Shown piece by piece: positions 1 to 64,000 of a stretch of 64,000 nt of DNA. The stretch spans positions 124,001 to 188,000 of the forward strand of contig NZ_QGEH01000004.1 of NCBI RefSeq assembly GCF_003258515.1, in the 5' to 3' direction. This DNA comes from Marinobacter bohaiensis. Its GTDB lineage: Bacteria > Pseudomonadota > Gammaproteobacteria > Pseudomonadales > Oleiphilaceae. Made by a program: the position numbers and the translations under genes. How positions within the stretch are numbered: position 1 is the first letter of the stretch; each line of letters begins with the position of its first letter. Below the pieces are notes generated by a model, which had not been told where the DNA came from, searched no databases, and saw only the letters and a program-made list of their open reading frames with translations.

Positions 1-141
1 CATTGAGTCAATCCATGGATCGCCAATTCCCCTACCATGATTTCCATCCGGGACGCGTCAGGACCATCGTACCCGGTCATGGCGCGACACCGCATCCGAC
101 ACTCACAGACGATCAGACGTAAAAGAAAAAGGGAAATCGCT

Positions 142-1551
142 ATGTCCGACCTCTACCTCAAATTCGTGAACACATCGGTGGGCAAATCCACCGTCTCGAC
201 GCTGGGATTACCCTCCCCCGTGGTTCTCAAGCGCTGGCAGCGCACCGACCAGCCGTTCATCGAGGGCGACGTGCTGGTGGGCGCCGCGGCCAATCCTCGT
301 GCAGCCGGGGTCGTTGGCAGCGTGCTGGCCACCAGCCCCGCCAATGTCTATCACGCCAGCGGCAACGACCGACTGGCCGATTCCGCCAAGGCTGGCAGCA
401 AGGCCCGACCACTGGCGATCGATGGCAGCATCGACCAACGTTTCTCCGCGCTGGTATTTGACGCCAGCGGTATCAAGGATACCGCCGACCTGCGGGCGCT
501 GTACGACTTTTTTCATCCGGTAATTCGCAAGCTGGCCGGCAACGGCCGGGTGCTGGTCATCGGACAGGATCCGGATACGTGCCGCAAGCCGGCCCAGGCG
601 GCCTCGCAACGGGCGCTGGAAGGTTTCGTGCGCAGCGTGGGCAAAGAAGTCGGCCGCAAGGGCGCCACCGCCAACCTGATCTGGATCGCCCCCAACGCCG
701 AGGAGCGCATCGACTCCAGCCTGCGCTTCTTCCTGTCGCCGCGATCGGCCTACGTGGACGGCCAGGTGGTTAAAATCGGCAAGTCGGATATCGACACCAA
801 GGCTCCGAAGAGCAGCGCGCCCCTCGCCGGCAAGACCGCCCTGGTGACCGGCGCGGCACGCGGGATTGGCGCCGCCATCGCCGAGACCCTGGCCCGGGAT
901 GGCGCCAACGTGGTTGTGCTGGATATCCCGGCCGCCGCAGACGACCTGAACGCCGTTGCCCAGCGCATCGGCGGCAAGCCGCTGAGCTGCGACATCACCG
1001 ACGCCGCCGCACCGGCCCAGATCGCGAACTTCATGGAAAAACAGGAAAACGGCATCGACATGGTGGTGCACAACGCGGGCATTACCCGGGACAAGACCCT
1101 GGGCAACATGCCGGAGCATTTCTGGGACATGGCCATCGCCGTCAACCTCACCGCCGAGGAGCTGATCGACGAGGAACTGCTCAAGCGCAAGCTGATTCGC
1201 GACAACGGCCGGATCGTCTGCGTCTCCTCCATCAGCGGTATCGCGGGGAATTTCGGCCAGACCAATTACGCGACCTCGAAGTCCGGCGTGATCGGCTATG
1301 TGGAGTCCATGGCCCGGAGCCTGAAGAACGGCATCACCATCAACGCCGTGGCACCCGGTTTTATTGAGACGCAAATGACGGCGGCCATGCCCTTCACCAT
1401 GCGCGAGGCGGGCCGGCGCATGAACAGTCTGTCCCAGGGCGGGCACCCGGTGGATGTGGCCGAGACCATCGGCTGGTACTGCCACCCTCAGTCGTCCGGC
1501 GTGACCGGCAATGTGGTGCGGGTGTGCGGCCAGTCGCTGATCGGCAAATAG
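142..1551 (+). CDS. High-molecular-weight 3-oxoacyl-ACP reductase (FabG-type SDR)
   Basis: Short-chain dehydrogenase/reductase of the long FabG type, expected to reduce 3-oxoacyl thioesters with NAD(P)H in the cytosol. The C-terminal half is a complete classical SDR: the cofactor loop TGAARGIG begins near residue 236, HNAG follows, and a catalytic Ser and YATSK (Tyr near 376) are present. The first ~220 residues look like a second Rossmann-like half without a recognisable dinucleotide loop; that, and the length of 469 aa against about 245 for ordinary FabG, marks the subfamily. An in-frame ATG lies at 37, but 142 is chosen because it follows AAAAAGGGA. The gene stands alone and ends at a terminator hairpin. 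The true substrate is not visible from sequence. Confidence 0.9.
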   Translation: MSDLYLKFVNTSVGKSTVSTLGLPSPVVLKRWQRTDQPFIEGDVLVGAAANPRAAGVVGSVLATSPANVYHASGNDRLADSAKAGSKARPLAIDGSIDQRFSALVFDASGIKDTADLRALYDFFHPVIRKLAGNGRVLVIGQDPDTCRKPAQAASQRALEGFVRSVGKEVGRKGATANLIWIAPNAEERIDSSLRFFLSPRSAYVDGQVVKIGKSDIDTKAPKSSAPLAGKTALVTGAARGIGAAIAETLARDGANVVVLDIPAAADDLNAVAQRIGGKPLSCDITDAAAPAQIANFMEKQENGIDMVVHNAGITRDKTLGNMPEHFWDMAIAVNLTAEELIDEELLKRKLIRDNGRIVCVSSISGIAGNFGQTNYATSKSGVIGYVESMARSLKNGITINAVAPGFIETQMTAAMPFTMREAGRRMNSLSQGGHPVDVAETIGWYCHPQSSGVTGNVVRVCGQSLIGK

Positions 1552-1559
1552 GACCGAAT

Positions 1560-1585
1560 AATCCCTGGCTGCGGCCGGGGATTTT
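1560..1585 (+). terminator. Rho-independent terminator of the FabG-type gene
   Basis: A 10-bp stem (1560-1569 with 1574-1583, one T-G wobble) has a 4-nt loop and starts 8 nt after the stop codon. Its descending arm ends in ATTTT, so the U tract is short. Confidence 0.7.
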
Positions 1586-1596
1586 CCGACAGACAC

Positions 1597-1622
1597 GAAA
1601 AACCGCCCAACAGGCGTTTTCA
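1597..1622 (-). terminator. Probable terminator of the tRNA cluster
   Basis: Read leftwards, AACGCC and GGCGGTT pair with one bulge around a TGTTG loop and run into TTTTT. It lies about 35 nt beyond the last tRNA, the expected place for the end of the tRNA transcript. Confidence 0.6.
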
Positions 1623-1656
1623 CACGCTGTAGGCAGAGCTCGTACGAACAGGAAAA

Positions 1657-1732
1657 TGGTGGGTGGTGCAGGGATCGAACCTGCGACCCTCGCCTTGTAA
1701 GGGCGATGCTCTCCCAGCTGAGCTAACCACCC
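1657..1732 (-). tRNA. tRNA-Val (anticodon TAC), distal copy
   Basis: A 76-nt cloverleaf with encoded CCA at 1657-1659. The acceptor stem GGGTGGT pairs with ACCACCC, the D arm is GCTC-GAGC, the anticodon loop centres on TAC, and the T arm carries GGTTCGATCC. It is identical to the copy at 1866-1941 and last in the three-tRNA transcript. Confidence 0.97.
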
Positions 1733-1744
1733 GGGGAAAGAAAA

Positions 1745-1821
1745 TGGCGGAGCGGACGGGACTCGAACCCGCGACCCCCGGCGTGACAGGCCGGTATTCT
1801 AACCAGCTGAACTACCGCTCC
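1745..1821 (-). tRNA. tRNA-Asp (anticodon GTC)
   Basis: A 77-nt cloverleaf with encoded CCA at 1745-1747. The acceptor stem is GGAGCGG/CCGCTCC, the anticodon loop reads CTGTCAC, and the T loop is GTTCGAGTC. It sits between the two tRNA-Val copies, 12 nt from the distal one. Confidence 0.97.
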
Positions 1822-1865
1822 GCGTATCATCCATCAATCGGTGGGGTGCCGATCAAGCGCTGAAT

Positions 1866-1941
1866 TGGTGGGTGGTGCAGGGATCGAACCTGCGACCCTC
1901 GCCTTGTAAGGGCGATGCTCTCCCAGCTGAGCTAACCACCC
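1866..1941 (-). tRNA. tRNA-Val (anticodon TAC), proximal copy
   Basis: First gene of the tRNA transcript and identical in sequence to 1657-1732, so the two form a 76-bp direct repeat that could recombine with loss of tRNA-Asp. Encoded CCA is at 1866-1868. Confidence 0.97.
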
Positions 1942-2006
1942 AGTCCAGCGTGGATGGAACAGCGTTTGCCTTGCGGCGTGTGCTGTGTCATCCAGATGAG
2001 ACGCGC

Positions 2007-2034
2007 ATTTTAAGCATTTCAGAGGGACTGTCAA
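2007..2034 (-). promoter_or_regulatory. Strong sigma-70 promoter of the tRNA-Val/Asp/Val operon
   Basis: On the minus strand a perfect -35 TTGACA (2029-2034) and a -10 TAAAAT (2007-2012) are separated by 16 bp. The start region after the -10 is GC-rich (GCGCGTC), a discriminator type linked to stringent control of stable RNA genes. It lies about 65 nt before the first tRNA. Confidence 0.85.
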
Positions 2035-2109
2035 ATACTTTTTCGGGATTTTTTTGAATCAAACTCAACTGGTTAAATTGCGCTCAAGGGCGTCGAAAAA
2101 AGCCCGTTG

Positions 2110-2445
2110 TCAGGAGGACTCGGCATCGTCCCCTGTCTGGCGGGTCTTGCCCGAAGAGCGCTTCCGTCCGGCGGAGGCCTTGCCGGCGACCCGCCGCCCC
2201 GCGCCAACCATCTGGCTGGCCCGCCGCGCCGCCGAGGCAGCCTTGCGCTCCAGGGCCAGCCGGCCCACGCTGCTCTTGCGCTCTTCCGGCACGGCCTCTT
2301 CGGCGAGACGCCGGTTCAAATCATCGAGTCGGGTTTGCAGGGACTGGACCTGCTCCCCCACCCGCTCCCTGAGAGACGGGGCCAATCGTTCGAGGCGACG
2401 TCGTGCCCACTCCACACGCGCGCCGAGTGCGTCCTTTAGTGCCAT
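2110..2445 (-). CDS. Small basic helical protein of unknown function
   Basis: A 111-aa protein without signal peptide or membrane segment. Residues 1-60 are a charged amphipathic helix or coiled coil rich in Arg, Glu and Leu. The C-terminal 40 residues are a disordered Ala/Arg/Lys/Ser tail of the histone-like kind, ending in an acidic patch. The first possible start lies 33 nt upstream, but the ATG at 2445 is preferred because GGTGGA precedes it at good spacing. It is transcribed towards the tRNA operon but lies upstream of that operon's promoter. A DNA- or RNA-binding role would fit the composition; that is inference only and I recognise no family. Confidence 0.6.
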   Translation of the reverse strand: MALKDALGARVEWARRRLERLAPSLRERVGEQVQSLQTRLDDLNRRLAEEAVPEERKSSVGRLALERKAASAARRASQMVGAGRRVAGKASAGRKRSSGKTRQTGDDAESS

Positions 2446-2634
2446 CGTTCCACCGTTGTTATTGTCAGCCGTGACCACCTGAAACCACTACGCCTTACCT
2501 CCCAGTCTAGACAGGCCGGAAAAGCGCGCCAAGGGTGTTTAAGCGCTGTCACAGATTAGCGGCGGACAAAGACGCGTCATTGGCATGAATAAAACGCTCC
2601 GGCGTCAACACCGCGAGTCGATCGCCGTGCCGTT

Positions 2635-3483
2635 CTAGAACGGCCACCAGCTTCCGCCGTCGGCCTCCTCACGCTCCTCAAGGATGGCGGCGTAGTGGCT
2701 TTCGAGCGCCTCCAACTGACGGTCGCTCTCCAGCGGCCGGGTGGGACCGCCGCCGAATGGCCAGTACCAGGGCGCCTCATCGTAGGCGCCAGCGGCCTTC
2801 AGGCTTTCGATCTCCGCCTCCCGGGCGGCCTCCAGGGCCTCGCGGCGACGCTCGTAGTCGATATCCTGGTTGGCTTCGACGATCGATACCGCGGCGTGGT
2901 TGGGTGCCAGCAGATCGCTCTCCAGGAACTGGGTGGTCATCAGCTCCTGCTCGCTCATGGCGAAATCCCGTGACACGCGCTGGAGCTGGCCGGACGCCAA
3001 TGGATGATCCGCCTCCAGATCGGGAAACGACCGGTCGGGCGGTTCCAGCTCGTTGTAGCGCAGGTAGTAGACGCGCCCGGCCACAACATCCAGCTGCGCG
3101 TCGGCAATACGGCTCAGATCAAAATCGTTAATGCCTTCCAGCCCCAGCAGCGGTCGCCGGATAATAATATGGCGCGTGCCCGGCGCCACCTCCAGCCAGG
3201 TGTAGCTGTCGTTGCGGATATTGAAGTAATGCTCGCCGTCCACATAGACACTGGGCGCCTCGATCTCATCCGCGGCCCATTGGGAATGGGTGCGGTAGAA
3301 ATAGATCAGCGCGTGGTGCTGGCGATCCCAGTGATCATTGGCGATATGGACGAAATCAGGGCCAGAAACCGGATGCAGGAACGCCCCGGTACTCTTGCCG
3401 ATGGACTGGTGAATGGAGCACCCGCCGAGCCCAATGGCGAGCAGTAACGCAAAGAAGGCGGGTGCCGGTACGGCGTGGCGCAT
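2635..3483 (-). CDS. Lipoprotein with DUF2846-like domain
   Basis: A 282-aa probable lipoprotein: hydrophobic signal, lipobox LGGC with the lipidated Cys at residue 22, then Ser at +2, which favours the outer membrane. Residues ~55-150 have the pattern seen in DUF2846 proteins: ALIYFYR, a VYVDGE turn, NIRNDSYTWLEV and APGTRHI, probably a compact beta domain. The C-terminal third is charged and helical (EREALEAAREAE-like) and ends in WWPF. It has its own start and lies alone, downstream of a membrane coiled-coil gene on the same strand. The function is unknown; a role at the cell envelope is all that the sequence supports. Confidence 0.7.
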   Translation of the reverse strand: MRHAVPAPAFFALLLAIGLGGCSIHQSIGKSTGAFLHPVSGPDFVHIANDHWDRQHHALIYFYRTHSQWAADEIEAPSVYVDGEHYFNIRNDSYTWLEVAPGTRHIIIRRPLLGLEGINDFDLSRIADAQLDVVAGRVYYLRYNELEPPDRSFPDLEADHPLASGQLQRVSRDFAMSEQELMTTQFLESDLLAPNHAAVSIVEANQDIDYERRREALEAAREAEIESLKAAGAYDEAPWYWPFGGGPTRPLESDRQLEALESHYAAILEEREEADGGSWWPF

Positions 3484-3607
3484 GGTGAGTCATCCCCCTG
3501 AGACCCGGTAACGCCCGGATCGTAGCACCTGCCAGGCCCGGCAAACCGAGACCTGGCGCAAGGGATGACTACAAAAAGTTACATTGGACCAATAACGCCC
3601 TTCCGCA

Positions 3608-4507
3608 TCAGCCGCCCTGGCGACGCAGACTGGTGACCGCCTCATCCAGGCGGATCAGACGCGAGTTGAGTTGCGCCCTGGCCGCGTCGATCGCATCGAT
3701 GGCGTTCTCGATCTCGGACAGGCGCTGTTGGGTGGCCGACAACTGATTCTCCAGCGAGCCCATATTGCCGCTGCCGTTCTCCAGGCTATCGACGCGGGCC
3801 ACCAACTCCTGCCGGGCCAGGTCCTGCTCGCGGCCGAAGCGTTCCAGGCGCCGGGTCACCGTGTCGCTCATGCCTTCGGCGGTTTTCTCAACCTCGGTCA
3901 GGCGCGGTTGCAGGTCATCCAGCCGGGATTGCAAGCCGGCCACCGTTTCGGCGCGCGCCTCGACGGTGGACGCCAGTTCGTCGACGTTCCCCTGCATCGA
4001 CTTCACCTGCTCACCCAGGTCATTTTTCAGATTGCTGGTGGTTTCCTCCAGATAGGCCAGCGCCGCCTTGTTGGCGTTGATCGCTTCCTTGTTACGCTCG
4101 TTGGCCACCGCCCACAGTTTGCGGATCTCGCTGTTGGCGGTTTTCACCTCCTTGCGCAGATCGTCCAGCGTGGAGTCCTTCTGCTCCAGGTTCTCGCCGG
4201 TCTCACTGAGCTGCCCTTCGAAGCGCGCCAGCGCCAGCTTGCTCTGCCGCGCCCAATAATCGGCCTCCTGCAGGCGCTCGGAAAGCTGGTCGATCTGCTG
4301 TTTCTGGCTGTACCAGCCCCAACCACCGGCGGCGATCGCCAGGATCAGAAGAATCAGCAGCAGCGGCGCCATGCCGCCTTTGCCATTAGCGCGCGTAACG
4401 GCTATCTCGGGCGTCGAATTCGACGAGGGCGTCTTCTTTTCCTTTCGCTCCTGCTTCTGCGGCTTGCCCGCCCGTACTTCATCCCGTTCAGGACGTATTG
4501 GTTCCAT
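3608..4507 (-). CDS. Membrane-anchored coiled-coil protein, unknown function
   Basis: A 299-aa protein with a basic, Lys/Glu-rich cytoplasmic N-terminus (1-42), one membrane segment (about 47-65, LLLILLILAIAA) and then an almost unbroken coiled coil to the C-terminus with repeated Leu/Ala heptads. The topology suggests a periplasmic rod. The ATG at 4507 is preferred to the upstream start at 4549 because GGGGA stands 6 nt before it. It is divergent from purE, sharing the ~200-bp region that holds the purE promoter. I recognise no family; single-TM coiled coils of this type often act as scaffolds or division/envelope spacers, which here is only inference. Confidence 0.65.
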   Translation of the reverse strand: MEPIRPERDEVRAGKPQKQERKEKKTPSSNSTPEIAVTRANGKGGMAPLLLILLILAIAAGGWGWYSQKQQIDQLSERLQEADYWARQSKLALARFEGQLSETGENLEQKDSTLDDLRKEVKTANSEIRKLWAVANERNKEAINANKAALAYLEETTSNLKNDLGEQVKSMQGNVDELASTVEARAETVAGLQSRLDDLQPRLTEVEKTAEGMSDTVTRRLERFGREQDLARQELVARVDSLENGSGNMGSLENQLSATQQRLSEIENAIDAIDAARAQLNSRLIRLDEAVTSLRRQGG

Positions 4508-4651
4508 ACGTGTCCCCAATTGACTGTCTTGTAAACAGATTCTTGTCACCGGCTACCCAGGCTGCCAGGCATCCGTTAACCATCTTGCAATCTGGTCGTG
4601 ATCTTATCGATTCAGCGCGCCGAGCGCCAAAGTTCCGGGCCCTGCGTCGAT

Positions 4652-4680
4652 TTGCAAGGCCTGTAGGCAGTGCATACAAT
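4652..4680 (+). promoter_or_regulatory. sigma-70 promoter of purE-purK
   Basis: The -35 TTGCAA (4652-4657), a 17-bp spacer and the -10 TACAAT (4675-4680) place the start point near 4687, about 30 nt before the purE ATG. No purine-repressor palindrome was recognised. Confidence 0.8.
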
Positions 4681-4715
4681 GCATCGCTTCTTTTTAACAC
4701 ACCGGGACCTTGCTT

Positions 4716-5207
4716 ATGCAGCCGCAAGTTGGTCTTATCATGGGCTCCAAGTCGGACTGGCCGACCATGGAGCATGCCGCCAACATGCTTGAGAAGCTTG
4801 GCGTCACCTACGAAGCAAAGGTGGTTTCCGCCCACCGCACTCCGGACCTGCTGTTCGACTACGCCCGCACCGCCGCTGAACGCGGCATTCAGGTAATCAT
4901 TGCCGGCGCTGGTGGCGCCGCGCACCTGCCGGGCATGGTCGCCTCCCAGACGCCATTACCGGTACTGGGCGTTCCCGTCCAGTCCAAGGCACTCAACGGT
5001 CTGGATTCCCTGCTGTCCATCGCGCAGATGCCCGGCGGCGTGGCTGTCGGCACCCTGGCCATCGGCAAGGCGGGCGCGACCAATGCCGGCCTGCTTGCCG
5101 CCCAGATCCTGGGGCTCAATAATGCGGATATCCGCGATGCGGTGGAACAATTCCGGAGCACCCAGACCCAGGCTGTACTGGACAACCCGGACCCCCGGGC
5201 CGAGTAA
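4716..5207 (+). CDS. purE: N5-carboxyaminoimidazole ribonucleotide mutase
   Basis: Class I PurE converts N5-CAIR to CAIR in purine biosynthesis, taking the product of PurK. The 163-aa protein shows the signatures [10 protein letters not shown] near the N-terminus, SAHRTP with the active-site His, and the glycine-rich [13 protein letters not shown] loop. VPVQS and [11 protein letters not shown]-like segments follow. ATG at 4716 is preferred over the TTG at 4710. purK begins 76 nt downstream on the same strand, so the pair is probably one transcript from the promoter at 4652. Confidence 0.97.
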
Positions 5208-5283
5208 TACGGCCCGGCGCAGCGATTCAACCCGAAGCCGGGACGGCCTGCCCGTCCCGGCTCGACCATTACCGGAGTAACAC

Positions 5284-6399
5284 ATGCGTATTGGTGTACT
5301 TGGCGCCGGACAACTCGGGCGCATGCTCGCCCTTTCCGGTTACCCCCTGGCCAAAGAGTTTGTCTTCTACGACCTGTCCGGCAGTCCCAGTGCCGGTCTT
5401 GGCGAGGTCATCATCGACCGCAATCATGAATACCTCAAGGACTTCCTGTCCCGCGTCGACCGGGTAACGTACGAGTTCGAGCATCTGCCGGTGGAGGTCG
5501 CCGAAAGCATCGCCCGGGAGAAGCCGGTATACCCGTCACCGCGCGCCCTTCAGGTGTGCCAGAACCGGGAAGCGGAAAAGACCCTGTTCGGCAGCCTGGG
5601 CATCCCGACTCCGGAATGGCGCATCGCCGACAGCGCCGGGACCCTGAAGAAGGCGGCCGAGGAACTGGACTGCCCGGTGGTCGCCAAGTCCAACACCGAA
5701 GGTTATGACGGCAAGGGCCAGGCGGTCCTGCGCAGCCCGGACGAGGCCGCCGCAGCCTGGGAAAGCATCGGCCACGAACGGCTGATCGTCGAGAAGTTCG
5801 TCGATTTCCAGCGTGAGGTGTCCATCATTGCCGCACGCGGCATCGACGGTGAACTGGCGTTCTACCCCATGGCGGAAAACGTCCATAGCGAGGGCATTCT
5901 GCGCTATTCCATCGCCCCGGCACCGCGCCTGAACCCCGACATCCGGGAAGACGCCGAACGCTACATCCGCACGCTACTCAACGAGCTGGACTACGTCGGC
6001 GTGCTGGCCCTGGAACTGTTCGAAACCGCCGATGGCCTGGTGGCCAACGAGATGGCGCCACGCGTCCACAACTCCGGCCACTGGACCATGGAAGGCGCCT
6101 TCACCAGCCAGTTCGAGAACCATATCCGCGCCGTTTCCGGACTGCCTCTGGGCGACACCAGCCCCCGCGGTGTCAGCTGCATGGTCAACATCATCGGCGA
6201 GCACGGTTCGATCGCCGATATCCTCAAGCTGCCCTACACTCACCTGCACCTGTATAACAAGCAGGAACGCCCCGGCCGCAAACTGGGCCACGTCAACGTG
6301 TTGGCCGACAGCTACGAGGAACTGGTCTGGCGCGCCCGCAACTGCGCCACTTTCCTGCCCGGCACGCCGGAGCTGGACTGTTCACTGACCCGCTCCTGA
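5284..6399 (+). CDS. purK: N5-carboxyaminoimidazole ribonucleotide synthase
   Basis: PurK is an ATP-grasp ligase that carboxylates AIR with bicarbonate and ATP to give N5-CAIR for PurE. The 371-aa sequence is full length: an N-terminal preATP-grasp fold with GVLGAGQLGRM, the ATP-binding segments VVAKSNTEGYDGKGQ and VEKFVDFQREVS, and the metal/phosphate motif NEMAPRVHNSGHWT. GGAG precedes the ATG. Downstream (6412-6443) is a GC-rich inverted repeat that may end the transcript. Confidence 0.97.
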   Translation: MRIGVLGAGQLGRMLALSGYPLAKEFVFYDLSGSPSAGLGEVIIDRNHEYLKDFLSRVDRVTYEFEHLPVEVAESIAREKPVYPSPRALQVCQNREAEKTLFGSLGIPTPEWRIADSAGTLKKAAEELDCPVVAKSNTEGYDGKGQAVLRSPDEAAAAWESIGHERLIVEKFVDFQREVSIIAARGIDGELAFYPMAENVHSEGILRYSIAPAPRLNPDIREDAERYIRTLLNELDYVGVLALELFETADGLVANEMAPRVHNSGHWTMEGAFTSQFENHIRAVSGLPLGDTSPRGVSCMVNIIGEHGSIADILKLPYTHLHLYNKQERPGRKLGHVNVLADSYEELVWRARNCATFLPGTPELDCSLTRS

Positions 6400-6411
6400 G
6401 ACATCCGATCA

Positions 6412-6443
6412 CCCGGCCGGGGCGCATCCGCAACCCGGCCGGC
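6412..6443. repeat. GC-rich inverted repeat after purK
   Basis: Nine-base arms CCGGCCGGG (6413-6421) and CCCGGCCGG (6434-6442) flank a 12-nt loop. There is no U tract, so it is only a possible terminator. The remaining ~240 bases up to sodB hold no gene that I can support. Confidence 0.5.
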
Positions 6444-6679
6444 GTGACCTTCGCCACCACCACCTTGCTCCCGATCATCCCCCTGCCCCGGGCTGCACAT
6501 CGCCCCCTTGAAAAAAGTCGCGTGACCCCAATATGTTAGGACGTGGATTCGCCCCATCCAGGGTGTTAAGCTCTGCAAACCACGAAACGACCGGAACGCC
6601 AACGCCGCAGGCTGTATCGCGCGTTGCGTTCGAAATAAATCGTGAAATAACTGTTGAGAGAAACGAGGGAGACCTATTC

Positions 6680-7264
6680 ATGGCATTTGAACTTCCGGCA
6701 CTGCCGTATGAAAAGAACGCACTTGAGCCGCACATCTCTCAGGAAACCCTGGAATACCATTACGGTAAGCACCATCAGACCTACGTCACCAAGCTGAACG
6801 GGATGGTTGAAGGCACCGAGAACGCGGACAAGTCTCTGGAAGAGATCATCAAGAGCGCCGGTCCGGGTGGCCTGTTCAACAACGCCGCCCAGGTCTGGAA
6901 CCACACGTTTTACTGGAACTGCCTGAGCCCGAACGGCGGTGGTGAGCCGACAGGCGCCGCAGCCGAAGCCATCAGCAAGACTTTCGGTTCCTTCGACGCG
7001 TTCAAGAAGGAATTCAACGAAAAAGCCGCCGGCAACTTCGGCTCCGGCTGGACCTGGCTGGTCAAGAAGGCTGACGGCAGCGTTGCTATCGTCAACACCG
7101 ACGACGCCGACACTCCGGTGGCCGGTGACGACAAGCCGGTGCTGACGGTCGACGTCTGGGAGCACGCGTACTACATCGACTACCGCAACTCCCGCCCGAA
7201 CTACCTGGAAGCCTTCTGGAACCTGGTCAACTGGGATTTCGTCAACGAAAACCTGGCCGGCTAA
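6680..7264 (+). CDS. sodB: Superoxide dismutase, iron type
   Basis: Cytosolic enzyme that dismutates superoxide. The 194-aa protein is full length. The metal ligands lie in the expected contexts: the first His in the HYGKHHQTY region, the second in WNHTFYW, then the Asp and His of DVWEHAYYIDY. Gln in AAQVWNHTFYW occupies the place typical of the iron enzymes, where manganese enzymes carry Gly. The ORF is open from 6533, but ATG 6680 follows GAGGGAGA and matches the family N-terminus MAFELPALPY. A strong terminator follows. Confidence 0.97.
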   Translation: MAFELPALPYEKNALEPHISQETLEYHYGKHHQTYVTKLNGMVEGTENADKSLEEIIKSAGPGGLFNNAAQVWNHTFYWNCLSPNGGGEPTGAAAEAISKTFGSFDAFKKEFNEKAAGNFGSGWTWLVKKADGSVAIVNTDDADTPVAGDDKPVLTVDVWEHAYYIDYRNSRPNYLEAFWNLVNWDFVNENLAG

Positions 7265-7315
7265 CCGGACCCTGTCTCAAGCCGGTCCTGCGGGACCGGC
7301 CTGTTGACGCACAAG

Positions 7316-7346
7316 AACGCCCGCTCCCCTGGAGCGGGCGTTTTTT
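7316..7346 (+). terminator. Rho-independent terminator of sodB
   Basis: A perfect 12-bp stem (7316-7327 with 7331-7342), 3-nt loop, then T6. A second perfect 8-bp hairpin (7281-7288 with 7293-7300) lies between it and the stop codon. Confidence 0.92.
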
Positions 7347-7663
7347 GTTGCAAACCTTTACCGGCCAATACTGGACTTTGGCCGCTTATACAGCTATTTA
7401 ACAGGTTACAGATTGGTAATCGCCGGGAATGGAGCGTCGATCCAGCCCTTTCAATAACGGGGACCCAAGCCTGCCCCGAGCGTTGCAGGGAATGGCTGTT
7501 TCCGCCACGGATCCGCCCGCCCCAGACAGTCGGACGCGCCTGGCGCCATCGGCGTTGCGATGGCCATACGGCGCTTGTCGCTTCCTGCATAAAGAGCGTC
7601 CAACGGTGGGCATTGACGTAGGGACCGCAAGGAACAGCCCGATACACCATTAAGCGCTGGATA
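7347..7663. other. 317-base intergenic region, no gene recognised
   Basis: Lies between the sodB terminator and the GGDEF-EAL gene. All open frames here are short, lack a ribosome site, and show no family motif. An A/T-richer patch at about 7385-7415 (TTATACAGCTATTTAAC) could hold the promoter of the downstream gene, but no convincing -35 was found. Confidence 0.5.
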
Positions 7664-9730
7664 ATGACCAAAAAGTTTCAGATAGAACACCGCCTCGGCT
7701 ATCGCATTCTCCGCTGGGTTCTGCTGGTCGCGCTGCTCAGCGGCATCGTCCTGAGCACCGCACAGATCATTGTCGACGCCAACCGTGTGTCCGATGACCT
7801 GGACCGGCAGGCCAACCAGACCCTGTCACTGATCCGCGATGCCGCCAGTCAGGCGGTTTACAGCATCGATGAGGACCTGGCCCAGCAGGTGGTCGACGGT
7901 CTCTTCGAACAGCCCGCCATCCGTTCCGCCAGCATCACACACCCCGACGGCGAAATCCTGGCCCAGAACAGCCGCATCCTCCTGCCGGCTGACTATCGAT
8001 CGCTTACCGACCCCATCTTCGGACCGGAACGGCACTACCGCGTCGAGCTGACCCGGGGCACCGAATCACCGGTGGTGTACGGTTACCTGGAAGTCAGCGT
8101 GGATACCGTCTACAGCGCCGCCTCCTGGCTTGAGCGGGCCACCCTCACCTTCCTTTCCGGCATTGCCCGGGCCATCGTGCTGGGCCTGGTGCTGTTCTTC
8201 GTCTTCCACATCCTGCTGACCCGCCCCCTGTTCCGGATCATCAACTCCATTTCACGGGTGGACCCGGAGCATCCCGGAGACACCCTGCTGGAGATGCCCC
8301 AGGGTCACCGCAACGACGAACTGGGGCTGTGGGTGAACGCCACCAACAACCTGCTGGTGACCATCACCGAGAACCAGGAGAAGCAGGCCGAGGCGGAAGC
8401 CCGGGTAAACCGGCTGTCCCGCTACGACAAACTGACCGGTCTCCCCAACCGGGAGCTGCTATTGGCCATGCTGGGCACTGCCCTGGAAGAGCACCGACGC
8501 AGCGGCGACACCCTGGCCACGTTCTGCTTCGGCGTCGACGACTTCAAGAGCATCAACGAGCAGAACGGCTACCACATGGGCGACCAACTGCTGCAGACGA
8601 TAGCTGACCGGCTCAGCGGCGACGGCCCCAATGGCCCGCTGGTCGCGGCACGCCTGGGGGGCGACCAGTTCGTCGTGGTCGAGCAGCACCTCAAGGATGG
8701 CTACCAGTGCGCCGCCACCTCGGAGTGGCTGCAGCGTCAGGTGGCCCGCCCGGTGCGCCTTGCCGGTCGGGACATTGCGGTGACCGCCACTATCGGCATC
8801 GCCCTGTACCCCGACGACGCCGAACACAGCGAGCAGTTGCTGCAACGGGCCGAGCAAACCATGACCCTGGCCAAAACCAACGGCAGCAACCAGTTCCAGT
8901 TCTACGTCGCCAGCGTCGACCAGAAGATCCGCGACCGCAAGCAGCTGGAACGGGACCTGTATCGCGCCCTGGCCGAGGGTGAGTTCCACCTCGTCTACCA
9001 GCCCCAGATCAATCTCGACAGCCGGCGCATCATCGGCGCCGAGGCGTTGCTGCGCTGGGACCATCCCGAGCACGGCCCGATTCCACCCGACCAGTTCATT
9101 CCCCTGGCGGAACTGAGCGGCTCCATCGTCGACATCGGCCAGTGGGTGCTGGACGAAGCCTGTGCCCAAGCCGCCCGCTGGGCCAGCCAGGGGATGCCGA
9201 TCCGCATCGCGGTCAACCTGTCGGCGGTACAGCTGCGCCAGGACGACTTGGTGGACTCGGTGCTCACCACCCTGCGCCGGCACGCCATCCCGCCGGGCCG
9301 GCTGGAGCTGGAAGTGACCGAAACCGGCTTCATGGAGGACCTGGACAGCGCCATCGAAAAACTGGTGCGCCTGCGCAACGAGGGCATCAACATTGCCGTG
9401 GACGACTTCGGCACCGGTTACTCGTCACTGACCTACCTCAAGCGCCTGCCGGTCCAGCATCTCAAGATCGACAAGCAATTCGTCTGCGACTTGCTGGTCA
9501 ACGAAGAAGACACCCGGATCGCCAATACCATCATCGACCTCGGCAAGAGCCTCAACCTGGACGTCATCGCCGAAGGCGTGGAAACCGAGGAACAGGAGTT
9601 CTACCTGCACAACCGCGGCTGCCACCTCGCCCAGGGCTACTATTTCAGCAAACCTCTGAAACCCGACGACTTCGCCAGTTTCATCACCTCGTTTCACCGT
9701 AAAATCACAGCCAACTCAACCGAAAACTGA
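7664..9730 (+). CDS. Membrane GGDEF-EAL protein, probable c-di-GMP phosphodiesterase
   Basis: A 688-aa inner-membrane signalling protein. TM1 (about 16-34) and TM2 (about 162-185) bracket a periplasmic sensor domain; a HAMP-like linker follows (~190-240), then GGDEF (~255-415) and EAL (~430-680). The cyclase signature reads GGDQF at 332-336: the Glu that normally serves catalysis is Gln, so cyclase activity is doubtful. The EAL domain keeps EAL (460-462), the Asn of VNLSAVQL, the Glu of EVTETGF, DDFGTGYSSL, the Lys of LKIDK and the Glu of AEGVE, so phosphodiesterase activity is likely. It ends 15 nt before the lemA-type gene but is probably unrelated to it in function. Confidence 0.92.
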   Translation: MTKKFQIEHRLGYRILRWVLLVALLSGIVLSTAQIIVDANRVSDDLDRQANQTLSLIRDAASQAVYSIDEDLAQQVVDGLFEQPAIRSASITHPDGEILAQNSRILLPADYRSLTDPIFGPERHYRVELTRGTESPVVYGYLEVSVDTVYSAASWLERATLTFLSGIARAIVLGLVLFFVFHILLTRPLFRIINSISRVDPEHPGDTLLEMPQGHRNDELGLWVNATNNLLVTITENQEKQAEAEARVNRLSRYDKLTGLPNRELLLAMLGTALEEHRRSGDTLATFCFGVDDFKSINEQNGYHMGDQLLQTIADRLSGDGPNGPLVAARLGGDQFVVVEQHLKDGYQCAATSEWLQRQVARPVRLAGRDIAVTATIGIALYPDDAEHSEQLLQRAEQTMTLAKTNGSNQFQFYVASVDQKIRDRKQLERDLYRALAEGEFHLVYQPQINLDSRRIIGAEALLRWDHPEHGPIPPDQFIPLAELSGSIVDIGQWVLDEACAQAARWASQGMPIRIAVNLSAVQLRQDDLVDSVLTTLRRHAIPPGRLELEVTETGFMEDLDSAIEKLVRLRNEGINIAVDDFGTGYSSLTYLKRLPVQHLKIDKQFVCDLLVNEEDTRIANTIIDLGKSLNLDVIAEGVETEEQEFYLHNRGCHLAQGYYFSKPLKPDDFASFITSFHRKITANSTEN

Positions 9731-9745
9731 CAGCAAGGAATTTCC

Positions 9746-10333
9746 ATGACGACGACGCTCATCGGCTTGGCGGTCATTGCCGCCGTAGTCATCTTTGTTA
9801 TCGCCATCTACAACCGGCTGGTGTCCCTGCGCAACCGCTTCAAGAACGGCTTCTCGCAGATCGACGTCCAGCTCCAGCGCCGCCACGACCTGATTCCCAA
9901 CCTGGTGGAATCCACCAAGGCGTATATGGCTCATGAGCGCAACACCCTCACCGAAGTCATGGAAGCCCGCAACCAGGCAGTGTCGGCCCAGAAAGACGCC
10001 GCCGGCGACCCGGCCGACGGCCAGCGCATCCAGAAACTGTCGTCCGCCGAGAACATGCTGTCCCGTGCCCTGGCCAACTTCTACGCCGTGGCCGAAAACT
10101 ATCCAGAGCTGAAGGCCAACGAGACGGTCCAGCAAATGATGGAAGAGCTCTCCAGCACCGAGAACCGCGTCGCCTTCGCCCGTCAGGCCTATAACGACGA
10201 GGTCATGGTGTACAACACCTACCGCGAGAAATTCCCCAACAACGTGATCGCGGGCTTTTTTGCCTTCAAGCCCAGCGAGCAGCTGCAACTGGAGAATCCG
10301 GAAGCCCGTCAGGCGCCGAAAGTCAGCTTCTGA
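9746..10333 (+). CDS. LemA family protein
   Basis: A 195-aa protein with one N-terminal membrane segment (about 4-22) and then the helical LemA domain, recognised from YNRLVSLRNRFKNGF, the RRHDLIPNLVE motif and the closing VAFARQAYND/YNTYREKFPNN segment. The bulk is expected to be periplasmic or extracytoplasmic. It is followed after 18 nt by an M48 metalloprotease on the same strand. LemA genes are often found beside such proteases, and the two are probably co-transcribed. The exact biochemical role of LemA proteins is not established. Confidence 0.93.
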   Translation: MTTTLIGLAVIAAVVIFVIAIYNRLVSLRNRFKNGFSQIDVQLQRRHDLIPNLVESTKAYMAHERNTLTEVMEARNQAVSAQKDAAGDPADGQRIQKLSSAENMLSRALANFYAVAENYPELKANETVQQMMEELSSTENRVAFARQAYNDEVMVYNTYREKFPNNVIAGFFAFKPSEQLQLENPEARQAPKVSF

Positions 10334-10351
10334 CCAAAGGTCTGATCGAGC

Positions 10352-12322
10352 ATGCAGAAACTGGGATTCTTTGAACGGCAGGAGCGCGCCCGCCGCAACA
10401 CATCGCTGCTGGTCCTCCTGTTCACCGTTGCCGTGGTCCTGATCACCCTGGTGGTGGACCTGATTGGTTATCTGGCAACCCGCGATATCGAACCGGTGCC
10501 GCATTTCGGCGCCTGGCTGATCTCCAAGCAGGGCATCTACACGTCCATTGCCGTGGTGGCCGTCGTCGGCTTCGGCTCGCTGTTCCGCTGGATCGACCTC
10601 GCCGGCGGCGGCGATCGCGTCGCCCGCATGGTGGGGGCGCGCCAACTGGACCCGTCCAGCCAGGATCCGGACGAGCGGCGTTTGCGCAACGTAGTGGAAG
10701 AAATGGCCATCGCCAGTGGCGTGCCCGTGCCGGACCTGTACGTGATGGACAACGAAACCGCCATCAACGCCTTTGTCGCCGGTTACAGCGCCAGCGAGGC
10801 CGTCATGGTGGTAACCCACGGCACCCTCACCCAACTCTCGCGAGACGAGCTCCAGGGTGTCGTCGCCCACGAGTTCAGCCATATCCTCAACTCGGACATG
10901 CGCATCAACGTGCGGCTGATCGCGCTGCTCGCCGGCATCCTGATGATCGGGCAAATTGGCCAGTTCCTGCTGGGCAGTGCCGGCCGGCGCAGCTACACCA
11001 GTTCCCGGGACGACAAGGGACGTGGTGCCATGATCGCCATCGGCCTGGCGCTGATACTGGTGGGGTACATCGGCCTGTTTTTCGGGCGCCTGATCCAGTC
11101 GGCCATCTCGCGCCAGCGGGAAATGCTGGCCGACGCCTCTTCGGTGCAGTTCACCCGCAACCCGGAAGGCATCGCCAGCGCGCTGTACCGCATCGGCCAG
11201 ACCAGCGGCTATTTCCAGACCACCAGCCACGCCAGCGACGTGAACCACATGTGCTTCAGCGAAACCGTGCGCATGCGCTTCGCAAGCTGGCTGGCGTCCC
11301 ACCCGCCGCTGGAGGAACGCATCAACGCCATCGATCCGGCACTGCTGGCACGCTTTCGCAACCGCCGCCGCGACGACATCAAACCCACGCAGCCATCGCC
11401 GGGCGTATCCTCGACGGCAACAGGCGGAGCCAGTCTCCAGGCGGGTCTGAGCGCCCTGACCGAGCCAGTGATCGGCGCCCGCACCTCACCTCTCGCCTCC
11501 GGCACGCGCCTGTCGGAAAGTGCTGGCGCGGTGACTCCGGCCAACGAAGCCTACGCCCAGCGTCTGCTGACCCAGCTGCCAGACAACGTCCGCACCCTGC
11601 TCTACACCCGCACCGGGGCGATCCAGTACTGCTACAGCCTGATCTTCCACGACATGTCGGACGCCGAACGGACCGCTGCGCTGCAACACTCGCCGGAGCA
11701 GGCGGCCCTGGCTCTCGACCAGGATATGATGGCCCGTTTCTATCCCACCCTGGAGGCATTGGGCGACGCCATCCGACTGCCTGCCCTGGAGCTGGCAATG
11801 CCGGCTCTGCGCAAGCTCGATCCACAGGAACGGGAAACGCTGGAAGCGGTGATGGGACGTCTGGCCCGGTCCGATGGCCGGGTGACCCTGTTCGAGTTTG
11901 CGCTACTCAGCTTTATCCGGCGTCACCTGACCCCCGCCGGCCGTCGCCCGGACCGGGTGCGCTACCGTCGCTTCGCGGATGTATCAGCGAGTCTGGGCAC
12001 ACTGCTGAGCCTGGCAGCCCGCTCAGCCACCGAGACAGCGGAGGAGGCAGAAGCCTGCTACCAGGAGGCTATCGCCGGCTTCGAGAGTCAGTCAGTGAGT
12101 CTGGGGCCGCTGCGACAGAAGGTCAGCTCGCGGGAACTTCTGGAGGCGCTGAATCAGCTGCGGGGCCTGTCGCCGATGCTCAAACCGGCGATCATCGATG
12201 CCTGCGGGCACTGCATCCTGCGGGATGGTCAGGTGGTGGTTCGGGAGTATGAAATCCTGCGACTGGTCGCCGATCAGCTCGACTGCCCCATGCCACCGCT
12301 GCCGGTCAGCCAGGCAGGCTGA
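10352..12322 (+). CDS. M48 family zinc metalloprotease with long C-terminal extension
   Basis: Integral membrane protease related to HtpX. Two N-terminal membrane segments (about 18-42 and 62-78) precede the catalytic region: HEFSH at 173-177 supplies the two His ligands and the catalytic Glu, and REMLADASSVQF near 256-267 the third ligand. Two more membrane segments lie between them (about 187-208 and 226-246). The M48 core ends near residue 325. The remaining ~330 residues are a soluble, mostly helical extension absent from HtpX (about 290 aa), and I recognise no domain there. Co-transcription with lemA suggests a joint role in envelope quality control; that is inference. Confidence 0.92.
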   Translation: MQKLGFFERQERARRNTSLLVLLFTVAVVLITLVVDLIGYLATRDIEPVPHFGAWLISKQGIYTSIAVVAVVGFGSLFRWIDLAGGGDRVARMVGARQLDPSSQDPDERRLRNVVEEMAIASGVPVPDLYVMDNETAINAFVAGYSASEAVMVVTHGTLTQLSRDELQGVVAHEFSHILNSDMRINVRLIALLAGILMIGQIGQFLLGSAGRRSYTSSRDDKGRGAMIAIGLALILVGYIGLFFGRLIQSAISRQREMLADASSVQFTRNPEGIASALYRIGQTSGYFQTTSHASDVNHMCFSETVRMRFASWLASHPPLEERINAIDPALLARFRNRRRDDIKPTQPSPGVSSTATGGASLQAGLSALTEPVIGARTSPLASGTRLSESAGAVTPANEAYAQRLLTQLPDNVRTLLYTRTGAIQYCYSLIFHDMSDAERTAALQHSPEQAALALDQDMMARFYPTLEALGDAIRLPALELAMPALRKLDPQERETLEAVMGRLARSDGRVTLFEFALLSFIRRHLTPAGRRPDRVRYRRFADVSASLGTLLSLAARSATETAEEAEACYQEAIAGFESQSVSLGPLRQKVSSRELLEALNQLRGLSPMLKPAIIDACGHCILRDGQVVVREYEILRLVADQLDCPMPPLPVSQAG

Positions 12323-12347
12323 TACCGGCTCAGCGGCGGGTCGCCCC

Positions 12348-14303
12348 TCAGTCCTGCTCGGGCGGACGCAGCCGGTTACGTTCAAACAGGCCGTCGATGG
12401 GCGGCCGTTCACGAGGGCCGATGTCTTCGGCGGTCCCTTTCTCGCGCATCCCCAGGTGCAGGTTCCACAGTCCCTGGTACTTGTCGTCGGTCACCGCCAC
12501 AGTGTCGGCCTTTTCCAGCAGGATCTTGGGCCGCAGGAACACCAGCAGGTTGCGCTTGATCTTGGTTTCCGACTCGGACGAGAACAGGGCGCCCAGGTAG
12601 GGAATATCGCCCAGCAGCGGAACCTTGCTGCGTGAGACGCTGTAGTCTTCCCGGATCAACCCACCCAGGACGATGGTCTCGCCGTCGTCCGCCAGCACGG
12701 TGGTCTTGATCTGGCGCTTGTTGGTAACCAGGTCGGACGCGGATTCCACGCTGTCCGCAATGTTTTCGGTGGTCTGCTCGACAATCAGCTTGACCGAATC
12801 GTCCTCGCTGATGGTCGGCGTCACTTTCAGGGTCAAGCCGACGTCGCGCCGCTCAATGGTCTGGTACGGGTTCGACACCCCGTCGCTGGTGGTGGTGGTC
12901 GACCCGGTGACGAACGGTACGTTCTGACCCACCACAATCTCCGACTCCTGATTGTCCAGGGTGATGATGCTCGGTGTGGACAGCAGGTTGGCGGCGGTGG
13001 AGTTGGACAGCGCCTGGATCAGCACGCCCCAGGTGAAGCCGCCGTCGCTCTGGTCGCCAAACCCAATCGACGCGCCTCCGGTTGAGGGTGCCACAAACTC
13101 GTCCGATACCACGGAGCTGATGACCTCTCCCAGGCTCAGGCCGACATTGCCGAAGTTGGTGCCCAGCACCCCGGTATCCTCACTGCCGGCACCAAACTGA
13201 ACCCCGACGTCCTTGCCTACCTCGTCGCTGATTTCGACGATGGCCGCTTCGATCATGACCTGGGCCCGGCGTACGTCGAGCGCGTCCACCACGGCATCCA
13301 CTTCCTGCATGATCGACGGCTCACCACGCACCACGATGGCGTTCAGACCCTCGTCAGCGAAGATGGCAAAGCCGGAGGTGTTACCCGAACCACCGCCGCT
13401 GGACGACTGGCCCTGCTGGGTTTCCTTGGCAACCTCTCCCATGACGCCCTTGAGCAGCTCGGCCAGGGACTCGGCGTCGGCGTGCTTGAGACGGATCACC
13501 TTGGTGGTGCCGCCCGAGGCCGAAGGCTGATCCAGTTTGCGGATCAGCTCGCGCATTTTCTCACGGAAGTTCTCATCACCGCGCAGGATCAGCCGGTTGC
13601 TGCGCTCGTCGGCGGTGACGCTGTACTTGTTGGCGGATTCGTTGGCATTCTGGCCCAGCTCAGACGGTGCCAGTTCCTGCAGCAGGCGCACCATGTCGCC
13701 CACCCAGGCTTCCTCCAGCTGGATCACTTCCACTTCGTACTTGGACGGACTGTCCAGCTCCTTAACGATGCCTTCAATGCGATCAACGTTGGCGCTGTGA
13801 TCACTGACGATCAGGGCGTTGGCCGCCGCAACACCGGCCAGGTGACCGTACTTGGCTACCAGCGGGCGCAGAATTGGCACCAGTTCGAGAGCGTTGGCGT
13901 TGTTGACCTGGATAACCTTGGTGATCAGCTGCTCGGAGGGTAGGGATTCGAAGCGTTTGAGGGATTCGGCCGACTGCTTGGCGTCCACCTGCTGGACGAT
14001 CTTGATGACCTCCTCGCCCGGGATGGCGGTGAACCCGTGCACCTGGAGCACCGCCAGGAACAGGTCGTAGATCTCGGCCTTGTTCATCGGCGCGGAGGAC
14101 AACACCGTCACCTTGCCCTTGACCCGGGGGTCCACCACGAAGCTGTAACCGGTGATGTCCGCGATCTGGGTCACGAAAGCGCGGATATCGGCGTCCTTGA
14201 GGTTAAGCTTCCAGGTGCCTTCCTGGCTGTGTACCGCCGCGCTGAGCGGCAGCAGCAGGACCAGAACCAGAACCCGGATCAGTGGCGTCTTCAGATGTGT
14301 CAT
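12348..14303 (-). CDS. gspD: Type II secretion system secretin
   Basis: GspD forms the outer-membrane channel of the type II secretion system. The 650-aa protein starts with a signal peptide (about 1-25, cleavage near HSQ). N0 follows (WKLNLKDADIRAFV), then the N1-N3 repeats with VIQVNNANALELVPILRPLV and VIRLKHADAESLAELLKG, and the secretin core ending in VPLLGDIPYLGALF. ATG 14303 is preferred to the open upstream extension at 14408 because it begins the signal peptide. It is last in the order gspN-gspC-gspD. No other gsp gene is in the window, so the remaining components must lie elsewhere. Confidence 0.96.
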   Translation of the reverse strand: MTHLKTPLIRVLVLVLLLPLSAAVHSQEGTWKLNLKDADIRAFVTQIADITGYSFVVDPRVKGKVTVLSSAPMNKAEIYDLFLAVLQVHGFTAIPGEEVIKIVQQVDAKQSAESLKRFESLPSEQLITKVIQVNNANALELVPILRPLVAKYGHLAGVAAANALIVSDHSANVDRIEGIVKELDSPSKYEVEVIQLEEAWVGDMVRLLQELAPSELGQNANESANKYSVTADERSNRLILRGDENFREKMRELIRKLDQPSASGGTTKVIRLKHADAESLAELLKGVMGEVAKETQQGQSSSGGGSGNTSGFAIFADEGLNAIVVRGEPSIMQEVDAVVDALDVRRAQVMIEAAIVEISDEVGKDVGVQFGAGSEDTGVLGTNFGNVGLSLGEVISSVVSDEFVAPSTGGASIGFGDQSDGGFTWGVLIQALSNSTAANLLSTPSIITLDNQESEIVVGQNVPFVTGSTTTTSDGVSNPYQTIERRDVGLTLKVTPTISEDDSVKLIVEQTTENIADSVESASDLVTNKRQIKTTVLADDGETIVLGGLIREDYSVSRSKVPLLGDIPYLGALFSSESETKIKRNLLVFLRPKILLEKADTVAVTDDKYQGLWNLHLGMREKGTAEDIGPRERPPIDGLFERNRLRPPEQD

Positions 14304-14391
14304 GCGGTGCTGTTTTCCTGTAACTGAGAATCTGTGGCGAGCGTCGTGTTCGCCCTTTCTTATAATCGTTTTATACCGGCGCCGGATGTCA

Positions 14392-15237
14392 TTATTGCGG
14401 CAGCGCATAATTCACGGTGAAGCTCGTGCCGTCGCGCATGACCTCCACCTGGATCTGCTCCTGCTCACGCCAACCGCCGTCCAGCAGGGCCCGGTCCTGC
14501 TCAATGTCGCCTAACGGCTGGCCATTGATCGCCGTGATCACGTCGCCGGACTGCAGGTTCAGGGCCGACAACATGGGATTGGAGCCGTCGTACACGTACC
14601 CTTGGGCGGCACCGGACGTCACTGGCTGCAGACCGTAACGCGCCAGCGCCTGATCGCCGTCACGGGCCAGTTGCTCCCGCGCATCGTCAACGAACGCTTC
14701 CGGCGAATCGTAGTCGGCTTCGGTGGACTGCGACACCATACCGCCTGTCCCGTCCTCTTCAAAGGCCAGCGACTCGACCTGCCCATTACGCCGGATCAGG
14801 ATCCTGTGGGATTCCACCTCCACCAGCTCGATATCACCGGGCATGATGTCACCGACGTGATAGTACGCCGTTGTACCGTCAGTTCCTGCAACTATAGCAC
14901 CGGAGTCGGCGCCACGCGTTGCCACCACGACGCCTTCCAGCGTCATTCGCAGGTTCGTCTCCGGAGCGCTGCGTTTGACCACCGCAGCAACCGGGGTGCC
15001 GGTCTCCGGTCGCCCGAATAAATCATAGGCGGCCAGTGGCGTACGCGAGCCGGGCGCGGCACTGGCCATCGCGGACGCCGTCGCACGAATCCCCGGCGCC
15101 AGCGGATCGGACCAGACCGCCAGCCAGGTCAGACGGCCGGCAAACCACGCGGCGTAGACGACCAGGCCGATCAACAGCAGATTGGCCAGCCAGCGCGGCA
15201 GCCCATTGAACGATGCGATACCCTGAATGGATGCCAT
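14392..15237 (-). CDS. gspC: Type II secretion system inner-membrane protein GspC
   Basis: GspC is a bitopic inner-membrane protein linking the assembly platform to the secretin. The 281-aa sequence has one membrane segment (about 18-38), the periplasmic homology region (about 65-165: YDLFGRP, LRMTLEGVVVA, YHVGDIMPG, RILIRRNG) and a C-terminal PDZ-like domain (about 205-281: LSALNLQSGDVITAINGQPL). It starts 9 nt after the gspN stop and ends 88 nt before gspD. Confidence 0.95.
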   Translation of the reverse strand: MASIQGIASFNGLPRWLANLLLIGLVVYAAWFAGRLTWLAVWSDPLAPGIRATASAMASAAPGSRTPLAAYDLFGRPETGTPVAAVVKRSAPETNLRMTLEGVVVATRGADSGAIVAGTDGTTAYYHVGDIMPGDIELVEVESHRILIRRNGQVESLAFEEDGTGGMVSQSTEADYDSPEAFVDDAREQLARDGDQALARYGLQPVTSGAAQGYVYDGSNPMLSALNLQSGDVITAINGQPLGDIEQDRALLDGGWREQEQIQVEVMRDGTSFTVNYALPQ

Positions 15238-15246
15238 GAATCAGCC

Positions 15247-16041
15247 CTACCCTGCCGGCAGCACGCGCTGACGGACACTGAACACCACGTCCCCGGGCGA
15301 CGCGCTACCCGACCAGGGCTGGTTCACCATATCCAGCATGCGCTTGAACAGCTCAATGCGCATCATGCCGTCGGGCTGGAGCGTGGCGGCGATCACCGGG
15401 TCCGGACTGGTTGTGCTGGAAATCAGCAGATCCACCTGCCCCGCCCCCGGGTCCCGAACCAGCCGGGCCTGCATCGGCGGCAGCGTTGCCGACTGACGAC
15501 CACCGCCTTGCGGCCATGACACCTCACCGCCGGGCCAGGTCGCCAGACCGGCGAGCTCGGTCAGTCGCCCATCTTTCAGGGCCGCGTTCAGACGATCGAC
15601 GGAGATGTCACCGTCGATCATGGCCCCGCCGCTGCGCCGGATTTCCCGGCTGAATTCCGCCACATTGATACGGCCTCGCGCCGACACTTCCCCCGACTGC
15701 CGGCCGGTCACCAGAAGCGCCCCTTCCAGACGGGAGGCCGGCGTCTGTAGCTGCCAGGACAGGGGCAGGAAGCCACCGTCGGCAAACAGACCTTCGAGCT
15801 GCCAACCGGCCTGGACCGAATGCCCCATGACCTGCCCCTGGATCGCCCCGTTCCAGAGCTGGCCGGAGACCCGCTCCACCTGGACGCCCGGCGGCAGTTC
15901 AATCGCACTGCGCCCCATGTGCCAGGCCCAGCCGGCTGGCACCCACACCACCAGGGCCACGGCGTAGACCAGCAACGCCAGTACAAGCAGGGCAATCACC
16001 TTGCCGGGGCGGAGAAATCGGGATTCGGGATGTGCGGCCAT
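15247..16041 (-). CDS. gspN: Type II secretion system protein GspN
   Basis: GspN is an accessory inner-membrane protein of type II secretion. The 264-aa sequence has one N-terminal membrane segment (about 15-40, VIALLVLALLVYAVALVVW) followed by a beta-rich periplasmic domain with the family pattern VERVSGQLWNGAIQG near residue 72. The frame is open to a TTG at 16077. ATG 16041 is chosen because it stands just before the basic/hydrophobic N-terminus, but neither start has a clear ribosome site. First gene of the gspN-gspC-gspD operon. Confidence 0.88.
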   Translation of the reverse strand: MAAHPESRFLRPGKVIALLVLALLVYAVALVVWVPAGWAWHMGRSAIELPPGVQVERVSGQLWNGAIQGQVMGHSVQAGWQLEGLFADGGFLPLSWQLQTPASRLEGALLVTGRQSGEVSARGRINVAEFSREIRRSGGAMIDGDISVDRLNAALKDGRLTELAGLATWPGGEVSWPQGGGRQSATLPPMQARLVRDPGAGQVDLLISSTTSPDPVIAATLQPDGMMRIELFKRMLDMVNQPWSGSASPGDVVFSVRQRVLPAG

Positions 16042-16276
16042 AGGGTTCGTACAATCAGTCGACGCGTCCTCACGCAAGTGCTCTGGAGTCTATCAGACCC
16101 CTGATATAAGTGCATGACGCACGCAATAACCCCGTCCATGAGTCAGGACGACGATGCAATTCCGGCAATCGACGCCAGCAGGCCGGACCGGCGGTCAGCA
16201 AGGCGCCTGAAACATCGCCAATACTTTGTTATCAAAGCATATTGTCATGACGCTGAGATGAAACAAAACGGCAAAA

Positions 16277-16306
16277 AAAAGCCCCGCGTCGAAACGCGGG
16301 GCTTTT
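16277..16306. terminator. Terminator of groESL, symmetric
   Basis: Stem 16277-16288 with 16295-16306 (AAAAGCCCCGCG and its complement), 6-nt loop TCGAAA, with A and T runs on both sides, so it can work on either strand. It stands 38 nt beyond the groEL stop. Confidence 0.92.
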
Positions 16307-16343
16307 GCGACCTTAAGCGGTCAGGCGTCAGGTGACGGCCGGC

Positions 16344-18017
<1,674 letters not shown>

Positions 18018-18067
18018 TTATTCGTTAAACCAGTCGTCGAATATCGGGTTAAACGTGGGAACCGGAC

Positions 18068-18358
18068 TTAGCTTTCCAGTACGCCGTAGATATCGCTCTC
18101 GTTCATGATGAGCAGATCTTCGCCGTCAACCTTCACGGTGTTACCAGCGAACTGACCAAACACCACCGTATCACCGACGTTGACCGCCAGGGCACGGGTT
18201 TCGCCGTTGTCCAGAACGCGACCGTTACCAACGGCGATCACCTCGCCCTGGGACGGCTTTTCCTTGGCGTTGCCGGGCAGGACGATACCGCCAGCGGTCT
18301 TCTCTTCCTCTTCCTTACGGCGTACGACAACACGATCGTGTAGCGGACGAATTTTCAT
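18068..18358 (-). CDS. groES: Co-chaperonin GroES (10 kDa)
   Basis: Forms the heptameric lid of GroEL. The 96-aa sequence is typical: [14 protein letters not shown], the mobile loop [19 protein letters not shown] that contacts GroEL, and the closing [14 protein letters not shown]. It is the first gene of groES-groEL, 120 nt downstream of a heat-shock promoter. Confidence 0.99.
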
Positions 18359-18477
18359 TGCTCGGTTTCTCCAAATAGTCAGATTGTCATTGGCAATGAG
18401 GTTTGCTCAAAACGCTGGGGCTCGTAAGCGCCTGTTTTGTCAGGATCTTCGTGACCCTCAGCAAACTTGTGATCCTT

Positions 18478-18505
18478 ATGTGGGGGTTTGCACCTACATT
18501 TCAAC
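18478..18505 (-). promoter_or_regulatory. Heat-shock (sigma-32-type) promoter of groESL
   Basis: On the minus strand GTTGAAA (18499-18505), a 13-bp spacer and CCCCACAT (18478-18485) match the RpoH consensus CTTGAAA-N13/14-CCCCATNT. It lies between the fxsA stop and groES. No CIRCE element was found, so control by RpoH rather than HrcA is indicated. Confidence 0.82.
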
Positions 18506-18525
18506 TCCCCGTGGCGAAAAATTTT

Positions 18526-19032
18526 TCACTTTTTTTCCAGCCAATCCCGCTCCTGCGAAGGCTTCCCGTCGTCCTCGTGGCGGTACTCCCCCTCGATGAT
18601 ATCGTCATCCTTCGGGCGCCCCTGGTCGAAGGGATTCTGGCCGCCCATGTGGAAATGGAACTGACTGCTCGACGACCCGGCCACCACCATCCGCTTGAGG
18701 GCCTTGGAAGCCAGCCACTGTCGGGTGAACGGCAGCAGGCACAGGAAGCCAACCGTGTCGGTGACGAAACCGGGAGTCAACAGCAGCGCGCCGCCTACCG
18801 CCAGGATCAGCCCTTCGGCCACCTCGCGGGCGGGCAGCTCGCCGCTGTTCAGTCGCTGGTTGGCCCGGAACAAGGTCGACAGCCCCTGTTGACGCAAAAG
18901 AGCGGCACCGATGACGGCAGTCAGCAGAACCAGCCCCACCGTATTCAACGCCCCGATAATGCCGCCCACTTTGATCAGGACCACCATCTCGACGATGGGC
19001 AGCGCAATGAATCCCAAAAACAGGAAACCCAT
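18526..19032 (-). CDS. fxsA: FxsA family membrane protein
   Basis: A 168-aa inner-membrane protein of the FxsA family. Hydrophobic segments at about 3-24, 28-48 and 75-100 carry the pattern IVEMVVLIKVGGIIGALNT and LRQQGLSTL...LPAREVAEGLIL...LLLTPGFVTDTVGFLCLLP. The tail is soluble and charged. In E. coli, overproduced FxsA eases F-plasmid exclusion of phage T7; its normal role is unknown. Its position just upstream of groESL is common in gammaproteobacteria, but here groESL has its own heat-shock promoter between them. Confidence 0.92.
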   Translation of the reverse strand: MGFLFLGFIALPIVEMVVLIKVGGIIGALNTVGLVLLTAVIGAALLRQQGLSTLFRANQRLNSGELPAREVAEGLILAVGGALLLTPGFVTDTVGFLCLLPFTRQWLASKALKRMVVAGSSSSQFHFHMGGQNPFDQGRPKDDDIIEGEYRHEDDGKPSQERDWLEKK

Positions 19033-19086
19033 GTCAGGCTCCTCAATTGCTGTGTGTAAACGGGGCCATGCTCACCAAAGCCCCTC

Positions 19087-19095
19087 TGATATACT
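19087..19095 (+). promoter_or_regulatory. Possible extended -10 promoter for the SDR gene
   Basis: TGATATACT (TG at 19087-19088, TATACT at 19090-19095) fits an extended -10 element. No good -35 precedes it. It lies about 75 nt before the SDR start in the divergent region with fxsA. Confidence 0.45.
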
Positions 19096-19168
19096 GCCGC
19101 TCGTCATGTGCCCGGTTAACGCGCACGCGCCGGCATAACCATCCCACAACAAACAATTAGGGCAGAGC

Positions 19169-19930
19169 ATGAAACTTCAAGATTCCGTGATTGCAATCAC
19201 CGGTGGCGGCCAGGGTCTGGGCCGTGCCATGGCCGAGTACCTGGCCGCCCGGGGCGCCCGACTGGCGCTGATCGACCTGCTGCCGGAAAAGCTGGATGAC
19301 GCTGTCGCCGCGTGCCAGGCGGCGGGTGGCGACGCCCGCGCCTACACCTGCAACGTGGCGAAGGAGGACGACGTTGAGACCACGTTTGCCGCCATCGTCG
19401 CCGATTTCGGACAGCTCAACGGGCTGATCAACAACGCCGGCATCCTGCGTGACGGGCTGATGGTCAAGGCGAAGGACGGGGAGATCGCCAAACGCATGTC
19501 CCTGGCCGAATGGCAGGCGGTGATCGACGTGAACCTCACCGGCGTGTTCCTGTGCGGCCGGGAAGCGGCCAGCAAGATGATCGAGAACGGCGACCCGGGC
19601 GTGATCATCAACATCAGCAGCATTTCCCGCGCCGGCAACATGGGTCAGAGCAACTACTCCGCCGCCAAGGCCGCCGTCGCTGCGCTGGTGCCGGTCTGGG
19701 CCAAAGAACTGGCGCGTTACGGCATCCGCGCCATGGGCATCGCGCCCGGCTTTATCGAAACCGAGATGACCGCCTCCATGAAACCGGAGGCGCTGGAGAA
19801 GATGACGGCCGGCATTCCGCTCAAGCGCATGGGCTCACCGGACGAGATCGCCTCGGCGGCCGCTTTCATCTTCGAGAACGATTACCTGTCCGGACGCATG
19901 ATCGAGGTGGACGGTGCCCTCCGGCTCTGA
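19169..19930 (+). CDS. SDR family oxidoreductase, FabG-like
   Basis: A 253-aa classical short-chain dehydrogenase/reductase. The cofactor loop TGGGQGLG starts at residue 11, Asp36 follows the second strand (LALIDL, favouring NAD(H)), and NNAG lies near 89. The catalytic Ser of ISSISRAGNMG and the YSAAK Tyr/Lys are intact, and PGFIETEMT closes the active site. Compared with FabG it has an insert around KAKDGEIAKRM. It overlaps, or ends 16 nt before, the Atl-type gene. The substrate cannot be told from sequence; a 3-oxoacyl or 3-hydroxyacyl thioester is plausible. Confidence 0.9.
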   Translation: MKLQDSVIAITGGGQGLGRAMAEYLAARGARLALIDLLPEKLDDAVAACQAAGGDARAYTCNVAKEDDVETTFAAIVADFGQLNGLINNAGILRDGLMVKAKDGEIAKRMSLAEWQAVIDVNLTGVFLCGREAASKMIENGDPGVIINISSISRAGNMGQSNYSAAKAAVAALVPVWAKELARYGIRAMGIAPGFIETEMTASMKPEALEKMTAGIPLKRMGSPDEIASAAAFIFENDYLSGRMIEVDGALRL

Positions 19931-19946
19931 TTCCGGCGACGCCGGC

Positions 19947-20249
19947 ATGACCCGGGAGCAGATCATCTGGCAGGTGGTCTGCGCCATCCCGACCGGCCGC
20001 GTCGCAAGCTACAGCCAGGTGGCGGAGCTGGCTGGCTTCAAGGGGCTGGCGCGCTTCGTGGGGCGCACCATGGGACAGCTGCCGGAAGGGTCCGACGTGC
20101 CCTGGCACCGGGTGCTGAAGCAGGACGGCCGCATCGCCTTCCCGCCGGACTCCAACCGTTTCCATTTCCAGAGTCGGCGGCTGACCGAGGAAGGTGTGCT
20201 GGTGCGCAACGGCAAGGTCTCGATGCCCCGGTTCCGCTGGCAGCCCTGA
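19947..20249 (+). CDS. Alkyltransferase-like protein (Atl, MGMT family without the Cys)
   Basis: A ~100-aa protein homologous to the DNA-binding domain of O6-alkylguanine-DNA alkyltransferase. It keeps the helix-turn-helix region (VASYSQVAELAGFKGLARFVGR), but the active-site PCHRV reads PWHRV, so it cannot accept the alkyl group itself. Atl proteins bind O6-alkylguanine and hand the lesion to nucleotide excision repair. A GTG at 19914 would overlap the SDR stop. ATG 19947 gives the family N-terminus MTREQIIWQVVCAIPTGRV and is preferred, although its ribosome site is weak. Probably translated from the SDR transcript. Confidence 0.9.
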   Translation: MTREQIIWQVVCAIPTGRVASYSQVAELAGFKGLARFVGRTMGQLPEGSDVPWHRVLKQDGRIAFPPDSNRFHFQSRRLTEEGVLVRNGKVSMPRFRWQP

Positions 20250-20271
20250 CGCCGCCCCTGACTCCGTCGGT

Positions 20272-21624
20272 CTAGGCTGGCCGCTGCTGGGCCGCCCCGT
20301 CCTGATCGCCCTCCGCCGCTTCCTTGGCGGGCGCCAGCGCGTCCAGCCGCTTGCCGTGCCGCATCATGTACAGGCACAGCAGAATGGCCGGCAGGCCGGT
20401 TGCCGCCGAGATCAGGAAGAACCCGCCGTAATCGAACCCCTCGACCACCAGACCGGAGAAGCCGCCGATGAACTTGCCCGGCAGGGTCATCAGCGAGCTG
20501 AACAGCGCGTACTGGGTGGCGGTAAACGAAGCGCTAGTCATACTGGAAAGCCAGGCAATCAGGGCTACGTTGGCGATACCGCCGCTGAGGTTATCGGCGC
20601 TGACCACCAGCGCCAGGGTCCAGATATCCGGCGGATACTGGGCGATCAGCATGAACAGCAGGTTGCTGCCCGCGGTCAGGATCGCGCCGATCAGAAGAAT
20701 CGGACGGATGCCGTAGCGGGCCACCAGCAGCCCCCCCACCCCCGACCCCAGGATGGTCATGAAAAACCCGAACACCTTGGTGACATCCGCGACATCGGTC
20801 TTCGAGAAGCCCATGTAATTCAGATAGAACGGGTTGGCCATTACGCCCATGGCGATGTCACAAATGCGGTAGACCGCCACCAGCAGCAGGATCATCAGCG
20901 CCAGGTCGCGATAGCGCCGGAAAAAGTCCAGGAAGGGACCGCCCACAGCAGCGGAAAACCAGCCGGTCATCCGGGCCATTCGCGGCGACAGATGCCCACG
21001 GCGCATCACCTCTTCCTCCACCCGGTGCGCCAGATCCGCCGCAGCCGCATGGTGGTTGACCCTGGGCTCGCGCACCACAAGGACGGTAGCAATTCCGACG
21101 CCTACCAGCAGCGCCATCACATCGTAGGAGATCTGCCAGGACCAGAACTCCGCGAGATACAGGGCTCCAGCCCCCGCCACCAGAAGCGCCACGCGATAGC
21201 CAAAGATGTAGGCCGCCGCCAGGGCCGCCTGGATTCGGGGTTCGGCGATCTCGATGCGGTACGCGTCGATGGCAACGTCCTGGGTGGCGGAAGAGAACGC
21301 CACCAGCAACCCGCAGAGCGCCATCAGGGTGGGTGCGGCGACCGGATCGATCCGCGCCATCAGGAACAGCCCGACGGCGATCCCGCACTGGGCCAGCAGC
21401 ATCCAGCTGCGGCGCTTGCCAAGCAGTCGATCGAGCACGGGCAGGGACACCCGGTCCACCACCGGCGCCCAGAACACCTTGACCGAATAGGTGATCCCCA
21501 GCCAGCTGAAGAAACCGATGGTGGCGGTTTCCACACCCACGTCCGCCAGACGGGCGTTCAAGGTGGAGAAGACCAGCAGGAACGGCAGCCCGGCCGAGAA
21601 CCCCAGGAACAGCATGGCCACCAC
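20272..21624 (-). CDS. ampG: AmpG-family muropeptide permease (MFS)
   Basis: Proton-driven inner-membrane permease importing anhydro-muropeptides for cell-wall recycling. About 12 hydrophobic segments; the signatures FLGFSAGLPFLLVFSTL, FFSWLGITYSVKVFWAPVVDR and ATQDVAIDAYRIE are typical of AmpG. The listed start is the GTG at 21624, but homologues have some 15-20 more residues, and the frame continues upstream without ATG, GTG or TTG to the yajQ stop. A GGAG 8 nt before an ATC codon at 21687 hints at a non-canonical start. It follows yajQ directly on the same strand. Confidence 0.9.
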   Translation of the reverse strand: MVAMLFLGFSAGLPFLLVFSTLNARLADVGVETATIGFFSWLGITYSVKVFWAPVVDRVSLPVLDRLLGKRRSWMLLAQCGIAVGLFLMARIDPVAAPTLMALCGLLVAFSSATQDVAIDAYRIEIAEPRIQAALAAAYIFGYRVALLVAGAGALYLAEFWSWQISYDVMALLVGVGIATVLVVREPRVNHHAAAADLAHRVEEEVMRRGHLSPRMARMTGWFSAAVGGPFLDFFRRYRDLALMILLLVAVYRICDIAMGVMANPFYLNYMGFSKTDVADVTKVFGFFMTILGSGVGGLLVARYGIRPILLIGAILTAGSNLLFMLIAQYPPDIWTLALVVSADNLSGGIANVALIAWLSSMTSASFTATQYALFSSLMTLPGKFIGGFSGLVVEGFDYGGFFLISAATGLPAILLCLYMMRHGKRLDALAPAKEAAEGDQDGAAQQRPA

Positions 21625-21700
21625 CTGCCACTGGGTGAACGTCTTCAGGGCCTCGAAAAAGGCATCGCGCCGGGCGTGGGGAGTGATGGCAAAGGCTCCG

Positions 21701-22183
21701 TCAGTCGCGGAAATTGTTGAACTGCAGCGGCAGCTCCAGCTCCGATTCCTTGATCAGGGCAATCGCGCCCTGGAGGTCGTCGCGCTTCTTGCCGGTAACG
21801 CGCACCTTGTCGCCCTGAATGCTGGCCTGGACTTTCATCTTGGCGTCCTTGATCAGCTTGACGATCTTCTTGGCGTCCGGCGTTTCAATGCCCTGGCGCA
21901 AGGTGAAGTGCTTGCGCATCAGCTTGCCAGAGTGGGAGTCCTCCCCTTCCACCAGAGATCGGGTATCGACGCCACGCTTGGCGAACGCCATCCGCAGCAT
22001 GTCCATCAATTGCTCGAGCTGGAAATCCTGCTCGGCGCTGACGGTGATGCCGTTGTCGTCCAGCTCGAAGCCCGCCTCCACGTTCTTGAAATCCCAGCGA
22101 TTGCCCAGGTCGCGCCGGGCCTGGTCCACCGCGTTGGTGACTTCGTGCATGTCAATTTCGGAAACAATATCAAAGGACGGCAT
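21701..22183 (-). CDS. YajQ family c-di-GMP/nucleotide-binding protein
   Basis: A 160-aa cytosolic protein with two ferredoxin-like halves, recognised from [15 protein letters not shown], the NRWDFKN motif and [10 protein letters not shown] at the end. Family members bind cyclic di-GMP in Xanthomonas and Pseudomonas and influence transcription through protein partners. ATG 22183 is chosen over the start at 22228 because it follows GGAG at 9 nt and matches the conserved N-terminus. It is divergent from a receiver/degenerate-GGDEF gene, which may point to a shared signalling theme. Confidence 0.94.
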
Positions 22184-22416
22184 GATGTCAGCTCCAGATG
22201 TGCGAACCGACTGGTGTATCGGGTTCATCAGCCATGAATTCGCAGGTTTGCCAATCAGACCGCAGCACAGTCACAAATTGTGGCTATAATGGCCGCGAAA
22301 TACTCGGACAGCGACACGCCCATCGGACGGAGCGGCGCTTTTCTACCGGCCGCTAGGATAGCAACTTGCTCTGGCGGTCGCACCATGGATCGGACCGTGA
22401 CACGTAGTGAGTCAAC

Positions 22417-23388
22417 ATGCCCAATTTCGACCTGCCCATCCTCGTCGTCGACGACGCCAAATTCAGTAGCATGGTGGTCAGCCGCGCCCTTGCCAAAGCC
22501 GGTTACGACGATGTGCGCATCGCCCATAATGCGCCTCAGGCCCTGGAGCTGATGGAGCAGCGCCCCGTAGGCCTGCTGATTGCCGACTGGCTGATGCCCG
22601 AGATGGATGGCCTTGAGCTGACCGACCGGGTGCGGCAGATCGACGAACAGGAACACCACTACACCTACGTGATGCTGCTGACGGCGCGGGAGAGCGTCGA
22701 GGCCCTGGCCGAAGCCTTCGACCGCGGCGTCGACGACTTCGTCTACAAGTCCGAGATGAACCGCCAGCTCCTGCCGCGGGTATTCGCCGCCGACCGCATC
22801 ACCGACCGCCAGAACTCCCTGCTCAGCAACAACGCGTTGCTGGAGCGGCGCAATCAGGAGCTGCAGGCCCGCAACATCGTGGACGTGGAAACCGGCCTGT
22901 ATAACAACAACTACGCCGGCGACCGACTGGAGCGCTGCCTACGCCAGGCGGACAGTCGGGGCGGCGCCTGCGCCTACCTGCTGGTAGGAATCCGCAACTG
23001 GAACACCCTCAAGGCCCAGTACCTGCCGTCTACCATGAAGGAACTGGCCACCACCATCGGCCAGCGCCTGGAGCACCTGATTCGGCCGATGGACAGCCTG
23101 TGCCGGATCGCCGACAACCAGTTCGCCATCGTGGCCTACTTCGACAACCCGGAACATTGCACCACCGCCACCTTCCGGCGCATTCACGACGGCATCAACC
23201 ACCAGGCCCTGAAGACCTCCGTGGGCTACATTTCGCTGGAGGCCGACATGGTCCTGTGCCGTTGCGACGGACAGCTTCCCGGCCCCGGCGTCAAATCCGT
23301 ACAGCAGGCCGCCAGCCAGGGTCTGGCCAACGCCCACGAAACCCGCCTGTTCACCGAAGTTCGCGCCCGGGTACCGGAGATAGCCTGA
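22417..23388 (+). CDS. Response regulator with degenerate GGDEF output domain
   Basis: A 323-aa protein. The N-terminal receiver (about 6-125) has DD at 12-13 and the phospho-acceptor Asp57 in LIADWLMPEMDG, but the usual conserved Lys-Pro is YKSEM. A helical linker (~130-155) leads to a GGDEF-like domain (~158-315) that keeps the family opening DVETGLYNNNY, while the signature loop reads IADNQF instead of GGDEF. No diguanylate cyclase activity is therefore expected; it may act as a binding or scaffold module. ATG 22417 lies in a good context. It is divergent from yajQ and followed by a long structured 3' region. Confidence 0.88.
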   Translation: MPNFDLPILVVDDAKFSSMVVSRALAKAGYDDVRIAHNAPQALELMEQRPVGLLIADWLMPEMDGLELTDRVRQIDEQEHHYTYVMLLTARESVEALAEAFDRGVDDFVYKSEMNRQLLPRVFAADRITDRQNSLLSNNALLERRNQELQARNIVDVETGLYNNNYAGDRLERCLRQADSRGGACAYLLVGIRNWNTLKAQYLPSTMKELATTIGQRLEHLIRPMDSLCRIADNQFAIVAYFDNPEHCTTATFRRIHDGINHQALKTSVGYISLEADMVLCRCDGQLPGPGVKSVQQAASQGLANAHETRLFTEVRARVPEIA

Positions 23389-23808
23389 ACATTTCGTTAC
23401 AACGGTACACACTTCACACACAGACTTCAGAGCGGGCCAGCCTTACTATTTCAATCGTGGATGTAAGCAGTATCCCCCCACGACGGAGGAGTGAGCAGTC
23501 CTCCAAGGATGCAGTCTGGAGAGTCAGAAGTCCCTCCGTCGGTTAATGGGGTCACATCCAGCGGATTAACGAATTTTTCAGGCACTTTCGTTCTTTCCTT
23601 ATGTTTCCAGGCGGACTGGGTATCCAGGCCGCTTTTTTATTGCCGGCTATTTAACCCGCCGGTAACGCAGCAACCTCCCCCGCCGTCAATCGTTCCCCTA
23701 ATTTCAACACGCCAGCAGGTCTTTGCGTCTCCACGCAGGTCATCAGCCGTTGATCCGAAAGCGCCGATCCGTTATCAATGCCGTATCGGAACAACGACAA
23801 CAACCGGC
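23389..23808. other. 420-base noncoding region with paired repeats and a terminator
   Basis: No supported gene. It holds inverted arms CGACGGAGG (23481-23489) and CCTCCGTCG (23533-23541), a nested competing pair GGAGGA/TCCTCC (23485-23490 with 23499-23504), and a strong terminator at 23611-23638. A -10-like TACTAT lies near 23445. It could be the 3' UTR of the receiver gene or an independent small RNA of roughly 150-190 nt. The frame open through here into the AraC gene shows no family motif. Confidence 0.5.
23611..23638 (+). terminator. Rho-independent terminator in the noncoding region
   Basis: Stem 23611-23619 with 23624-23632 (one A-G mismatch), loop GTAT, followed by T6. It stands 220 nt beyond the nearest upstream stop codon. 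Confidence 0.88.
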
Positions 23809-24840
23809 ATGACCACGATTTCTTCCCTCGGCACCGCGTCCATGGCCGCCGTACGACAATACCTGCGCGCCGCCGAAGCCAAAGGCGTTGCCACCGCGTC
23901 TCTTCTGGCCACCGCCGGCATCGGACTGACGGCGCAGACACCGGATGATCAACGCATCGACGGCGCCCGCTTCCAGCACTTCATCCGACTGCTCGTGGAA
24001 GCCGCGGACACCCCCATTCTCGGACTGGAAACAGGCGATTTCGTGCAACCCGGCTCCTACAGCGTGCTGGGCTACATCACCATGAGCTGCGCCACCCTGG
24101 GCGAGGCCATCCAGGCGATCGTTCCCTATGAGAAACTGGTGGGCGACATGGGGCTCACTCGCTTCGACCTCCAGGGCGATACCATGCACCTGGCCTGGCA
24201 ATGCGCCTACACCGATCCGCTGGTCCGCCCTCACCTGATCGACAACGTCATCGCTTCCTGGATCCAGTACGCACGCTGGCTCGGCGACGACACGGACACC
24301 GCGCCCATCGAAGTGCGCCTGGAGCGCCCTTCACCGGGCGCAGCGTTGGAGGCCGCGTACACCGGTCGCTGGGGCTGCCCAGTGATTTTCGGCGCGGACG
24401 ACAATCGTGTCGTGGCCGCCCGGCGGTTGCTGGACATCCCGCTGCGCCAGCCGGACCCAAGCCTGCGACGCACCCTGGAAGCCCATGCCCGACACCAGAT
24501 GGCGAGCATCCAGGACGATGCCGCCCTGCTCACCCGGGTGCGCGAAGCCATCCGCCATCAGCTGCTGCAGGGTGTCAGCCGCCAGGATCTGGTTGCCGCC
24601 GACCTGCACATGACCCGCCGCACCCTGCAACGCCGCCTCAATCGCGAGGGCGCCAGCTATCAGGCGTTACTCGACGAGGTGCGCCAGTCGCTGGCCGCCG
24701 ACCTGCTGATCCATACCGACCTGGCCATTGCCGACATCGCCGACCGCCTGGGTTTCGCTGAAGCCACGTCGTTTCACCGGCTGTTCCGGCAGCGTACCGG
24801 CCAGACGCCGACCGACTTCCGGCGCCAGCATCAGGACTAG
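23809..24840 (+). CDS. AraC family transcriptional regulator
   Basis: A 343-aa regulator. The N-terminal ~200 residues match the ligand-sensing domain found in OruR/ArgR-like AraC members (LLATAGIGLTAQTPDDQRIDGARFQHFIRLL, GSYSVLGYITMSCATLGEAIQ). Residues ~245-343 carry the two helix-turn-helix motifs (DLHMTRRTLQRRLNREG and IADIADRLGFAEATSFHRLFRQ). ATG 23809 is chosen although the frame is open from 23491, because the homologous part begins there. It converges with the racemase gene, 30 nt stop to stop, and may control it. Confidence 0.92.
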   Translation: MTTISSLGTASMAAVRQYLRAAEAKGVATASLLATAGIGLTAQTPDDQRIDGARFQHFIRLLVEAADTPILGLETGDFVQPGSYSVLGYITMSCATLGEAIQAIVPYEKLVGDMGLTRFDLQGDTMHLAWQCAYTDPLVRPHLIDNVIASWIQYARWLGDDTDTAPIEVRLERPSPGAALEAAYTGRWGCPVIFGADDNRVVAARRLLDIPLRQPDPSLRRTLEAHARHQMASIQDDAALLTRVREAIRHQLLQGVSRQDLVAADLHMTRRTLQRRLNREGASYQALLDEVRQSLAADLLIHTDLAIADIADRLGFAEATSFHRLFRQRTGQTPTDFRRQHQD

Positions 24841-24870
24841 TGCCCCATTCGTTTTATAACGGACCGGACA

Positions 24871-26013
24871 CTACCTCGCTCGCGCCAGTGATCCGAGCAC
24901 GGCGTCGCTGTCAGCGCCCAGGGAGCGGCCGGTATGGCGTGCCTGACAGGGTGTGGCACTGAACTTGATGGGATGCCCCAGTTGCGGCTGCGTGCCGCCC
25001 TCAGGGCGCGGTACATCCAGCACCATGTCGCGGGCCCGCAGTTGCGGGTGCGCCGACGCTTCGGCCACGGTGAGTACCGGCTCCACGCATGCGTCCAGCT
25101 CGGCGAACAGCGCTTGCCACTCATCCAGCGTGCGTTCGGCCAGGGCACTTTTCAGCGCCTGTTTGAGTTCACGCTGGCGCTCCGGGTCCGGACTCAGCCC
25201 CTGATCTTTCAGCTCCGACAGGCCCAGCGCATCGCACAGCCGGGCCATGAACGCCGGTTCCAGACTGCCCACCGACAGCCAGCGCCCGTCGGCAGTCTCG
25301 TAATAGTCGTAAAACGAGCCGCCGTTAAGCAGTGAGCGCTCCGGCCCGGGAACCTCACCTCCCGCCAGGCAGGCTGCTCCGGCCATGCCGTTGAGCGCAA
25401 AGGCCGCGTCGGTCATGCTCACGTCGACCAATTGCCCCTCCCCCGTTTGCTGACGGTGGATGACCGCAGCCAGAATGCCCATGACCGCATGGTGCGAGCC
25501 GCCAGCCACGTCCGCCACCTGAATACCCAGCGGCGGCGGCCCGGACGCCTGTCGGCCACAATGACTGCTCACACCGGCCAGAGCGAGGTAATTGATGTCG
25601 TGCCCGGCGCGGTAGCGATAGGGGCCGGTCTGACCATAGCCGGTGATGGCGCAGTAGATCAGGGACGGATTGATGCCCCGCAGCGTATCGTAGCCAATCC
25701 CGAGACGGTCCATGACGCCGGGGCGAAACTGCTCGATCACAATGTCGTAATCCGCCACCAATTGCTTGATCACCGCCACGCTGTCCGGCCGTTTCAGGTC
25801 AAGCGCCAGGGACGCCTTGCCCCGGTTCAGGTAGGCGTGGGCGGTGCTGGTACCGCCATCGTGTGGCGGCATGACGCGGGTCAGGTCCAGCCGGTCCGGC
25901 GCCTCTACCCGAAGGACTTCCGCCCCCATATCGGCCAGCATCATGGTGGCGTAGGGCCCAGGCAACAAGGTGGTAAAATCGAGCACACGAAGTCCTTGCA
26001 GGGGTCCGGCCAT
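24871..26013 (-). CDS. Alpha-methylacyl-CoA racemase (CaiB/BaiF family III CoA-transferase fold)
   Basis: A 380-aa enzyme of the CaiB/BaiF fold. The segment GHDINYLALAG is the racemase signature: His138 and Asp168 (in IQVADVAGG) are 30 residues apart, as are the catalytic His126/Asp156 pair of the mycobacterial enzyme, so racemisation of 2-methylacyl-CoA in branched-chain degradation is more likely than CoA transfer. ATG 26013 follows GAGGAGG and is preferred to the open frame beginning at 26130. It lies between two AraC-type regulators, converging with one and divergent from the other. Confidence 0.9.
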   Translation of the reverse strand: MAGPLQGLRVLDFTTLLPGPYATMMLADMGAEVLRVEAPDRLDLTRVMPPHDGGTSTAHAYLNRGKASLALDLKRPDSVAVIKQLVADYDIVIEQFRPGVMDRLGIGYDTLRGINPSLIYCAITGYGQTGPYRYRAGHDINYLALAGVSSHCGRQASGPPPLGIQVADVAGGSHHAVMGILAAVIHRQQTGEGQLVDVSMTDAAFALNGMAGAACLAGGEVPGPERSLLNGGSFYDYYETADGRWLSVGSLEPAFMARLCDALGLSELKDQGLSPDPERQRELKQALKSALAERTLDEWQALFAELDACVEPVLTVAEASAHPQLRARDMVLDVPRPEGGTQPQLGHPIKFSATPCQARHTGRSLGADSDAVLGSLARAR

Positions 26014-26249
26014 ACCACTCCTCCTCTTGCCTTCAAACGTTTGAGTTCCAGAAAACGCGACGCCCTGGACGAGCGCGGCGAACTCGATCTTCAGACTGCC
26101 CGCCCGGCGCCGGACTGCCAACAGCCTCATCCGCCAAAGCGACTGGCCGGAACGATCAACTCACTGGCCCACCAGGCCAGCCAGGTTGGTTGCAAAGCCC
26201 CGGCACCCTCTTATGATGAGCGATGTTTCGTTGGAATACAGGTCACAGG

Positions 26250-27269
26250 ATGGCAAAACTGACGGTCTCCGGACACTTCGTGCGCGCTGCCCTGGGCGGG
26301 GCCCAACAACAGGCTCTTGATACCGATGCCCTGCTGCGTACCGCCGGCATCGCGCCGGAGCGGCTGCGTGCGCCCGGCGCCCGGGTCAGTAGCGGCCAGT
26401 TTACCCGGCTGATGCAGGTCATCTGGGAGACCATGGCGGACGAATTCATGGGCCTGGGACCGCGACGCTGTCATCCGGGCACCTTCGCCACCCTGTGCAC
26501 GCTGGTGATCGGACATTCAACACTGCGCGGCGGTCTGCAGCGGGCCCACCAGTTCTCGCGACTGTTCGACGGCACCGTCTGCATGCGCCTGGAAGAGCGG
26601 GAGGACAGTGGCCAGGTCGCACTGGTGCTGGAGGCCAGCGGCACGCTGGCCGATCCCCAGTACTTCCTGCGCGAGAGCATCCTGGTCATCTGGCACCGCT
26701 TGTTCAGTTGGCTCATCGGGCAGGCGATCACGCTGGACGGTGCCCGCTTCGATTACCCACCACCGACCCACGCCGACGAGTACCGCCACATCTTTCACTG
26801 CCCGCTCACGTTCAATGCGGAGCGCACCGAGTTGTTGTTCGACCGACGCTTCCTGGCCGCGCCGATCATCCGCGACCGGCCGGAGCTGCGCCGTTTCCTG
26901 AAAACCTCGCCGGCGGACCTTTTGGCCCGTCCGGACGAGGGGCACAGCTTCACCGGCCGCATCCGCGCCCTGATCGGACGGGATTTCTCCCGGGCCCTGC
27001 CGGATTTCGAGTGGATTGCCTCGGAACTGCACGTCAGCCCACAGACTCTGCGCCGACGCCTGAAGCAGGAGAACACCTCATTCCAGGAGATCAAGGACCT
27101 GCTGCGCCGGGATCTGGCGATCTACTACCTGAGCCGGGGCGACCGCCCCATCAACGACATCGCCCACGACGTCGGGTTTACCGAGCCATCGACCTTTCAT
27201 CGCGCGTTCAAGAAATGGACCGGCATGACGCCGGGCGCCTGGCGGGACGGCGGCGGAGAGGAGAACTGA
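26250..27269 (+). CDS. AraC family transcriptional regulator
   Basis: A 339-aa regulator built like its neighbour at 23809: a sensing domain (VSGHFVRAALGGAQQQALDTDALL, FATLCTLVIGHSTLRGGLQRAHQFSRLF) and a C-terminal pair of helix-turn-helices (ELHVSPQTLRRRLKQE and INDIAHDVGFTEPSTFHRAFKKWTG). ATG 26250 fits the family N-terminus MAKLTVSGHF better than the ATG at 26223. It is divergent from the racemase gene across ~240 bp and is the natural candidate for its regulator. Confidence 0.92.
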   Translation: MAKLTVSGHFVRAALGGAQQQALDTDALLRTAGIAPERLRAPGARVSSGQFTRLMQVIWETMADEFMGLGPRRCHPGTFATLCTLVIGHSTLRGGLQRAHQFSRLFDGTVCMRLEEREDSGQVALVLEASGTLADPQYFLRESILVIWHRLFSWLIGQAITLDGARFDYPPPTHADEYRHIFHCPLTFNAERTELLFDRRFLAAPIIRDRPELRRFLKTSPADLLARPDEGHSFTGRIRALIGRDFSRALPDFEWIASELHVSPQTLRRRLKQENTSFQEIKDLLRRDLAIYYLSRGDRPINDIAHDVGFTEPSTFHRAFKKWTGMTPGAWRDGGGEEN

Positions 27270-27296
27270 GCCCGGCACCGCATCGGCATGCCGGGC
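27270..27296. repeat. Inverted repeat between convergent genes
   Basis: Perfect 8-bp arms GCCCGGCA (27270-27277) and TGCCGGGC (27289-27296), 11-nt loop. It lies in the 35-nt gap between the AraC stop and the next gene's stop. There is no U tract, so a terminator role is uncertain. Confidence 0.45.
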
Positions 27297-27304
27297 CCGA
27301 AAAA

Positions 27305-28138
27305 TCAGGACGGTGACTGCAGACGGCGAATCAGATCACCCAGGGTGCGCGCCAGGGCCTGGGTGGTGTCCGGCTGACCGCCCAGCTTGAGCCAGCGCGA
27401 GCCGTCGCGCGGATCGTAGATCCAGCAGGTGCGACCGTCATCCGGGCAGTCCCAGCGCAGCAGCGGGTTAATGCCGTATACAGACAGCCGGGTGGAAATG
27501 ACTTCAGAGCGACCATCCCCCAGGCGGCGGGTTTCCTGCACCTGCAGCTCGCCGTTGCCCGCCTGAACGCGATATTGCACATCCGGCGACTCGTCGGCGC
27601 GAATCACCCGGCCGTTGTTGTTACGCCATGCATTCTGGGACAACAGACTGTTGGCATGACGCTCCAGGGCCTGTTGCGGGGTGTCGGCCAGATAGAGACG
27701 CTGCAGGTCCCGGATAGCATCACCAGCGGCCGGCTCAATGGTTGCCACCGGGTCACCCTGGGACTGGGCGGCTGCCGCCACATCGCCCTGCTCGTTGCGG
27801 GTCTGCTCGACGGCGGTAATCAGCTCCAGCGCCTCCGTGTAATGCTCGCCCTCGGCACCAACCTGGGTGACGTAGGTTTCCAGTGCGGACATGGCTTCGT
27901 TCAGGTGCCCCGCCTCGAACATCACCCGACCGCGATAGAAGGCGTATTCAGCGGGTTTGGGCGTTTCCAGTGATTGCAGGCGATTGAGGTATTCGCCGGC
28001 TTCGCCCCACTTCTCGTCGGCGACCGCCTTCTCCACCGCTATCATCAGGCGGCGGGTTTCATGCTCGGGCGGCAAGGCGTAAGCCAATTGGGCGAACAGC
28101 ATTCCACTGACAACCACACCCATCCATATGCTTTTCAT
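27305..28138 (-). CDS. Exported TPR-like protein, unknown function
   Basis: A 277-aa protein with a signal peptide (about 1-21, cleavage after AYA). The next ~100 residues are helical pairs of the tetratricopeptide kind (AVADEKWGEAGEYLNRL, AFYRGRVMFEAGHLNEAMSALETYV). The C-terminal half (about 165-260) is beta-rich with LSVYGINPLLRWDCPDDGRTCWIYDPRDGSRWL, including two Cys that could form a disulfide. ATG 28138 begins the signal peptide and has GGAG upstream. I do not recognise a named family; a periplasmic scaffold is the most that can be inferred. Confidence 0.65.
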   Translation of the reverse strand: MKSIWMGVVVSGMLFAQLAYALPPEHETRRLMIAVEKAVADEKWGEAGEYLNRLQSLETPKPAEYAFYRGRVMFEAGHLNEAMSALETYVTQVGAEGEHYTEALELITAVEQTRNEQGDVAAAAQSQGDPVATIEPAAGDAIRDLQRLYLADTPQQALERHANSLLSQNAWRNNNGRVIRADESPDVQYRVQAGNGELQVQETRRLGDGRSEVISTRLSVYGINPLLRWDCPDDGRTCWIYDPRDGSRWLKLGGQPDTTQALARTLGDLIRRLQSPS

Positions 28139-28374
28139 TCCTGAATTCTCCGCAGGTACATCACTGGATTGGAAACCACGGACCCCGCCGGACCACCCGG
28201 TATTTCGGGGTATCGAGGAACCGCGCCAGGGCGGACTTCCTCCCGGTTTCCAAGTACATCGTCTCAATGCCTATTTTTACAAAAGTTTCTGCCATAAACC
28301 GCCAGGATTCAACCTGACGCCTGTGGTGCGCACGCCCTTCGTCCAACAATCGTTCATCTGGCAACAGTCGCGCA
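28139..28374. other. Noncoding stretch, possible small ORF
   Basis: An open frame on the minus strand (28161-28295, 44 codons, C-terminus RVVRRGPWFPIQ) ends 22 nt before the exported TPR-like gene, but it has only a weak GGCGG before its ATG. No RNA or operator was recognised. Confidence 0.25.
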
Positions 28375-28491
28375 TCAGTCGACAATCACGGTGCCATCGG
28401 TGTGTTCGTCGTCTTCGCCGCCGCAGCGGCCGCTGGAAACGGGAAGCGATGGCTCACGAAAACCGGCTGGGGTGTGCGGCGCGTCGATCAT
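28375..28491 (-). CDS. Possible 38-aa small protein downstream of rmuC
   Basis: A short frame beginning ATG at 28491 with GGGAG 7 nt upstream, 84 nt beyond the rmuC stop and on the same strand. The product (MIDAPHTPAGFREP... to ...EDDEHTDGTVIVD) is acidic, has one Cys and no membrane segment. The good ribosome site is the only direct support; I recognise no family. Confidence 0.35.
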   Translation of the reverse strand: MIDAPHTPAGFREPSLPVSSGRCGGEDDEHTDGTVIVD

Positions 28492-28575
28492 CGGGTGGCT
28501 CCCGGCGATTGAAGGATGATCCCGCCATTCTAGAGAAGCGGCCAGACACCCTCTGTGAACTGCGGCCCACCGCAA

Positions 28576-30168
28576 TCAATCATCCTTGCCGACGGCGCGC
28601 ACCGGCGGCTCGTCGGGTCGCTCACCGATCTCGGCCTGGTCGCGCACCGCTTTGGGCAGTTCTTTCTTGACCCGTACACCCAGCTCGACGAAGCGGTTGG
28701 CCTGGGAAATCAGGTTGCCCTTGCCCCGGGTCAGCGTATTCATGGCCGAGTCGTAGGTGCCCTGGGCGGTCTGCAACTGGCCGCCCAGTTTTTCCATGGA
28801 CTCCACGAACACGCGCAGCTTGTCGTAGACGGCGCCGGCCCGGTCGGCGATCAGGCGGGCGTTCTGGCTCTGGCGCTCGTAACGCCAGATGTTCTCGATG
28901 GTGCGCAGCGTGGCCAGCAAAGTGGTGGGGGTGACCACGATGATCTTGCGCTCGAAGGCCTCGGCGAACAGCTTCTCGTCGTACTGGAAAGCGGCCACGA
29001 ACGCCGGTTCGATAGGCATGAACAGCAACACGAAATCCGGCGAATGCAATCCGTGGAGCTGGCTGTAATCCTTCTCGCTGAGGCCGCGGATGTGCTGGCG
29101 CACGGCGTCCACATGGGCCTTGAGGGCGGCTTCCCGTTCGCTGTCCTCGTCGGCGGTGACCCACTCCTGGTAGGCCAGCAGCGACACTTTGGAATCCACG
29201 ATCAGGTTGCGTTCGTCGGGCAGGTGGATCACCACGTCCGGACGCAGCAGCTGTCCGTCGGCATCGCGGTAGCTGCCCTGGGTCTCGTATTCGACGCCCT
29301 TGCGCAGCCCGGATTTTTCCAGCACCCGTTCCAGGATCAGCTCGCCCCAGTTGCCCTGCACCTTCTTGTCGCCTTTCAGCGCCTTGGTCAGGTTGGCCGC
29401 TTCCTCGGTGATCTGGCGGTTCAGCTTCTGCAGAGCGTCGATCTCGCTGCGCAGGGCCTGGCGGTCACGGGTCTCCGTGGTGTAGACGTCTTCCACCCGC
29501 TTGCGGAAATCCTGCAACTGGTCGCGGAAGGGGTTGAGCAGCGTGTCCAGGCTGGTGCGGGTCTGCTGGGAAAAGCGCTCGCTCTTCTGCTCGAAGATGC
29601 GGTTGGCCAGGTTCTCGAACTCCTGCTTGAGGGCGTCCCGGTTGCGCTCGAGCAGCTCCAGCTTCTCGGCGGTGGCACGTCGCTCCTCTTCCAGCGTGAC
29701 CTCGTATTCGCGAATCGACACCCGGGCGTCGGAGAGTTCGCGACTGATCTTTTCGTGCTGTCCGTTCAGTTCGTTGACGCGCGTTTCCAGGGACGTCTCA
29801 CGCCGGTGGGCGGCGGATTTCTCCGCCTCCAGCGAGGCCAGCCGGTTGTCCAGCTCGCTGGTCTTGTTGCGCCAGGATTCGCGGCTGGCCTCCAGCTCAC
29901 TGGCCTGCTGCCGGGCCCGCTCTTCCTGCTGCCGCAACTGGTCCCGCTCCTGCTGCAGCAGGGCCACCTGACTGGTGGCCTCGTGGCTGGCCAGGGCCGC
30001 CGACTCCAGTTGTTCTTCCAGCGAGCCGATCTGCGCCCGGGCCGCCTCCCGTTCACGGCGCAGACGGCGCTGGCCGATCACGACACAGACCGCGGCGGTC
30101 AACACCAGTGTCGCCAGGGCAATGAGGGCGAGTTCGGGGATCATTTCCCGGGACAGGGACAAGGGCAC
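28576..30168 (-). CDS. rmuC: DNA recombination protein RmuC
   Basis: RmuC limits rearrangements at inverted repeats in E. coli and has a predicted PD-(D/E)XK-type nuclease fold. The 530-aa sequence has an N-terminal membrane segment (about 10-32), a long coiled coil (~35-190) and the RmuC domain (~200-480) with GNWGELILERVLEKSGL, RPDVVIHLPDERNLIVDSKVSL and PDFVLLFMPIEPAF. GTG at 30168 is chosen because AGGAG stands 7 nt before it; an ATG at 30144 would cut 8 residues. Confidence 0.95.
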   Translation of the reverse strand: MPLSLSREMIPELALIALATLVLTAAVCVVIGQRRLRREREAARAQIGSLEEQLESAALASHEATSQVALLQQERDQLRQQEERARQQASELEASRESWRNKTSELDNRLASLEAEKSAAHRRETSLETRVNELNGQHEKISRELSDARVSIREYEVTLEEERRATAEKLELLERNRDALKQEFENLANRIFEQKSERFSQQTRTSLDTLLNPFRDQLQDFRKRVEDVYTTETRDRQALRSEIDALQKLNRQITEEAANLTKALKGDKKVQGNWGELILERVLEKSGLRKGVEYETQGSYRDADGQLLRPDVVIHLPDERNLIVDSKVSLLAYQEWVTADEDSEREAALKAHVDAVRQHIRGLSEKDYSQLHGLHSPDFVLLFMPIEPAFVAAFQYDEKLFAEAFERKIIVVTPTTLLATLRTIENIWRYERQSQNARLIADRAGAVYDKLRVFVESMEKLGGQLQTAQGTYDSAMNTLTRGKGNLISQANRFVELGVRVKKELPKAVRDQAEIGERPDEPPVRAVGKDD

Positions 30169-30479
30169 AGTTTACTCCTGAAGTTGATTCGGGCCGAGGG
30201 ACGCCGCGCCGCCAGGCGACGCGGGATGCGAGCACGCGGGGACATGCGCAACGCCTGTGATTATCGATGCCCATGCGTTGCCGCTGTTGCGCTCCCCACG
30301 CTACCCGGTTCGCAAAAAGGCGATCGCCGTGCTGTTGGTTGCATCCAGGGATGGAACCGGCTCGTAAACTGAGCTACAACACGGATATCACTATAACAAA
30401 AACGCGACTGCCCGGGCGCGACCCCGATCGGGCAATGCGCGCGAGCCGGCTCCGGACAGGGACTTTTCGAGACAAAACC
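30169..30479. other. 311-base intergenic region, no gene recognised
   Basis: Lies between the divergent rmuC and the small protein at 30480. A TATAAC -10-like hexamer near 30392 lacks a clear -35. The frame open through here into the small protein is not conserved-looking. Confidence 0.45.
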
Positions 30480-30839
30480 ATGCTGAAAGCATTCTGGCGC
30501 AGGACCACCGGGCAACACGACCGCCCGGAACCCCATGCCGAAGGCCCGGGCAACGTCAGCCTGACCGAACACCTCACCCACACCGGGCGCTATCACCTGG
30601 AGAGGCTGCACACGCTCGTCGGACTGCGTTACAGCGAGCCCGTCTGCCTCGACTCCGACGCGGCCATCCGCAGCCTCATCCACTACGCGTCGCGCATCCA
30701 GGACCAGGACATCCAGCGCGAACTCCTGTTGCTGTATCTCAATTGCCCGCCGGCGGTTCAGGACTATCTGCGCTCCAACGACATCCTGGATGTTGATCAG
30801 TACCTTCGCGCTCACCGGCCGCCGGGTGTGACAGAATAA
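30480..30839 (+). CDS. Hypothetical 119-aa protein
   Basis: A soluble, helical 119-aa protein: a basic, disordered start (MLKAFWRRTTGQHDRPEP), then about 80 residues of predicted helices (GRYHLERLHTLVGLRYSEP, SLIHYASRIQDQDIQRELLLLYLNCPPAVQDYL). No signal peptide or membrane segment. The frame is open from 30267 but ATG 30480 begins the part with coding character; the ribosome site is weak. It precedes the retropepsin/RimK-like operon by 139 nt. I recognise no family. Confidence 0.5.
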   Translation: MLKAFWRRTTGQHDRPEPHAEGPGNVSLTEHLTHTGRYHLERLHTLVGLRYSEPVCLDSDAAIRSLIHYASRIQDQDIQRELLLLYLNCPPAVQDYLRSNDILDVDQYLRAHRPPGVTE

Positions 30840-30978
30840 TGACGGGTTTGTCCACTGGGGTTACATATCGGTAAATCCTTGTAATGTCGTATTCCTGTAT
30901 ACTCCGGGCTTTCGAAAATCCTCCGGACAGGCGGCGGATACGACTAACGACAGGCTTTCACGGACAGAGGTTTTTTCC

Positions 30979-31785
30979 ATGCCCACGCGCGCACTTCGCA
31001 CGCTCCCCCCGCTACTGATCACGCTGTTGACCGGCACCCTGCTCGCGGGCTGTTCCGGCTCGGTCCTGGTCAAGGAGCAGGATCTTGACCAACTGACGCG
31101 TTCCGAGGCTGACCAGTCCCAACAACTGAATGAACTGAGCGAAGACCTCAAGGCCCATCACCGCGGCATGGTCCGCAACAACAACGAGAACACTCGTGCG
31201 TTGATCGAAACCATCCGTGAACAGATCAAACCGCCATCCTGCCCCAAGACGCCACAGCCGGTCTGCTCCGCGCCAAGTACGGGGATGACCGCCGATTCCC
31301 AGCGTCTTAACGGCATGCTGATCGTCGGCGAACTGGAGAGCATCCACTTCCTGGAGCCGGGGTTCACCTACGAAGCGCGGGTCGACAGCGGCGCGGAAAC
31401 GTCCTCCATGGACGCCCGCAACGTCGCCTATTTCGAACGTAACGGCGAAGACTGGGTCCGCTTCGACGTGCCGGTACAGGGCACCGAGGATCAGTTCAAA
31501 ACCCTGGAACGCCCGCTGTCCCGTAACGCCAGGATCATCCAGGCGTCCGCGGACGAAAGCGAGCGCCGGGCCGTCGTTGAGTTGCAGTTCGCCATTGGTG
31601 ATCACGTGCAGAAGGCCGAATTTACCCTGTCGAATCGGGCCAACCTGTCTCACACCGTGCTGATTGGCCGCAACATCCTGCGCGATGTAATGCTGGTCGA
31701 TGTCGGCAAGGAACACGCCACTACCCTGCCCGAGAAATTTACCCGCAATCACCCGGCCGAGGCCGGTAAGGCTGACGCCCAGTGA
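30979..31785 (+). CDS. Retropepsin-like aspartic peptidase lipoprotein (PF05618 type)
   Basis: A 268-aa probable lipoprotein with lipobox LAGC (Cys25), a coiled-coil stalk (~32-85) and a C-terminal domain of the family once named ATP-dependent zinc protease (PF05618), now seen as retropepsin-like. The catalytic-type motif is DSGAETSS at 136-143, followed by a second-half ILIGRNIL-like segment (VLIGRNILRDVMLVDVG). One aspartic motif per chain implies a dimer. It is the first gene of a three-gene operon; its stop overlaps the next start by 4 nt. A -10-like TATACT (30899-30904) lies 75 nt upstream. The partner genes suggest it cleaves what the RimK-like ligase makes, which is inference. Confidence 0.88.
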   Translation: MPTRALRTLPPLLITLLTGTLLAGCSGSVLVKEQDLDQLTRSEADQSQQLNELSEDLKAHHRGMVRNNNENTRALIETIREQIKPPSCPKTPQPVCSAPSTGMTADSQRLNGMLIVGELESIHFLEPGFTYEARVDSGAETSSMDARNVAYFERNGEDWVRFDVPVQGTEDQFKTLERPLSRNARIIQASADESERRAVVELQFAIGDHVQKAEFTLSNRANLSHTVLIGRNILRDVMLVDVGKEHATTLPEKFTRNHPAEAGKADAQ

Positions 31786-33293
31786 AATCCCGCTATCCTT
31801 TCTACACGGCGATCGCCCTGCTCATTTTCGCCGGCCTGGGCCTGTCCATGTTGCGTCACTTTGAGCTGGGAATCCCCTGGCTTTCCGGCGAAGAGCGCCC
31901 GGTCTGGCTGGTGGAAGCGCGGGTCGATTTCCAGGCACAGGGCGAACCGGTGCTGGCGAGCCTGAACCTGCCGGACGATCCGCCCGGATTCCACGTGCTG
32001 TCCGAGCAGGCCGCCTCGCCCGGTTACGGCTTCTCGATTGTCGACGACAATGGCGATCGCCGCGGCGAGTGGTCGATCCGCGAGGCCAACGGTCCGCAGA
32101 CGCTGTATTTCAAGGCCCAGTTCGTGCCGGACACCAACGCCCGCGCCCAGTCACCGGATACGCCACCGGTACCGGAAAGCGTTTTCTGGGAGGAGCCCCA
32201 GGCCACAGCGGCGAACGAAGTGCTCGACCTGGCGGCGGCGAAATCCAGCACCCCGGAAAGCATGACCCGGGAGGTGATCAAGCTGGTCCGGTCCTCCGAC
32301 CCGAACCAGAACACCGCACTGCTGCTGGCGGGCAATAACGACGTCGAGGTGGTGTCCAAGCTCCTCAACTACGCCGACATCCCGGCGCGTATCTCAGAAG
32401 GCATCAAGCTCGAGGACGCACGCCGCCGCCAGCCCCTGCGCCCGTTCCTGGAAATCTACGATGGCGAGAACTGGCTGACTTTCGACCCGCAAACGGGCGA
32501 ACAGGGGTTGCCGGACAATGTCCTGATGTGGAGCCGCAACACCGACTCGCTGCTGGACGTCATGGGCGGCAATCAGTCGGTGGTCAGCTTTGCCATGCTG
32601 CGCCAGACCGTACCGGCCCTGCAGCTGGCCCGCGCCGAATCCATGCAGAACGGCCTGGGCTTCCTCAGCCTTTATCAGCTCCCCATCGAGGAGCAGAGCA
32701 TGTTCCGCATGCTCCTGCTGCTGCCGCTGGGGGCCATGGTCGTGGCGTTCATGCGCGTGATCGTCGGCATCCGGACGTCCGGTACCTTCATGCCCGTGTT
32801 GATCGCCGTGGCCTTCCTGCAGACATCCCTCGGCCCCGGCCTGGTGACCTTCGTCAGCGTGGTGGCCATGGGGCTGCTGCTCAGGGGCTACCTGTCCAAT
32901 CTCAACCTGTTACTGGTATCGAGAATTGCCACGCTGATCATACTGGTCATATTCATGAGTACGGCGATCAGTATTGTCGGCTACCAGATGGGCTTTAACA
33001 CAGGCATGACGGTCACCTTCTTCCCCATGGTGATCCTGGCCTGGACCATCGAACGGATGTCGATCCTGTGGGAAGAGGAAGGCCCCCACGAGGTCTTCGT
33101 CCAGGGCGGCGGCAGCCTGCTGGTGGCCATACTGGCGTACCTGGTGATGAGCCTGCCGCTGGCCGGACACCTGACGTTCAACTTCCCGGAACTGCACCTG
33201 GTGGTGCTGGCGGTGATCCTGCTGATGGGACAGTACACCGGCTACAAGCTGAGTGAACTGCGGCGCTTCCACCCGATGAAGGAATACGACTGA
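31782..33293 (+). CDS. Inactive-transglutaminase fold protein with multi-TM domain
   Basis: A 503-aa inner-membrane protein: one N-terminal membrane segment (about 8-25), a periplasmic part of ~280 residues, then about seven C-terminal membrane segments (about 305-495). Residues ~165-240 align with a transglutaminase core, but the usual GVC Cys site reads GNNDVEV and the HAWVEV site reads RPFLEI, while DPQTG keeps the Asp. It is therefore expected to bind rather than process peptides. It starts at a GTG overlapping the upstream stop by 4 nt and overlaps the next start by 1 nt, so the three genes are translationally coupled. Confidence 0.88.
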   Translation: MKSRYPFYTAIALLIFAGLGLSMLRHFELGIPWLSGEERPVWLVEARVDFQAQGEPVLASLNLPDDPPGFHVLSEQAASPGYGFSIVDDNGDRRGEWSIREANGPQTLYFKAQFVPDTNARAQSPDTPPVPESVFWEEPQATAANEVLDLAAAKSSTPESMTREVIKLVRSSDPNQNTALLLAGNNDVEVVSKLLNYADIPARISEGIKLEDARRRQPLRPFLEIYDGENWLTFDPQTGEQGLPDNVLMWSRNTDSLLDVMGGNQSVVSFAMLRQTVPALQLARAESMQNGLGFLSLYQLPIEEQSMFRMLLLLPLGAMVVAFMRVIVGIRTSGTFMPVLIAVAFLQTSLGPGLVTFVSVVAMGLLLRGYLSNLNLLLVSRIATLIILVIFMSTAISIVGYQMGFNTGMTVTFFPMVILAWTIERMSILWEEEGPHEVFVQGGGSLLVAILAYLVMSLPLAGHLTFNFPELHLVVLAVILLMGQYTGYKLSELRRFHPMKEYD

Positions 33294-34297
33294 TGCGCTG
33301 GATCTCCCCTGGCGCTCTGGCGCGCCGCGGCATGCTTAACATGAACCGCCGCAACGTGGACTACATTGCACGCTACAACGACCGTAGCGCGTACCCGCTG
33401 GTGGACAACAAGCTCAAGACCAAGCTGATTGCCGCCGAGTACGACGTGGCGACGCCGGAGCTGCGTCAGGTGGTCAGCCAGCAGCACGAGATCTCCCACT
33501 TCCGCGAGATGATCCCCAACCTGGACGGTTTCGCCATCAAACCGGCCAAAGGCTCCGGCGGCAAGGGCATCCTGGTGATCACCGGGCGCGAGGACGATCA
33601 GTTCGTCAAAGCGTCCGGCGCCAAAGTGTCCCTGCCACACCTGGAGCGGCATCTGTCCAACGTCCTGGCCGGGCTCTACTCCCTGGGCGGCTCCCCTGAC
33701 GTGGCGATTGTCGAGGACCTGATCCAGTGCCGCACGTCGCTGACCGACTTTTCGTTCCAGGGCGTGCCGGACATCCGCATCATCGTGTTCCGGGGTTATC
33801 CGGTGATGGCTATGCTGCGCCTGGCCACCAAGGCATCGGACGGTAAAGCCAACCTGCACCAGGGCGCCATCGGCGTGGGGATCGACATCGCCACGGGGCA
33901 AAGCCTCAACGCGGTGCAGTTCAACCGCCCGGTCAAGACCCATCCGGATACCGGTCACGCGCTGGACAAGATCCACATCGAGGAGTGGCACACCATGCTG
34001 GTGATGGCCTCCCGCTGCTACGAGGCCACCGGCCTGGGCTACATGGGCGCCGACCTGGTGCTGGACCAGAAAACCGGCCCCACTCTGCTGGAACTCAACG
34101 CACGCCCCGGCCTGGCCATCCAGATGGCCAACGGCAAGGGGCTGCTGCCCCGCCTGCACTACATCGAGGGCCTCAAGCGCACCCACCTGACACCGGAAGC
34201 ACGGGTGGAGTACGCGATGTCGGTCTTCAGCCACGCCGGCAATCTGTCGACGCCGGCCAAGCGAGACGTTCGCCCCGGAGCCTACGCCAGCGCCTGA
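33293..34297 (+). CDS. RimK-like ATP-grasp ligase (alpha-L-glutamate ligase-like)
   Basis: A 334-aa ATP-grasp enzyme of the RimK clade, which adds amino acids through ATP-dependent amide bonds. The nucleotide loop is AIKPAKGSGGKG (81-92) and the metal site GADLVL...LLELNARPGL has Asp254, Glu267 and Asn269. The N-terminal preATP-grasp part is short. It starts at ATGA overlapping the membrane gene and ends the operon, followed by a strong terminator. Substrate and acceptor are unknown; genome surveys of amidoligases describe this three-gene association. Confidence 0.9.
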   Translation: MRWISPGALARRGMLNMNRRNVDYIARYNDRSAYPLVDNKLKTKLIAAEYDVATPELRQVVSQQHEISHFREMIPNLDGFAIKPAKGSGGKGILVITGREDDQFVKASGAKVSLPHLERHLSNVLAGLYSLGGSPDVAIVEDLIQCRTSLTDFSFQGVPDIRIIVFRGYPVMAMLRLATKASDGKANLHQGAIGVGIDIATGQSLNAVQFNRPVKTHPDTGHALDKIHIEEWHTMLVMASRCYEATGLGYMGADLVLDQKTGPTLLELNARPGLAIQMANGKGLLPRLHYIEGLKRTHLTPEARVEYAMSVFSHAGNLSTPAKRDVRPGAYASA

Positions 34298-34346
34298 GCG
34301 CGCCGCCTACCCTGGCCGGATCACTACGAGCCGGAATGCGAACATA

Positions 34347-34378
34347 AAAAAACCCGCCTCATTCGAGGCGGGTTTTTT
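34347..34378. terminator. Bidirectional terminator between the RimK-like operon and the BCCT gene
   Basis: Stem 34347-34360 with 34365-34378, 4-nt loop ATTC, with A6 and T6 flanks so that both convergent transcripts can end here. Confidence 0.93.
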
Positions 34379-34397
34379 ATTTCAGCCGGGGTTCGGC

Positions 34398-35984
34398 TTA
34401 CTTCATGCCGGCGTCAATGAGCGCCCGCTCGTTGTTCAGCCCCTTGAACAGGCCATAACACATGACCAGCAAGACCAGCGTGAACGGCAAGCCGACACTG
34501 ACTGCACCCGCCTGGAGCGTGGTCAGGGCCTCAGAGCCGCCACCGAAGATCAGGGCCGCTGCAATGGCGCCTTCCATAACCGCCCAGAAAACACGCTGCT
34601 GGGTCGGCGCATCCAGCTTACCGCCGGCGGTGATGGAGTCGATGACCAGCGAACCGGAGTCCGAAGACGTCACGAAGAACACCAGCACCAGGATGATACC
34701 GATGAAGGAGATCACCGCGGTCAGCGGGATATTCTCGAACATCTGGAACATGGCCAGGGAAACGTCGCTCAGGCCATCGGTCGCCAGGGTGCCCACGCCC
34801 GCCTGAATCTGCTCCAGCGCGCTGCCACCGAAGGCACTCATCCAGACAACCGTGATCACGGTCGGGATAATCAGTACCGCGGTGACGAACTCACGTACGG
34901 TGCGGCCTTTGGAAACACGGGCGATGAACATGCCGACGAACGGTGACCAGGAGATCCACCAGGCCCAGTAGAACACGGTCCAGCCGTGGAACCAGGTCTC
35001 GTCTTCGCGACCGAACGGGTTGCTCAGCGGCACGATGTTGGCGACGTAGGAGGAGGCGGTGGTCCACATGGCCTGGAACACGCCCAGCGTGTGGCCGGCG
35101 AAGATCACGAACGCCAACAGCAGGGCTGCGAGGACCATGTTGATGTTACTGAGAATCTTGACGCCACCGTCCAGGCCGCGCACCACGGATACCAGCGCCA
35201 CGCAGGTGACACCGACGATGATGGCGATCTGGGTTGCCATGCCGCCGTCGACGCCGAACAGGTACTGCAGACCGGAAGCCGCCTGTTGTGCCCCCAGACC
35301 CAGAGATGTTGCCAGACCGAAGATGGTGGCCAGCACCGCCAGGATGTCGATGATGTCACCGATCCAGCCCCAGACGCGATCACCGAAGATCGGGAAGAAC
35401 GCGGAACGCAGGGTCAGCGGCATGCCCTTGTTGAAGGCGAAGAACGACAGGGACAGCGCGACCACCGCGTAGATCGCCCACGGGTGCAGGCCCCAGTGGT
35501 ACATGGTGGCGCCCAGTGCCATGCTGGCACCTTCCGGCGTATTGGGCGCTGCATTCAGCGGCGTGCCATACCAGTCGGTGTAGTAGGCCACCGGCTCAGC
35601 CACGCCCCAGAACATCAGGCCGATACCCATGCCGGCTGCGAACAGCATTGCGAACCACGACAGGGTGGAGAACTCCGGCACCGCATCCTTGCCGCCGATG
35701 CGGATCTTGCCCACCGGCATGAAGATCAGTGCCAGGCAGAAAATCACGAAGATATTACCGCTGATCAGGAACAGCCAGTCAAAGTTATTGATGGCCCCGG
35801 TCTTGGCGCCGTTAAGCATTGATTTCGAAACGTCCGGGAACAGCAGGGTTCCCACCACGAATACGATAATCAACGCAGCGGTAATGAAGAACACCGTCTT
35901 GTGCAGGTCGAGCCCCAGGGGGGTTACATTGTCCTGACCCGCTTGATAGTCGGTGGAGTACTCGTCTTTAAGGACTTCGCTCAC
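34398..35984 (-). CDS. BCCT family betaine/choline/carnitine transporter
   Basis: A 528-aa secondary transporter with about 12 membrane segments, importing quaternary ammonium osmolytes with Na+ or H+. Recognised by the glycine-rich GMGIGLMFWGVAEP in TM3, ATIFGLATSLGLGAQQ and the signature WWISWSPFVGMFIARVSKG. The N-terminal tail is short and acidic and the C-terminal tail is short, unlike osmosensing BetP. GTG 35984 is chosen with GAGGAG 8 nt before it. It has its own promoter (36047-36075) and converges with the RimK-like operon. Substrate is not resolved by sequence. Confidence 0.94.
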   Translation of the reverse strand: MSEVLKDEYSTDYQAGQDNVTPLGLDLHKTVFFITAALIIVFVVGTLLFPDVSKSMLNGAKTGAINNFDWLFLISGNIFVIFCLALIFMPVGKIRIGGKDAVPEFSTLSWFAMLFAAGMGIGLMFWGVAEPVAYYTDWYGTPLNAAPNTPEGASMALGATMYHWGLHPWAIYAVVALSLSFFAFNKGMPLTLRSAFFPIFGDRVWGWIGDIIDILAVLATIFGLATSLGLGAQQAASGLQYLFGVDGGMATQIAIIVGVTCVALVSVVRGLDGGVKILSNINMVLAALLLAFVIFAGHTLGVFQAMWTTASSYVANIVPLSNPFGREDETWFHGWTVFYWAWWISWSPFVGMFIARVSKGRTVREFVTAVLIIPTVITVVWMSAFGGSALEQIQAGVGTLATDGLSDVSLAMFQMFENIPLTAVISFIGIILVLVFFVTSSDSGSLVIDSITAGGKLDAPTQQRVFWAVMEGAIAAALIFGGGSEALTTLQAGAVSVGLPFTLVLLVMCYGLFKGLNNERALIDAGMK

Positions 35985-36026
35985 GTCAAGTCTCCTCGAA
36001 CGGATTTACTGGCCCAATAGTTTTGG

Positions 36027-36063
36027 ACTCAAATTACAGGCGTGTAAGTTTATTGATTTGAGT
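36027..36063. repeat. Inverted repeat overlapping the BCCT promoter
   Basis: Arms ACTCAAAT (36027-36034) and ATTTGAGT (36056-36063). One arm lies inside the -35/-10 spacer and the other just after the start point, a layout suited to a regulator site. Confidence 0.45.
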
Positions 36064-36075
36064 ACAAAATATCAA
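36047..36075 (-). promoter_or_regulatory. sigma-70 promoter of the BCCT transporter gene
   Basis: On the minus strand TTGATA (36070-36075), a 17-bp spacer and TAAACT (36047-36052), about 65 nt before the GTG start. The remaining bases up to 36365 hold no gene I can support. Confidence 0.7.
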
Positions 36076-36365
36076 AATCGAATGACGGCCTGCCTCCATA
36101 CACTCAACGTAGACCAGATTGGCCGCCGCTTCCCGGAAAATACGGAAAATCCCAATAATATGCCGGAACAGCCGGATAAAGCCGGCCCGAAAGACTTTTC
36201 GGCGTCTGAAGAGTGACATTCCCAAGCACCGACATGCGCAGCGTCACGTGAGACGCCCGACCCGCTATTTACTTACAGGTCTAAAGATGGTTGTCACCGT
36301 CCGCAAATAGCCCGCCACGCTTCCAGCGGCTCTATGTCCAGCGACTCCATGAAGGCGAAGGTCTC

Positions 36366-36374
36366 TGTTAGAAT
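36366..36374 (+). promoter_or_regulatory. Extended -10 promoter of the thiamine operon
   Basis: TGTTAGAAT (TG at 36366-36367, TAGAAT at 36369-36374). It places the transcript start just before the riboswitch P1 stem. No good -35 is seen. Confidence 0.55.
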
Positions 36375-36382
36375 GAGACCCT

Positions 36383-36465
36383 CTCAACGGGGTGTCTGCT
36401 GGAAATGGCAGGCTGAGATCAAACCCGCAGAACCTGATCCGGATCATGCCGGCGCAGGGATTGAG
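36383..36465 (+). ncRNA. TPP riboswitch (THI element)
   Basis: P1 arms CTCAA (36383-36387) and TTGAG (36461-36465) enclose the conserved elements ACGGGGTG, CTGAGA (36413-36418), ACCTGATC (36432-36439) and GCGCAGGGA. It senses thiamine pyrophosphate and normally turns off the gene behind it. The thiB start is 58 nt downstream with GGGACC before it. No clear terminator stands between, so control of translation initiation is more likely. Confidence 0.97.
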
Positions 36466-36522
36466 TGGCATTGCGCCTATTCTGCGGCCCCCGTTTCCAC
36501 CGACCGATAACGGGACCCTGAC

Positions 36523-37524
36523 ATGGCATTACCTTTCCGGGCACTGCTGGCGGCCCTGGTTTTCTGCAGCCAGTACGCCCTCGCCGCGCCCACACTGACC
36601 GTCTACACCTACCCGTCCTTCGTGTCCGAGTGGGGACCGGGACCCGCCATCAAGGAACGCTTCGAAGCCCGCTGCGATTGCACCCTCGATTTCGTAGCCC
36701 TCGACAGCAGCGTCGCCATCCTGCACCGGCTGCGCCTGGAGGGCGAATCCACCCCCGCCGACGTGGTGCTCGGCCTGGACGCCAGCATCATGGCAGACGC
36801 CCGCAGGACCGGACTGCTGGCACCACACGGCACCTCGCTGTCAGCTCTGAACCTGCCCATTACCTGGAACGACGATACCTTCGTGCCCTACGACTGGGGC
36901 TACTTCGCCTTCGTCTACGACACCGAGCAGCTGGAGCATCCCCCGACCAGCCTCGACGCCCTGATCAACGCCCCCGATGACCTCAAGATTATCCTGCAGG
37001 ATCCGCGAACCAGCACCCCGGGGCTGGGCTTCCTGCTGTGGATGAAGAAAGTCTACGGCGACCGGGCGGCCGAGAAATGGCAGGCCCTGCAGCCGCACAT
37101 CCTGACTATGACCAAGGGCTGGAGCGACGCCTACTTTTCCCTGTTCATGAACGGCGAGGCGCCGATGGTGCTGTCCTACAGCACCTCGCCGGCCTACCAC
37201 ATGGCGGTGGATAACACCGATCGCTACCAGGCGGTGGCGTTCGACGAGGGGCATTACCTGCAGGTGGAAGTTGGCGCCCGGGTGCGTACCAGCGACCAGC
37301 CCGAGCTGGCGCAACGGTTCCTGGCGTTCATGCTGTCACCGGCGTTCCAGAGCGAGATTCCGCTGAAGAACGTGATGTACCCGGCCACCGACCTGGGGGA
37401 TGAGCTGCCGGACGTCTTTGAACGCCTGATCCGGCCGGAACAGACCCTCTACTTCGAACCGCAAACCGTGGCGGACAACCGCCGGACCTGGATCGACGAG
37501 TGGCTCAACGCGACCGCACAATGA
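36523..37524 (+). CDS. thiB: Thiamine ABC transporter, substrate-binding protein
   Basis: Periplasmic protein that captures thiamine or its phosphates for ThiPQ. The 333-aa sequence has a signal peptide (cleavage near ALAA-APT at ~22) and the ThiB pattern LTVYTYPSFVSEWGPGPAIKERFEARC, YDWGYFAFVYD, LIILQDPRTSTPGLGF-like and SYSTSPAYHM. Residues Cys49/Cys51 in RCDCTLDF are typical of the family. It is the first gene behind the TPP riboswitch, and its stop overlaps the thiP start (ATGA). Confidence 0.95.
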   Translation: MALPFRALLAALVFCSQYALAAPTLTVYTYPSFVSEWGPGPAIKERFEARCDCTLDFVALDSSVAILHRLRLEGESTPADVVLGLDASIMADARRTGLLAPHGTSLSALNLPITWNDDTFVPYDWGYFAFVYDTEQLEHPPTSLDALINAPDDLKIILQDPRTSTPGLGFLLWMKKVYGDRAAEKWQALQPHILTMTKGWSDAYFSLFMNGEAPMVLSYSTSPAYHMAVDNTDRYQAVAFDEGHYLQVEVGARVRTSDQPELAQRFLAFMLSPAFQSEIPLKNVMYPATDLGDELPDVFERLIRPEQTLYFEPQTVADNRRTWIDEWLNATAQ

Positions 37525-39167
37525 CACCGCCGCTGAGCCATCCCCGTTGGCAGATCTGGCCGGGTCGCCTGGTGGCGCTACTCCTGCTGGGCATCGTCGC
37601 CGCCGGCTTTTTCGGGCTGATGCGCGAGTGGCGCGGGGCGGCGCTGACCGAGCTGTGGCAGTCCGCCTACCTGCGCCAGGTGATCTGGTTCAGCGTCTAC
37701 CAGGCCGCCCTGTCCACACTGCTGAGCCTGCTGCTGGCCATTCCTGTCGCCCGCGCCCTGCACCGCCAACCACGACTGTTCGGCCGCGGACTGATCCTGC
37801 GCCTGAGCGAGCTCAGCCTGGTGCTGCCCAGCATCGTCGCGGCCTTCGGGCTGGTCGCGGTCTACGGCCGCAGCGGCTGGCTCAGCCCGGTGTTCGACGC
37901 CCTCGGTGGCTGGACGCTGTACGGCCTGCAGGGCATCCTGCTGGCCCACGTCTTCTTCAACGCCCCCCTGGCGGCGCGCATCCTGCTGCAGGGGCTGGAA
38001 CGCATCCCCGCCAATCAGTGGCGCCTGGCCGCCCAGTACGGCCTGGGCAGCCGCGCATTGTGGCGCAGCCTGGAGTGGCCCGCGCTGAGACAGGTCCTGC
38101 CGGGGCTGGCGGTGTTCATCTTCATCCTCTGCTTCACCAGCTTCGCCATCGTCATGACCCTGGGCGGCGGCCCGCGCTCCACCACCATCGAGGTGGCCAT
38201 CTACCAGTCCCTGCGCTATGACTTCGACTTCGCCCGTGCCGCGGTGCTGGCACTGGTGCAACTGCTGATCTGCGGCAGCCTGTGGTGGCTGGCCACCCGC
38301 TATCGGGGCCCATCCGGACTGGTTCCGGGACAGTTGGAAACGTCACCGGGCCTGCGCCGCGATGCCCGGGGCTTGGCGGGCTGGCGTGACCGCACGTTGC
38401 TGGCGCTGTTCCTGCTGTTCCTGCTGCTGCCGCTGGCGGCGGTGGTCTGGAAAGGGCTGCCCGGACTCTGGACCAGCGCCGGCAACACCCTGCTCTGGTC
38501 CAGTCTGTTGCGCAGCGTGCTGGTCGCCACGGCCGCGGCCGGAATGAGCCTGGGGTTCGGGCTGGCCATCCTGGGGTGCAGCCGGCACGAACGTCAGGCG
38601 GGCCATGGTCGTCGCGCCCGGCTGACCGAAGCCTGCGGCCACCTGACCCTGCTGGTGCCGGCCCTGGTGCTGGGCACGGGGCTTTTCATCCTGCTGCGGC
38701 CGCAATTGGGCCAGGGCCCGCAGGGGCTGACGCTGGTGGCGCTGATTAACGCACTGATGGCGCTGCCCTTCGTCCTGCAGGTCCTGCGCGGGCCACTGGC
38801 CACGTTGTCGCCCGCGACCTCCCGTCTGGCGGACCAACTCGACGTGCGGGGGCTTTACCGCCTGCGCTGGATCGTCCTGCCGCTGCTGCGGCGCCCGATT
38901 CTGCTGGCCCTGGCCTACGCGGCCGGCCTGTCGCTGGGGGACTTCAGCGTGGTGGCCCTGTTCGGCAGCCCGGCCAACCCGACACTGCCGCTGCTGCTGT
39001 ACCAGCAACTGGCCGGTTACCAGATGGCCAACGCCTCGGCCACGGCGCTGGTGATGCTGCTGCTATTGCTGCTGGTGTTTCATGCGCTCAACCGCCTATC
39101 GCGGGCCGCACATCGCAAGCCGCAACAACGTTCATTCCGATCACGCCGGTATCCGATCCATGCTTGA
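37521..39167 (+). CDS. thiP: Thiamine ABC transporter, permease
   Basis: Inner-membrane permease of thiamine import. The 548-aa protein is a tandem duplication with about 12 membrane segments and two EAA-type loops (ANQWRLAAQYGLGSRALWRSLEWPALR and SRLADQLDVRGLYRLRWIVLPLLRRP). ATG 37521 overlaps the thiB stop, and the end overlaps the thiQ start by 8 nt, so the three genes are translationally coupled. Confidence 0.94.
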   Translation: MTPPLSHPRWQIWPGRLVALLLLGIVAAGFFGLMREWRGAALTELWQSAYLRQVIWFSVYQAALSTLLSLLLAIPVARALHRQPRLFGRGLILRLSELSLVLPSIVAAFGLVAVYGRSGWLSPVFDALGGWTLYGLQGILLAHVFFNAPLAARILLQGLERIPANQWRLAAQYGLGSRALWRSLEWPALRQVLPGLAVFIFILCFTSFAIVMTLGGGPRSTTIEVAIYQSLRYDFDFARAAVLALVQLLICGSLWWLATRYRGPSGLVPGQLETSPGLRRDARGLAGWRDRTLLALFLLFLLLPLAAVVWKGLPGLWTSAGNTLLWSSLLRSVLVATAAAGMSLGFGLAILGCSRHERQAGHGRRARLTEACGHLTLLVPALVLGTGLFILLRPQLGQGPQGLTLVALINALMALPFVLQVLRGPLATLSPATSRLADQLDVRGLYRLRWIVLPLLRRPILLALAYAAGLSLGDFSVVALFGSPANPTLPLLLYQQLAGYQMANASATALVMLLLLLLVFHALNRLSRAAHRKPQQRSFRSRRYPIHA

Positions 39168-39780
39168 CATCGACCGCCTGACTTTCCGTTACCCCGGCGC
39201 CGAGCGGGCGCTGACCTTCAGTGTCCGCGTCGACACCGGCACCTGCCTCGCCATCACCGGCCCAAGCGGCTGCGGCAAGAGCACGCTGCTCAATCTGGTA
39301 GCCGGCTTCCTGGAGCCGACATCCGGCCACGTCCGCTGGCAGGACCGTGAAATCGACGCTCTGCCGCCCTGGGAGCGGCCGGTCACCTCGGTGTTCCAGG
39401 AGGACAACCTGTTCGACCACCTCAGCGTCCGCGACAATCTGGCCATCGGCATCCACCCGGGGCTCAAGCTGAGCGACGCCGACGAGACAGCGCTGTCGTC
39501 GATGCTGGCGGATGTCGGCCTGGCGGGCATGGAACAGCGCTTGCCCACCGCGCTCTCCGGCGGCCAGCGCCAGCGAATCGCCATCGCCCGCGCCCTGCTG
39601 CGCCGCTCGCCCCTCTTGCTGCTGGACGAGCCCCTGACCGGCCTCGACCCGGACACCCGCGCCACCCTGCTGGCCCTGCTGGACCGTCACAAGGCCGCCG
39701 GAACCACTCTGCTGCTGGTCAGCCATGACACAGACGATGTGCAAACCCTGGCGGACGACGTACTGCGCCTGACAGCCTGA
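39160..39780 (+). CDS. thiQ: Thiamine ABC transporter, ATP-binding protein
   Basis: ATPase of thiamine import. The 206-aa protein is a compact ABC domain: Walker [10 protein letters not shown], the Q-loop in VTSVFQEDNLF, signature LSGGQRQR, Walker B LLLLDEP and the switch His in LVSHD. The short length is usual for ThiQ, which lacks a regulatory domain. ATG 39160 overlaps the thiP end and is preferred to the frame opening at 39082. Confidence 0.95.
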   Translation: MLDIDRLTFRYPGAERALTFSVRVDTGTCLAITGPSGCGKSTLLNLVAGFLEPTSGHVRWQDREIDALPPWERPVTSVFQEDNLFDHLSVRDNLAIGIHPGLKLSDADETALSSMLADVGLAGMEQRLPTALSGGQRQRIAIARALLRRSPLLLLDEPLTGLDPDTRATLLALLDRHKAAGTTLLLVSHDTDDVQTLADDVLRLTA

Positions 39781-39860
39781 ACCAGCTATGCTCCAATACG
39801 GGCCCCTGCCCCCGGCAGGCCCGTCACAGTCTATTCGCGAATACAGGGAGCCTTTCGTAC

Positions 39861-41504
39861 ATGCACAAGTCGTCGCCCATACCAGCCCGCTATACAGCCT
39901 ATGTGATATCGCTGCTTGGACTGGTGCTGACGTTACCGCTGGCCTGGCTCTATCCGTCCACCTTTTTCCTGCCCCTGATCTTCGGCCTGCTGGCCATCCT
40001 GGGCACCTACGACCTGCTCCAGCACCGCCACACGGTCAGCCGCAACTACCCGATCCTGGCCCACTTCCGCTACTTCCTGGAGTCGATCGGTCCGGAAATC
40101 CGCCAGTACTTCATCCAGCGGGATACCGAGGAGGTACCCTTCTCCCGGGAACAGCGCGCTATCGTCTACCAGCGCGCCAAGAATGTACTCGACAAGCGCC
40201 CGTTCGGCACCCAGCACGACACCTACGCCGAAGGCTACGAATGGATGAGCCACTCCATGGCGCCGGTGGACCACAAGGACAACGATTTTCGTATCCTGAT
40301 CGGCAAACACTGCAAGCAGCCCTACAGCGCCAGCATCTTCAATATATCCGCCATGAGCTTCGGCTCCCTGTCGGCCAACGCCATCGAGTCCCTCAACCAG
40401 GGGGCGAAGCTGGGTAATTTCTATCACGACACCGGGGAAGGCTCGATTTCCCGCTACCACACCAAACACGGCGGCGACCTGGTCTGGGAGATCGGTTCCG
40501 GTTACTTCGGCTGCCGCAACAGGGACGGCTCCTTCAACGAAGAGCTGTTCGTGCGGAACGCCACCCGTGACCAGGTACGGATGATCGAGATCAAACTGTC
40601 CCAGGGCGCCAAGCCGGGCCATGGCGGCATCCTGCCCGGCCCCAAGGTCACCCCGGAAATCGCCGAGGCCCGGGGCGTCACGCCCTGGGAAGACGTGGAA
40701 TCCCCGGCCCAGCACAGTGCCTTCAGCACCCCGCTGGAGTTGATGGATTTCATCGAGCGGCTGCGCGAGCTGTCCGGCGGCAAACCGGTGGGTTTCAAGC
40801 TGGCCCTGGGGCATCCGTGGGAATGGTTCGGCCTGGTCAAGGCCATGCTGGAAAGCGGCAAGCGTCCGGATTTCATCGTCGTGGACGGTGGCGAGGGCGG
40901 CACCGGCGCCGCGCCGCTGGAGTTCACCAACCGCCTGGGCATGCCGATGACCGAAGCGCTGCAACTGGTCCACAATGCGCTGGTCGGAGCGAATCTGCGC
41001 GAGGAAATCGCCATCGGGGCCGCCGGCAAGATCACCTCGGCCTTCAACATTGCGCGCACGCTTGCCCTGGGCGCCGATTGGTGCAACGCGGCCCGCGGTT
41101 TCATGTTTTCCCTGGGCTGTATTCAGGCGCAAAGCTGCCACAGTGACAAGTGCCCTTCCGGCGTCGCCACGCAGGACCCGCGCCGGGGCAGCAAGCTGGA
41201 CGTGGCGGACAAGAGCCAGCGGGTCTATCACTTCCACCGCAACACCATGCAGGCACTGACCAACCTGCTGGGCGCCTCCGGGCTCAAGCACCCGCGGGAG
41301 CTGGGGCCGGAGCACATCATCCGACGCGTGGACGAGAACGAAGTGCGGACCTACATGGAGCTGTTCCGCTTCCTGGAGCCCGGCGAACTGCTCAAGGGCT
41401 CTTCCGAACACACCGTGTTCGCCAAGTACTGGGACGCCTCCCGGGCGGACAGCTTCGAGCCGCCGGAATTCATCCGCAAATTACGCGAAACCAAGCTGCG
41501 CTGA
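39861..41504 (+). CDS. FMN-binding glutamate-synthase-like membrane protein
   Basis: A 547-aa protein with two N-terminal membrane segments (about 11-31 and 34-50) and a domain equal to the FMN/Fe-S synthase part of glutamate synthase large subunit. The TIM-barrel motifs are SAMSFGSLSANAIESLNQGA, GAKPGHGGILPG and DGGEGGTGAAP. The 3Fe-4S cluster ligands CIQAQSCHSDKC show the GltB spacing C-X5-C-X4-C. The glutaminase domain and the C-terminal GXGXG domain are absent, so it cannot make glutamate from glutamine by itself. Its role is unknown. It stands alone after thiQ and converges with the papain-like gene 23 nt away. Confidence 0.9.
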   Translation: MHKSSPIPARYTAYVISLLGLVLTLPLAWLYPSTFFLPLIFGLLAILGTYDLLQHRHTVSRNYPILAHFRYFLESIGPEIRQYFIQRDTEEVPFSREQRAIVYQRAKNVLDKRPFGTQHDTYAEGYEWMSHSMAPVDHKDNDFRILIGKHCKQPYSASIFNISAMSFGSLSANAIESLNQGAKLGNFYHDTGEGSISRYHTKHGGDLVWEIGSGYFGCRNRDGSFNEELFVRNATRDQVRMIEIKLSQGAKPGHGGILPGPKVTPEIAEARGVTPWEDVESPAQHSAFSTPLELMDFIERLRELSGGKPVGFKLALGHPWEWFGLVKAMLESGKRPDFIVVDGGEGGTGAAPLEFTNRLGMPMTEALQLVHNALVGANLREEIAIGAAGKITSAFNIARTLALGADWCNAARGFMFSLGCIQAQSCHSDKCPSGVATQDPRRGSKLDVADKSQRVYHFHRNTMQALTNLLGASGLKHPRELGPEHIIRRVDENEVRTYMELFRFLEPGELLKGSSEHTVFAKYWDASRADSFEPPEFIRKLRETKLR

Positions 41505-41527
41505 ACCGCCCCGTCCGGCGGGTATCG

Positions 41528-43561
41528 TCACTCGCCGGTCGAGGATTGTCCCTCGTCGGCCTGCAACTCCGCGGCGGGCAGGCGATCCTGCCCCCAGGTG
41601 CGATGGACCTGGTCCATCACCGCCTGCAGTTCTTCCGGCCGCACATCCGCCAGCGCGCCGTGTTCCAGTGGATCGTAATGGAAGATATAGAGCCGTGACG
41701 CGAACTCTCCGAACGGCAGCGACGACTCGCCGTGGCGCTCGTCGTGCCCGGAAGTACTGACCTTGATGCCATCGCCCCAGTCCTGGGCACTGTCGTTGTT
41801 GGGGTTGAAGAAGTACACCCGCATGGTCTGCTCGGGGTCGAGCCCCACACGCAGGATGGTGATGGCGTGCCAGCCAATGAACCGAGACGCACTATCGGTA
41901 ACCGCGATACCCGCCGGCTGGGGATGGATCAGCGGCTGGTTGCCGTTGTAGAAGGGATGGTAGCTGGCGTAGAAATGTCGCAGGAAATTGTCCAGGTCGA
42001 CCAACCGACCGGTGGCCACGTCCACATTGATGCTGAAACCGCGCCCGCACCACCAACCGTGAAATTCAGGGTTGATCCAACGATGCGGGTCGCCATCGCG
42101 ATCCGCGCACAGGCGCCCCATTTCCCCGTAGAGGCGGTCGAGGTGCGGCACCAGAATCAGCGACACCGCATCCAAGTCCAGGTGCAGCTCGCGGGCAACG
42201 CCACCGGCACTGGCCACCGAGGACACGGGTTTGCCCTCGAAATGCATGATGATCTCGTCGTCGCGGGCGGCCCAGACCAGCAGCTGCAACAGGAAATCCG
42301 GGTCCGTGTAGGCCCACATGGAAATAGCCCGCGCCGACTGACAGGTCGGGTTATTACCCTGCCCCACGCCCAGCGGGGCTCCCATCACACAGAGTACGCC
42401 TTCCAGCAGCCGCGTACGCGGTGAGGCCGAGTCCCCGAAAACCAGCGCCAGCTGCTCGCGAGTCGGCCGAGACAGAGGCAGGTTGACCTGACGCCAGAGC
42501 GCCGGACCCATGGCGGGGTTGTAAAGAATGCCCCGTTCCAGCATCAGCGCCAGTCCGTAGACCGACTGCGGCGTCTCGGGGGTGACTGCCTCCCGGATCA
42601 ACGCGTGCACCAGGTCGGTGTAACACAGCAGGCAGTCCCGGCCGGTGCTCGACAGCCCCAAAGCCTCCGACAGCAGCTGCTCGCCCTGATCCACGAGAAA
42701 ACGCAGCAGCTCGGCGTGGTAGGCGGACACCAGCCCGGTATCGTGCATGGCGCGGGCACAGCCCATGGCTTCCGCCTGCAAGCCGCGCTGGTCCATGGCC
42801 GCCAGCCGCTCGTGATAGACGTTGAGCCCCGGGTCCTCGCGACTGGCCTCGGTCGGCCCGAACAGACTGCTGATCAACCGATAGGCGCCCTGCCCGCTGG
42901 CGCCCAGTTCGATATCGGGGTCGCTGCTGCAGATGGCGATCTGGGTGATCATCTGTTTGACGGGCCCGGTCTGGATGGGGCGTTGATTGAGCAGGCGCCA
43001 TATCTCGGCGATAAGCTGGTCGATGACATGCTCGTAGCCGATCCGGTCCGCCAGATGCTGGACCAGCGCCCGCGAGACCCCGGCCAGACGCCCTTGGGTT
43101 TCACGCTCAGCCTCCCCGGCGCTGCCAAACAGCAACGCCAGGTTGATCGCCAGCACCTGGGCCAGAAAGTGGTGAGCCTGCTCCGAAGAGACATAGGGAT
43201 GGCAGTAGCGGCCGGTGGCAACCGCCAGCAACCGCAATTCACTGAGCGCTTCGAGCGCGACCGTATCCGCCGACGGGCTACGCAGGGACTGGGAGGTCAG
43301 CGTCGGGATCAGGATCTGGGGGTGAGCCCAGTCCGTTCCCTGGAAAACGCCGCTCTCCTCCAGTTCCTGCGCTCGCTCTTCAATCGCCTCACACCCGCCC
43401 GTCTGCATCAGGACCCGACGGGCCAGGTCAAAAACGAGATGCGCCTTACCCACCTTGGCAAAGGGTTTGGCCCGGGCCAGTTGGGCAACTGCATCATCCA
43501 GTTTGACCAGCAGCCCCTCAAGCTTCCCGGGGGCGGCCTGTTGGGCGTTGGAATAGTCCAC
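41528..43561 (-). CDS. Papain-like cysteine peptidase/transferase candidate, unknown family
   Basis: A 677-aa soluble protein with no signal peptide or membrane segment. Residues 1-380 are mostly helical. The C-terminal part shows a papain-type arrangement: GVGQGNNPTCQSARAI with Gln401 and Cys407, FIGWHAITILRVG with His565, and RVYFFNPNNDS with Asn586, i.e. oxyanion Gln, nucleophile Cys, His and Asn in the right order, within a beta-rich barrel. The assignment is by pattern only; I recognise no named family. GTG 43561 is chosen with AGGA upstream. It starts 33 nt after the ATP-grasp gene and is surely its operon partner. Confidence 0.6.
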   Translation of the reverse strand: MDYSNAQQAAPGKLEGLLVKLDDAVAQLARAKPFAKVGKAHLVFDLARRVLMQTGGCEAIEERAQELEESGVFQGTDWAHPQILIPTLTSQSLRSPSADTVALEALSELRLLAVATGRYCHPYVSSEQAHHFLAQVLAINLALLFGSAGEAERETQGRLAGVSRALVQHLADRIGYEHVIDQLIAEIWRLLNQRPIQTGPVKQMITQIAICSSDPDIELGASGQGAYRLISSLFGPTEASREDPGLNVYHERLAAMDQRGLQAEAMGCARAMHDTGLVSAYHAELLRFLVDQGEQLLSEALGLSSTGRDCLLCYTDLVHALIREAVTPETPQSVYGLALMLERGILYNPAMGPALWRQVNLPLSRPTREQLALVFGDSASPRTRLLEGVLCVMGAPLGVGQGNNPTCQSARAISMWAYTDPDFLLQLLVWAARDDEIIMHFEGKPVSSVASAGGVARELHLDLDAVSLILVPHLDRLYGEMGRLCADRDGDPHRWINPEFHGWWCGRGFSINVDVATGRLVDLDNFLRHFYASYHPFYNGNQPLIHPQPAGIAVTDSASRFIGWHAITILRVGLDPEQTMRVYFFNPNNDSAQDWGDGIKVSTSGHDERHGESSLPFGEFASRLYIFHYDPLEHGALADVRPEELQAVMDQVHRTWGQDRLPAAELQADEGQSSTGE

Positions 43562-43594
43562 GCGACATCCTCATGATCGTGCAATGCCGATAGG

Positions 43595-44836
43595 CTACAC
43601 GTAAAAGTCGAGCTCTTCCTGGTGTTTCAGCAAATCGCGCAGCTTGTGGGGATCGTCGCCCTTGAAGTAGAGCAGCCCCCAGTGGGTTCCGAATGCGGTC
43701 CGTTTGGTCACGGTATCCTGCATCGGCGGTGCCAGGTCGTTGGACTCGTAATACGGATGGTCCTCGGTTTCTTCCGGGATCTCCAGCCGGCTCACTACGC
43801 GCAGGCGCGGATAGACGCCGAAACAGCCCGCATAGCCCGAGGCATCGACCACTTCGCGGGGGAAGAAACGGGTGATTTCCTCTTCCGTGGTCTTGGGGTC
43901 GAAGGCCAGGATCATGCCCTGGTAGGCGTTGAAGCCATAGACCCGCTCCAGCAGCTCGAATACCTTGAAGCCCGGCGGGCGATAGGCCACCTCGCCAAAG
44001 TACATTTCGCTGTCGTTGGTGACGAAATACTCCGGGTGGAGAAAGCCGAACTCGATATCGAAGGCTTTGATCAGCTTCTCGATCTGCTCCCGGATCTGGG
44101 GCCGGTATTTTTCCAGCTCCGGCGAAGCCGGAACGAACACCGAATAGCCCAGGGTCACGTACTCGGAAATATTCAGAAAGCGGATCTTGCCGTTGTGAAT
44201 CCAGGCTTCCACCGCAAATTCCCAGCCATCCAGGTGGGATTCCATCAGGACCGGGAATTCCTCTTCGGGAATGGTATCCACTTCGTCCGGCGTGCGGATC
44301 ACCCGGTGCCCCAGGCAGCCGGCCTTGTCGAAGGCTTTGAGGTGGATCGGGTCGTTGGGGTCGCCGTCGAGCTTGAGTAGCGTCTGGTTTACGCGCTTCA
44401 GGAAGCGGATGACGTCGTCCCGGTCGTGGGCTTCCTCGAAGATACCCACGCGAATCCCGCCCAGCTGGGCGCGACGCTTCATCAGGGCCTTGTCCCGCAG
44501 GAGCATGGCCTGACCGAACAGTTTCGGTTTGTCCAACAGGACGGCGTTGATGGCCCCGGCCCACTCCACGGTTTCCTCGAACAGCGGAATGGCCACATTC
44601 ACTCCCATGTCCTTGAGGGTCTGGGCGATTTCCATGGAGCGATCGTTCAGGCGCTCAAAATTCCAGGGCACATAGGGAATGTTGTGCTCCTGGCAATAAC
44701 TCTCCGCCCATTCCGGCGCCACCACGACATAGCGCCGGTCAAACTGATCCGCAGCCTCGACCGCATTCAGACTCCAACCGAGCAAGGCGACATAGCCCTT
44801 GTCCGGATCATAGGAAGTATTCGCATCAGCTGACAT
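43595..44836 (-). CDS. ATP-grasp ligase, partner of the papain-like protein
   Basis: A 413-aa enzyme of the ATP-grasp superfamily (carboxylate-amine/thiol ligation). The N-terminal preATP-grasp region is ~1-110. RDKALMKRRAQLGGIRV (114-130) opens the ATP-grasp fold, and LKAFDKAGCLGHRV carries the nucleotide-loop Lys167. Next come MESHLDGWEFAVEAW and FGFLHPEYFV...YFGEVAYRPPGF, where Glu282 and Arg286 fit the metal/phosphate site. The last ~90 residues are a C-terminal cap. ATG 44836 follows AGGAGG. Closest in style to PylC/carbamoyl-phosphate-type ligases; the substrates are unknown. Confidence 0.82.
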   Translation of the reverse strand: MSADANTSYDPDKGYVALLGWSLNAVEAADQFDRRYVVVAPEWAESYCQEHNIPYVPWNFERLNDRSMEIAQTLKDMGVNVAIPLFEETVEWAGAINAVLLDKPKLFGQAMLLRDKALMKRRAQLGGIRVGIFEEAHDRDDVIRFLKRVNQTLLKLDGDPNDPIHLKAFDKAGCLGHRVIRTPDEVDTIPEEEFPVLMESHLDGWEFAVEAWIHNGKIRFLNISEYVTLGYSVFVPASPELEKYRPQIREQIEKLIKAFDIEFGFLHPEYFVTNDSEMYFGEVAYRPPGFKVFELLERVYGFNAYQGMILAFDPKTTEEEITRFFPREVVDASGYAGCFGVYPRLRVVSRLEIPEETEDHPYYESNDLAPPMQDTVTKRTAFGTHWGLLYFKGDDPHKLRDLLKHQEELDFYV

Positions 44837-44932
44837 ACCTCGTCCTCCTTTTCGGATCGTCGTCCTATAACCCTAGACCATGAGCGAGAGGATAAAAATC
44901 GACCAGCGGTTAAACATGCGAGAAAGGGAAAG

Positions 44933-44967
44933 CCGGACCGAAGAGCGCCTGCGGGCCTTCGGTCCGG
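44933..44967 (-). terminator. Terminator of the sugar ABC operon
   Basis: Eleven-base arms 44933-44943 and 44957-44967 with a 13-nt loop, just beyond the ATPase stop and before the ATP-grasp gene. It is followed on the minus strand by a pyrimidine run (CTTTCCCTTTCT), so termination is probable but not textbook. Confidence 0.6.
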
Positions 44968-44979
44968 AAAAGGCGGGGC

Positions 44980-46095
44980 TCAGACGTCGATGCGGGTCTC
45001 CTCGCCGGCCTCGAAATAGATGGCCCGGCTCAGGTCCACCATCAGTTCCGCGGGCTCGCCCGTTTCGATGGTGTGATCCGGGTCCAGCCGGCAGTGCACC
45101 TCGGTGTCGTTCATGCGGATCAACGCCATCACATCGGGCCCGGTCGGCTCGGTAACCTCGATCCGGAAACGGCCGGAGGTGGTCGCCGCCTGGTCCGCCT
45201 TGTGCGCCAGCGGCTGGGTGATGTGCTCCGGGCGAATCCCCAGATGGATCTCACGACCGGTGTACTCAGCCAGCTTCTCGGGCAGTGGCACCCGGGTTTC
45301 ATCGCCGTCGACACTGCGCAGGCTGGCCACCGGACGGCCGTTTTCGGTCTCTACCAGCAACGGGATGAAGCTCATCGCCGGAGAGCCGATGAAGCTCGCC
45401 ACGTAGCGGCAGGAGGGCTGCTCGTAGATTTCCTTGGGCGTGCCCAGCTGCAGCAGTTCGCCGTCCTTGATCACCGCGATGCGGTCGGCCAGGGTCATGG
45501 CCTCGATCTGGTCGTGGGTCACGTAGACGATGGTGGTGCCCAGACGCTGGTGCAGTCGCTTGATTTCGGTGCGCATTTCCACCCGCAGCTTGGCATCCAG
45601 GTTCGACAGGGGTTCGTCGAACAGATAGATCTTGGGCCGACGCGCCAGAGCCCGCCCCATCGCGACCCGCTGCTGCTGGCCGCCGGACAGTTGCGACGGT
45701 TTGCGATCCAGCAGGTTCTCGATCTGCAACAGCGTAGCGACCCGCTGGACTTCCGCGTCGATCTCGTCCTTGGGCATGCGACGGATTTTCAGACCGAAAG
45801 CAATGTTCTCACGCACCGACATGGTGGGATACAGCGCGTAGGACTGGAACACCATGGCGATGTCCCGGTCCTTGGGCTCGGCGTGGGTGACGTCCTTGCC
45901 ATCGATCATGATGTGGCCCTGGGTGACGGTTTCCAGACCGGCAATGCTGTTCATCAGCGTGGACTTACCGCAGCCGGACGGCCCCACCAGGATCAGGAAT
46001 TCACCGGAATCGATGTCGATATCAATACCTTTCAGGGTTTCCTGGGCGGCGTTGCCGTAGGTCTTGCGGATACCCTTGAGTTGTAATTGTGCCAT
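44980..46095 (-). CDS. gtsD: Sugar ABC transporter, ATP-binding protein (MalK/UgpC type)
   Basis: ATPase energising import of a sugar, probably glucose. The 371-aa protein has the ABC domain (Walker [10 protein letters not shown], signature LSGGQQQR, Walker B IYLFDEP, switch His in YVTHD) and a C-terminal TOBE regulatory domain (~240-365) of the MalK kind. It is the last gene of the importer operon, 9 nt after the second permease. The symbol follows the Pseudomonas glucose importer and rests on synteny. Confidence 0.88.
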
Positions 46096-46104
46096 TGTGG
46101 ACCT

Positions 46105-46974
46105 CTAACCTTTTACAGCGCCGGACGTCAGTCCGCGAATGAAATACTTGCCGGCCAGCACGTAGACGACGAGCGTGGGCAGCGCGGCGATCATGGCGGC
46201 GGCCATGTCCACGTTGTACTCCTTCACGCCAGTGCTGGTGTTGACCAGATTGTTCAGGCCGACCGTAATCGGCTGGCTGTCACCGCTGGCGAACACCACG
46301 CCGAACAGGAAGTCGTTCCAGATCTGGGTGAACTGCCAGATGAAACACACCATGAACGTCGGTACGGACATGGGCAGCAGGATCTTGACGAAAATGGTCA
46401 CGAATCCGGCGCCATCCAGTCGCGCGGCTTTGATCAGAGCGTCCGGGACGGCCACATAGAAATTGCGGAAGAACAGTGTGGTAAAGGCAATGCCGTAGAC
46501 CACATGGACCAGCACCAGCCCCGGGGTGGTGTTGGCCAGTCCCAGTTTGCCCAGAACGCCGGCCATCGGCAGCAGGATCACCTGGAACGGCAGAAAGCAG
46601 CCGAAAAGCAGCAAGCTGAAGAAGATGTCGGAGCCCCGAAAACGCCACTTGGAAAACACATAGCCGTTGATCGCCCCCAGGAAGGTGGAGATCATCACGG
46701 CCGGAACGGCCATCTTCAGGGAGTTCCAGAAGAAACCGTGGACGCCGTTACACTCGACGCCGGTACAGGCACTGGACCAGGCCTTGGCCCAGGCATCCAG
46801 CGTCCAGGTTTCCGGCAGGCTCATCAGATTGCCGGTGCGGATGTCGCCGGTGGTCTTGAAACTGGTCACCAGCATGATGAAAACCGGGATCAGGTAGGCG
46901 ATACAGGCCAGCAACAGCGTACCGTAAACCAACAGACGCCCGGTGCTCAGGGAATTGCGTACTGAATTAGCCAT
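46105..46974 (-). CDS. gtsC: Sugar ABC transporter permease (MalG type)
   Basis: A 289-aa inner-membrane permease with six membrane segments. The EAA loop reads VAVPDALIKAARLDGAGFVTIFVKILLPMS, and the closing segment ends VLAGKYFIRGLTSGAVKG as in MalG-like subunits. It overlaps the other permease gene by 8 nt and lies 9 nt before the ATPase. The periplasmic loop holds CTGVECNG, a possible disulfide. Confidence 0.9.
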   Translation of the reverse strand: MANSVRNSLSTGRLLVYGTLLLACIAYLIPVFIMLVTSFKTTGDIRTGNLMSLPETWTLDAWAKAWSSACTGVECNGVHGFFWNSLKMAVPAVMISTFLGAINGYVFSKWRFRGSDIFFSLLLFGCFLPFQVILLPMAGVLGKLGLANTTPGLVLVHVVYGIAFTTLFFRNFYVAVPDALIKAARLDGAGFVTIFVKILLPMSVPTFMVCFIWQFTQIWNDFLFGVVFASGDSQPITVGLNNLVNTSTGVKEYNVDMAAAMIAALPTLVVYVLAGKYFIRGLTSGAVKG

Positions 46975-47896
46975 TGCGCTGCCCCCTCAGTTCCGAATAC
47001 AGGTACGGCACCAGGATGGCGAGCAGCATAGCCAGCATCATCATCGCACTGGCCGCACCCAGGCCCATCTGACCGCGGGTGAAAGTGAAGGCATACATGA
47101 ACAGGGCCGGCAGGTCGGACGAATAGCCCGGGCCGCCTGCGGTCATGGCCGTAACCAGGTCGAAGCTCTTGATGGCGATGTGCGCCAGCACCATCACCGA
47201 GCTGAAGAAAACCGGGCGCATGGCCGGCAGCACGATGCGCAGATAAATGCGCGGCAGGCTCGCGCCGTCCACCCGGGCGGCGTTGATGATGGAGCCGTCG
47301 ATGCCCCGCAGTCCCGCCAGGAACAGCGCCATCACGAAGCCGGAGGCCTGCCACACGGCGGCAATCACGATGGTGTAGATCACCATGTCGGGATCGGTCA
47401 GCCAATCGAACTTGAAGCTGGTCCAGCCCCAGTCGTGCATCAGTTTTTCCAGCCCCAGGCTAGGGTTGAGAATCCACTGCCAGACCGCACCGGTGACGAT
47501 CATCGACAGGGCCATGGGATAGAGATAGATCGTGCGGATCACGCCTTCGTTGCGGATACGCTGGTCCAGCAGGATCGCCAGGAAGCAGCCAATCGCCAGG
47601 CAGGACACGATGAACAGCACACCAAAAATGACCAGGTTGGTGCAGGCTGTCACCCAGCGATCGTTGGCGAACAGTTTGGCGTACTGTTCAAAGCCCACGA
47701 ACTCGTAGCTGGGCAGAAAGGTGGACCCGGTCAGCGACAGCACGCCGGTCCAGATCATGAATCCGTAGATACCCACCAGCGCCATCACGGCCGTCGGCGC
47801 AAGCGCCAGTTTGGGAAGCCAGTGTTGCAAATGCTGGGTCAGACGGACACGGGGACGCTGTGGCGTCGCCTCGGACGCCGCACCGATGTGAGCCAT
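46967..47896 (-). CDS. gtsB: Sugar ABC transporter permease (MalF type)
   Basis: A 309-aa permease with six membrane segments after a short cytoplasmic N-terminus. The EAA loop is LRGIDGSIINAARVDGASLPRIYLRIVLP. It pairs with the MalG-type subunit that it overlaps by 8 nt. An intercistronic hairpin separates it from the binding-protein gene, so its expression may be lower. Confidence 0.9.
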   Translation of the reverse strand: MAHIGAASEATPQRPRVRLTQHLQHWLPKLALAPTAVMALVGIYGFMIWTGVLSLTGSTFLPSYEFVGFEQYAKLFANDRWVTACTNLVIFGVLFIVSCLAIGCFLAILLDQRIRNEGVIRTIYLYPMALSMIVTGAVWQWILNPSLGLEKLMHDWGWTSFKFDWLTDPDMVIYTIVIAAVWQASGFVMALFLAGLRGIDGSIINAARVDGASLPRIYLRIVLPAMRPVFFSSVMVLAHIAIKSFDLVTAMTAGGPGYSSDLPALFMYAFTFTRGQMGLGAASAMMMLAMLLAILVPYLYSELRGQRNG

Positions 47897-47925
47897 CTTG
47901 AGAACTCCTAAACCGTTATCGGTTG

Positions 47926-47950
47926 GCGGGCGGGGCCAGGCCCCACCCGC
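47926..47950 (-). repeat. Intercistronic hairpin between the binding-protein and permease genes
   Basis: Ten-base arms 47926-47935 and 47941-47950 (one C-A mismatch), 5-nt loop, no U tract. In binding-protein operons such hairpins often protect the upstream mRNA from 3' decay and reduce permease expression. Confidence 0.7.
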
Positions 47951-47970
47951 TCAGACATGAAGTGACAGGA

Positions 47971-49221
47971 TCAAAGAGCGGACTGGACCGCGGATGCCAG
48001 ACGCTCGGCCGTTTCTTCCGGGTCCGCATCGGCGCGATTGAAGAAGTTGGTGACGACGTCGAAGATCTGGCCCTGTACGGCACTGGTGGTGGACATGCCA
48101 TGCGCCATGCTGGGCACCAGACCACCGGTGTCGGAAGTCTTCTTGAACGCATCCATGGAGGCCTGCGCGCAGTCGTCGAAGCCGGACATGTCGATGTCGG
48201 TACGGACGGGGATGGAACCCTTGGCCTTGTTGAAGACGGTCTGGAACTCAGGCTCCAGAATGGTCCGGGCCAGGTCTTTCTGGGCCTTCTCGTTGTCCGC
48301 GTCACTCAGCTTGAACATCGCCAGGGAGTCGATATTGAAGGTGAAGGAGCCCTGGGTACCGGGTGCCGGAACGCACAGGTAGTCCTCGCCGGCCACCTTG
48401 TCGGCGGCGGTGAACTCGCCTTTGGCCCAGTCGCCCATGATCTGCATGGCGGCGTCGCCGTTGATGACCATCTGGGTAGCGACGTTCCAGTCACGACCAA
48501 CCGCGTTCGGGTCGATGTAATCGCGAATCTTGTGGAACTTGGTCAGGGCTTCGACCATTTTGGGGCCGGACAGAACGTCCATATCGTGATTCACGAAAGC
48601 GGCCCGGTAGTCCTCGGGACCCAGCTCGGCCAGGGCGATGGCCTCGAACACGGTGGCGTCCTGCCAGGCCTGACCACCATGAGCCAGCGGGATCACACCG
48701 GCGGCCTTGAGCTTGTCGGCCACGGCGAAGAACTCATCCAGCGTGGTGGGCACCTCCACGCCGACCTTCTCGAACACGTCCGGATTGACCCAAAGCCAGT
48801 TGACGCGATGCACGTTGACCGGCACCGCCACATAGTCGCCCTCGTATTTCATCGTATCGGAGACCACCGGCGGCAGAACCTGGCCCCAGTTCGCTTTCTC
48901 TGCCACGTCGTCCAGGCTGGTCAGAAAACCAAGCTTGGCCCACTCCTGGATGTCCAGCCCCTTGATCTGGGCGGCTGCGGGTGGGTTGCCGGATACAGCG
49001 CGGGTCTTGAGGACCGTCATGGCCGCCTCGCCACCGCCGCCAGCCACAGCGAAATCTTTCCAGGTATGCCCCTGGTCTTCCATCATTTCCTTGAGGACAC
49101 CCATGGCCTTGGCTTCGCCGCCGGAGGTCCACCAGTGCAAGACTTCGACCTCGCCGGCGTGGGCCGGGGTCAGTGCAACACTCAGGCCGAGAGCGGCCAG
49201 AAAATGCCTGATCGGTTTCAT
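47971..49221 (-). CDS. gtsA: Sugar ABC transporter, substrate-binding protein (glucose-type)
   Basis: Periplasmic binding protein of family 1 that delivers sugar to the permeases. The 416-aa sequence has a signal peptide (about 1-22, cleavage after AHA) and the cluster pattern [15 protein letters not shown] near the N-terminus, [14 protein letters not shown] and GDWAKGEF. It resembles the GtsA glucose-binding proteins of Pseudomonas, and the adjoining GltR-type two-component system supports glucose. It is the first gene of the operon and sits behind a palindromic operator-like site. Confidence 0.9.
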
Positions 49222-49257
49222 AGGTTGGCACCTTGTTGTTTTTGTGAGTGATTATCC

Positions 49258-49277
49258 ATGTCATTTTTTTATGACAT
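49258..49277. promoter_or_regulatory. Operator-like palindrome upstream of the sugar importer
   Basis: Arms ATGTCAT (49258-49264) and ATGACAT (49271-49277) flank six T. On the minus strand a -10-like GATAAT lies just downstream (49251-49256) with only a poor -35, so a regulator probably acts here. It is 37 nt before the binding-protein start. Confidence 0.5.
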
Positions 49278-49365
49278 CACTGGAGTCTATGGCACTGTCG
49301 CAATCCTTGACGTATCAAAGTGCAAGGCCAATGTAACAGGATGGATACATTGGATGACGCCGGCG

Positions 49366-50826
49366 TCACTCGGGATTGCGGGGCAGGAACAGGCTCAGTC
49401 GCAGACCGCGCCGCTCACGGTTGGACGCCTCGACGTCGCCGCCGTGGGCGTGGGCGATGGCCCGGGCGATCCCCAGGCCCAGACCTTCCCCCGGGGCGCA
49501 GGGCGTGGCCCGGTAGTACGGCTCGAAGATCTTGTTGAGCAGCTCGGGGTCCAGGCCCGGCCCCTCGTCCTCGAAATGCAGGATCAGCTCCGACGGGGAG
49601 TCCTCGATACGGATGGTCACCCGCTCGCCGTACTTCAGGGCATTATCGAAAAGATTGCCAATGCAGCGGCGCAGAGCCAGCGGTTTGCAGCGATATCGGC
49701 GCAGCGGGCAGCCGTTGATGGTGACTTTACCCGGCGTACCGGCGGCGGGCTCCGTGACCTGATCGATCAGCGCCATGACGTCGACCGATTCCATATTCTC
49801 GTAAATGTCGTTGTCCTTGACCGACTGCAACGCGCTTTTTACCAGCAGGTCGAGCTCCTGCAGGTCCTTCTCGAACTTGGCCTGCAACGTCTCGTCTTCG
49901 AGCAGTTCGGCGCGCAGGCGCAGGCGGGTAATCGGCGTTTTCAGGTCGTGTGAGACAGAGGTGAACAGCTGCTCGCGGTCTTTCAGGTAGCGCCGGATCC
50001 GGTCGCGGAACGTGTTGAAGGCGCGGGTCACATCCACCACCTCGCTGCTGCCCCACTCCGGCACCGGCGGCCGGTCGTCGTCGAATGGCATCTCCCGCGC
50101 GGCCCGCGCCAGACGTCGCAGCGGGCGGGTCTGCCAGCGCACCATCAGGGCGATGAAGCTGAGCAGGAAAATGGTCAGCAGGACGATGAAGAACAGTTGC
50201 TGGCGCGGCAGTGCCGTGTCCTCCAGGGAGACGTAGGGGGCCGGCAGCGGCGACGCCAGGTAAAGCCATTCCTGCGGTGCGATCTCGATCTGGGTCACCA
50301 GCACCGGCGGGTTGATCGGGTCCAGGTTGAGCGCGTAGTTGGCCCAGGACGGCGGCAGGTCGGTGATCTTCATCTGGCTGTTGAGGATGCGCAGATCCTG
50401 CTGGGCCACGAACTCCACCCGGATCGGCAGGTTCTGGCCCAGCCGCTCGTGCAGCACGTCGCTGACAGCTTGGACCACCCGGGTCTTGCGATCGGTTTCC
50501 GGCAGCGCCTTGAGGGGGATTTCCATCTCGTTGAGGGACACGAAGAAGCGGGTCCCCCCCATGTTACGCAGCTGGTCCAGTACGATGTGCCGGTATTCCA
50601 GTGGCAGGGACTTGAAGAAGCGCACGGTCGCAGCCGCCGAGTACGCCAGGTTACGGCTGCTGTTCACCAGCCCCTGGTTCTCCTGGGCACGGAACGTGGT
50701 GTACCAGAAGGTCGTCGAGATGCCCTGCGCCAAAAGCACCGCCAGCAGCGTCAGCAGCAGCATTCGCGTGAGCAGCGAGCGTGGGCGGTACCGGTCCAGC
50801 CAGGCGAGCGCTTTACTCGTTTTCAT
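49366..50826 (-). CDS. Sensor histidine kinase of the sugar-importer two-component system
   Basis: A 486-aa membrane sensor: TM1 (about 18-38), a periplasmic domain of ~170 residues, TM2 (about 211-229), HAMP (~230-285), then the dimerisation/phospho-acceptor helix with His293 in VSHDLKTPITRLRLR. The ATPase part has the N box NLFDNALKYG, EDEGPGLDPE and GLGLGIARAIAHAHGG. It overlaps the response regulator by 14 nt. By synteny it is the partner of GltR that senses glucose or a related acid in Pseudomonas. Confidence 0.93.
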   Translation of the reverse strand: MKTSKALAWLDRYRPRSLLTRMLLLTLLAVLLAQGISTTFWYTTFRAQENQGLVNSSRNLAYSAAATVRFFKSLPLEYRHIVLDQLRNMGGTRFFVSLNEMEIPLKALPETDRKTRVVQAVSDVLHERLGQNLPIRVEFVAQQDLRILNSQMKITDLPPSWANYALNLDPINPPVLVTQIEIAPQEWLYLASPLPAPYVSLEDTALPRQQLFFIVLLTIFLLSFIALMVRWQTRPLRRLARAAREMPFDDDRPPVPEWGSSEVVDVTRAFNTFRDRIRRYLKDREQLFTSVSHDLKTPITRLRLRAELLEDETLQAKFEKDLQELDLLVKSALQSVKDNDIYENMESVDVMALIDQVTEPAAGTPGKVTINGCPLRRYRCKPLALRRCIGNLFDNALKYGERVTIRIEDSPSELILHFEDEGPGLDPELLNKIFEPYYRATPCAPGEGLGLGIARAIAHAHGGDVEASNRERRGLRLSLFLPRNPE

Positions 50827-51529
50827 AACTGATGGTTGCGGTGAGCATGTACCCGGCCCCGCGCACGGTCCGGATCAGCTTGGGATCGCGCCCCTTGTCC
50901 CCCAGGCGATGACGCAGGCGGCTGACCGCCACATCCACCACACGGTCCAACGGATCCGCCTCCCGCCCACGGGTTACGCCGGCAATGGTGTCCCGGTCAA
51001 GGATGCTGTTGGCGTGATCCACGAACAGCTTGAGCAGCGCGAAATCGGCCCCTGACAAGGCAATCCGCTCGCCGTGCTGGTCGTTGAGCTCGTGGGTCTG
51101 GCAATCCAGCCGCCACTGGCCAAAACGCACGTAACGCCGGAAGCCCTGCTGGCTGAGCTGGGAGCGCCGCAACAGGGCCTTGATCCGCGCCTGCAGTTCG
51201 CGCGCGCTGAAGGGTTTGGCGATGTAGTCGTCGGCGCCCAGCTCCAGGCCGATCACCTTGTCCGCCTCATCGGAGCTGGCGGTGAGCATGATGATGGGCA
51301 GCGCGAAGTGATCGCGCACCCAGCGGCACAGCGTGAACCCGTCGTCGCCGGGCAGCATGATGTCGAGGATCAACACATCCGGCAGGCACTCATCCATCGC
51401 CGCGCGCATGGCATCGCCGTCGGCGGCCATACGCACGTGATAGCCCGCCTTGCCAAGAAAGGTCTGCAGGAGTTCGCAGATGTCTTCGTCGTCGTCGACG
51501 ACCAGAACCGAGTGGGTGACTGCTGTCAT
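50813..51529 (-). CDS. gltR: OmpR-family response regulator, GltR-like
   Basis: A 238-aa regulator: receiver domain (about 6-120) with acidic DDDE at 12-15, phospho-acceptor Asp56 and the Lys of YIAKPFS, then a winged-helix DNA-binding domain (~140-232, DRVVDVAVSRLRHRLGD, LIRTVRGAGYM). ATG 51529 is chosen; the frame open to 51889 runs through the tRNA-Pro gene and is not real. No clear ribosome site is seen. It is transcribed ahead of the kinase and importer, which it probably activates. Confidence 0.93.
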   Translation of the reverse strand: MTAVTHSVLVVDDDEDICELLQTFLGKAGYHVRMAADGDAMRAAMDECLPDVLILDIMLPGDDGFTLCRWVRDHFALPIIMLTASSDEADKVIGLELGADDYIAKPFSARELQARIKALLRRSQLSQQGFRRYVRFGQWRLDCQTHELNDQHGERIALSGADFALLKLFVDHANSILDRDTIAGVTRGREADPLDRVVDVAVSRLRHRLGDKGRDPKLIRTVRGAGYMLTATISYENE

Positions 51530-51682
51530 CGGGAAAAGCCAATCGTGTCGTTTCTTTTTGTGGTGAGCACGGATCGCGGTAAGCGGGTCCGAACGCAGTC
51601 CAACACTATGTCCGTTCAGGTTCGACCTGTCCAGACAGCAGACTGACTTGAAAAACGGGAGGGCTGAAGTGAGGGCCGCAGA

Positions 51683-51726
51683 AACAACAAAGCCCGGACC
51701 TTTCGGCTCCGGGCTCTGTTGTTGAA
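51683..51726 (-). terminator. Terminator of tRNA-Pro
   Basis: A long stem on the minus strand joins AACAACA/TGTTGTT and GAGCCCGGA/TCCGGGCTT around a GCCGAAAGG loop and begins 6 nt after the tRNA. A following TTTC is short, but the stem is very stable. Confidence 0.8.
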
Positions 51727-51731
51727 TGATT

Positions 51732-51808
51732 TGGTCGGGACGGCAGGATTTGAACCTGCGACCACCTGCACCCCATACAGGTGCGCTACCAGGCTGCGCT
51801 ACGCCCCG
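51732..51808 (-). tRNA. tRNA-Pro (anticodon GGG)
   Basis: A 77-nt cloverleaf with encoded CCA (51732-51734), acceptor CGGGGCG/CGTCCCG, D arm GCGC-GCGC, anticodon loop ATGGGGT and T arm GGTTCAAATCC. A -10-like TAGAAT lies about 50 nt upstream (near 51858) without a good -35. Confidence 0.96.
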
Positions 51809-51929
51809 ACACAGCAAGCTTTTGAACTGTGAGTTCAATGGCTTAGCGGGAGCGAATTCTACACAAGCTCCCGGGAAAAATAAACACAAAATTCGGGAAA
51901 TTTCAGGGCCCGTTAAAGGACCCCAAATA

Positions 51930-52295
51930 TTAAGCGGTTGGGCTGTTGAGGACGTCGAGGACTTCCTCGAGTTCCGCGATCATCTGGCGGATGAGCTGCT
52001 TGTACTGGGACGTGTCGTCCTTGATTTCGTGACTGCTGAGCTTCTGCTTGGCGCCACCGATGGTGTAGCCCTGATCGTACAGCAGACTGCGAATCTGGCG
52101 GATGGTCAACACGTCAGCCCGCTGGTAGTAGCGCCGATTGCCGCGTCGTTTGACAGGCGACAGTTGCGGGAACTCCTGCTCCCAGTAGCGCAGCACATGG
52201 GCCTTGACGCTACAGAGATCGGCCACTTCACCAATCGTGAAGTAGCGCTTGCCAGGAATCGGCGGCAGCTCGTTGTTATGACTGGGTTCCAGCAT
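51930..52295 (-). CDS. MerR family transcriptional regulator
   Basis: A 121-aa protein: a winged helix of the MerR type (~17-88, [47 protein letters not shown]) and a short coiled coil for dimerisation. No metal-binding Cys pattern, unlike metal sensors. It overlaps the end of ihfA by 20 nt, a pairing conserved in many gammaproteobacteria. Its target is unknown. Confidence 0.93.
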
Positions 52296-52578
52296 AGGCC
52301 TCTACTTTCTGTTTTAGTTTTTGTCCTGGCCGGAAAGTAACTACCCGCCGCGCGCTGATCGGAATTTCTTCTCCGGTCTTCGGGTTGCGCCCGGGACGTT
52401 CTTTCTTGTCCCGCAGGTCGAAGTTACCGAATCCCGACAACTTCACCTGCTCATTGTGACTGAGTGCGTCTCTGATCTCGCCGAAAAAGGCTTCCACCAT
52501 TTCCTTGGCTTCGCGTTTGTTGAGCCCGAGCTCTTCGTAAAGACGCTCTGCCATCTCCGCTTTCGTCAAAGCCGACAT
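52276..52578 (-). CDS. ihfA: Integration host factor subunit alpha
   Basis: DNA-bending protein that works as a heterodimer with IhfB. The 100-aa sequence has the HU/IHF fold with [55 protein letters not shown] (the beta arm with the intercalating Pro) and [13 protein letters not shown]. It lies 3 nt after pheT, as in E. coli. Confidence 0.98.
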
Positions 52579-52581
52579 CCG

Positions 52582-54957
52582 TTAACTCCTCAGTGTTGCT
52601 CCCAGCTCAGTCTTGAGGGATTCAATCACCGCGTTGAACCAGCCCTGGATTTCCTCTTCGTTCAGCGTCCGTTCCGGATGCTGCCAGAACAGGCTCAGAG
52701 CCAGACTCTTCTGCCCACGACCGATCGACTCGCCCTCAAACACATCGAACACGCGAACCCCGGTCAGGTGCTCCCCGGCCTGGTCACGGGCGATGCGCTG
52801 AACCTCAGCGTAAGTCAATTCGTTCCTGATAATGATAGCCAAATCCCGGCGAACTTCCGGGAATTTTGAAAATTCTTTGAAATTAGGCACATAACCGGAA
52901 ACGATCGAATTCAAGAATAGCTCAAACACGAAAGTCGTGCCATCCAGGTCGAGTTTTTTCTGAACCTGTGGGTGCAACGCTCCCAGCCAGCCGACGAACT
53001 CGCCGTCCCGACGCAGCTCTGCGGTCTGTCCCGGGTGCAGCGCGGGATGCTCGCCGGCGACGAATTCGACCTCGATGCCCAGCAGTTCAAAAAGCGCTTC
53101 CAGATCGCCTTTGACGTCGTAGAAATCCACCTTGCGACGGCCATTCACCCAGCTTTCCGGGTCCTGAGGACCGTTCACCACGCCCGCCAGCATGGGAACC
53201 TGTTCAATGGACTGATCGCTCCGGCGCACGAAGCGCAGGCCGGTTTCGAACAGCCGAATGCGCGACTGCTGACGGTTCTGGTTGTAGTCGACAGTCTGCA
53301 GCAGGCCCGGCCACAGGGATGTGCGCATCACCGCCATATCGCTGGAAATCGGATTCGCCAGGGCGATGCCTTCGTGTCCGGGATCGATCAGCTTCTGCAC
53401 TTTTTCGTCAACGAAGCTGTAGGTCACCGCCTCCTGGTAGCCGCGATCGACCAGCAGCGACTGGATGCTGGACAGCGGACGCACCGCCTCGGCTTCCTCG
53501 CGCAGGGCCAGGCTACCTACCGGCTCAGTCACCGGCAGGTTGTTGTAGCCGTAGATGCGGCCGACTTCCTCGATCAGGTCTTCTTCAATGGCAATGTCCG
53601 GGCGGTAGCTGGGCACGCCGATCATCCACCCATCGCGGGTCAGCTTGTCGACATGCAGCCCCAGACGGGTCAGGATTTCCTCGATCTCGGTGCGATCGAT
53701 GGCCAGACCCAGTACGTCGTCGACGCGCTGTTGGCGCAACTCGATCACCGGGGCTTTCGGCAGATGGGTTTCGCTGTGAACCTCGACAATCTCACCCGCT
53801 TCCCCACCGACGATCTCCAGCAGCAGGGCTGTCGCACGCTCCATGGCATCGCGGGTCAGTTGCGGGTCGACACCGCGCTCGAAGCGATGGGACGCATCAG
53901 TGTGCAGGCCGAACTGACGGGCCTTGCCGGCAATGGAGATCGAATCAAAATAGGCGGCTTCCAGAACGATGTCCCGGGTGCTTTCGGCAACGCCGGAGTG
54001 TTCGCCGCCCATCACGCCGGCGATGGCCACAGGCTTCTCGTGATCGGCGATCACCAGTGTCTGCGGCGTCAACTCGACTTCCTGGCCATCCAGCAGGACC
54101 AGCTTCTCGCCCTGCTCCGCCCAGCGCACCACGATACCGCCCTTGAGATCCTCGCGATCGAAGGCGTGCAGCGGCTGGCCCAGCTCCAGCATCACGTAGT
54201 TGGTGACGTCCACCGCCGCGTCGATGCTGCGGATGCCGGAACGGCGCAGGCGTTCGCGCATCCACAGCGGCGTCTCGACGCTAAGGTCGACGTTGCGGAT
54301 GATCCGGCCCAGGTAACGCGGACAGCCGTCGGGCGCCTCGACGCGGATGTCCATGACATCGGAGTGCACCGGCTCGACCGGGTCGATGGCCGGGCCTTCA
54401 ACAAGCTGGCGATTGAGCACGCCCACTTCCCGGGCCAGGCCCCGAATCGACAGACAATCGCTGCGGTTCGGGGTCAGATCGACGTCGATCATGGCATCGT
54501 CGAGCCCCAGGTAGGCGCGAATATCCTCACCCACGGTGGCGGATTCGGGCAGCTCCATCAGGCCTTCGTGGCTGTCGGACAATTGCAGTTCGGACTCGGA
54601 ACACAGCATGCCGTTGGACGGCTGGCCACGCAGCTTGGCCTTCTTGATCTTGAAGTTGCCCGGCAGCACCGCACCCACGGTGGCGAACGGCACTTTCAGC
54701 CCCGGACGCACGTTGGGCGCGCCACACACCACCTGGACGGTTTCCTCGCCACCGGCGACCTGACACACGCGTAGCTTGTCCGCATCCGGGTGCGGCTCAA
54801 CCGATTCCACGAGGCCCACGATCACACCGCTGAATTCTCCGGCCACCGGTTCAAATTCGTCGACTTCCAGCCCCGCCATGGTGATCTGATCCACCAGAGC
54901 CTGGGTGTCGATTTCCGGGTTGACCCACTCACGCAGCCACTGTTCGCTAAATTTCAT
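52582..54957 (-). CDS. pheT: Phenylalanine--tRNA ligase beta subunit
   Basis: Forms the alpha2-beta2 synthetase that charges tRNA-Phe. The 791-aa protein holds the N-terminal tRNA-binding OB fold (~40-150, VESVEPHPDADKLRVCQV), the B3/B4 editing domain (~210-385), B5 (~400-475) and the C-terminal ferredoxin-fold anticodon-binding domain (~698-790, FPEVRRDLAIIIRN). It starts 53 nt after pheS. Confidence 0.98.
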   Translation of the reverse strand: MKFSEQWLREWVNPEIDTQALVDQITMAGLEVDEFEPVAGEFSGVIVGLVESVEPHPDADKLRVCQVAGGEETVQVVCGAPNVRPGLKVPFATVGAVLPGNFKIKKAKLRGQPSNGMLCSESELQLSDSHEGLMELPESATVGEDIRAYLGLDDAMIDVDLTPNRSDCLSIRGLAREVGVLNRQLVEGPAIDPVEPVHSDVMDIRVEAPDGCPRYLGRIIRNVDLSVETPLWMRERLRRSGIRSIDAAVDVTNYVMLELGQPLHAFDREDLKGGIVVRWAEQGEKLVLLDGQEVELTPQTLVIADHEKPVAIAGVMGGEHSGVAESTRDIVLEAAYFDSISIAGKARQFGLHTDASHRFERGVDPQLTRDAMERATALLLEIVGGEAGEIVEVHSETHLPKAPVIELRQQRVDDVLGLAIDRTEIEEILTRLGLHVDKLTRDGWMIGVPSYRPDIAIEEDLIEEVGRIYGYNNLPVTEPVGSLALREEAEAVRPLSSIQSLLVDRGYQEAVTYSFVDEKVQKLIDPGHEGIALANPISSDMAVMRTSLWPGLLQTVDYNQNRQQSRIRLFETGLRFVRRSDQSIEQVPMLAGVVNGPQDPESWVNGRRKVDFYDVKGDLEALFELLGIEVEFVAGEHPALHPGQTAELRRDGEFVGWLGALHPQVQKKLDLDGTTFVFELFLNSIVSGYVPNFKEFSKFPEVRRDLAIIIRNELTYAEVQRIARDQAGEHLTGVRVFDVFEGESIGRGQKSLALSLFWQHPERTLNEEEIQGWFNAVIESLKTELGATLRS

Positions 54958-55010
54958 GCTCTTCGCCTTGTCCTGATGCCGTTAATCCTGAAACCCAATT
55001 GACCTGCCGA

Positions 55011-56162
<1,152 letters not shown>

Positions 56163-56183
56163 CTATTCTACAGGCCCTGAAAT

Positions 56184-56213
56184 AAAAAAGGGGGAAGAGC
56201 ATGCTCTTCCCCC
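56184..56213 (-). terminator. Terminator of the infC-rpmI-rplT transcript
   Basis: A perfect 24-bp palindrome (56190-56213, GGGGGAAGAG-CATG-CTCTTCCCCC) followed on the minus strand by T6, 50 nt beyond the rplT stop. Confidence 0.9.
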
Positions 56214-56263
56214 TTTCGGAATACCTTTCGGCATCCCAACCGATATGCAATCGATGAAAGAGC

Positions 56264-56620
56264 TTACGCGAGCGCAGCCTTGGCTTTTTCAACGACGGCA
56301 CTGAACGCTTGTTGCTCGTTCATCGCCAGGTCCGCCAGGACCTTACGATCGATCTCAACGTTGGCCTTCTTCAGGCCAGCGATCAGACGGCTGTAGGACA
56401 GGCCGTTGGCGCGGGCACCGGCGTTGATACGCGCGATCCACAGCGCACGGAACTGGCGCTTACGGTTACGACGGTCACGGTAGGCGTACTGACCCGCCTT
56501 GATGACCGCCTGTTTGGCAACACGATAGACGCGGCTACGGGCACCGTAGTAACCCTTGGCCTGCTTCATGATCTTCTTGTGACGACGACGAGCGACGACA
56601 CCACGCTTTACACGAGCCAT
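56264..56620 (-). CDS. rplT: 50S ribosomal protein L20
   Basis: Early-assembly 23S rRNA-binding protein. The 118-aa sequence is typical: [30 protein letters not shown]-type basic N-terminus and the [26 protein letters not shown] globular end. In E. coli L20 also represses translation of rpmI-rplT. It is 27 nt after rpmI. Confidence 0.99.
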
Positions 56621-56647
56621 TCTCTAATCCTTCCTTCTGAACCTGAA

Positions 56648-56839
56648 TTAAAGCGCGATCATACGCTTGATGGATGCAACGTCAGCCTTGGCTACCTGCT
56701 TGGTAGCGCGCAGTTGACGCTTACGCTTCGGGCTCTTCTTGGTCAGGATGTGACTCGTGAAGGACTGCTTGTGCTTGAAGCCGTTGGCGGTACGCTTGAA
56801 CCGCTTGGTGGCCCCGCTCTTGGTTTTCATCTTGGGCAT
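56648..56839 (-). CDS. rpmI: 50S ribosomal protein L35
   Basis: A small (63 aa) basic ribosomal protein: [15 protein letters not shown] at the start and the [13 protein letters not shown] motif in the middle. It lies between infC (96 nt upstream) and rplT, the usual order. Confidence 0.99.
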
Positions 56840-56935
56840 TTTCTAAAACTCCGCATTTTATGATTGCAATAAACAGTGTGCCCTGAACGACAAATCCCCC
56901 GCACTGTGACGGGGGACAGGCGACTCAATGGAGCA

Positions 56936-57475
56936 TCACTTTTTCTTTCGGGGCGCAACGACCATCGTCATTTGCCGGCCTTCCATTTTCGGCCGTTGCT
57001 CAACCTGGGCAAGTTCCTCGATATCCGCTTCCACACGATTCATGAGCTTCATACCAATTTCCTGGTGTGCCATCTCACGACCGCGGAAGCGGATGGTGAT
57101 CTTGCCCCGGTCCCCGTTCTCAAGGAAACGTATCAGGTTGCGTAGCTTGACCTGATAATCCCCTTCTTCCGTGCCGGGTCGGAATTTCACTTCTTTCACC
57201 TGGACCTGTTTCTGCTTTTTCTTCGCAGCGGCCTTGGCCTTCTTCTCTTCGAAGACCTTCTTGCCGTAGTCCATAATCTTACAGACGACCGGATCGGAAT
57301 TCGTAACCTGAACCAGATCCAGAGAAGCTTCTTCTGCCGCTTTCAGGGCGTCTTCGATGGACACGATGCCCACCTGTTCACCGTCCGCAGCAATCAGACG
57401 TACTTCTGTGGCTTCTATATTCCCGTTGATGGGCGCCTTGGGAGCCCGTCCCCGATTCGTTCGCTGTTTAATAAT
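56936..57475 (-). CDS. infC: Translation initiation factor IF-3, AUU start
   Basis: IF-3 keeps ribosomal subunits apart and checks the start codon. The 179-aa protein has the N domain ([35 protein letters not shown]), the lysine-rich linker and the C domain ([38 protein letters not shown]). The family N-terminus begins in front of any ATG, GTG or TTG. An ATT at 57475 (or the next at 57472) with GGAG 5-8 nt upstream is the start, as in E. coli, where the rare AUU lets IF-3 limit its own synthesis. It overlaps the thrS stop. Confidence 0.95.
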
Positions 57476-59400
57476 CAGTTCTCCGTTTGATTTCTGCCTT
57501 TGCGGGACACGTCCTCGGCCAGCAGGGCCCGGAACTCGTCCAGCGACATCGTACCCAGGTCGTCGCCCTTGCGATTACGCACGGCAACGGCCCCGGCTTC
57601 AACCTCTTTATCACCGATAACCGCGAGGTAGGGTACTTTATTGAGAGTGTGCTCGCGAATTTTAAAGCCGATTTTTTCGTTTCTCAAGTCGGCATGCGCC
57701 CGATACCCGGAATTTTCAAGGGTTTTTGCGACTTCCTCGCAATAATCCCGCTGATTGTCCGTGATATTCATGATCGCCACCTGGGTCGGTGCCAGCCAGG
57801 TGGGGAAGGAACCTTCGTATTCCTCGATCAGGATGCCGATGAAACGCTCGAAGGAACCCAATACCGCCCGGTGCAGCATCACCGGCGTACGGCGCTCGGA
57901 ATTGTCCGCGACATACTGTGCGCCCAGACGACCCGGCATGGAGAAATCCACCTGCACGGTGCCGCACTGCCAGACCCGGCCGATACAGTCCTTCAGGGAG
58001 AACTCGATCTTCGGCCCGTAGAAGGCGCCCTCGCCCGGCAACAGTTCCCAGTCCACGCCTTCGCGGTTGAGCGCTTCTTCCAGGGCGGCCTCGGCCTTGT
58101 CCCAGATTTCGTCGGAACCGACGCGTTTCTCCGGACGGGTGGACAGTTTATACAGAATCTCGGTGAAGCCGAAATCGGTATAAACCTCATGCAGCAGATC
58201 CATGAACTTGGAGACTTCCTCCTGGATCGCCTCTTCCTCGCAGAAGATGTGGGCGTCGTCCTGGGTGAAGCCGCGCACCCGCATCAGCCCGTGCAGCGCG
58301 CCGGAAGCCTCGTTGCGGTGGCAGGAGCCGAACTCGGCCAGCCGCAGCGGCAGGTCCTTGTAGCTCTTCAGCCCCTGGTTAAAGACCTGGATGTGGCACG
58401 GGCAGTTCATCGGCTTGATGGCAAAATCGTGCTTCTCGGACTCGGTGGTGAACATGTCATCGCCAAACTTGTCCCAGTGGCCCGACTGCTCCCACAGGGT
58501 GCGTGACACCACCTGCGGGGTCTTGATTTCCTGATAGCCGTGGCGACGCAGCTTGTCGCGCATGTACTGCTCGATTTCCTGGTAGATCGACCAGCCGTCG
58601 GCGTGCCAGAACACCATGCCCGGCGCTTCTTCCTGCATGTGGAACAGATCCAGCTTCTTGCCGATCTTGCGGTGATCGCGCTTCTCGGCCTCTTCCAGCC
58701 GGTGCAGGTACGCCTTGAGGTCCTTCTTGTTGCCCCAGGCGGTGCCATAGATACGCTGCAACTGCTCGTTTCCGGTGTCACCGCGCCAGTAGGCGCCGGC
58801 CACCTTGGTCAGTTTGAACGCCTTGAGCTTGCCGGTGTTGGGCACGTGCGGGCCGCGGCACAGGTCGATGAAATCACCCTGCTGATAGAAAGACAGGTCT
58901 TCATCACCGGGAATGTCCTCGATGATGCGAACCTTGTACTCCTCACCCATCTCATCGAACAGCTTGACCGCTTCCTCGCGGGACAGAACCGAGCGGGAAA
59001 CCTTGAAGTCCTGCTTGGACAGCTCTTCCATCCGCTTTTCGATGCGGGCGAGGTCTTCGTTGGTGAACGGGCGGTCGAACTTGAAGTCGTAATAGAAGCC
59101 GTTATCGATCACCGGGCCAATCGTCACCTGGGCGGACGGGAACAGGTCCTTGACGGCCATGGCCATCAGGTGCGCCGTGGAGTGGCGGATAATGTCGACG
59201 CCCTCTTCGTCGCGGTCGGTCACGATGGCCAGTTCGACGTCCTGGTCGATTTCATAGCTGGTGTCCACGAGCTTGCCATTGACCCGACCGGCAAGCGCGG
59301 CCTTGGCCAGGCCCGCACCGATATCGGCGGCGACGTCGTGCACGGAAACGGATTGGGAAAAACTACGGTGACTGCCGTCAGGCAGAGTGATAACAGGCAT
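57475..59400 (-). CDS. thrS: Threonine--tRNA ligase
   Basis: Class II synthetase charging tRNA-Thr. The 641-aa protein has TGS (~1-62), the editing domain ([20 protein letters not shown] with the HXXXH-like zinc/editing site), the catalytic core (motif 2 [26 protein letters not shown] and zinc ligands Cys/His) and the anticodon-binding domain (~535-641). GGGAG precedes ATG 59400. The leader carries two hairpins that copy the tRNA-Thr anticodon arm, so translational self-repression is expected. Confidence 0.99.
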
Positions 59401-59418
59401 GGAAAACTCCCATCAGCG

Positions 59419-59439
59419 GTGATCCTTACGAGAGACCAC
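59419..59439 (-). promoter_or_regulatory. thrS operator, anticodon-arm mimic next to the ribosome site
   Basis: On the minus strand GTGGTCT and GGATCAC (59433-59439 with 59419-59425, two wobbles) close a 7-nt loop CTCGTAA, the anticodon loop of tRNA-Thr(CGU). It ends 6 nt before the GGGAG ribosome site, like domain 2 of the E. coli thrS operator. Confidence 0.8.
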
Positions 59440-59451
59440 ATGGTTGAATTG

Positions 59452-59473
59452 AACCGCGTTACGAGTCGCGGTT
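59452..59473 (-). promoter_or_regulatory. thrS operator, second anticodon-arm mimic
   Basis: On the minus strand AACCGCG and CGCGGTT (59467-59473 with 59452-59458) form a perfect 7-bp stem whose 8-nt loop ACTCGTAA again contains CTCGTAA. It is joined to the proximal hairpin by a 12-nt linker, like domain 4 of the E. coli operator. Confidence 0.8.
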
Positions 59474-59487
59474 CGTTATTGCGCCGC

Positions 59488-59517
59488 ATTCTATCAGCCG
59501 CTTTTGCAACATGTCAT
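59488..59517 (-). promoter_or_regulatory. sigma-70 promoter of thrS
   Basis: On the minus strand ATGACA (59512-59517), an 18-bp spacer and TAGAAT (59488-59493). The start point near 59481 gives an ~80-nt leader holding both operator hairpins. Confidence 0.75.
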
Positions 59518-59589
59518 GCAAAACGCGACGTTGCGGTGCACAATGGTGGCCATTTAGCGGATCAATCAACTGGCCACGGAGAGACCCTC

Positions 59590-60336
59590 TTGCGCATCAT
59601 CGCCTTTCACAATCTCAAAGGCGGCGTCGGCAAAACCGCAGCTGCGGTCAACATTGCTTATCTGGCCGCCGGGCACGGTATCCCCACCCTGCTCTGGGAC
59701 CTGGACGCGCAGGGCGCGGCCAGCTGGTATCTGGGCGAAACGCCCGATCTGGTGGGCGAAAAAGCCGCCAAGCTGGTCAAGGGCAAGACGCCGGTGGGCC
59801 GGATGATCCGCCCAACCGCCTACGACAAGCTGGACCTGATCCCGGCGCACCCGAGCTTCCGCAACCTGGACCTGCGCCTGGAGAAAGACGGCAACGACCA
59901 TATGCTCAAGGACTGGCTCAAGCCGCTGTCGGAAGACTATGGCCTGGTGGTCCTCGACTGCCCGCCGTCCCTGTCGAAACTGGCCGAGCAGGTACTGGCG
60001 ACCGCGGACCAGGTGTTCGTACCGATCATTCCCTCCTGGCTGTCGATGAACAGCTGGGAGCAACTCCTGCACTTCGCCCGGGAAAAGAAGATCAAGACAG
60101 CCAAACTGCATCCCTTCCTGTCGCTGGTCGACCGCCGCAAGAAAGTGCACCTGGAGATGCTGAACGCTCCGCCCCAGGCACTCAAGAACCGAATGCGCTC
60201 GTTTATACCCTACGCCAGCGACGTCGAGAAGATGGGCGAAAACCGCTGCCCGGTGGCCCGTATTCGCAGTCGCTCACCGGCGGCACTGGCTTACGACATG
60301 CTCTGGAAGGAAATTCGCAAGATCAGTCGTCTCTAG
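59590..60336 (+). CDS. ParA/MinD-family ATPase, orphan
   Basis: A 248-aa cytosolic ATPase with the deviant Walker A KGGVGKT (10-16), Walker A-prime DLDAQGAASWYLG and Walker B VVLDCPPSL. Such proteins position DNA or protein cargos. No parB-like gene or parS site is near, so it is not a classical partition pair. The start is a TTG at 59590, since GGAGA stands 8-9 nt before it and the family N-terminus (RIIAFHNLKGG) begins there; no ATG fits. It is divergent from thrS and ends at a shared terminator. Confidence 0.9.
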   Translation: MRIIAFHNLKGGVGKTAAAVNIAYLAAGHGIPTLLWDLDAQGAASWYLGETPDLVGEKAAKLVKGKTPVGRMIRPTAYDKLDLIPAHPSFRNLDLRLEKDGNDHMLKDWLKPLSEDYGLVVLDCPPSLSKLAEQVLATADQVFVPIIPSWLSMNSWEQLLHFAREKKIKTAKLHPFLSLVDRRKKVHLEMLNAPPQALKNRMRSFIPYASDVEKMGENRCPVARIRSRSPAALAYDMLWKEIRKISRL

Positions 60337-60386
60337 TGTCCCGTCTGGTTGATCCGTTAACCAGACCGGACTCGAGCCATCAATAA

Positions 60387-60412
60387 AAAAGCCCCGCATT
60401 CGCGGGGCTTTT
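60387..60412. terminator. Bidirectional terminator between parA-like and TRAP genes
   Basis: Stem 60387-60397 with 60402-60412 (AAAAGCCCCGC and its complement), loop ATTC, with A and T runs on the two sides, between convergent genes. Confidence 0.92.
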
Positions 60413-60431
60413 CATTGGCCGGTCGGGCGCG

Positions 60432-63032
60432 TCAGACCTCAACGCCTTCGCGGTTACGTCGCCGGATCTGGACCCAGGCGATGAAGGCCAGCACCAGCAG
60501 CGCCGGAATGAACATCAGCTCCTTCGGCGGACGCTCAAGGTGCGCCTGCACCGCATCGATGGTCCAGTCGAAGGACAGCCCTGCGTTCTCCGCCGCACTG
60601 CCGAAGGTGACGAAATCCACCACCATCCTGTCGCCATCGGGACGCAGCTCCAGGCCCGCTTCCATCAGGCGCGCCTCGGGGGTATCGCCCTCCGGCAAGT
60701 TCAGGTTGATGAACGTCGACTTTTCGGTGCCGTCGATGGTCATGCCCGACGCCTTGATCACCATGTTCTCACCCGGCGGAATCTCATCGACGTGGTCCAT
60801 GATTTCCACACCCGGGCGCAGTTCGGTGGGCGGATAGACCATATCCCACCAGAACCCGGGCCGGAACAGGGTAAAGGTAATCAGCAGCAGCGCCAGGGTT
60901 TCCCAGATCCGGCTCTTGGTGAACCAGAAGCCCTGGGTGGCGGCCGAAAACACCAGCATCGCCGTTACCGCACTGGCGACGGTCACCAGCAGGTCAAACC
61001 AGCCGGTCAGCCCAATCAACAGCAGCTGGGTATTGAAGATGAACATGAACGGCAGGATGGCCGTGCGGATATCGTAGGTGAAACCCTGGATACCGGTCTT
61101 GATCGGGTCGGCGCCGGATATGGCCGCCGCCGCGTAGGCCGCCAGCCCCACCGGCGGCGTGTCGTCCGCGAGGATGCCGAAATAGAACACGAACAGGTGC
61201 ACCGCAATCAGCGGTACGATCAGCCCGTTCTGGGCCCCCAGGGTCACGATCACCGGCGCCATCAGCGTGGACACCACGATGTAGTTGGCGGTGGTGGGCA
61301 GGCCCATGCCCAGGATCAGGCTGATCAGCGCGGTGAAGATCAGCATCAGCAGCAGGTTGCCGCCTGAGATGAACTCCACGAACTCGGTCATCACCAGGCC
61401 GATCCCGGTCAGGGTCACCGTACCGACCACGATGCCCGCGGTCGCCGTGGCCACGCCGATGCCCACCATGTTGCGGCCGCCGGTCGCCAGGGAGTGCAGC
61501 AGGTCGCCGAAGCCCTCCTTGACTGATTCCACCAGGCTACCCGCCTGATGGCGGAAGAAGTGCAACAGCGGGCGCTGGGTGATCACGATAAAGATCATGA
61601 ACAGCGTCGCCCAGAACGCGGACAACTGCGGCGACAGACGCTCAACGGTCAGACACCAGACCAGCACCACCACCGGCAGCAGGAAGTAGAGACCGGTTTT
61701 TACGGTCGGCCCCACCGGCGGCAAGGTGTCCATGGCCGAGTTGCCGTCATCTTCTTCCAGCGACGGGAAGCGCGCCGAATAGGCCACCAGCAGGACATAG
61801 ATCACCGCCAGCAGGACCGACAGCACCCAGCCGGCGTAGTCGCCCACATAGCCCTTGATCCAGCCCACACCGTAGTAGACCGCAAACGTCAGCACGCACA
61901 GGCCGATCAGCAGCACCACCCAGTTCAACATGCGCTGGGCCAGGGTCGGGCGATCGACGCGCTCAATGCCTTTCATCTTCAGCTTGCAGGCTTCCAGGTG
62001 CACGATATAAATCAGGGCCACGTAGGAGATCAACGCCGGCAGGATCGCGTGCTTGATCACTTCCAGATAGGAGATGCCCACATACTCCACCATCAGGAAG
62101 GCTGCGGCGCCCATGATCGGCGGCGTCAGCTGACCGTTGGTGGAAGCCGCTACTTCCACGGCACCGGACTTGCTGGCCGGGAAACCGACACGCTTCATCA
62201 GCGGAATGGTGAAGGTACCGGTGGTCACCACGTTGGCAATGGACGAGCCGGAAATCACCCCGCTCAGGCCACTGGAAACCACCGCTGCCTTCGCCGGACC
62301 GCCACGCATGTGGCCCAGCAGCGCATACGACACCTTGATGAAATAGTTACCCGCGCCAGCACGCTCGAGAAGCGCACCAAACAGCACGAACAGGAACACG
62401 AAACTCGTCGAAACACCCAGCGCGACACCGAAGACACCCTCGGTACCCAGCCACTGATGCGAAGCCAGCTTTTCGAGGCTCGCGCCCTTGTGAGAGATCA
62501 CGTCCGGCATGTAGGGGCCGGCCAGGGAATAGACGATGAACACCGCGGCAACGATGGTCAGCGGCAGGCCCAGCGCGCGACGCGTGGCTTCCAGCAGCAG
62601 AACCAGGCCACCCAGGGCGACGATCATGTCCTGCAGATTGGGCGCACCGGGGCGCGACGCCAGCTGATCGTAGAACAGATAGATATAGGCAGCCGCAAAC
62701 GCAGCCAGCGCGGCCAGGACCCAGTCATATACCGGGACATAATTGAGCGTCCGCCCCTTGATCATGGGGAAGGCCGCAAACGCGAGGAAAATGGCGAACG
62801 CCAGGTGTATAGAGCGGGCTTCGGTGGAGTTGAAAATGCCCGTTTCAAGGATAAAGGGCAGCGGCGAGGCGATCCATAACTGGAATAGCGCCCAGGCCAC
62901 CGGCACCAGGAACAGAATGGCGCCTGACACGCCAGTGGCGGCGCGACCGCCGGTTTCAGTCTGCATAACCGCTTCGGTATCAGACAGCTGCATCGGGCTG
63001 TCCGTCGAGGACTTCTTCTCTTGATTCGCCAT
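60432..63032 (-). CDS. TRAP transporter permease, fused DctQ-DctM (4TM/12TM) with DUF3394 tail
   Basis: An 866-aa inner-membrane permease of the TAXI-type TRAP systems, driving ion-coupled import of an organic acid. The small (about 4 TM) and large (about 12 TM) subunits are fused. The large part shows SSGLSGVISGSSIANVVTTGTFTIPLM and GMGLPTTANYIVVSTLMAP. After residue ~735 comes a soluble DUF3394-like domain and a last membrane segment. ATG 63032 is preferred to the frame opening at 63110. It follows its binding-protein gene. Confidence 0.93.
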   Translation of the reverse strand: MANQEKKSSTDSPMQLSDTEAVMQTETGGRAATGVSGAILFLVPVAWALFQLWIASPLPFILETGIFNSTEARSIHLAFAIFLAFAAFPMIKGRTLNYVPVYDWVLAALAAFAAAYIYLFYDQLASRPGAPNLQDMIVALGGLVLLLEATRRALGLPLTIVAAVFIVYSLAGPYMPDVISHKGASLEKLASHQWLGTEGVFGVALGVSTSFVFLFVLFGALLERAGAGNYFIKVSYALLGHMRGGPAKAAVVSSGLSGVISGSSIANVVTTGTFTIPLMKRVGFPASKSGAVEVAASTNGQLTPPIMGAAAFLMVEYVGISYLEVIKHAILPALISYVALIYIVHLEACKLKMKGIERVDRPTLAQRMLNWVVLLIGLCVLTFAVYYGVGWIKGYVGDYAGWVLSVLLAVIYVLLVAYSARFPSLEEDDGNSAMDTLPPVGPTVKTGLYFLLPVVVLVWCLTVERLSPQLSAFWATLFMIFIVITQRPLLHFFRHQAGSLVESVKEGFGDLLHSLATGGRNMVGIGVATATAGIVVGTVTLTGIGLVMTEFVEFISGGNLLLMLIFTALISLILGMGLPTTANYIVVSTLMAPVIVTLGAQNGLIVPLIAVHLFVFYFGILADDTPPVGLAAYAAAAISGADPIKTGIQGFTYDIRTAILPFMFIFNTQLLLIGLTGWFDLLVTVASAVTAMLVFSAATQGFWFTKSRIWETLALLLITFTLFRPGFWWDMVYPPTELRPGVEIMDHVDEIPPGENMVIKASGMTIDGTEKSTFINLNLPEGDTPEARLMEAGLELRPDGDRMVVDFVTFGSAAENAGLSFDWTIDAVQAHLERPPKELMFIPALLVLAFIAWVQIRRRNREGVEV

Positions 63033-63065
63033 TAAAAACGACCTTTCAGGAGGGATGTACCAAAA

Positions 63066-63102
63066 CGGCTGCCCCCTCAGTTGCTGACAAAAGGGGCAGC
63101 CG
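63066..63102 (-). terminator. Intercistronic hairpin between TRAP genes
   Basis: Perfect 10-bp arms 63066-63075 and 63093-63102 with a 17-nt loop, followed on the minus strand by TTTTGG. It may cause partial termination so that binding protein exceeds permease. Confidence 0.65.
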
Positions 63103-63156
63103 CAATCCAACCAGTAGGAATAATCGGGGGCAGGAACACGCCCTGCCCGACCGGTA

Positions 63157-64000
63157 TTACTCCATCAGGCCCGCTTCTTTGTAGTACTTGACCGCGCCCG
63201 GATGCAGAGGCGCACTCAGGGCGTCAGACACCATTTCTTCCTTCTTCAGGTTCTCGAAGGCCGGATGCAGGCGTTTGAAGCTGTCAAAGTTCTCGAAGAC
63301 GGCCTTGACCACTTCGTAAACCACATCTTCCGGAACGTCCGCGGAGGTCACGAAAGTCGCCGCCACACCGAAGGTGGTGGTGTCTTCCGGGTTACCGCGG
63401 TACATGCCGCCCGGGATGTCGGCTACGCGGTAGTACGGGTTTTCTTCAACCAGCTTGGCGGTGGCGTCGTTGTCTACGTTGACCAGCACGCTGTCACAGG
63501 AAGTAGTGGCTTCCTTGATGGCGCCGGACGGGTGACCGACTGTGTAGAAGAAGGCATCGATCTTGTTGTCGCACAGCGCCTGGGACTGCTCGGCGGCCTT
63601 CAGTTCGGCGGCCAGGGAGTAGGCGTCCATGTCCCAGCCCATCTCTTCCATCAGAACTTCCGCGGTGGCGCGCTGGCCGGAACCGGGGTTGCCTACGCTC
63701 ACGCGCTTGCCCTTGAGGTCCGCGAAGTTCTCGATGCCGGCGTCCTTGCGAGCCACGACGGTGAACGGCTCAGGGTGCAGGGAGAAGACAGCGCGCAGCT
63801 TCTTGTTGGGGCCGTCTTTCTCGAATTCGCTGGTGCCGTTATAGGCGTGATACTGCCAATCGGATTGGGCGACGGCCAGGTCCAGCTCGCCCTGGCGAAT
63901 GGCGTTGAGGTTGTAGATGGACCCGCCAGTACTCTCCACCGAACAACGGATGCCGTGTTCCTTGCGATCCTTGTTCACCAGTCGGCAGATCGCACCGCCG
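63157..64000 (-). CDS. TAXI family TRAP transporter solute-binding protein (partial)
   Basis: Periplasmic receptor for the fused TRAP permease. 281 codons are present; the frame is open to the window edge, so the start and signal peptide lie outside. The family pattern is clear: [47 protein letters not shown]-type N-part, [26 protein letters not shown] and [14 protein letters not shown]. It belongs with the permease 124 nt downstream. The ligand is not predictable; glutamate-type acids are common for TAXI proteins. Confidence 0.93.

Follow-up and report, generated by a model that had tools for sequence, protein, structure and literature searches.

What do two adjoining genes do together, when one of them encodes a putative amide-forming ligase and the other a protein of a family without a characterised member? 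The question is raised by a locus in the window, i.e. the whole stretch of 64,000 nucleotides of Marinobacter bohaiensis DNA that was analysed here (contig NZ_QGEH01000004.1), in which an earlier note had described an operon of an ATP-grasp ligase and a papain-like peptidase and suggested that they may build and trim a peptide or an amide-linked metabolite. The features of the locus, in window positions, are:

43595-44836, minus strand: gene of the ATP-grasp ligase (type I), 413 aa, an open reading frame with an ATG start after AAGGAGG
43562-43594, minus strand: intergenic gap of 33 nt with the GAGG ribosome site of the 677-aa protein gene, read from the sequence
41528-43561, minus strand: gene of the 677-aa protein, type I of a family without a characterised member, an open reading frame with a GTG start after GAGG
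42431-43561, minus strand: N-terminal helical region, residues 1-377 of the 677-aa protein, from the AF2 model
41597-42430, minus strand: C-terminal probable cysteine-enzyme region, residues 378-655 of the 677-aa protein, from an alignment of 19 sequences and predicted secondary structure

The layout described in the earlier note is all present, with the ligase gene upstream, 33 nt from its stop to the start of the 677-aa protein gene, a ribosome site before each, and the minus strand as the strand shared. Judged from sequence comparison, both are real genes, because dN/dS against the M. halodurans copies is low (about 0.032/0.82 for the ligase and about 0.10/1.05 for the 677-aa protein) and one genome collection has at least 583 loci that code for relatives of the 677-aa protein; one sequence set retained 125 distinct stop-free sequences. 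Since the ligase gene lies directly upstream on the same strand in 76 of the 80 loci kept from these, with 10-254 nt between the match ends (one of the 76, L026, is truncated by the contig end; the other four loci are L023, L062, L074 and L081), the adjacency of the two genes exceeds chance. A promoter and terminator scan of the locus gave nothing above shuffles, and the two terminator-like sites within 41400-45300 are both on the strand opposite to the gene pair. Neither protein has a hydrophobic N-terminus in 15-residue hydropathy windows starting at residues 1-30 (best means 1.1 for the ligase and 0.85 for the 677-aa protein), in agreement with the lack of signal peptides claimed previously.

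The identification of the first protein as an ATP-grasp ligase is borne out by fold matches, albeit with a weak model (mean pLDDT 55.6). Foldseek finds 195 PDB chains at E<=0.001, of which the 50 listed are by their titles what we take to be members of the ATP-grasp superfamily, and the best matches, with probability 1.0, are L-amino acid ligases, namely RizA (4wd3), BL00235 (3vot) and YwfE/BacD (3wo1, 3vmm), at 12-16% identity across the structural alignments. At the sequence level, the match to the Pfam family ATP-grasp_4 scores 24.3 bits, under the curated cut-off of 27, and the same family matches all members of a 16-member ligase alignment at E<=0.01. Sequence matches to L-amino acid ligases (E 0.006 and 0.021) extend over about 115 residues only (192-306, the E-x-x-x-R motif included), and the LAL_C2 domain was found in one of the 16 alignment members. 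K167, E282 and R286, presumably the ATP and metal residues, are invariant in this alignment and in one of 38 sequences (the window plus 37 of the 80 kept loci). We know of no L-amino acid ligase with such a cysteine-enzyme partner. All seven residues named in the earlier note, these three and Gln401, Cys407, His565 and Asn586 of the second protein, were read directly.

That the second protein belongs to no recognised family also proved correct: Pfam gives nothing above cut-off, NCBIfam, PHROGs and PADLOC give no match, and the PDB no credible relative. The stretch of about 380 helical residues at the N-terminal end, noted before, is present in the AF2 model, where residues before 438 form helices only and the first strand occurs at 438; searches with it retrieved nothing but designed helical proteins (E 0.018 and 0.13), none of them a credible relative. 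The fold search that had been set beforehand as a check of the papain-like reading turned out negative, as Foldseek with the whole model, a search dominated by the helical part, found nothing in the PDB at E<=0.001 (Staphopain C has rank 32, probability 0.15) and nothing significant among viral structure models.

Is the C-terminal part papain-like nonetheless? The order of residues and the predicted secondary structure suggest so. Gln, Cys, His and Asn follow each other in the clan CA order, with Gln six residues before Cys, as in DUF3335 (five in C39_2), and all four are invariant in alignments of 78, 10 and 19 sequences that have some rows in common (L066 was dropped for a stop in its translation, and L051 and L054 were left out of the 78-sequence alignment). 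Cys407, which alone among the cysteines of the C-terminal part is invariant, lies close to the beginning of a predicted helix (405-416), His565 in a predicted strand (561-574), and Asn586 just after the next one (580-585); pLDDT is below 50 across residues 396-419, the stretch that includes Cys407. These features argue against an unlikely though by no means negligible alternative, in which the papain order is coincidental and the 677-aa protein either uses its cysteine within a different fold or is no enzyme at all and, for instance, partners or regulates the ligase. What speaks for that alternative, besides the Foldseek result, is that 77 of the 278 C-terminal positions are invariant in the 19-sequence alignment, the four candidate catalytic residues among them, so that their invariance alone is weak evidence, and that profile comparisons give no significant papain-like match. 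The profile of the C-terminal part retrieves nothing from the PDB at E<=10 and three weak matches from Pfam, each in single members (best E 0.03); Pfam scans give no match of the DUF3335 profile (PF11814) to the 677-aa protein. In hhalign, the two papain-like families compared, DUF3335 and C39_2, reach 0.9% and 0.2%, within the 0.1-2.1% of the decoys (controls comprised 38 decoy families and reversed profiles), whereas DUF3335 against C39_2 gives 98.6%. Block-wise, neither the Cys block nor the His/Asn block rises above decoys (ranks 32, 39, 13 and 19 of 43), and three of the four short alignments are in catalytic register, as worked out by hand from the positions. A block rank test, chosen after this outcome was known, compares blocks at four widths, and at each of them the Asn586 block comes first of 278 when set against the DUF3335 block with the catalytic Asp; the His block ranks 18-32 (DUF3335) and 4-7 (C39_2), and the Cys block, at 24-52 (DUF3335) and 92-117 (C39_2) of 278, does not stand out, so that the test is only partly supportive. 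Of the peptidase claim of the earlier note, the order of residues and of secondary-structure elements has thus stood, and a significant papain-like relative has come from neither Foldseek nor hhalign. A papain-like fold would make the cysteine enzyme a divergent branch of the superfamily; otherwise its cysteine chemistry would belong to some different fold.

The likeness to DUF3335 extends beyond the spacing of Gln and Cys and the correspondence of the Asn and Asp blocks. DUF3335 proteins are papain-like and often fused to GNAT domains, themselves possible peptide ligases, according to a passage of PMC10318531 that cites Iyer et al. 2009; like the 677-aa protein, a candidate in this respect, they would be partners of a possibly amide-forming enzyme. 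The two differ by the absence of profile similarity, and a separate DUF3335 gene is found elsewhere in the same genome (G000:C1:2740451).

Evidence that the two proteins belong together comes from the count of co-occurrence that had been proposed as a check, in which the same genomes carry both. In a phylum sample of 398 genomes, the same 11 carry the 677-aa protein and the ligase at 788 bits or more, with one additional weak ligase match (33 bits); in a class sample of 185, the same five do so at 758 bits or more, with 13 more weak ATP-grasp matches (at most 63.5 bits); and of 41 Marinobacter genomes 36 have both and the same five have neither, four of these being 99-100% complete. These counts are not independent, because the genomes within a sample are related. 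The full-length ligase is also kept in all 54 distinct checked genomes having the 677-aa protein and in 15 of 15 genomes of one named set; the 677-aa protein itself is present in 6 of 6 genomes from the window's own genus, and ligase-first tandem pairs occur in 3 of 3 genomes found in another class. As the sampled genomes had both genes or neither, the two proteins probably cooperate, with a single small molecule or protein tag as their common target. The functional pairing proposed in the earlier note is upheld by the three samples, and the building and trimming of a peptide stays at the level of inference.

The reading we prefer, and to which we give an even chance, is that the pair forms a cytosolic two-enzyme module for amide bonds, in which the amide made by the ligase goes to the cysteine enzyme for hydrolysis or transfer. 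The ligase would convert a small carboxylate to its acyl phosphate and join it to an amine; an amino acid or a short peptide is the likeliest carboxylate. Cys407, with His565 and Asn586 and with Gln401 at the oxyanion site, would then form an acyl-enzyme from the ligase product, to be hydrolysed or to pass its acyl group to another acceptor, and the large helical N-terminal part may recognise the substrate or a partner. The chemistry, the substrate and the action of both enzymes on the same bond are what we infer. An amidoligase with a papain-like partner is a kind of system already known. BtrJ and BtrH act in one pathway, butirosin biosynthesis, as an ATP-grasp ligase and a papain-like acyltransferase, a combination akin to the one considered here. 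Passages of PMC2922099 and PMC10318531 describe the papain-like fold of BtrH, and one of PMC4431377 the ATP-grasp nature of BtrJ. The pair differs from the butirosin system in that BtrH_N gives no Pfam match here and no carrier protein or antibiotic genes were seen by eye in the neighbour lists. The Anbu gene cluster combines ATP-grasp and transglutaminase-like genes with the Anbu proteasome-like gene, and reading the neighbour lists by eye revealed no gene of the latter kind.

A strict one-to-one pair of making and trimming enzymes is not the rule, because the 36 Marinobacter genomes contain 73 copies of the 677-aa protein and 49 ligases. All 36 have a full-length ligase, and 33 of the 73 near-full-length copies have none adjoining, so that the expected traits of homologues were found in part: the four residues are kept in all aligned sequences, but adjacency to the ligase gene is not general in this genus. 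One genome (G606) has a single ligase and four different 677-aa proteins, and another (G247) has five near-full-length copies, the highest number in one genome.

One writer with several target-specific erasers would fit G606, and this favours protein tagging, in which a cellular protein receives an amino acid or a short tail from the ligase and is stripped of it by the 677-aa enzyme, by a RimK-like or Pup-like logic, with the helical part locating the tagged protein. A faint link to the ribosome is provided by a TlyA-like gene (named by eye) that lies on the same strand at most 179 nt downstream in 34 of 77 loci and overlaps by 4 nt in three. We consider tagging unlikely: the nearest solved relatives of the ligase join free amino acids, not proteins, and the TlyA-like neighbour is confined to Halomonas and its named kin, a search with one TlyA-like protein finding none in the window or in five Marinobacter loci (L002, L044, L055, L068, L071). 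Decidedly unlikely is a further reading, in which one ligase makes a single activated or amide-linked building block and 677-aa cysteine transferases with different helical recognition parts pass it to different acceptors; if true, marine and halophilic bacteria would have a modular system of conjugation that has not been described before, built around a new family of enzymes that are papain-like or papain-analogous.

A third gene shared by the loci was not found, and none of the neighbour genes examined names a substrate. Most host record titles, among the matches listed, name Halomonas, Vreelandella, Billgrantia, Chromohalobacter or Marinobacter, which are halophiles. Together with the relation to L-amino acid ligases this would suit a cycle of an osmolyte or storage dipeptide, with the ligase making a dipeptide-like solute and its partner degrading it when salt falls; the five Marinobacter genomes devoid of both genes, four of them practically complete as given above, and the want of a transporter or osmotic-control neighbour common across loci (read by eye) make it improbable. 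A polyamine conjugate cycle is very improbable. Its model is the glutathionylspermidine system, in which an ATP-grasp synthetase and a papain-like amidase act on one amide bond (in a passage of PMC10318531). Genes of polyamine-type ABC transporters, recognised by eye, adjoin members of one subclade of the 677-aa family in five of 50 tabulated loci (L130, L132, L202, L203, L205), but an opposite-strand gene intervenes in three of the five, the copies there have no adjoining ligase, and neither a CHAP nor a glutathionylspermidine synthetase domain was matched in the window proteins. Glutathionylspermidine synthetase/amidase is a fusion, unlike the two separate genes here with the large helical N-terminal part of the second product. 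A defence or toxin-antitoxin module, which the tight pairing might evoke, is extremely improbable and was rejected, given that PADLOC and PHROGs give no match, that phage and viral collections hold no relative of the 677-aa protein and 72,556 plasmid records a single match, on a 1.83-Mb replicon, and that the genes persist when unlinked; a phage or plasmid origin was rejected on the same phage, viral and plasmid results. Among the matches listed from the open-licence literature, no paper on the gene pair was recognisable by its title or the opening of its abstract.

The family has hundreds of members, no curated entry in the libraries searched, and a tie to one ATP-grasp ligase subfamily, and from the joint presence and joint absence of the two genes follows a biochemical question, namely which amide the ligase makes and how the cysteine enzyme acts. 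Linked genes occur in four arrangements (ligase-first tandem, divergent, convergent and second-protein-first tandem), besides unlinked copies; the trees were built from 40 loci and contain 30 ligases and 34 partners, after a filter for stops or short matches had removed those partners that came from L137 and L165. Six of the 36 Marinobacter genomes are missing the type I ligase, and these six have a type II ligase; in three of them (G583, G602 and G592) relics of the type I ligase adjoin the type I partner. Conversely, G598 and G616 each combine a single type I partner with a single type II ligase, beside which a partner relic lies. The ligase subtypes would then be interchangeable, and such reciprocal decay, with ligase I lost and II kept, or the partner beside II lost and partner I kept, provides natural experiments on their interchangeability.

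The earlier note described two adjacent open reading frames on one strand, separated by 33 nt and each preceded by a ribosome-binding site, and this arrangement is confirmed for the minus strand:

43595-44836, minus strand: gene of the ATP-grasp ligase (413 aa), ATG start, AAGGAGG site
41528-43561, minus strand: gene of the 677-aa protein (hereafter the partner), GTG start, GAGG site, downstream of the ligase gene

All seven residues named in that note are found at the positions claimed in the two proteins, and both N-termini are non-hydrophobic, in agreement with the claimed absence of a signal peptide. Comparison with Marinobacter halodurans (locus L002) reveals strong purifying selection on both the ligase gene (dN/dS 0.032/0.82) and the partner gene (dN/dS 0.10/1.05). 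A Glu_synthase-domain (GltB-like) gene at 39861-41504 (plus strand) converges on the partner gene, with ORF ends 23 nt apart; it is also present in L002 (82.5%), with no match in the other 79 of the best 80 loci. Upstream of the pair, on the same strand (44980-49221, minus), lie genes resembling a sugar-type ABC transporter, comprising a UgpC-like ATPase identified by family search and two permeases and a binding protein identified by eye.

The pair is real and widespread, and uncharacterised as far as we searched, with no account of it among the literature matches listed. At least 583 loci in one collection encode a relative of the partner, and in 76 of the best 80, which were analysed, the ligase gene is located directly upstream on the same strand. 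In the class sample the partner was found in 5 of 185 genomes, and the same five have a ligase scoring at least 758 bits, with weak ATP-grasp matches (at most 63.5 bits) in 13 others; in the phylum sample the same 11 of 398 genomes, spanning 7 genera, have the partner and a ligase of at least 788 bits, and one other genome gives a 33-bit ligase match. Both proteins occur in the same 36 of 41 Marinobacter genomes, while G584, G590, G591, G607 and G609 lack both (completeness is only 62% for G609 and 99-100% for the other four), and in another class 3 of 240 genomes encode the partner, each as part of a tandem with the ligase. Altogether, a full-length ligase accompanies the partner in 54 of 54 distinct genomes (52 covered by whole-genome search and two by region), including four whose locus has no adjacent ligase. 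These joint counts are not independent, because the sampled genomes are related; the co-occurrence count proposed earlier finds the two genes present, and absent, together in these samples.

Several loci display additional features. In G612 (C1:3635092-3637016) the type I partner gene is broken across two frames next to an intact ligase, and this genome holds two further near-full-length copies. In 34 of 77 loci (L023, L074, L081 and 31 others, from Halomonas and named kin) the partner gene is followed on its own strand, at most 179 nt away, by a gene that by eye encodes a TlyA-like methyltransferase, and in three of them the two genes overlap by 4 nt. In five Marinobacter loci (L130:7983-14158, L132:4041-9967, L202, L203 and L205) a ligase-less paralogue of the partner adjoins genes of a polyamine-type ABC transporter (by eye), and in L132 it starts a few bases after the last permease. 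In L127 (6494-10024) a paralogue lies directly downstream of what by eye resembles a leucyl aminopeptidase gene broken into two reading frames.

Judging from its sequence and model, the first protein is an ATP-grasp enzyme, as claimed earlier, with the closest likeness to amino acid ligases. Its best Pfam match, ATP-grasp_4 (24.3 bits), falls below the 27-bit cut-off, but this family matches 16 of 16 ligase relatives at E≤0.01. A Foldseek search with the model, itself weak (mean pLDDT 55.6), gave matches of probability 1.0, headed by the L-amino acid ligases RizA and BL00235 and next YwfE; further ATP-grasp enzymes, among them biotin carboxylase and PurK-like proteins, came after these. When a profile was searched against PDB sequences at E≤0.1, BL00235 (E 0.006) and RizA (E 0.021) were the sole matches, aligned over approximately residues 192-306. 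K167, E282 and R286 are invariant in alignments of 16 and 38 sequences.

The partner was described as belonging to no recognised family, and searches of NCBIfam, PHROGs, PADLOC and PDB sequences indeed gave no match, nor did any Pfam family score above its cut-off (DUF7322 came closest, E 0.07); with a profile of ten diverse copies, designed helical proteins (E 0.018 and 0.13) were the sole matches. Its model (mean pLDDT 76.4) contains only helices until the first strand at residue 438. Overlapping alignments of 78, 10 and 19 sequences, extending to 42% identity with the window protein, show no variation at Q401, C407, H565 or N586; by itself this is weak evidence, since as many as 77 of the 278 C-terminal positions do not vary, but C407 is the sole cysteine among those 77. 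In the predicted secondary structure C407 lies near the start of a helix (405-416), H565 in a strand (561-574) and N586 after a strand (580-585), a layout that matches the papain order. However, pLDDT is below 50 at residues 396-419, which hold C407, fold searches with the model gave no significant match (Staphopain C came 32nd, with probability 0.15), and the profile matched the papain-like families DUF3335 (PF11814) and C39_2 no better than decoys. Of 278 positions, N586 scored best against the catalytic Asp in a simple block comparison with DUF3335; H565 ranked fairly high, C407 did not. The partner is best described as a probable cysteine enzyme with papain-like residue order, for which a papain-like fold is a candidate.

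Trees set type II ligases (9 rows; N-terminal extension by eye) apart from type I, and split the partner into several clades. Type I is arranged as a ligase-first tandem, and type II ligases in Marinobacter, if linked, are divergent from a partner; L165 and L168 are partner-first tandems, L135 is convergent and other cases are unlinked. Near-full-length partners number 73 in the 36 Marinobacter genomes, counting an interrupted one in G588, and 33 of them have no adjacent ligase; the ligases number 49 (30 type I and 19 type II). Six of the 36 (G583, G592, G598, G602, G606 and G616) lack the type I ligase; each has a type II ligase and retains a partner of type I (65-68% to the window protein), and in G583, G592 and G602 ligase relics remain beside it. 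In G598 and G616 the sole near-full-length partner is of type I and the sole ligase of type II, and next to that ligase lies the relic of a partner. Outside Marinobacter, L081 preserves the remains of the ligase's C-terminal end, with a full-length ligase elsewhere in the genome. The sequences suggest that two pairs with putatively interchangeable ligases have lost members reciprocally, as would be expected of a single shared pathway.

ATP-grasp ligases make amide bonds via acyl phosphates, and Cys-His-Asn enzymes form acyl-enzymes. The two proteins may act on the same amide, which the partner would hydrolyse or whose acyl part it would transfer, its helical part conferring specificity. What the sequences show is a conserved gene pair, its joint presence and absence and invariant residues of catalytic type, and the earlier interpretation is supported in part; that the two jointly build and trim a product is putative. 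The surplus of partners over ligases makes a single product with several uses more likely than a simple one-to-one cycle.

The window pair may work like known ATP-grasp plus papain-like pairs, such as BtrJ and BtrH of butirosin biosynthesis or glutathionylspermidine synthetase and amidase, although the tests made did not place it in any such system. Further systems of this kind were reportedly described by Iyer et al. in 2009. The window's genome also carries a separate DUF3335 papain-like gene (G000:C1:2740451-2741068, L277); 20 of the 38 genomes sampled, the window's own counted, have a gene of this family.
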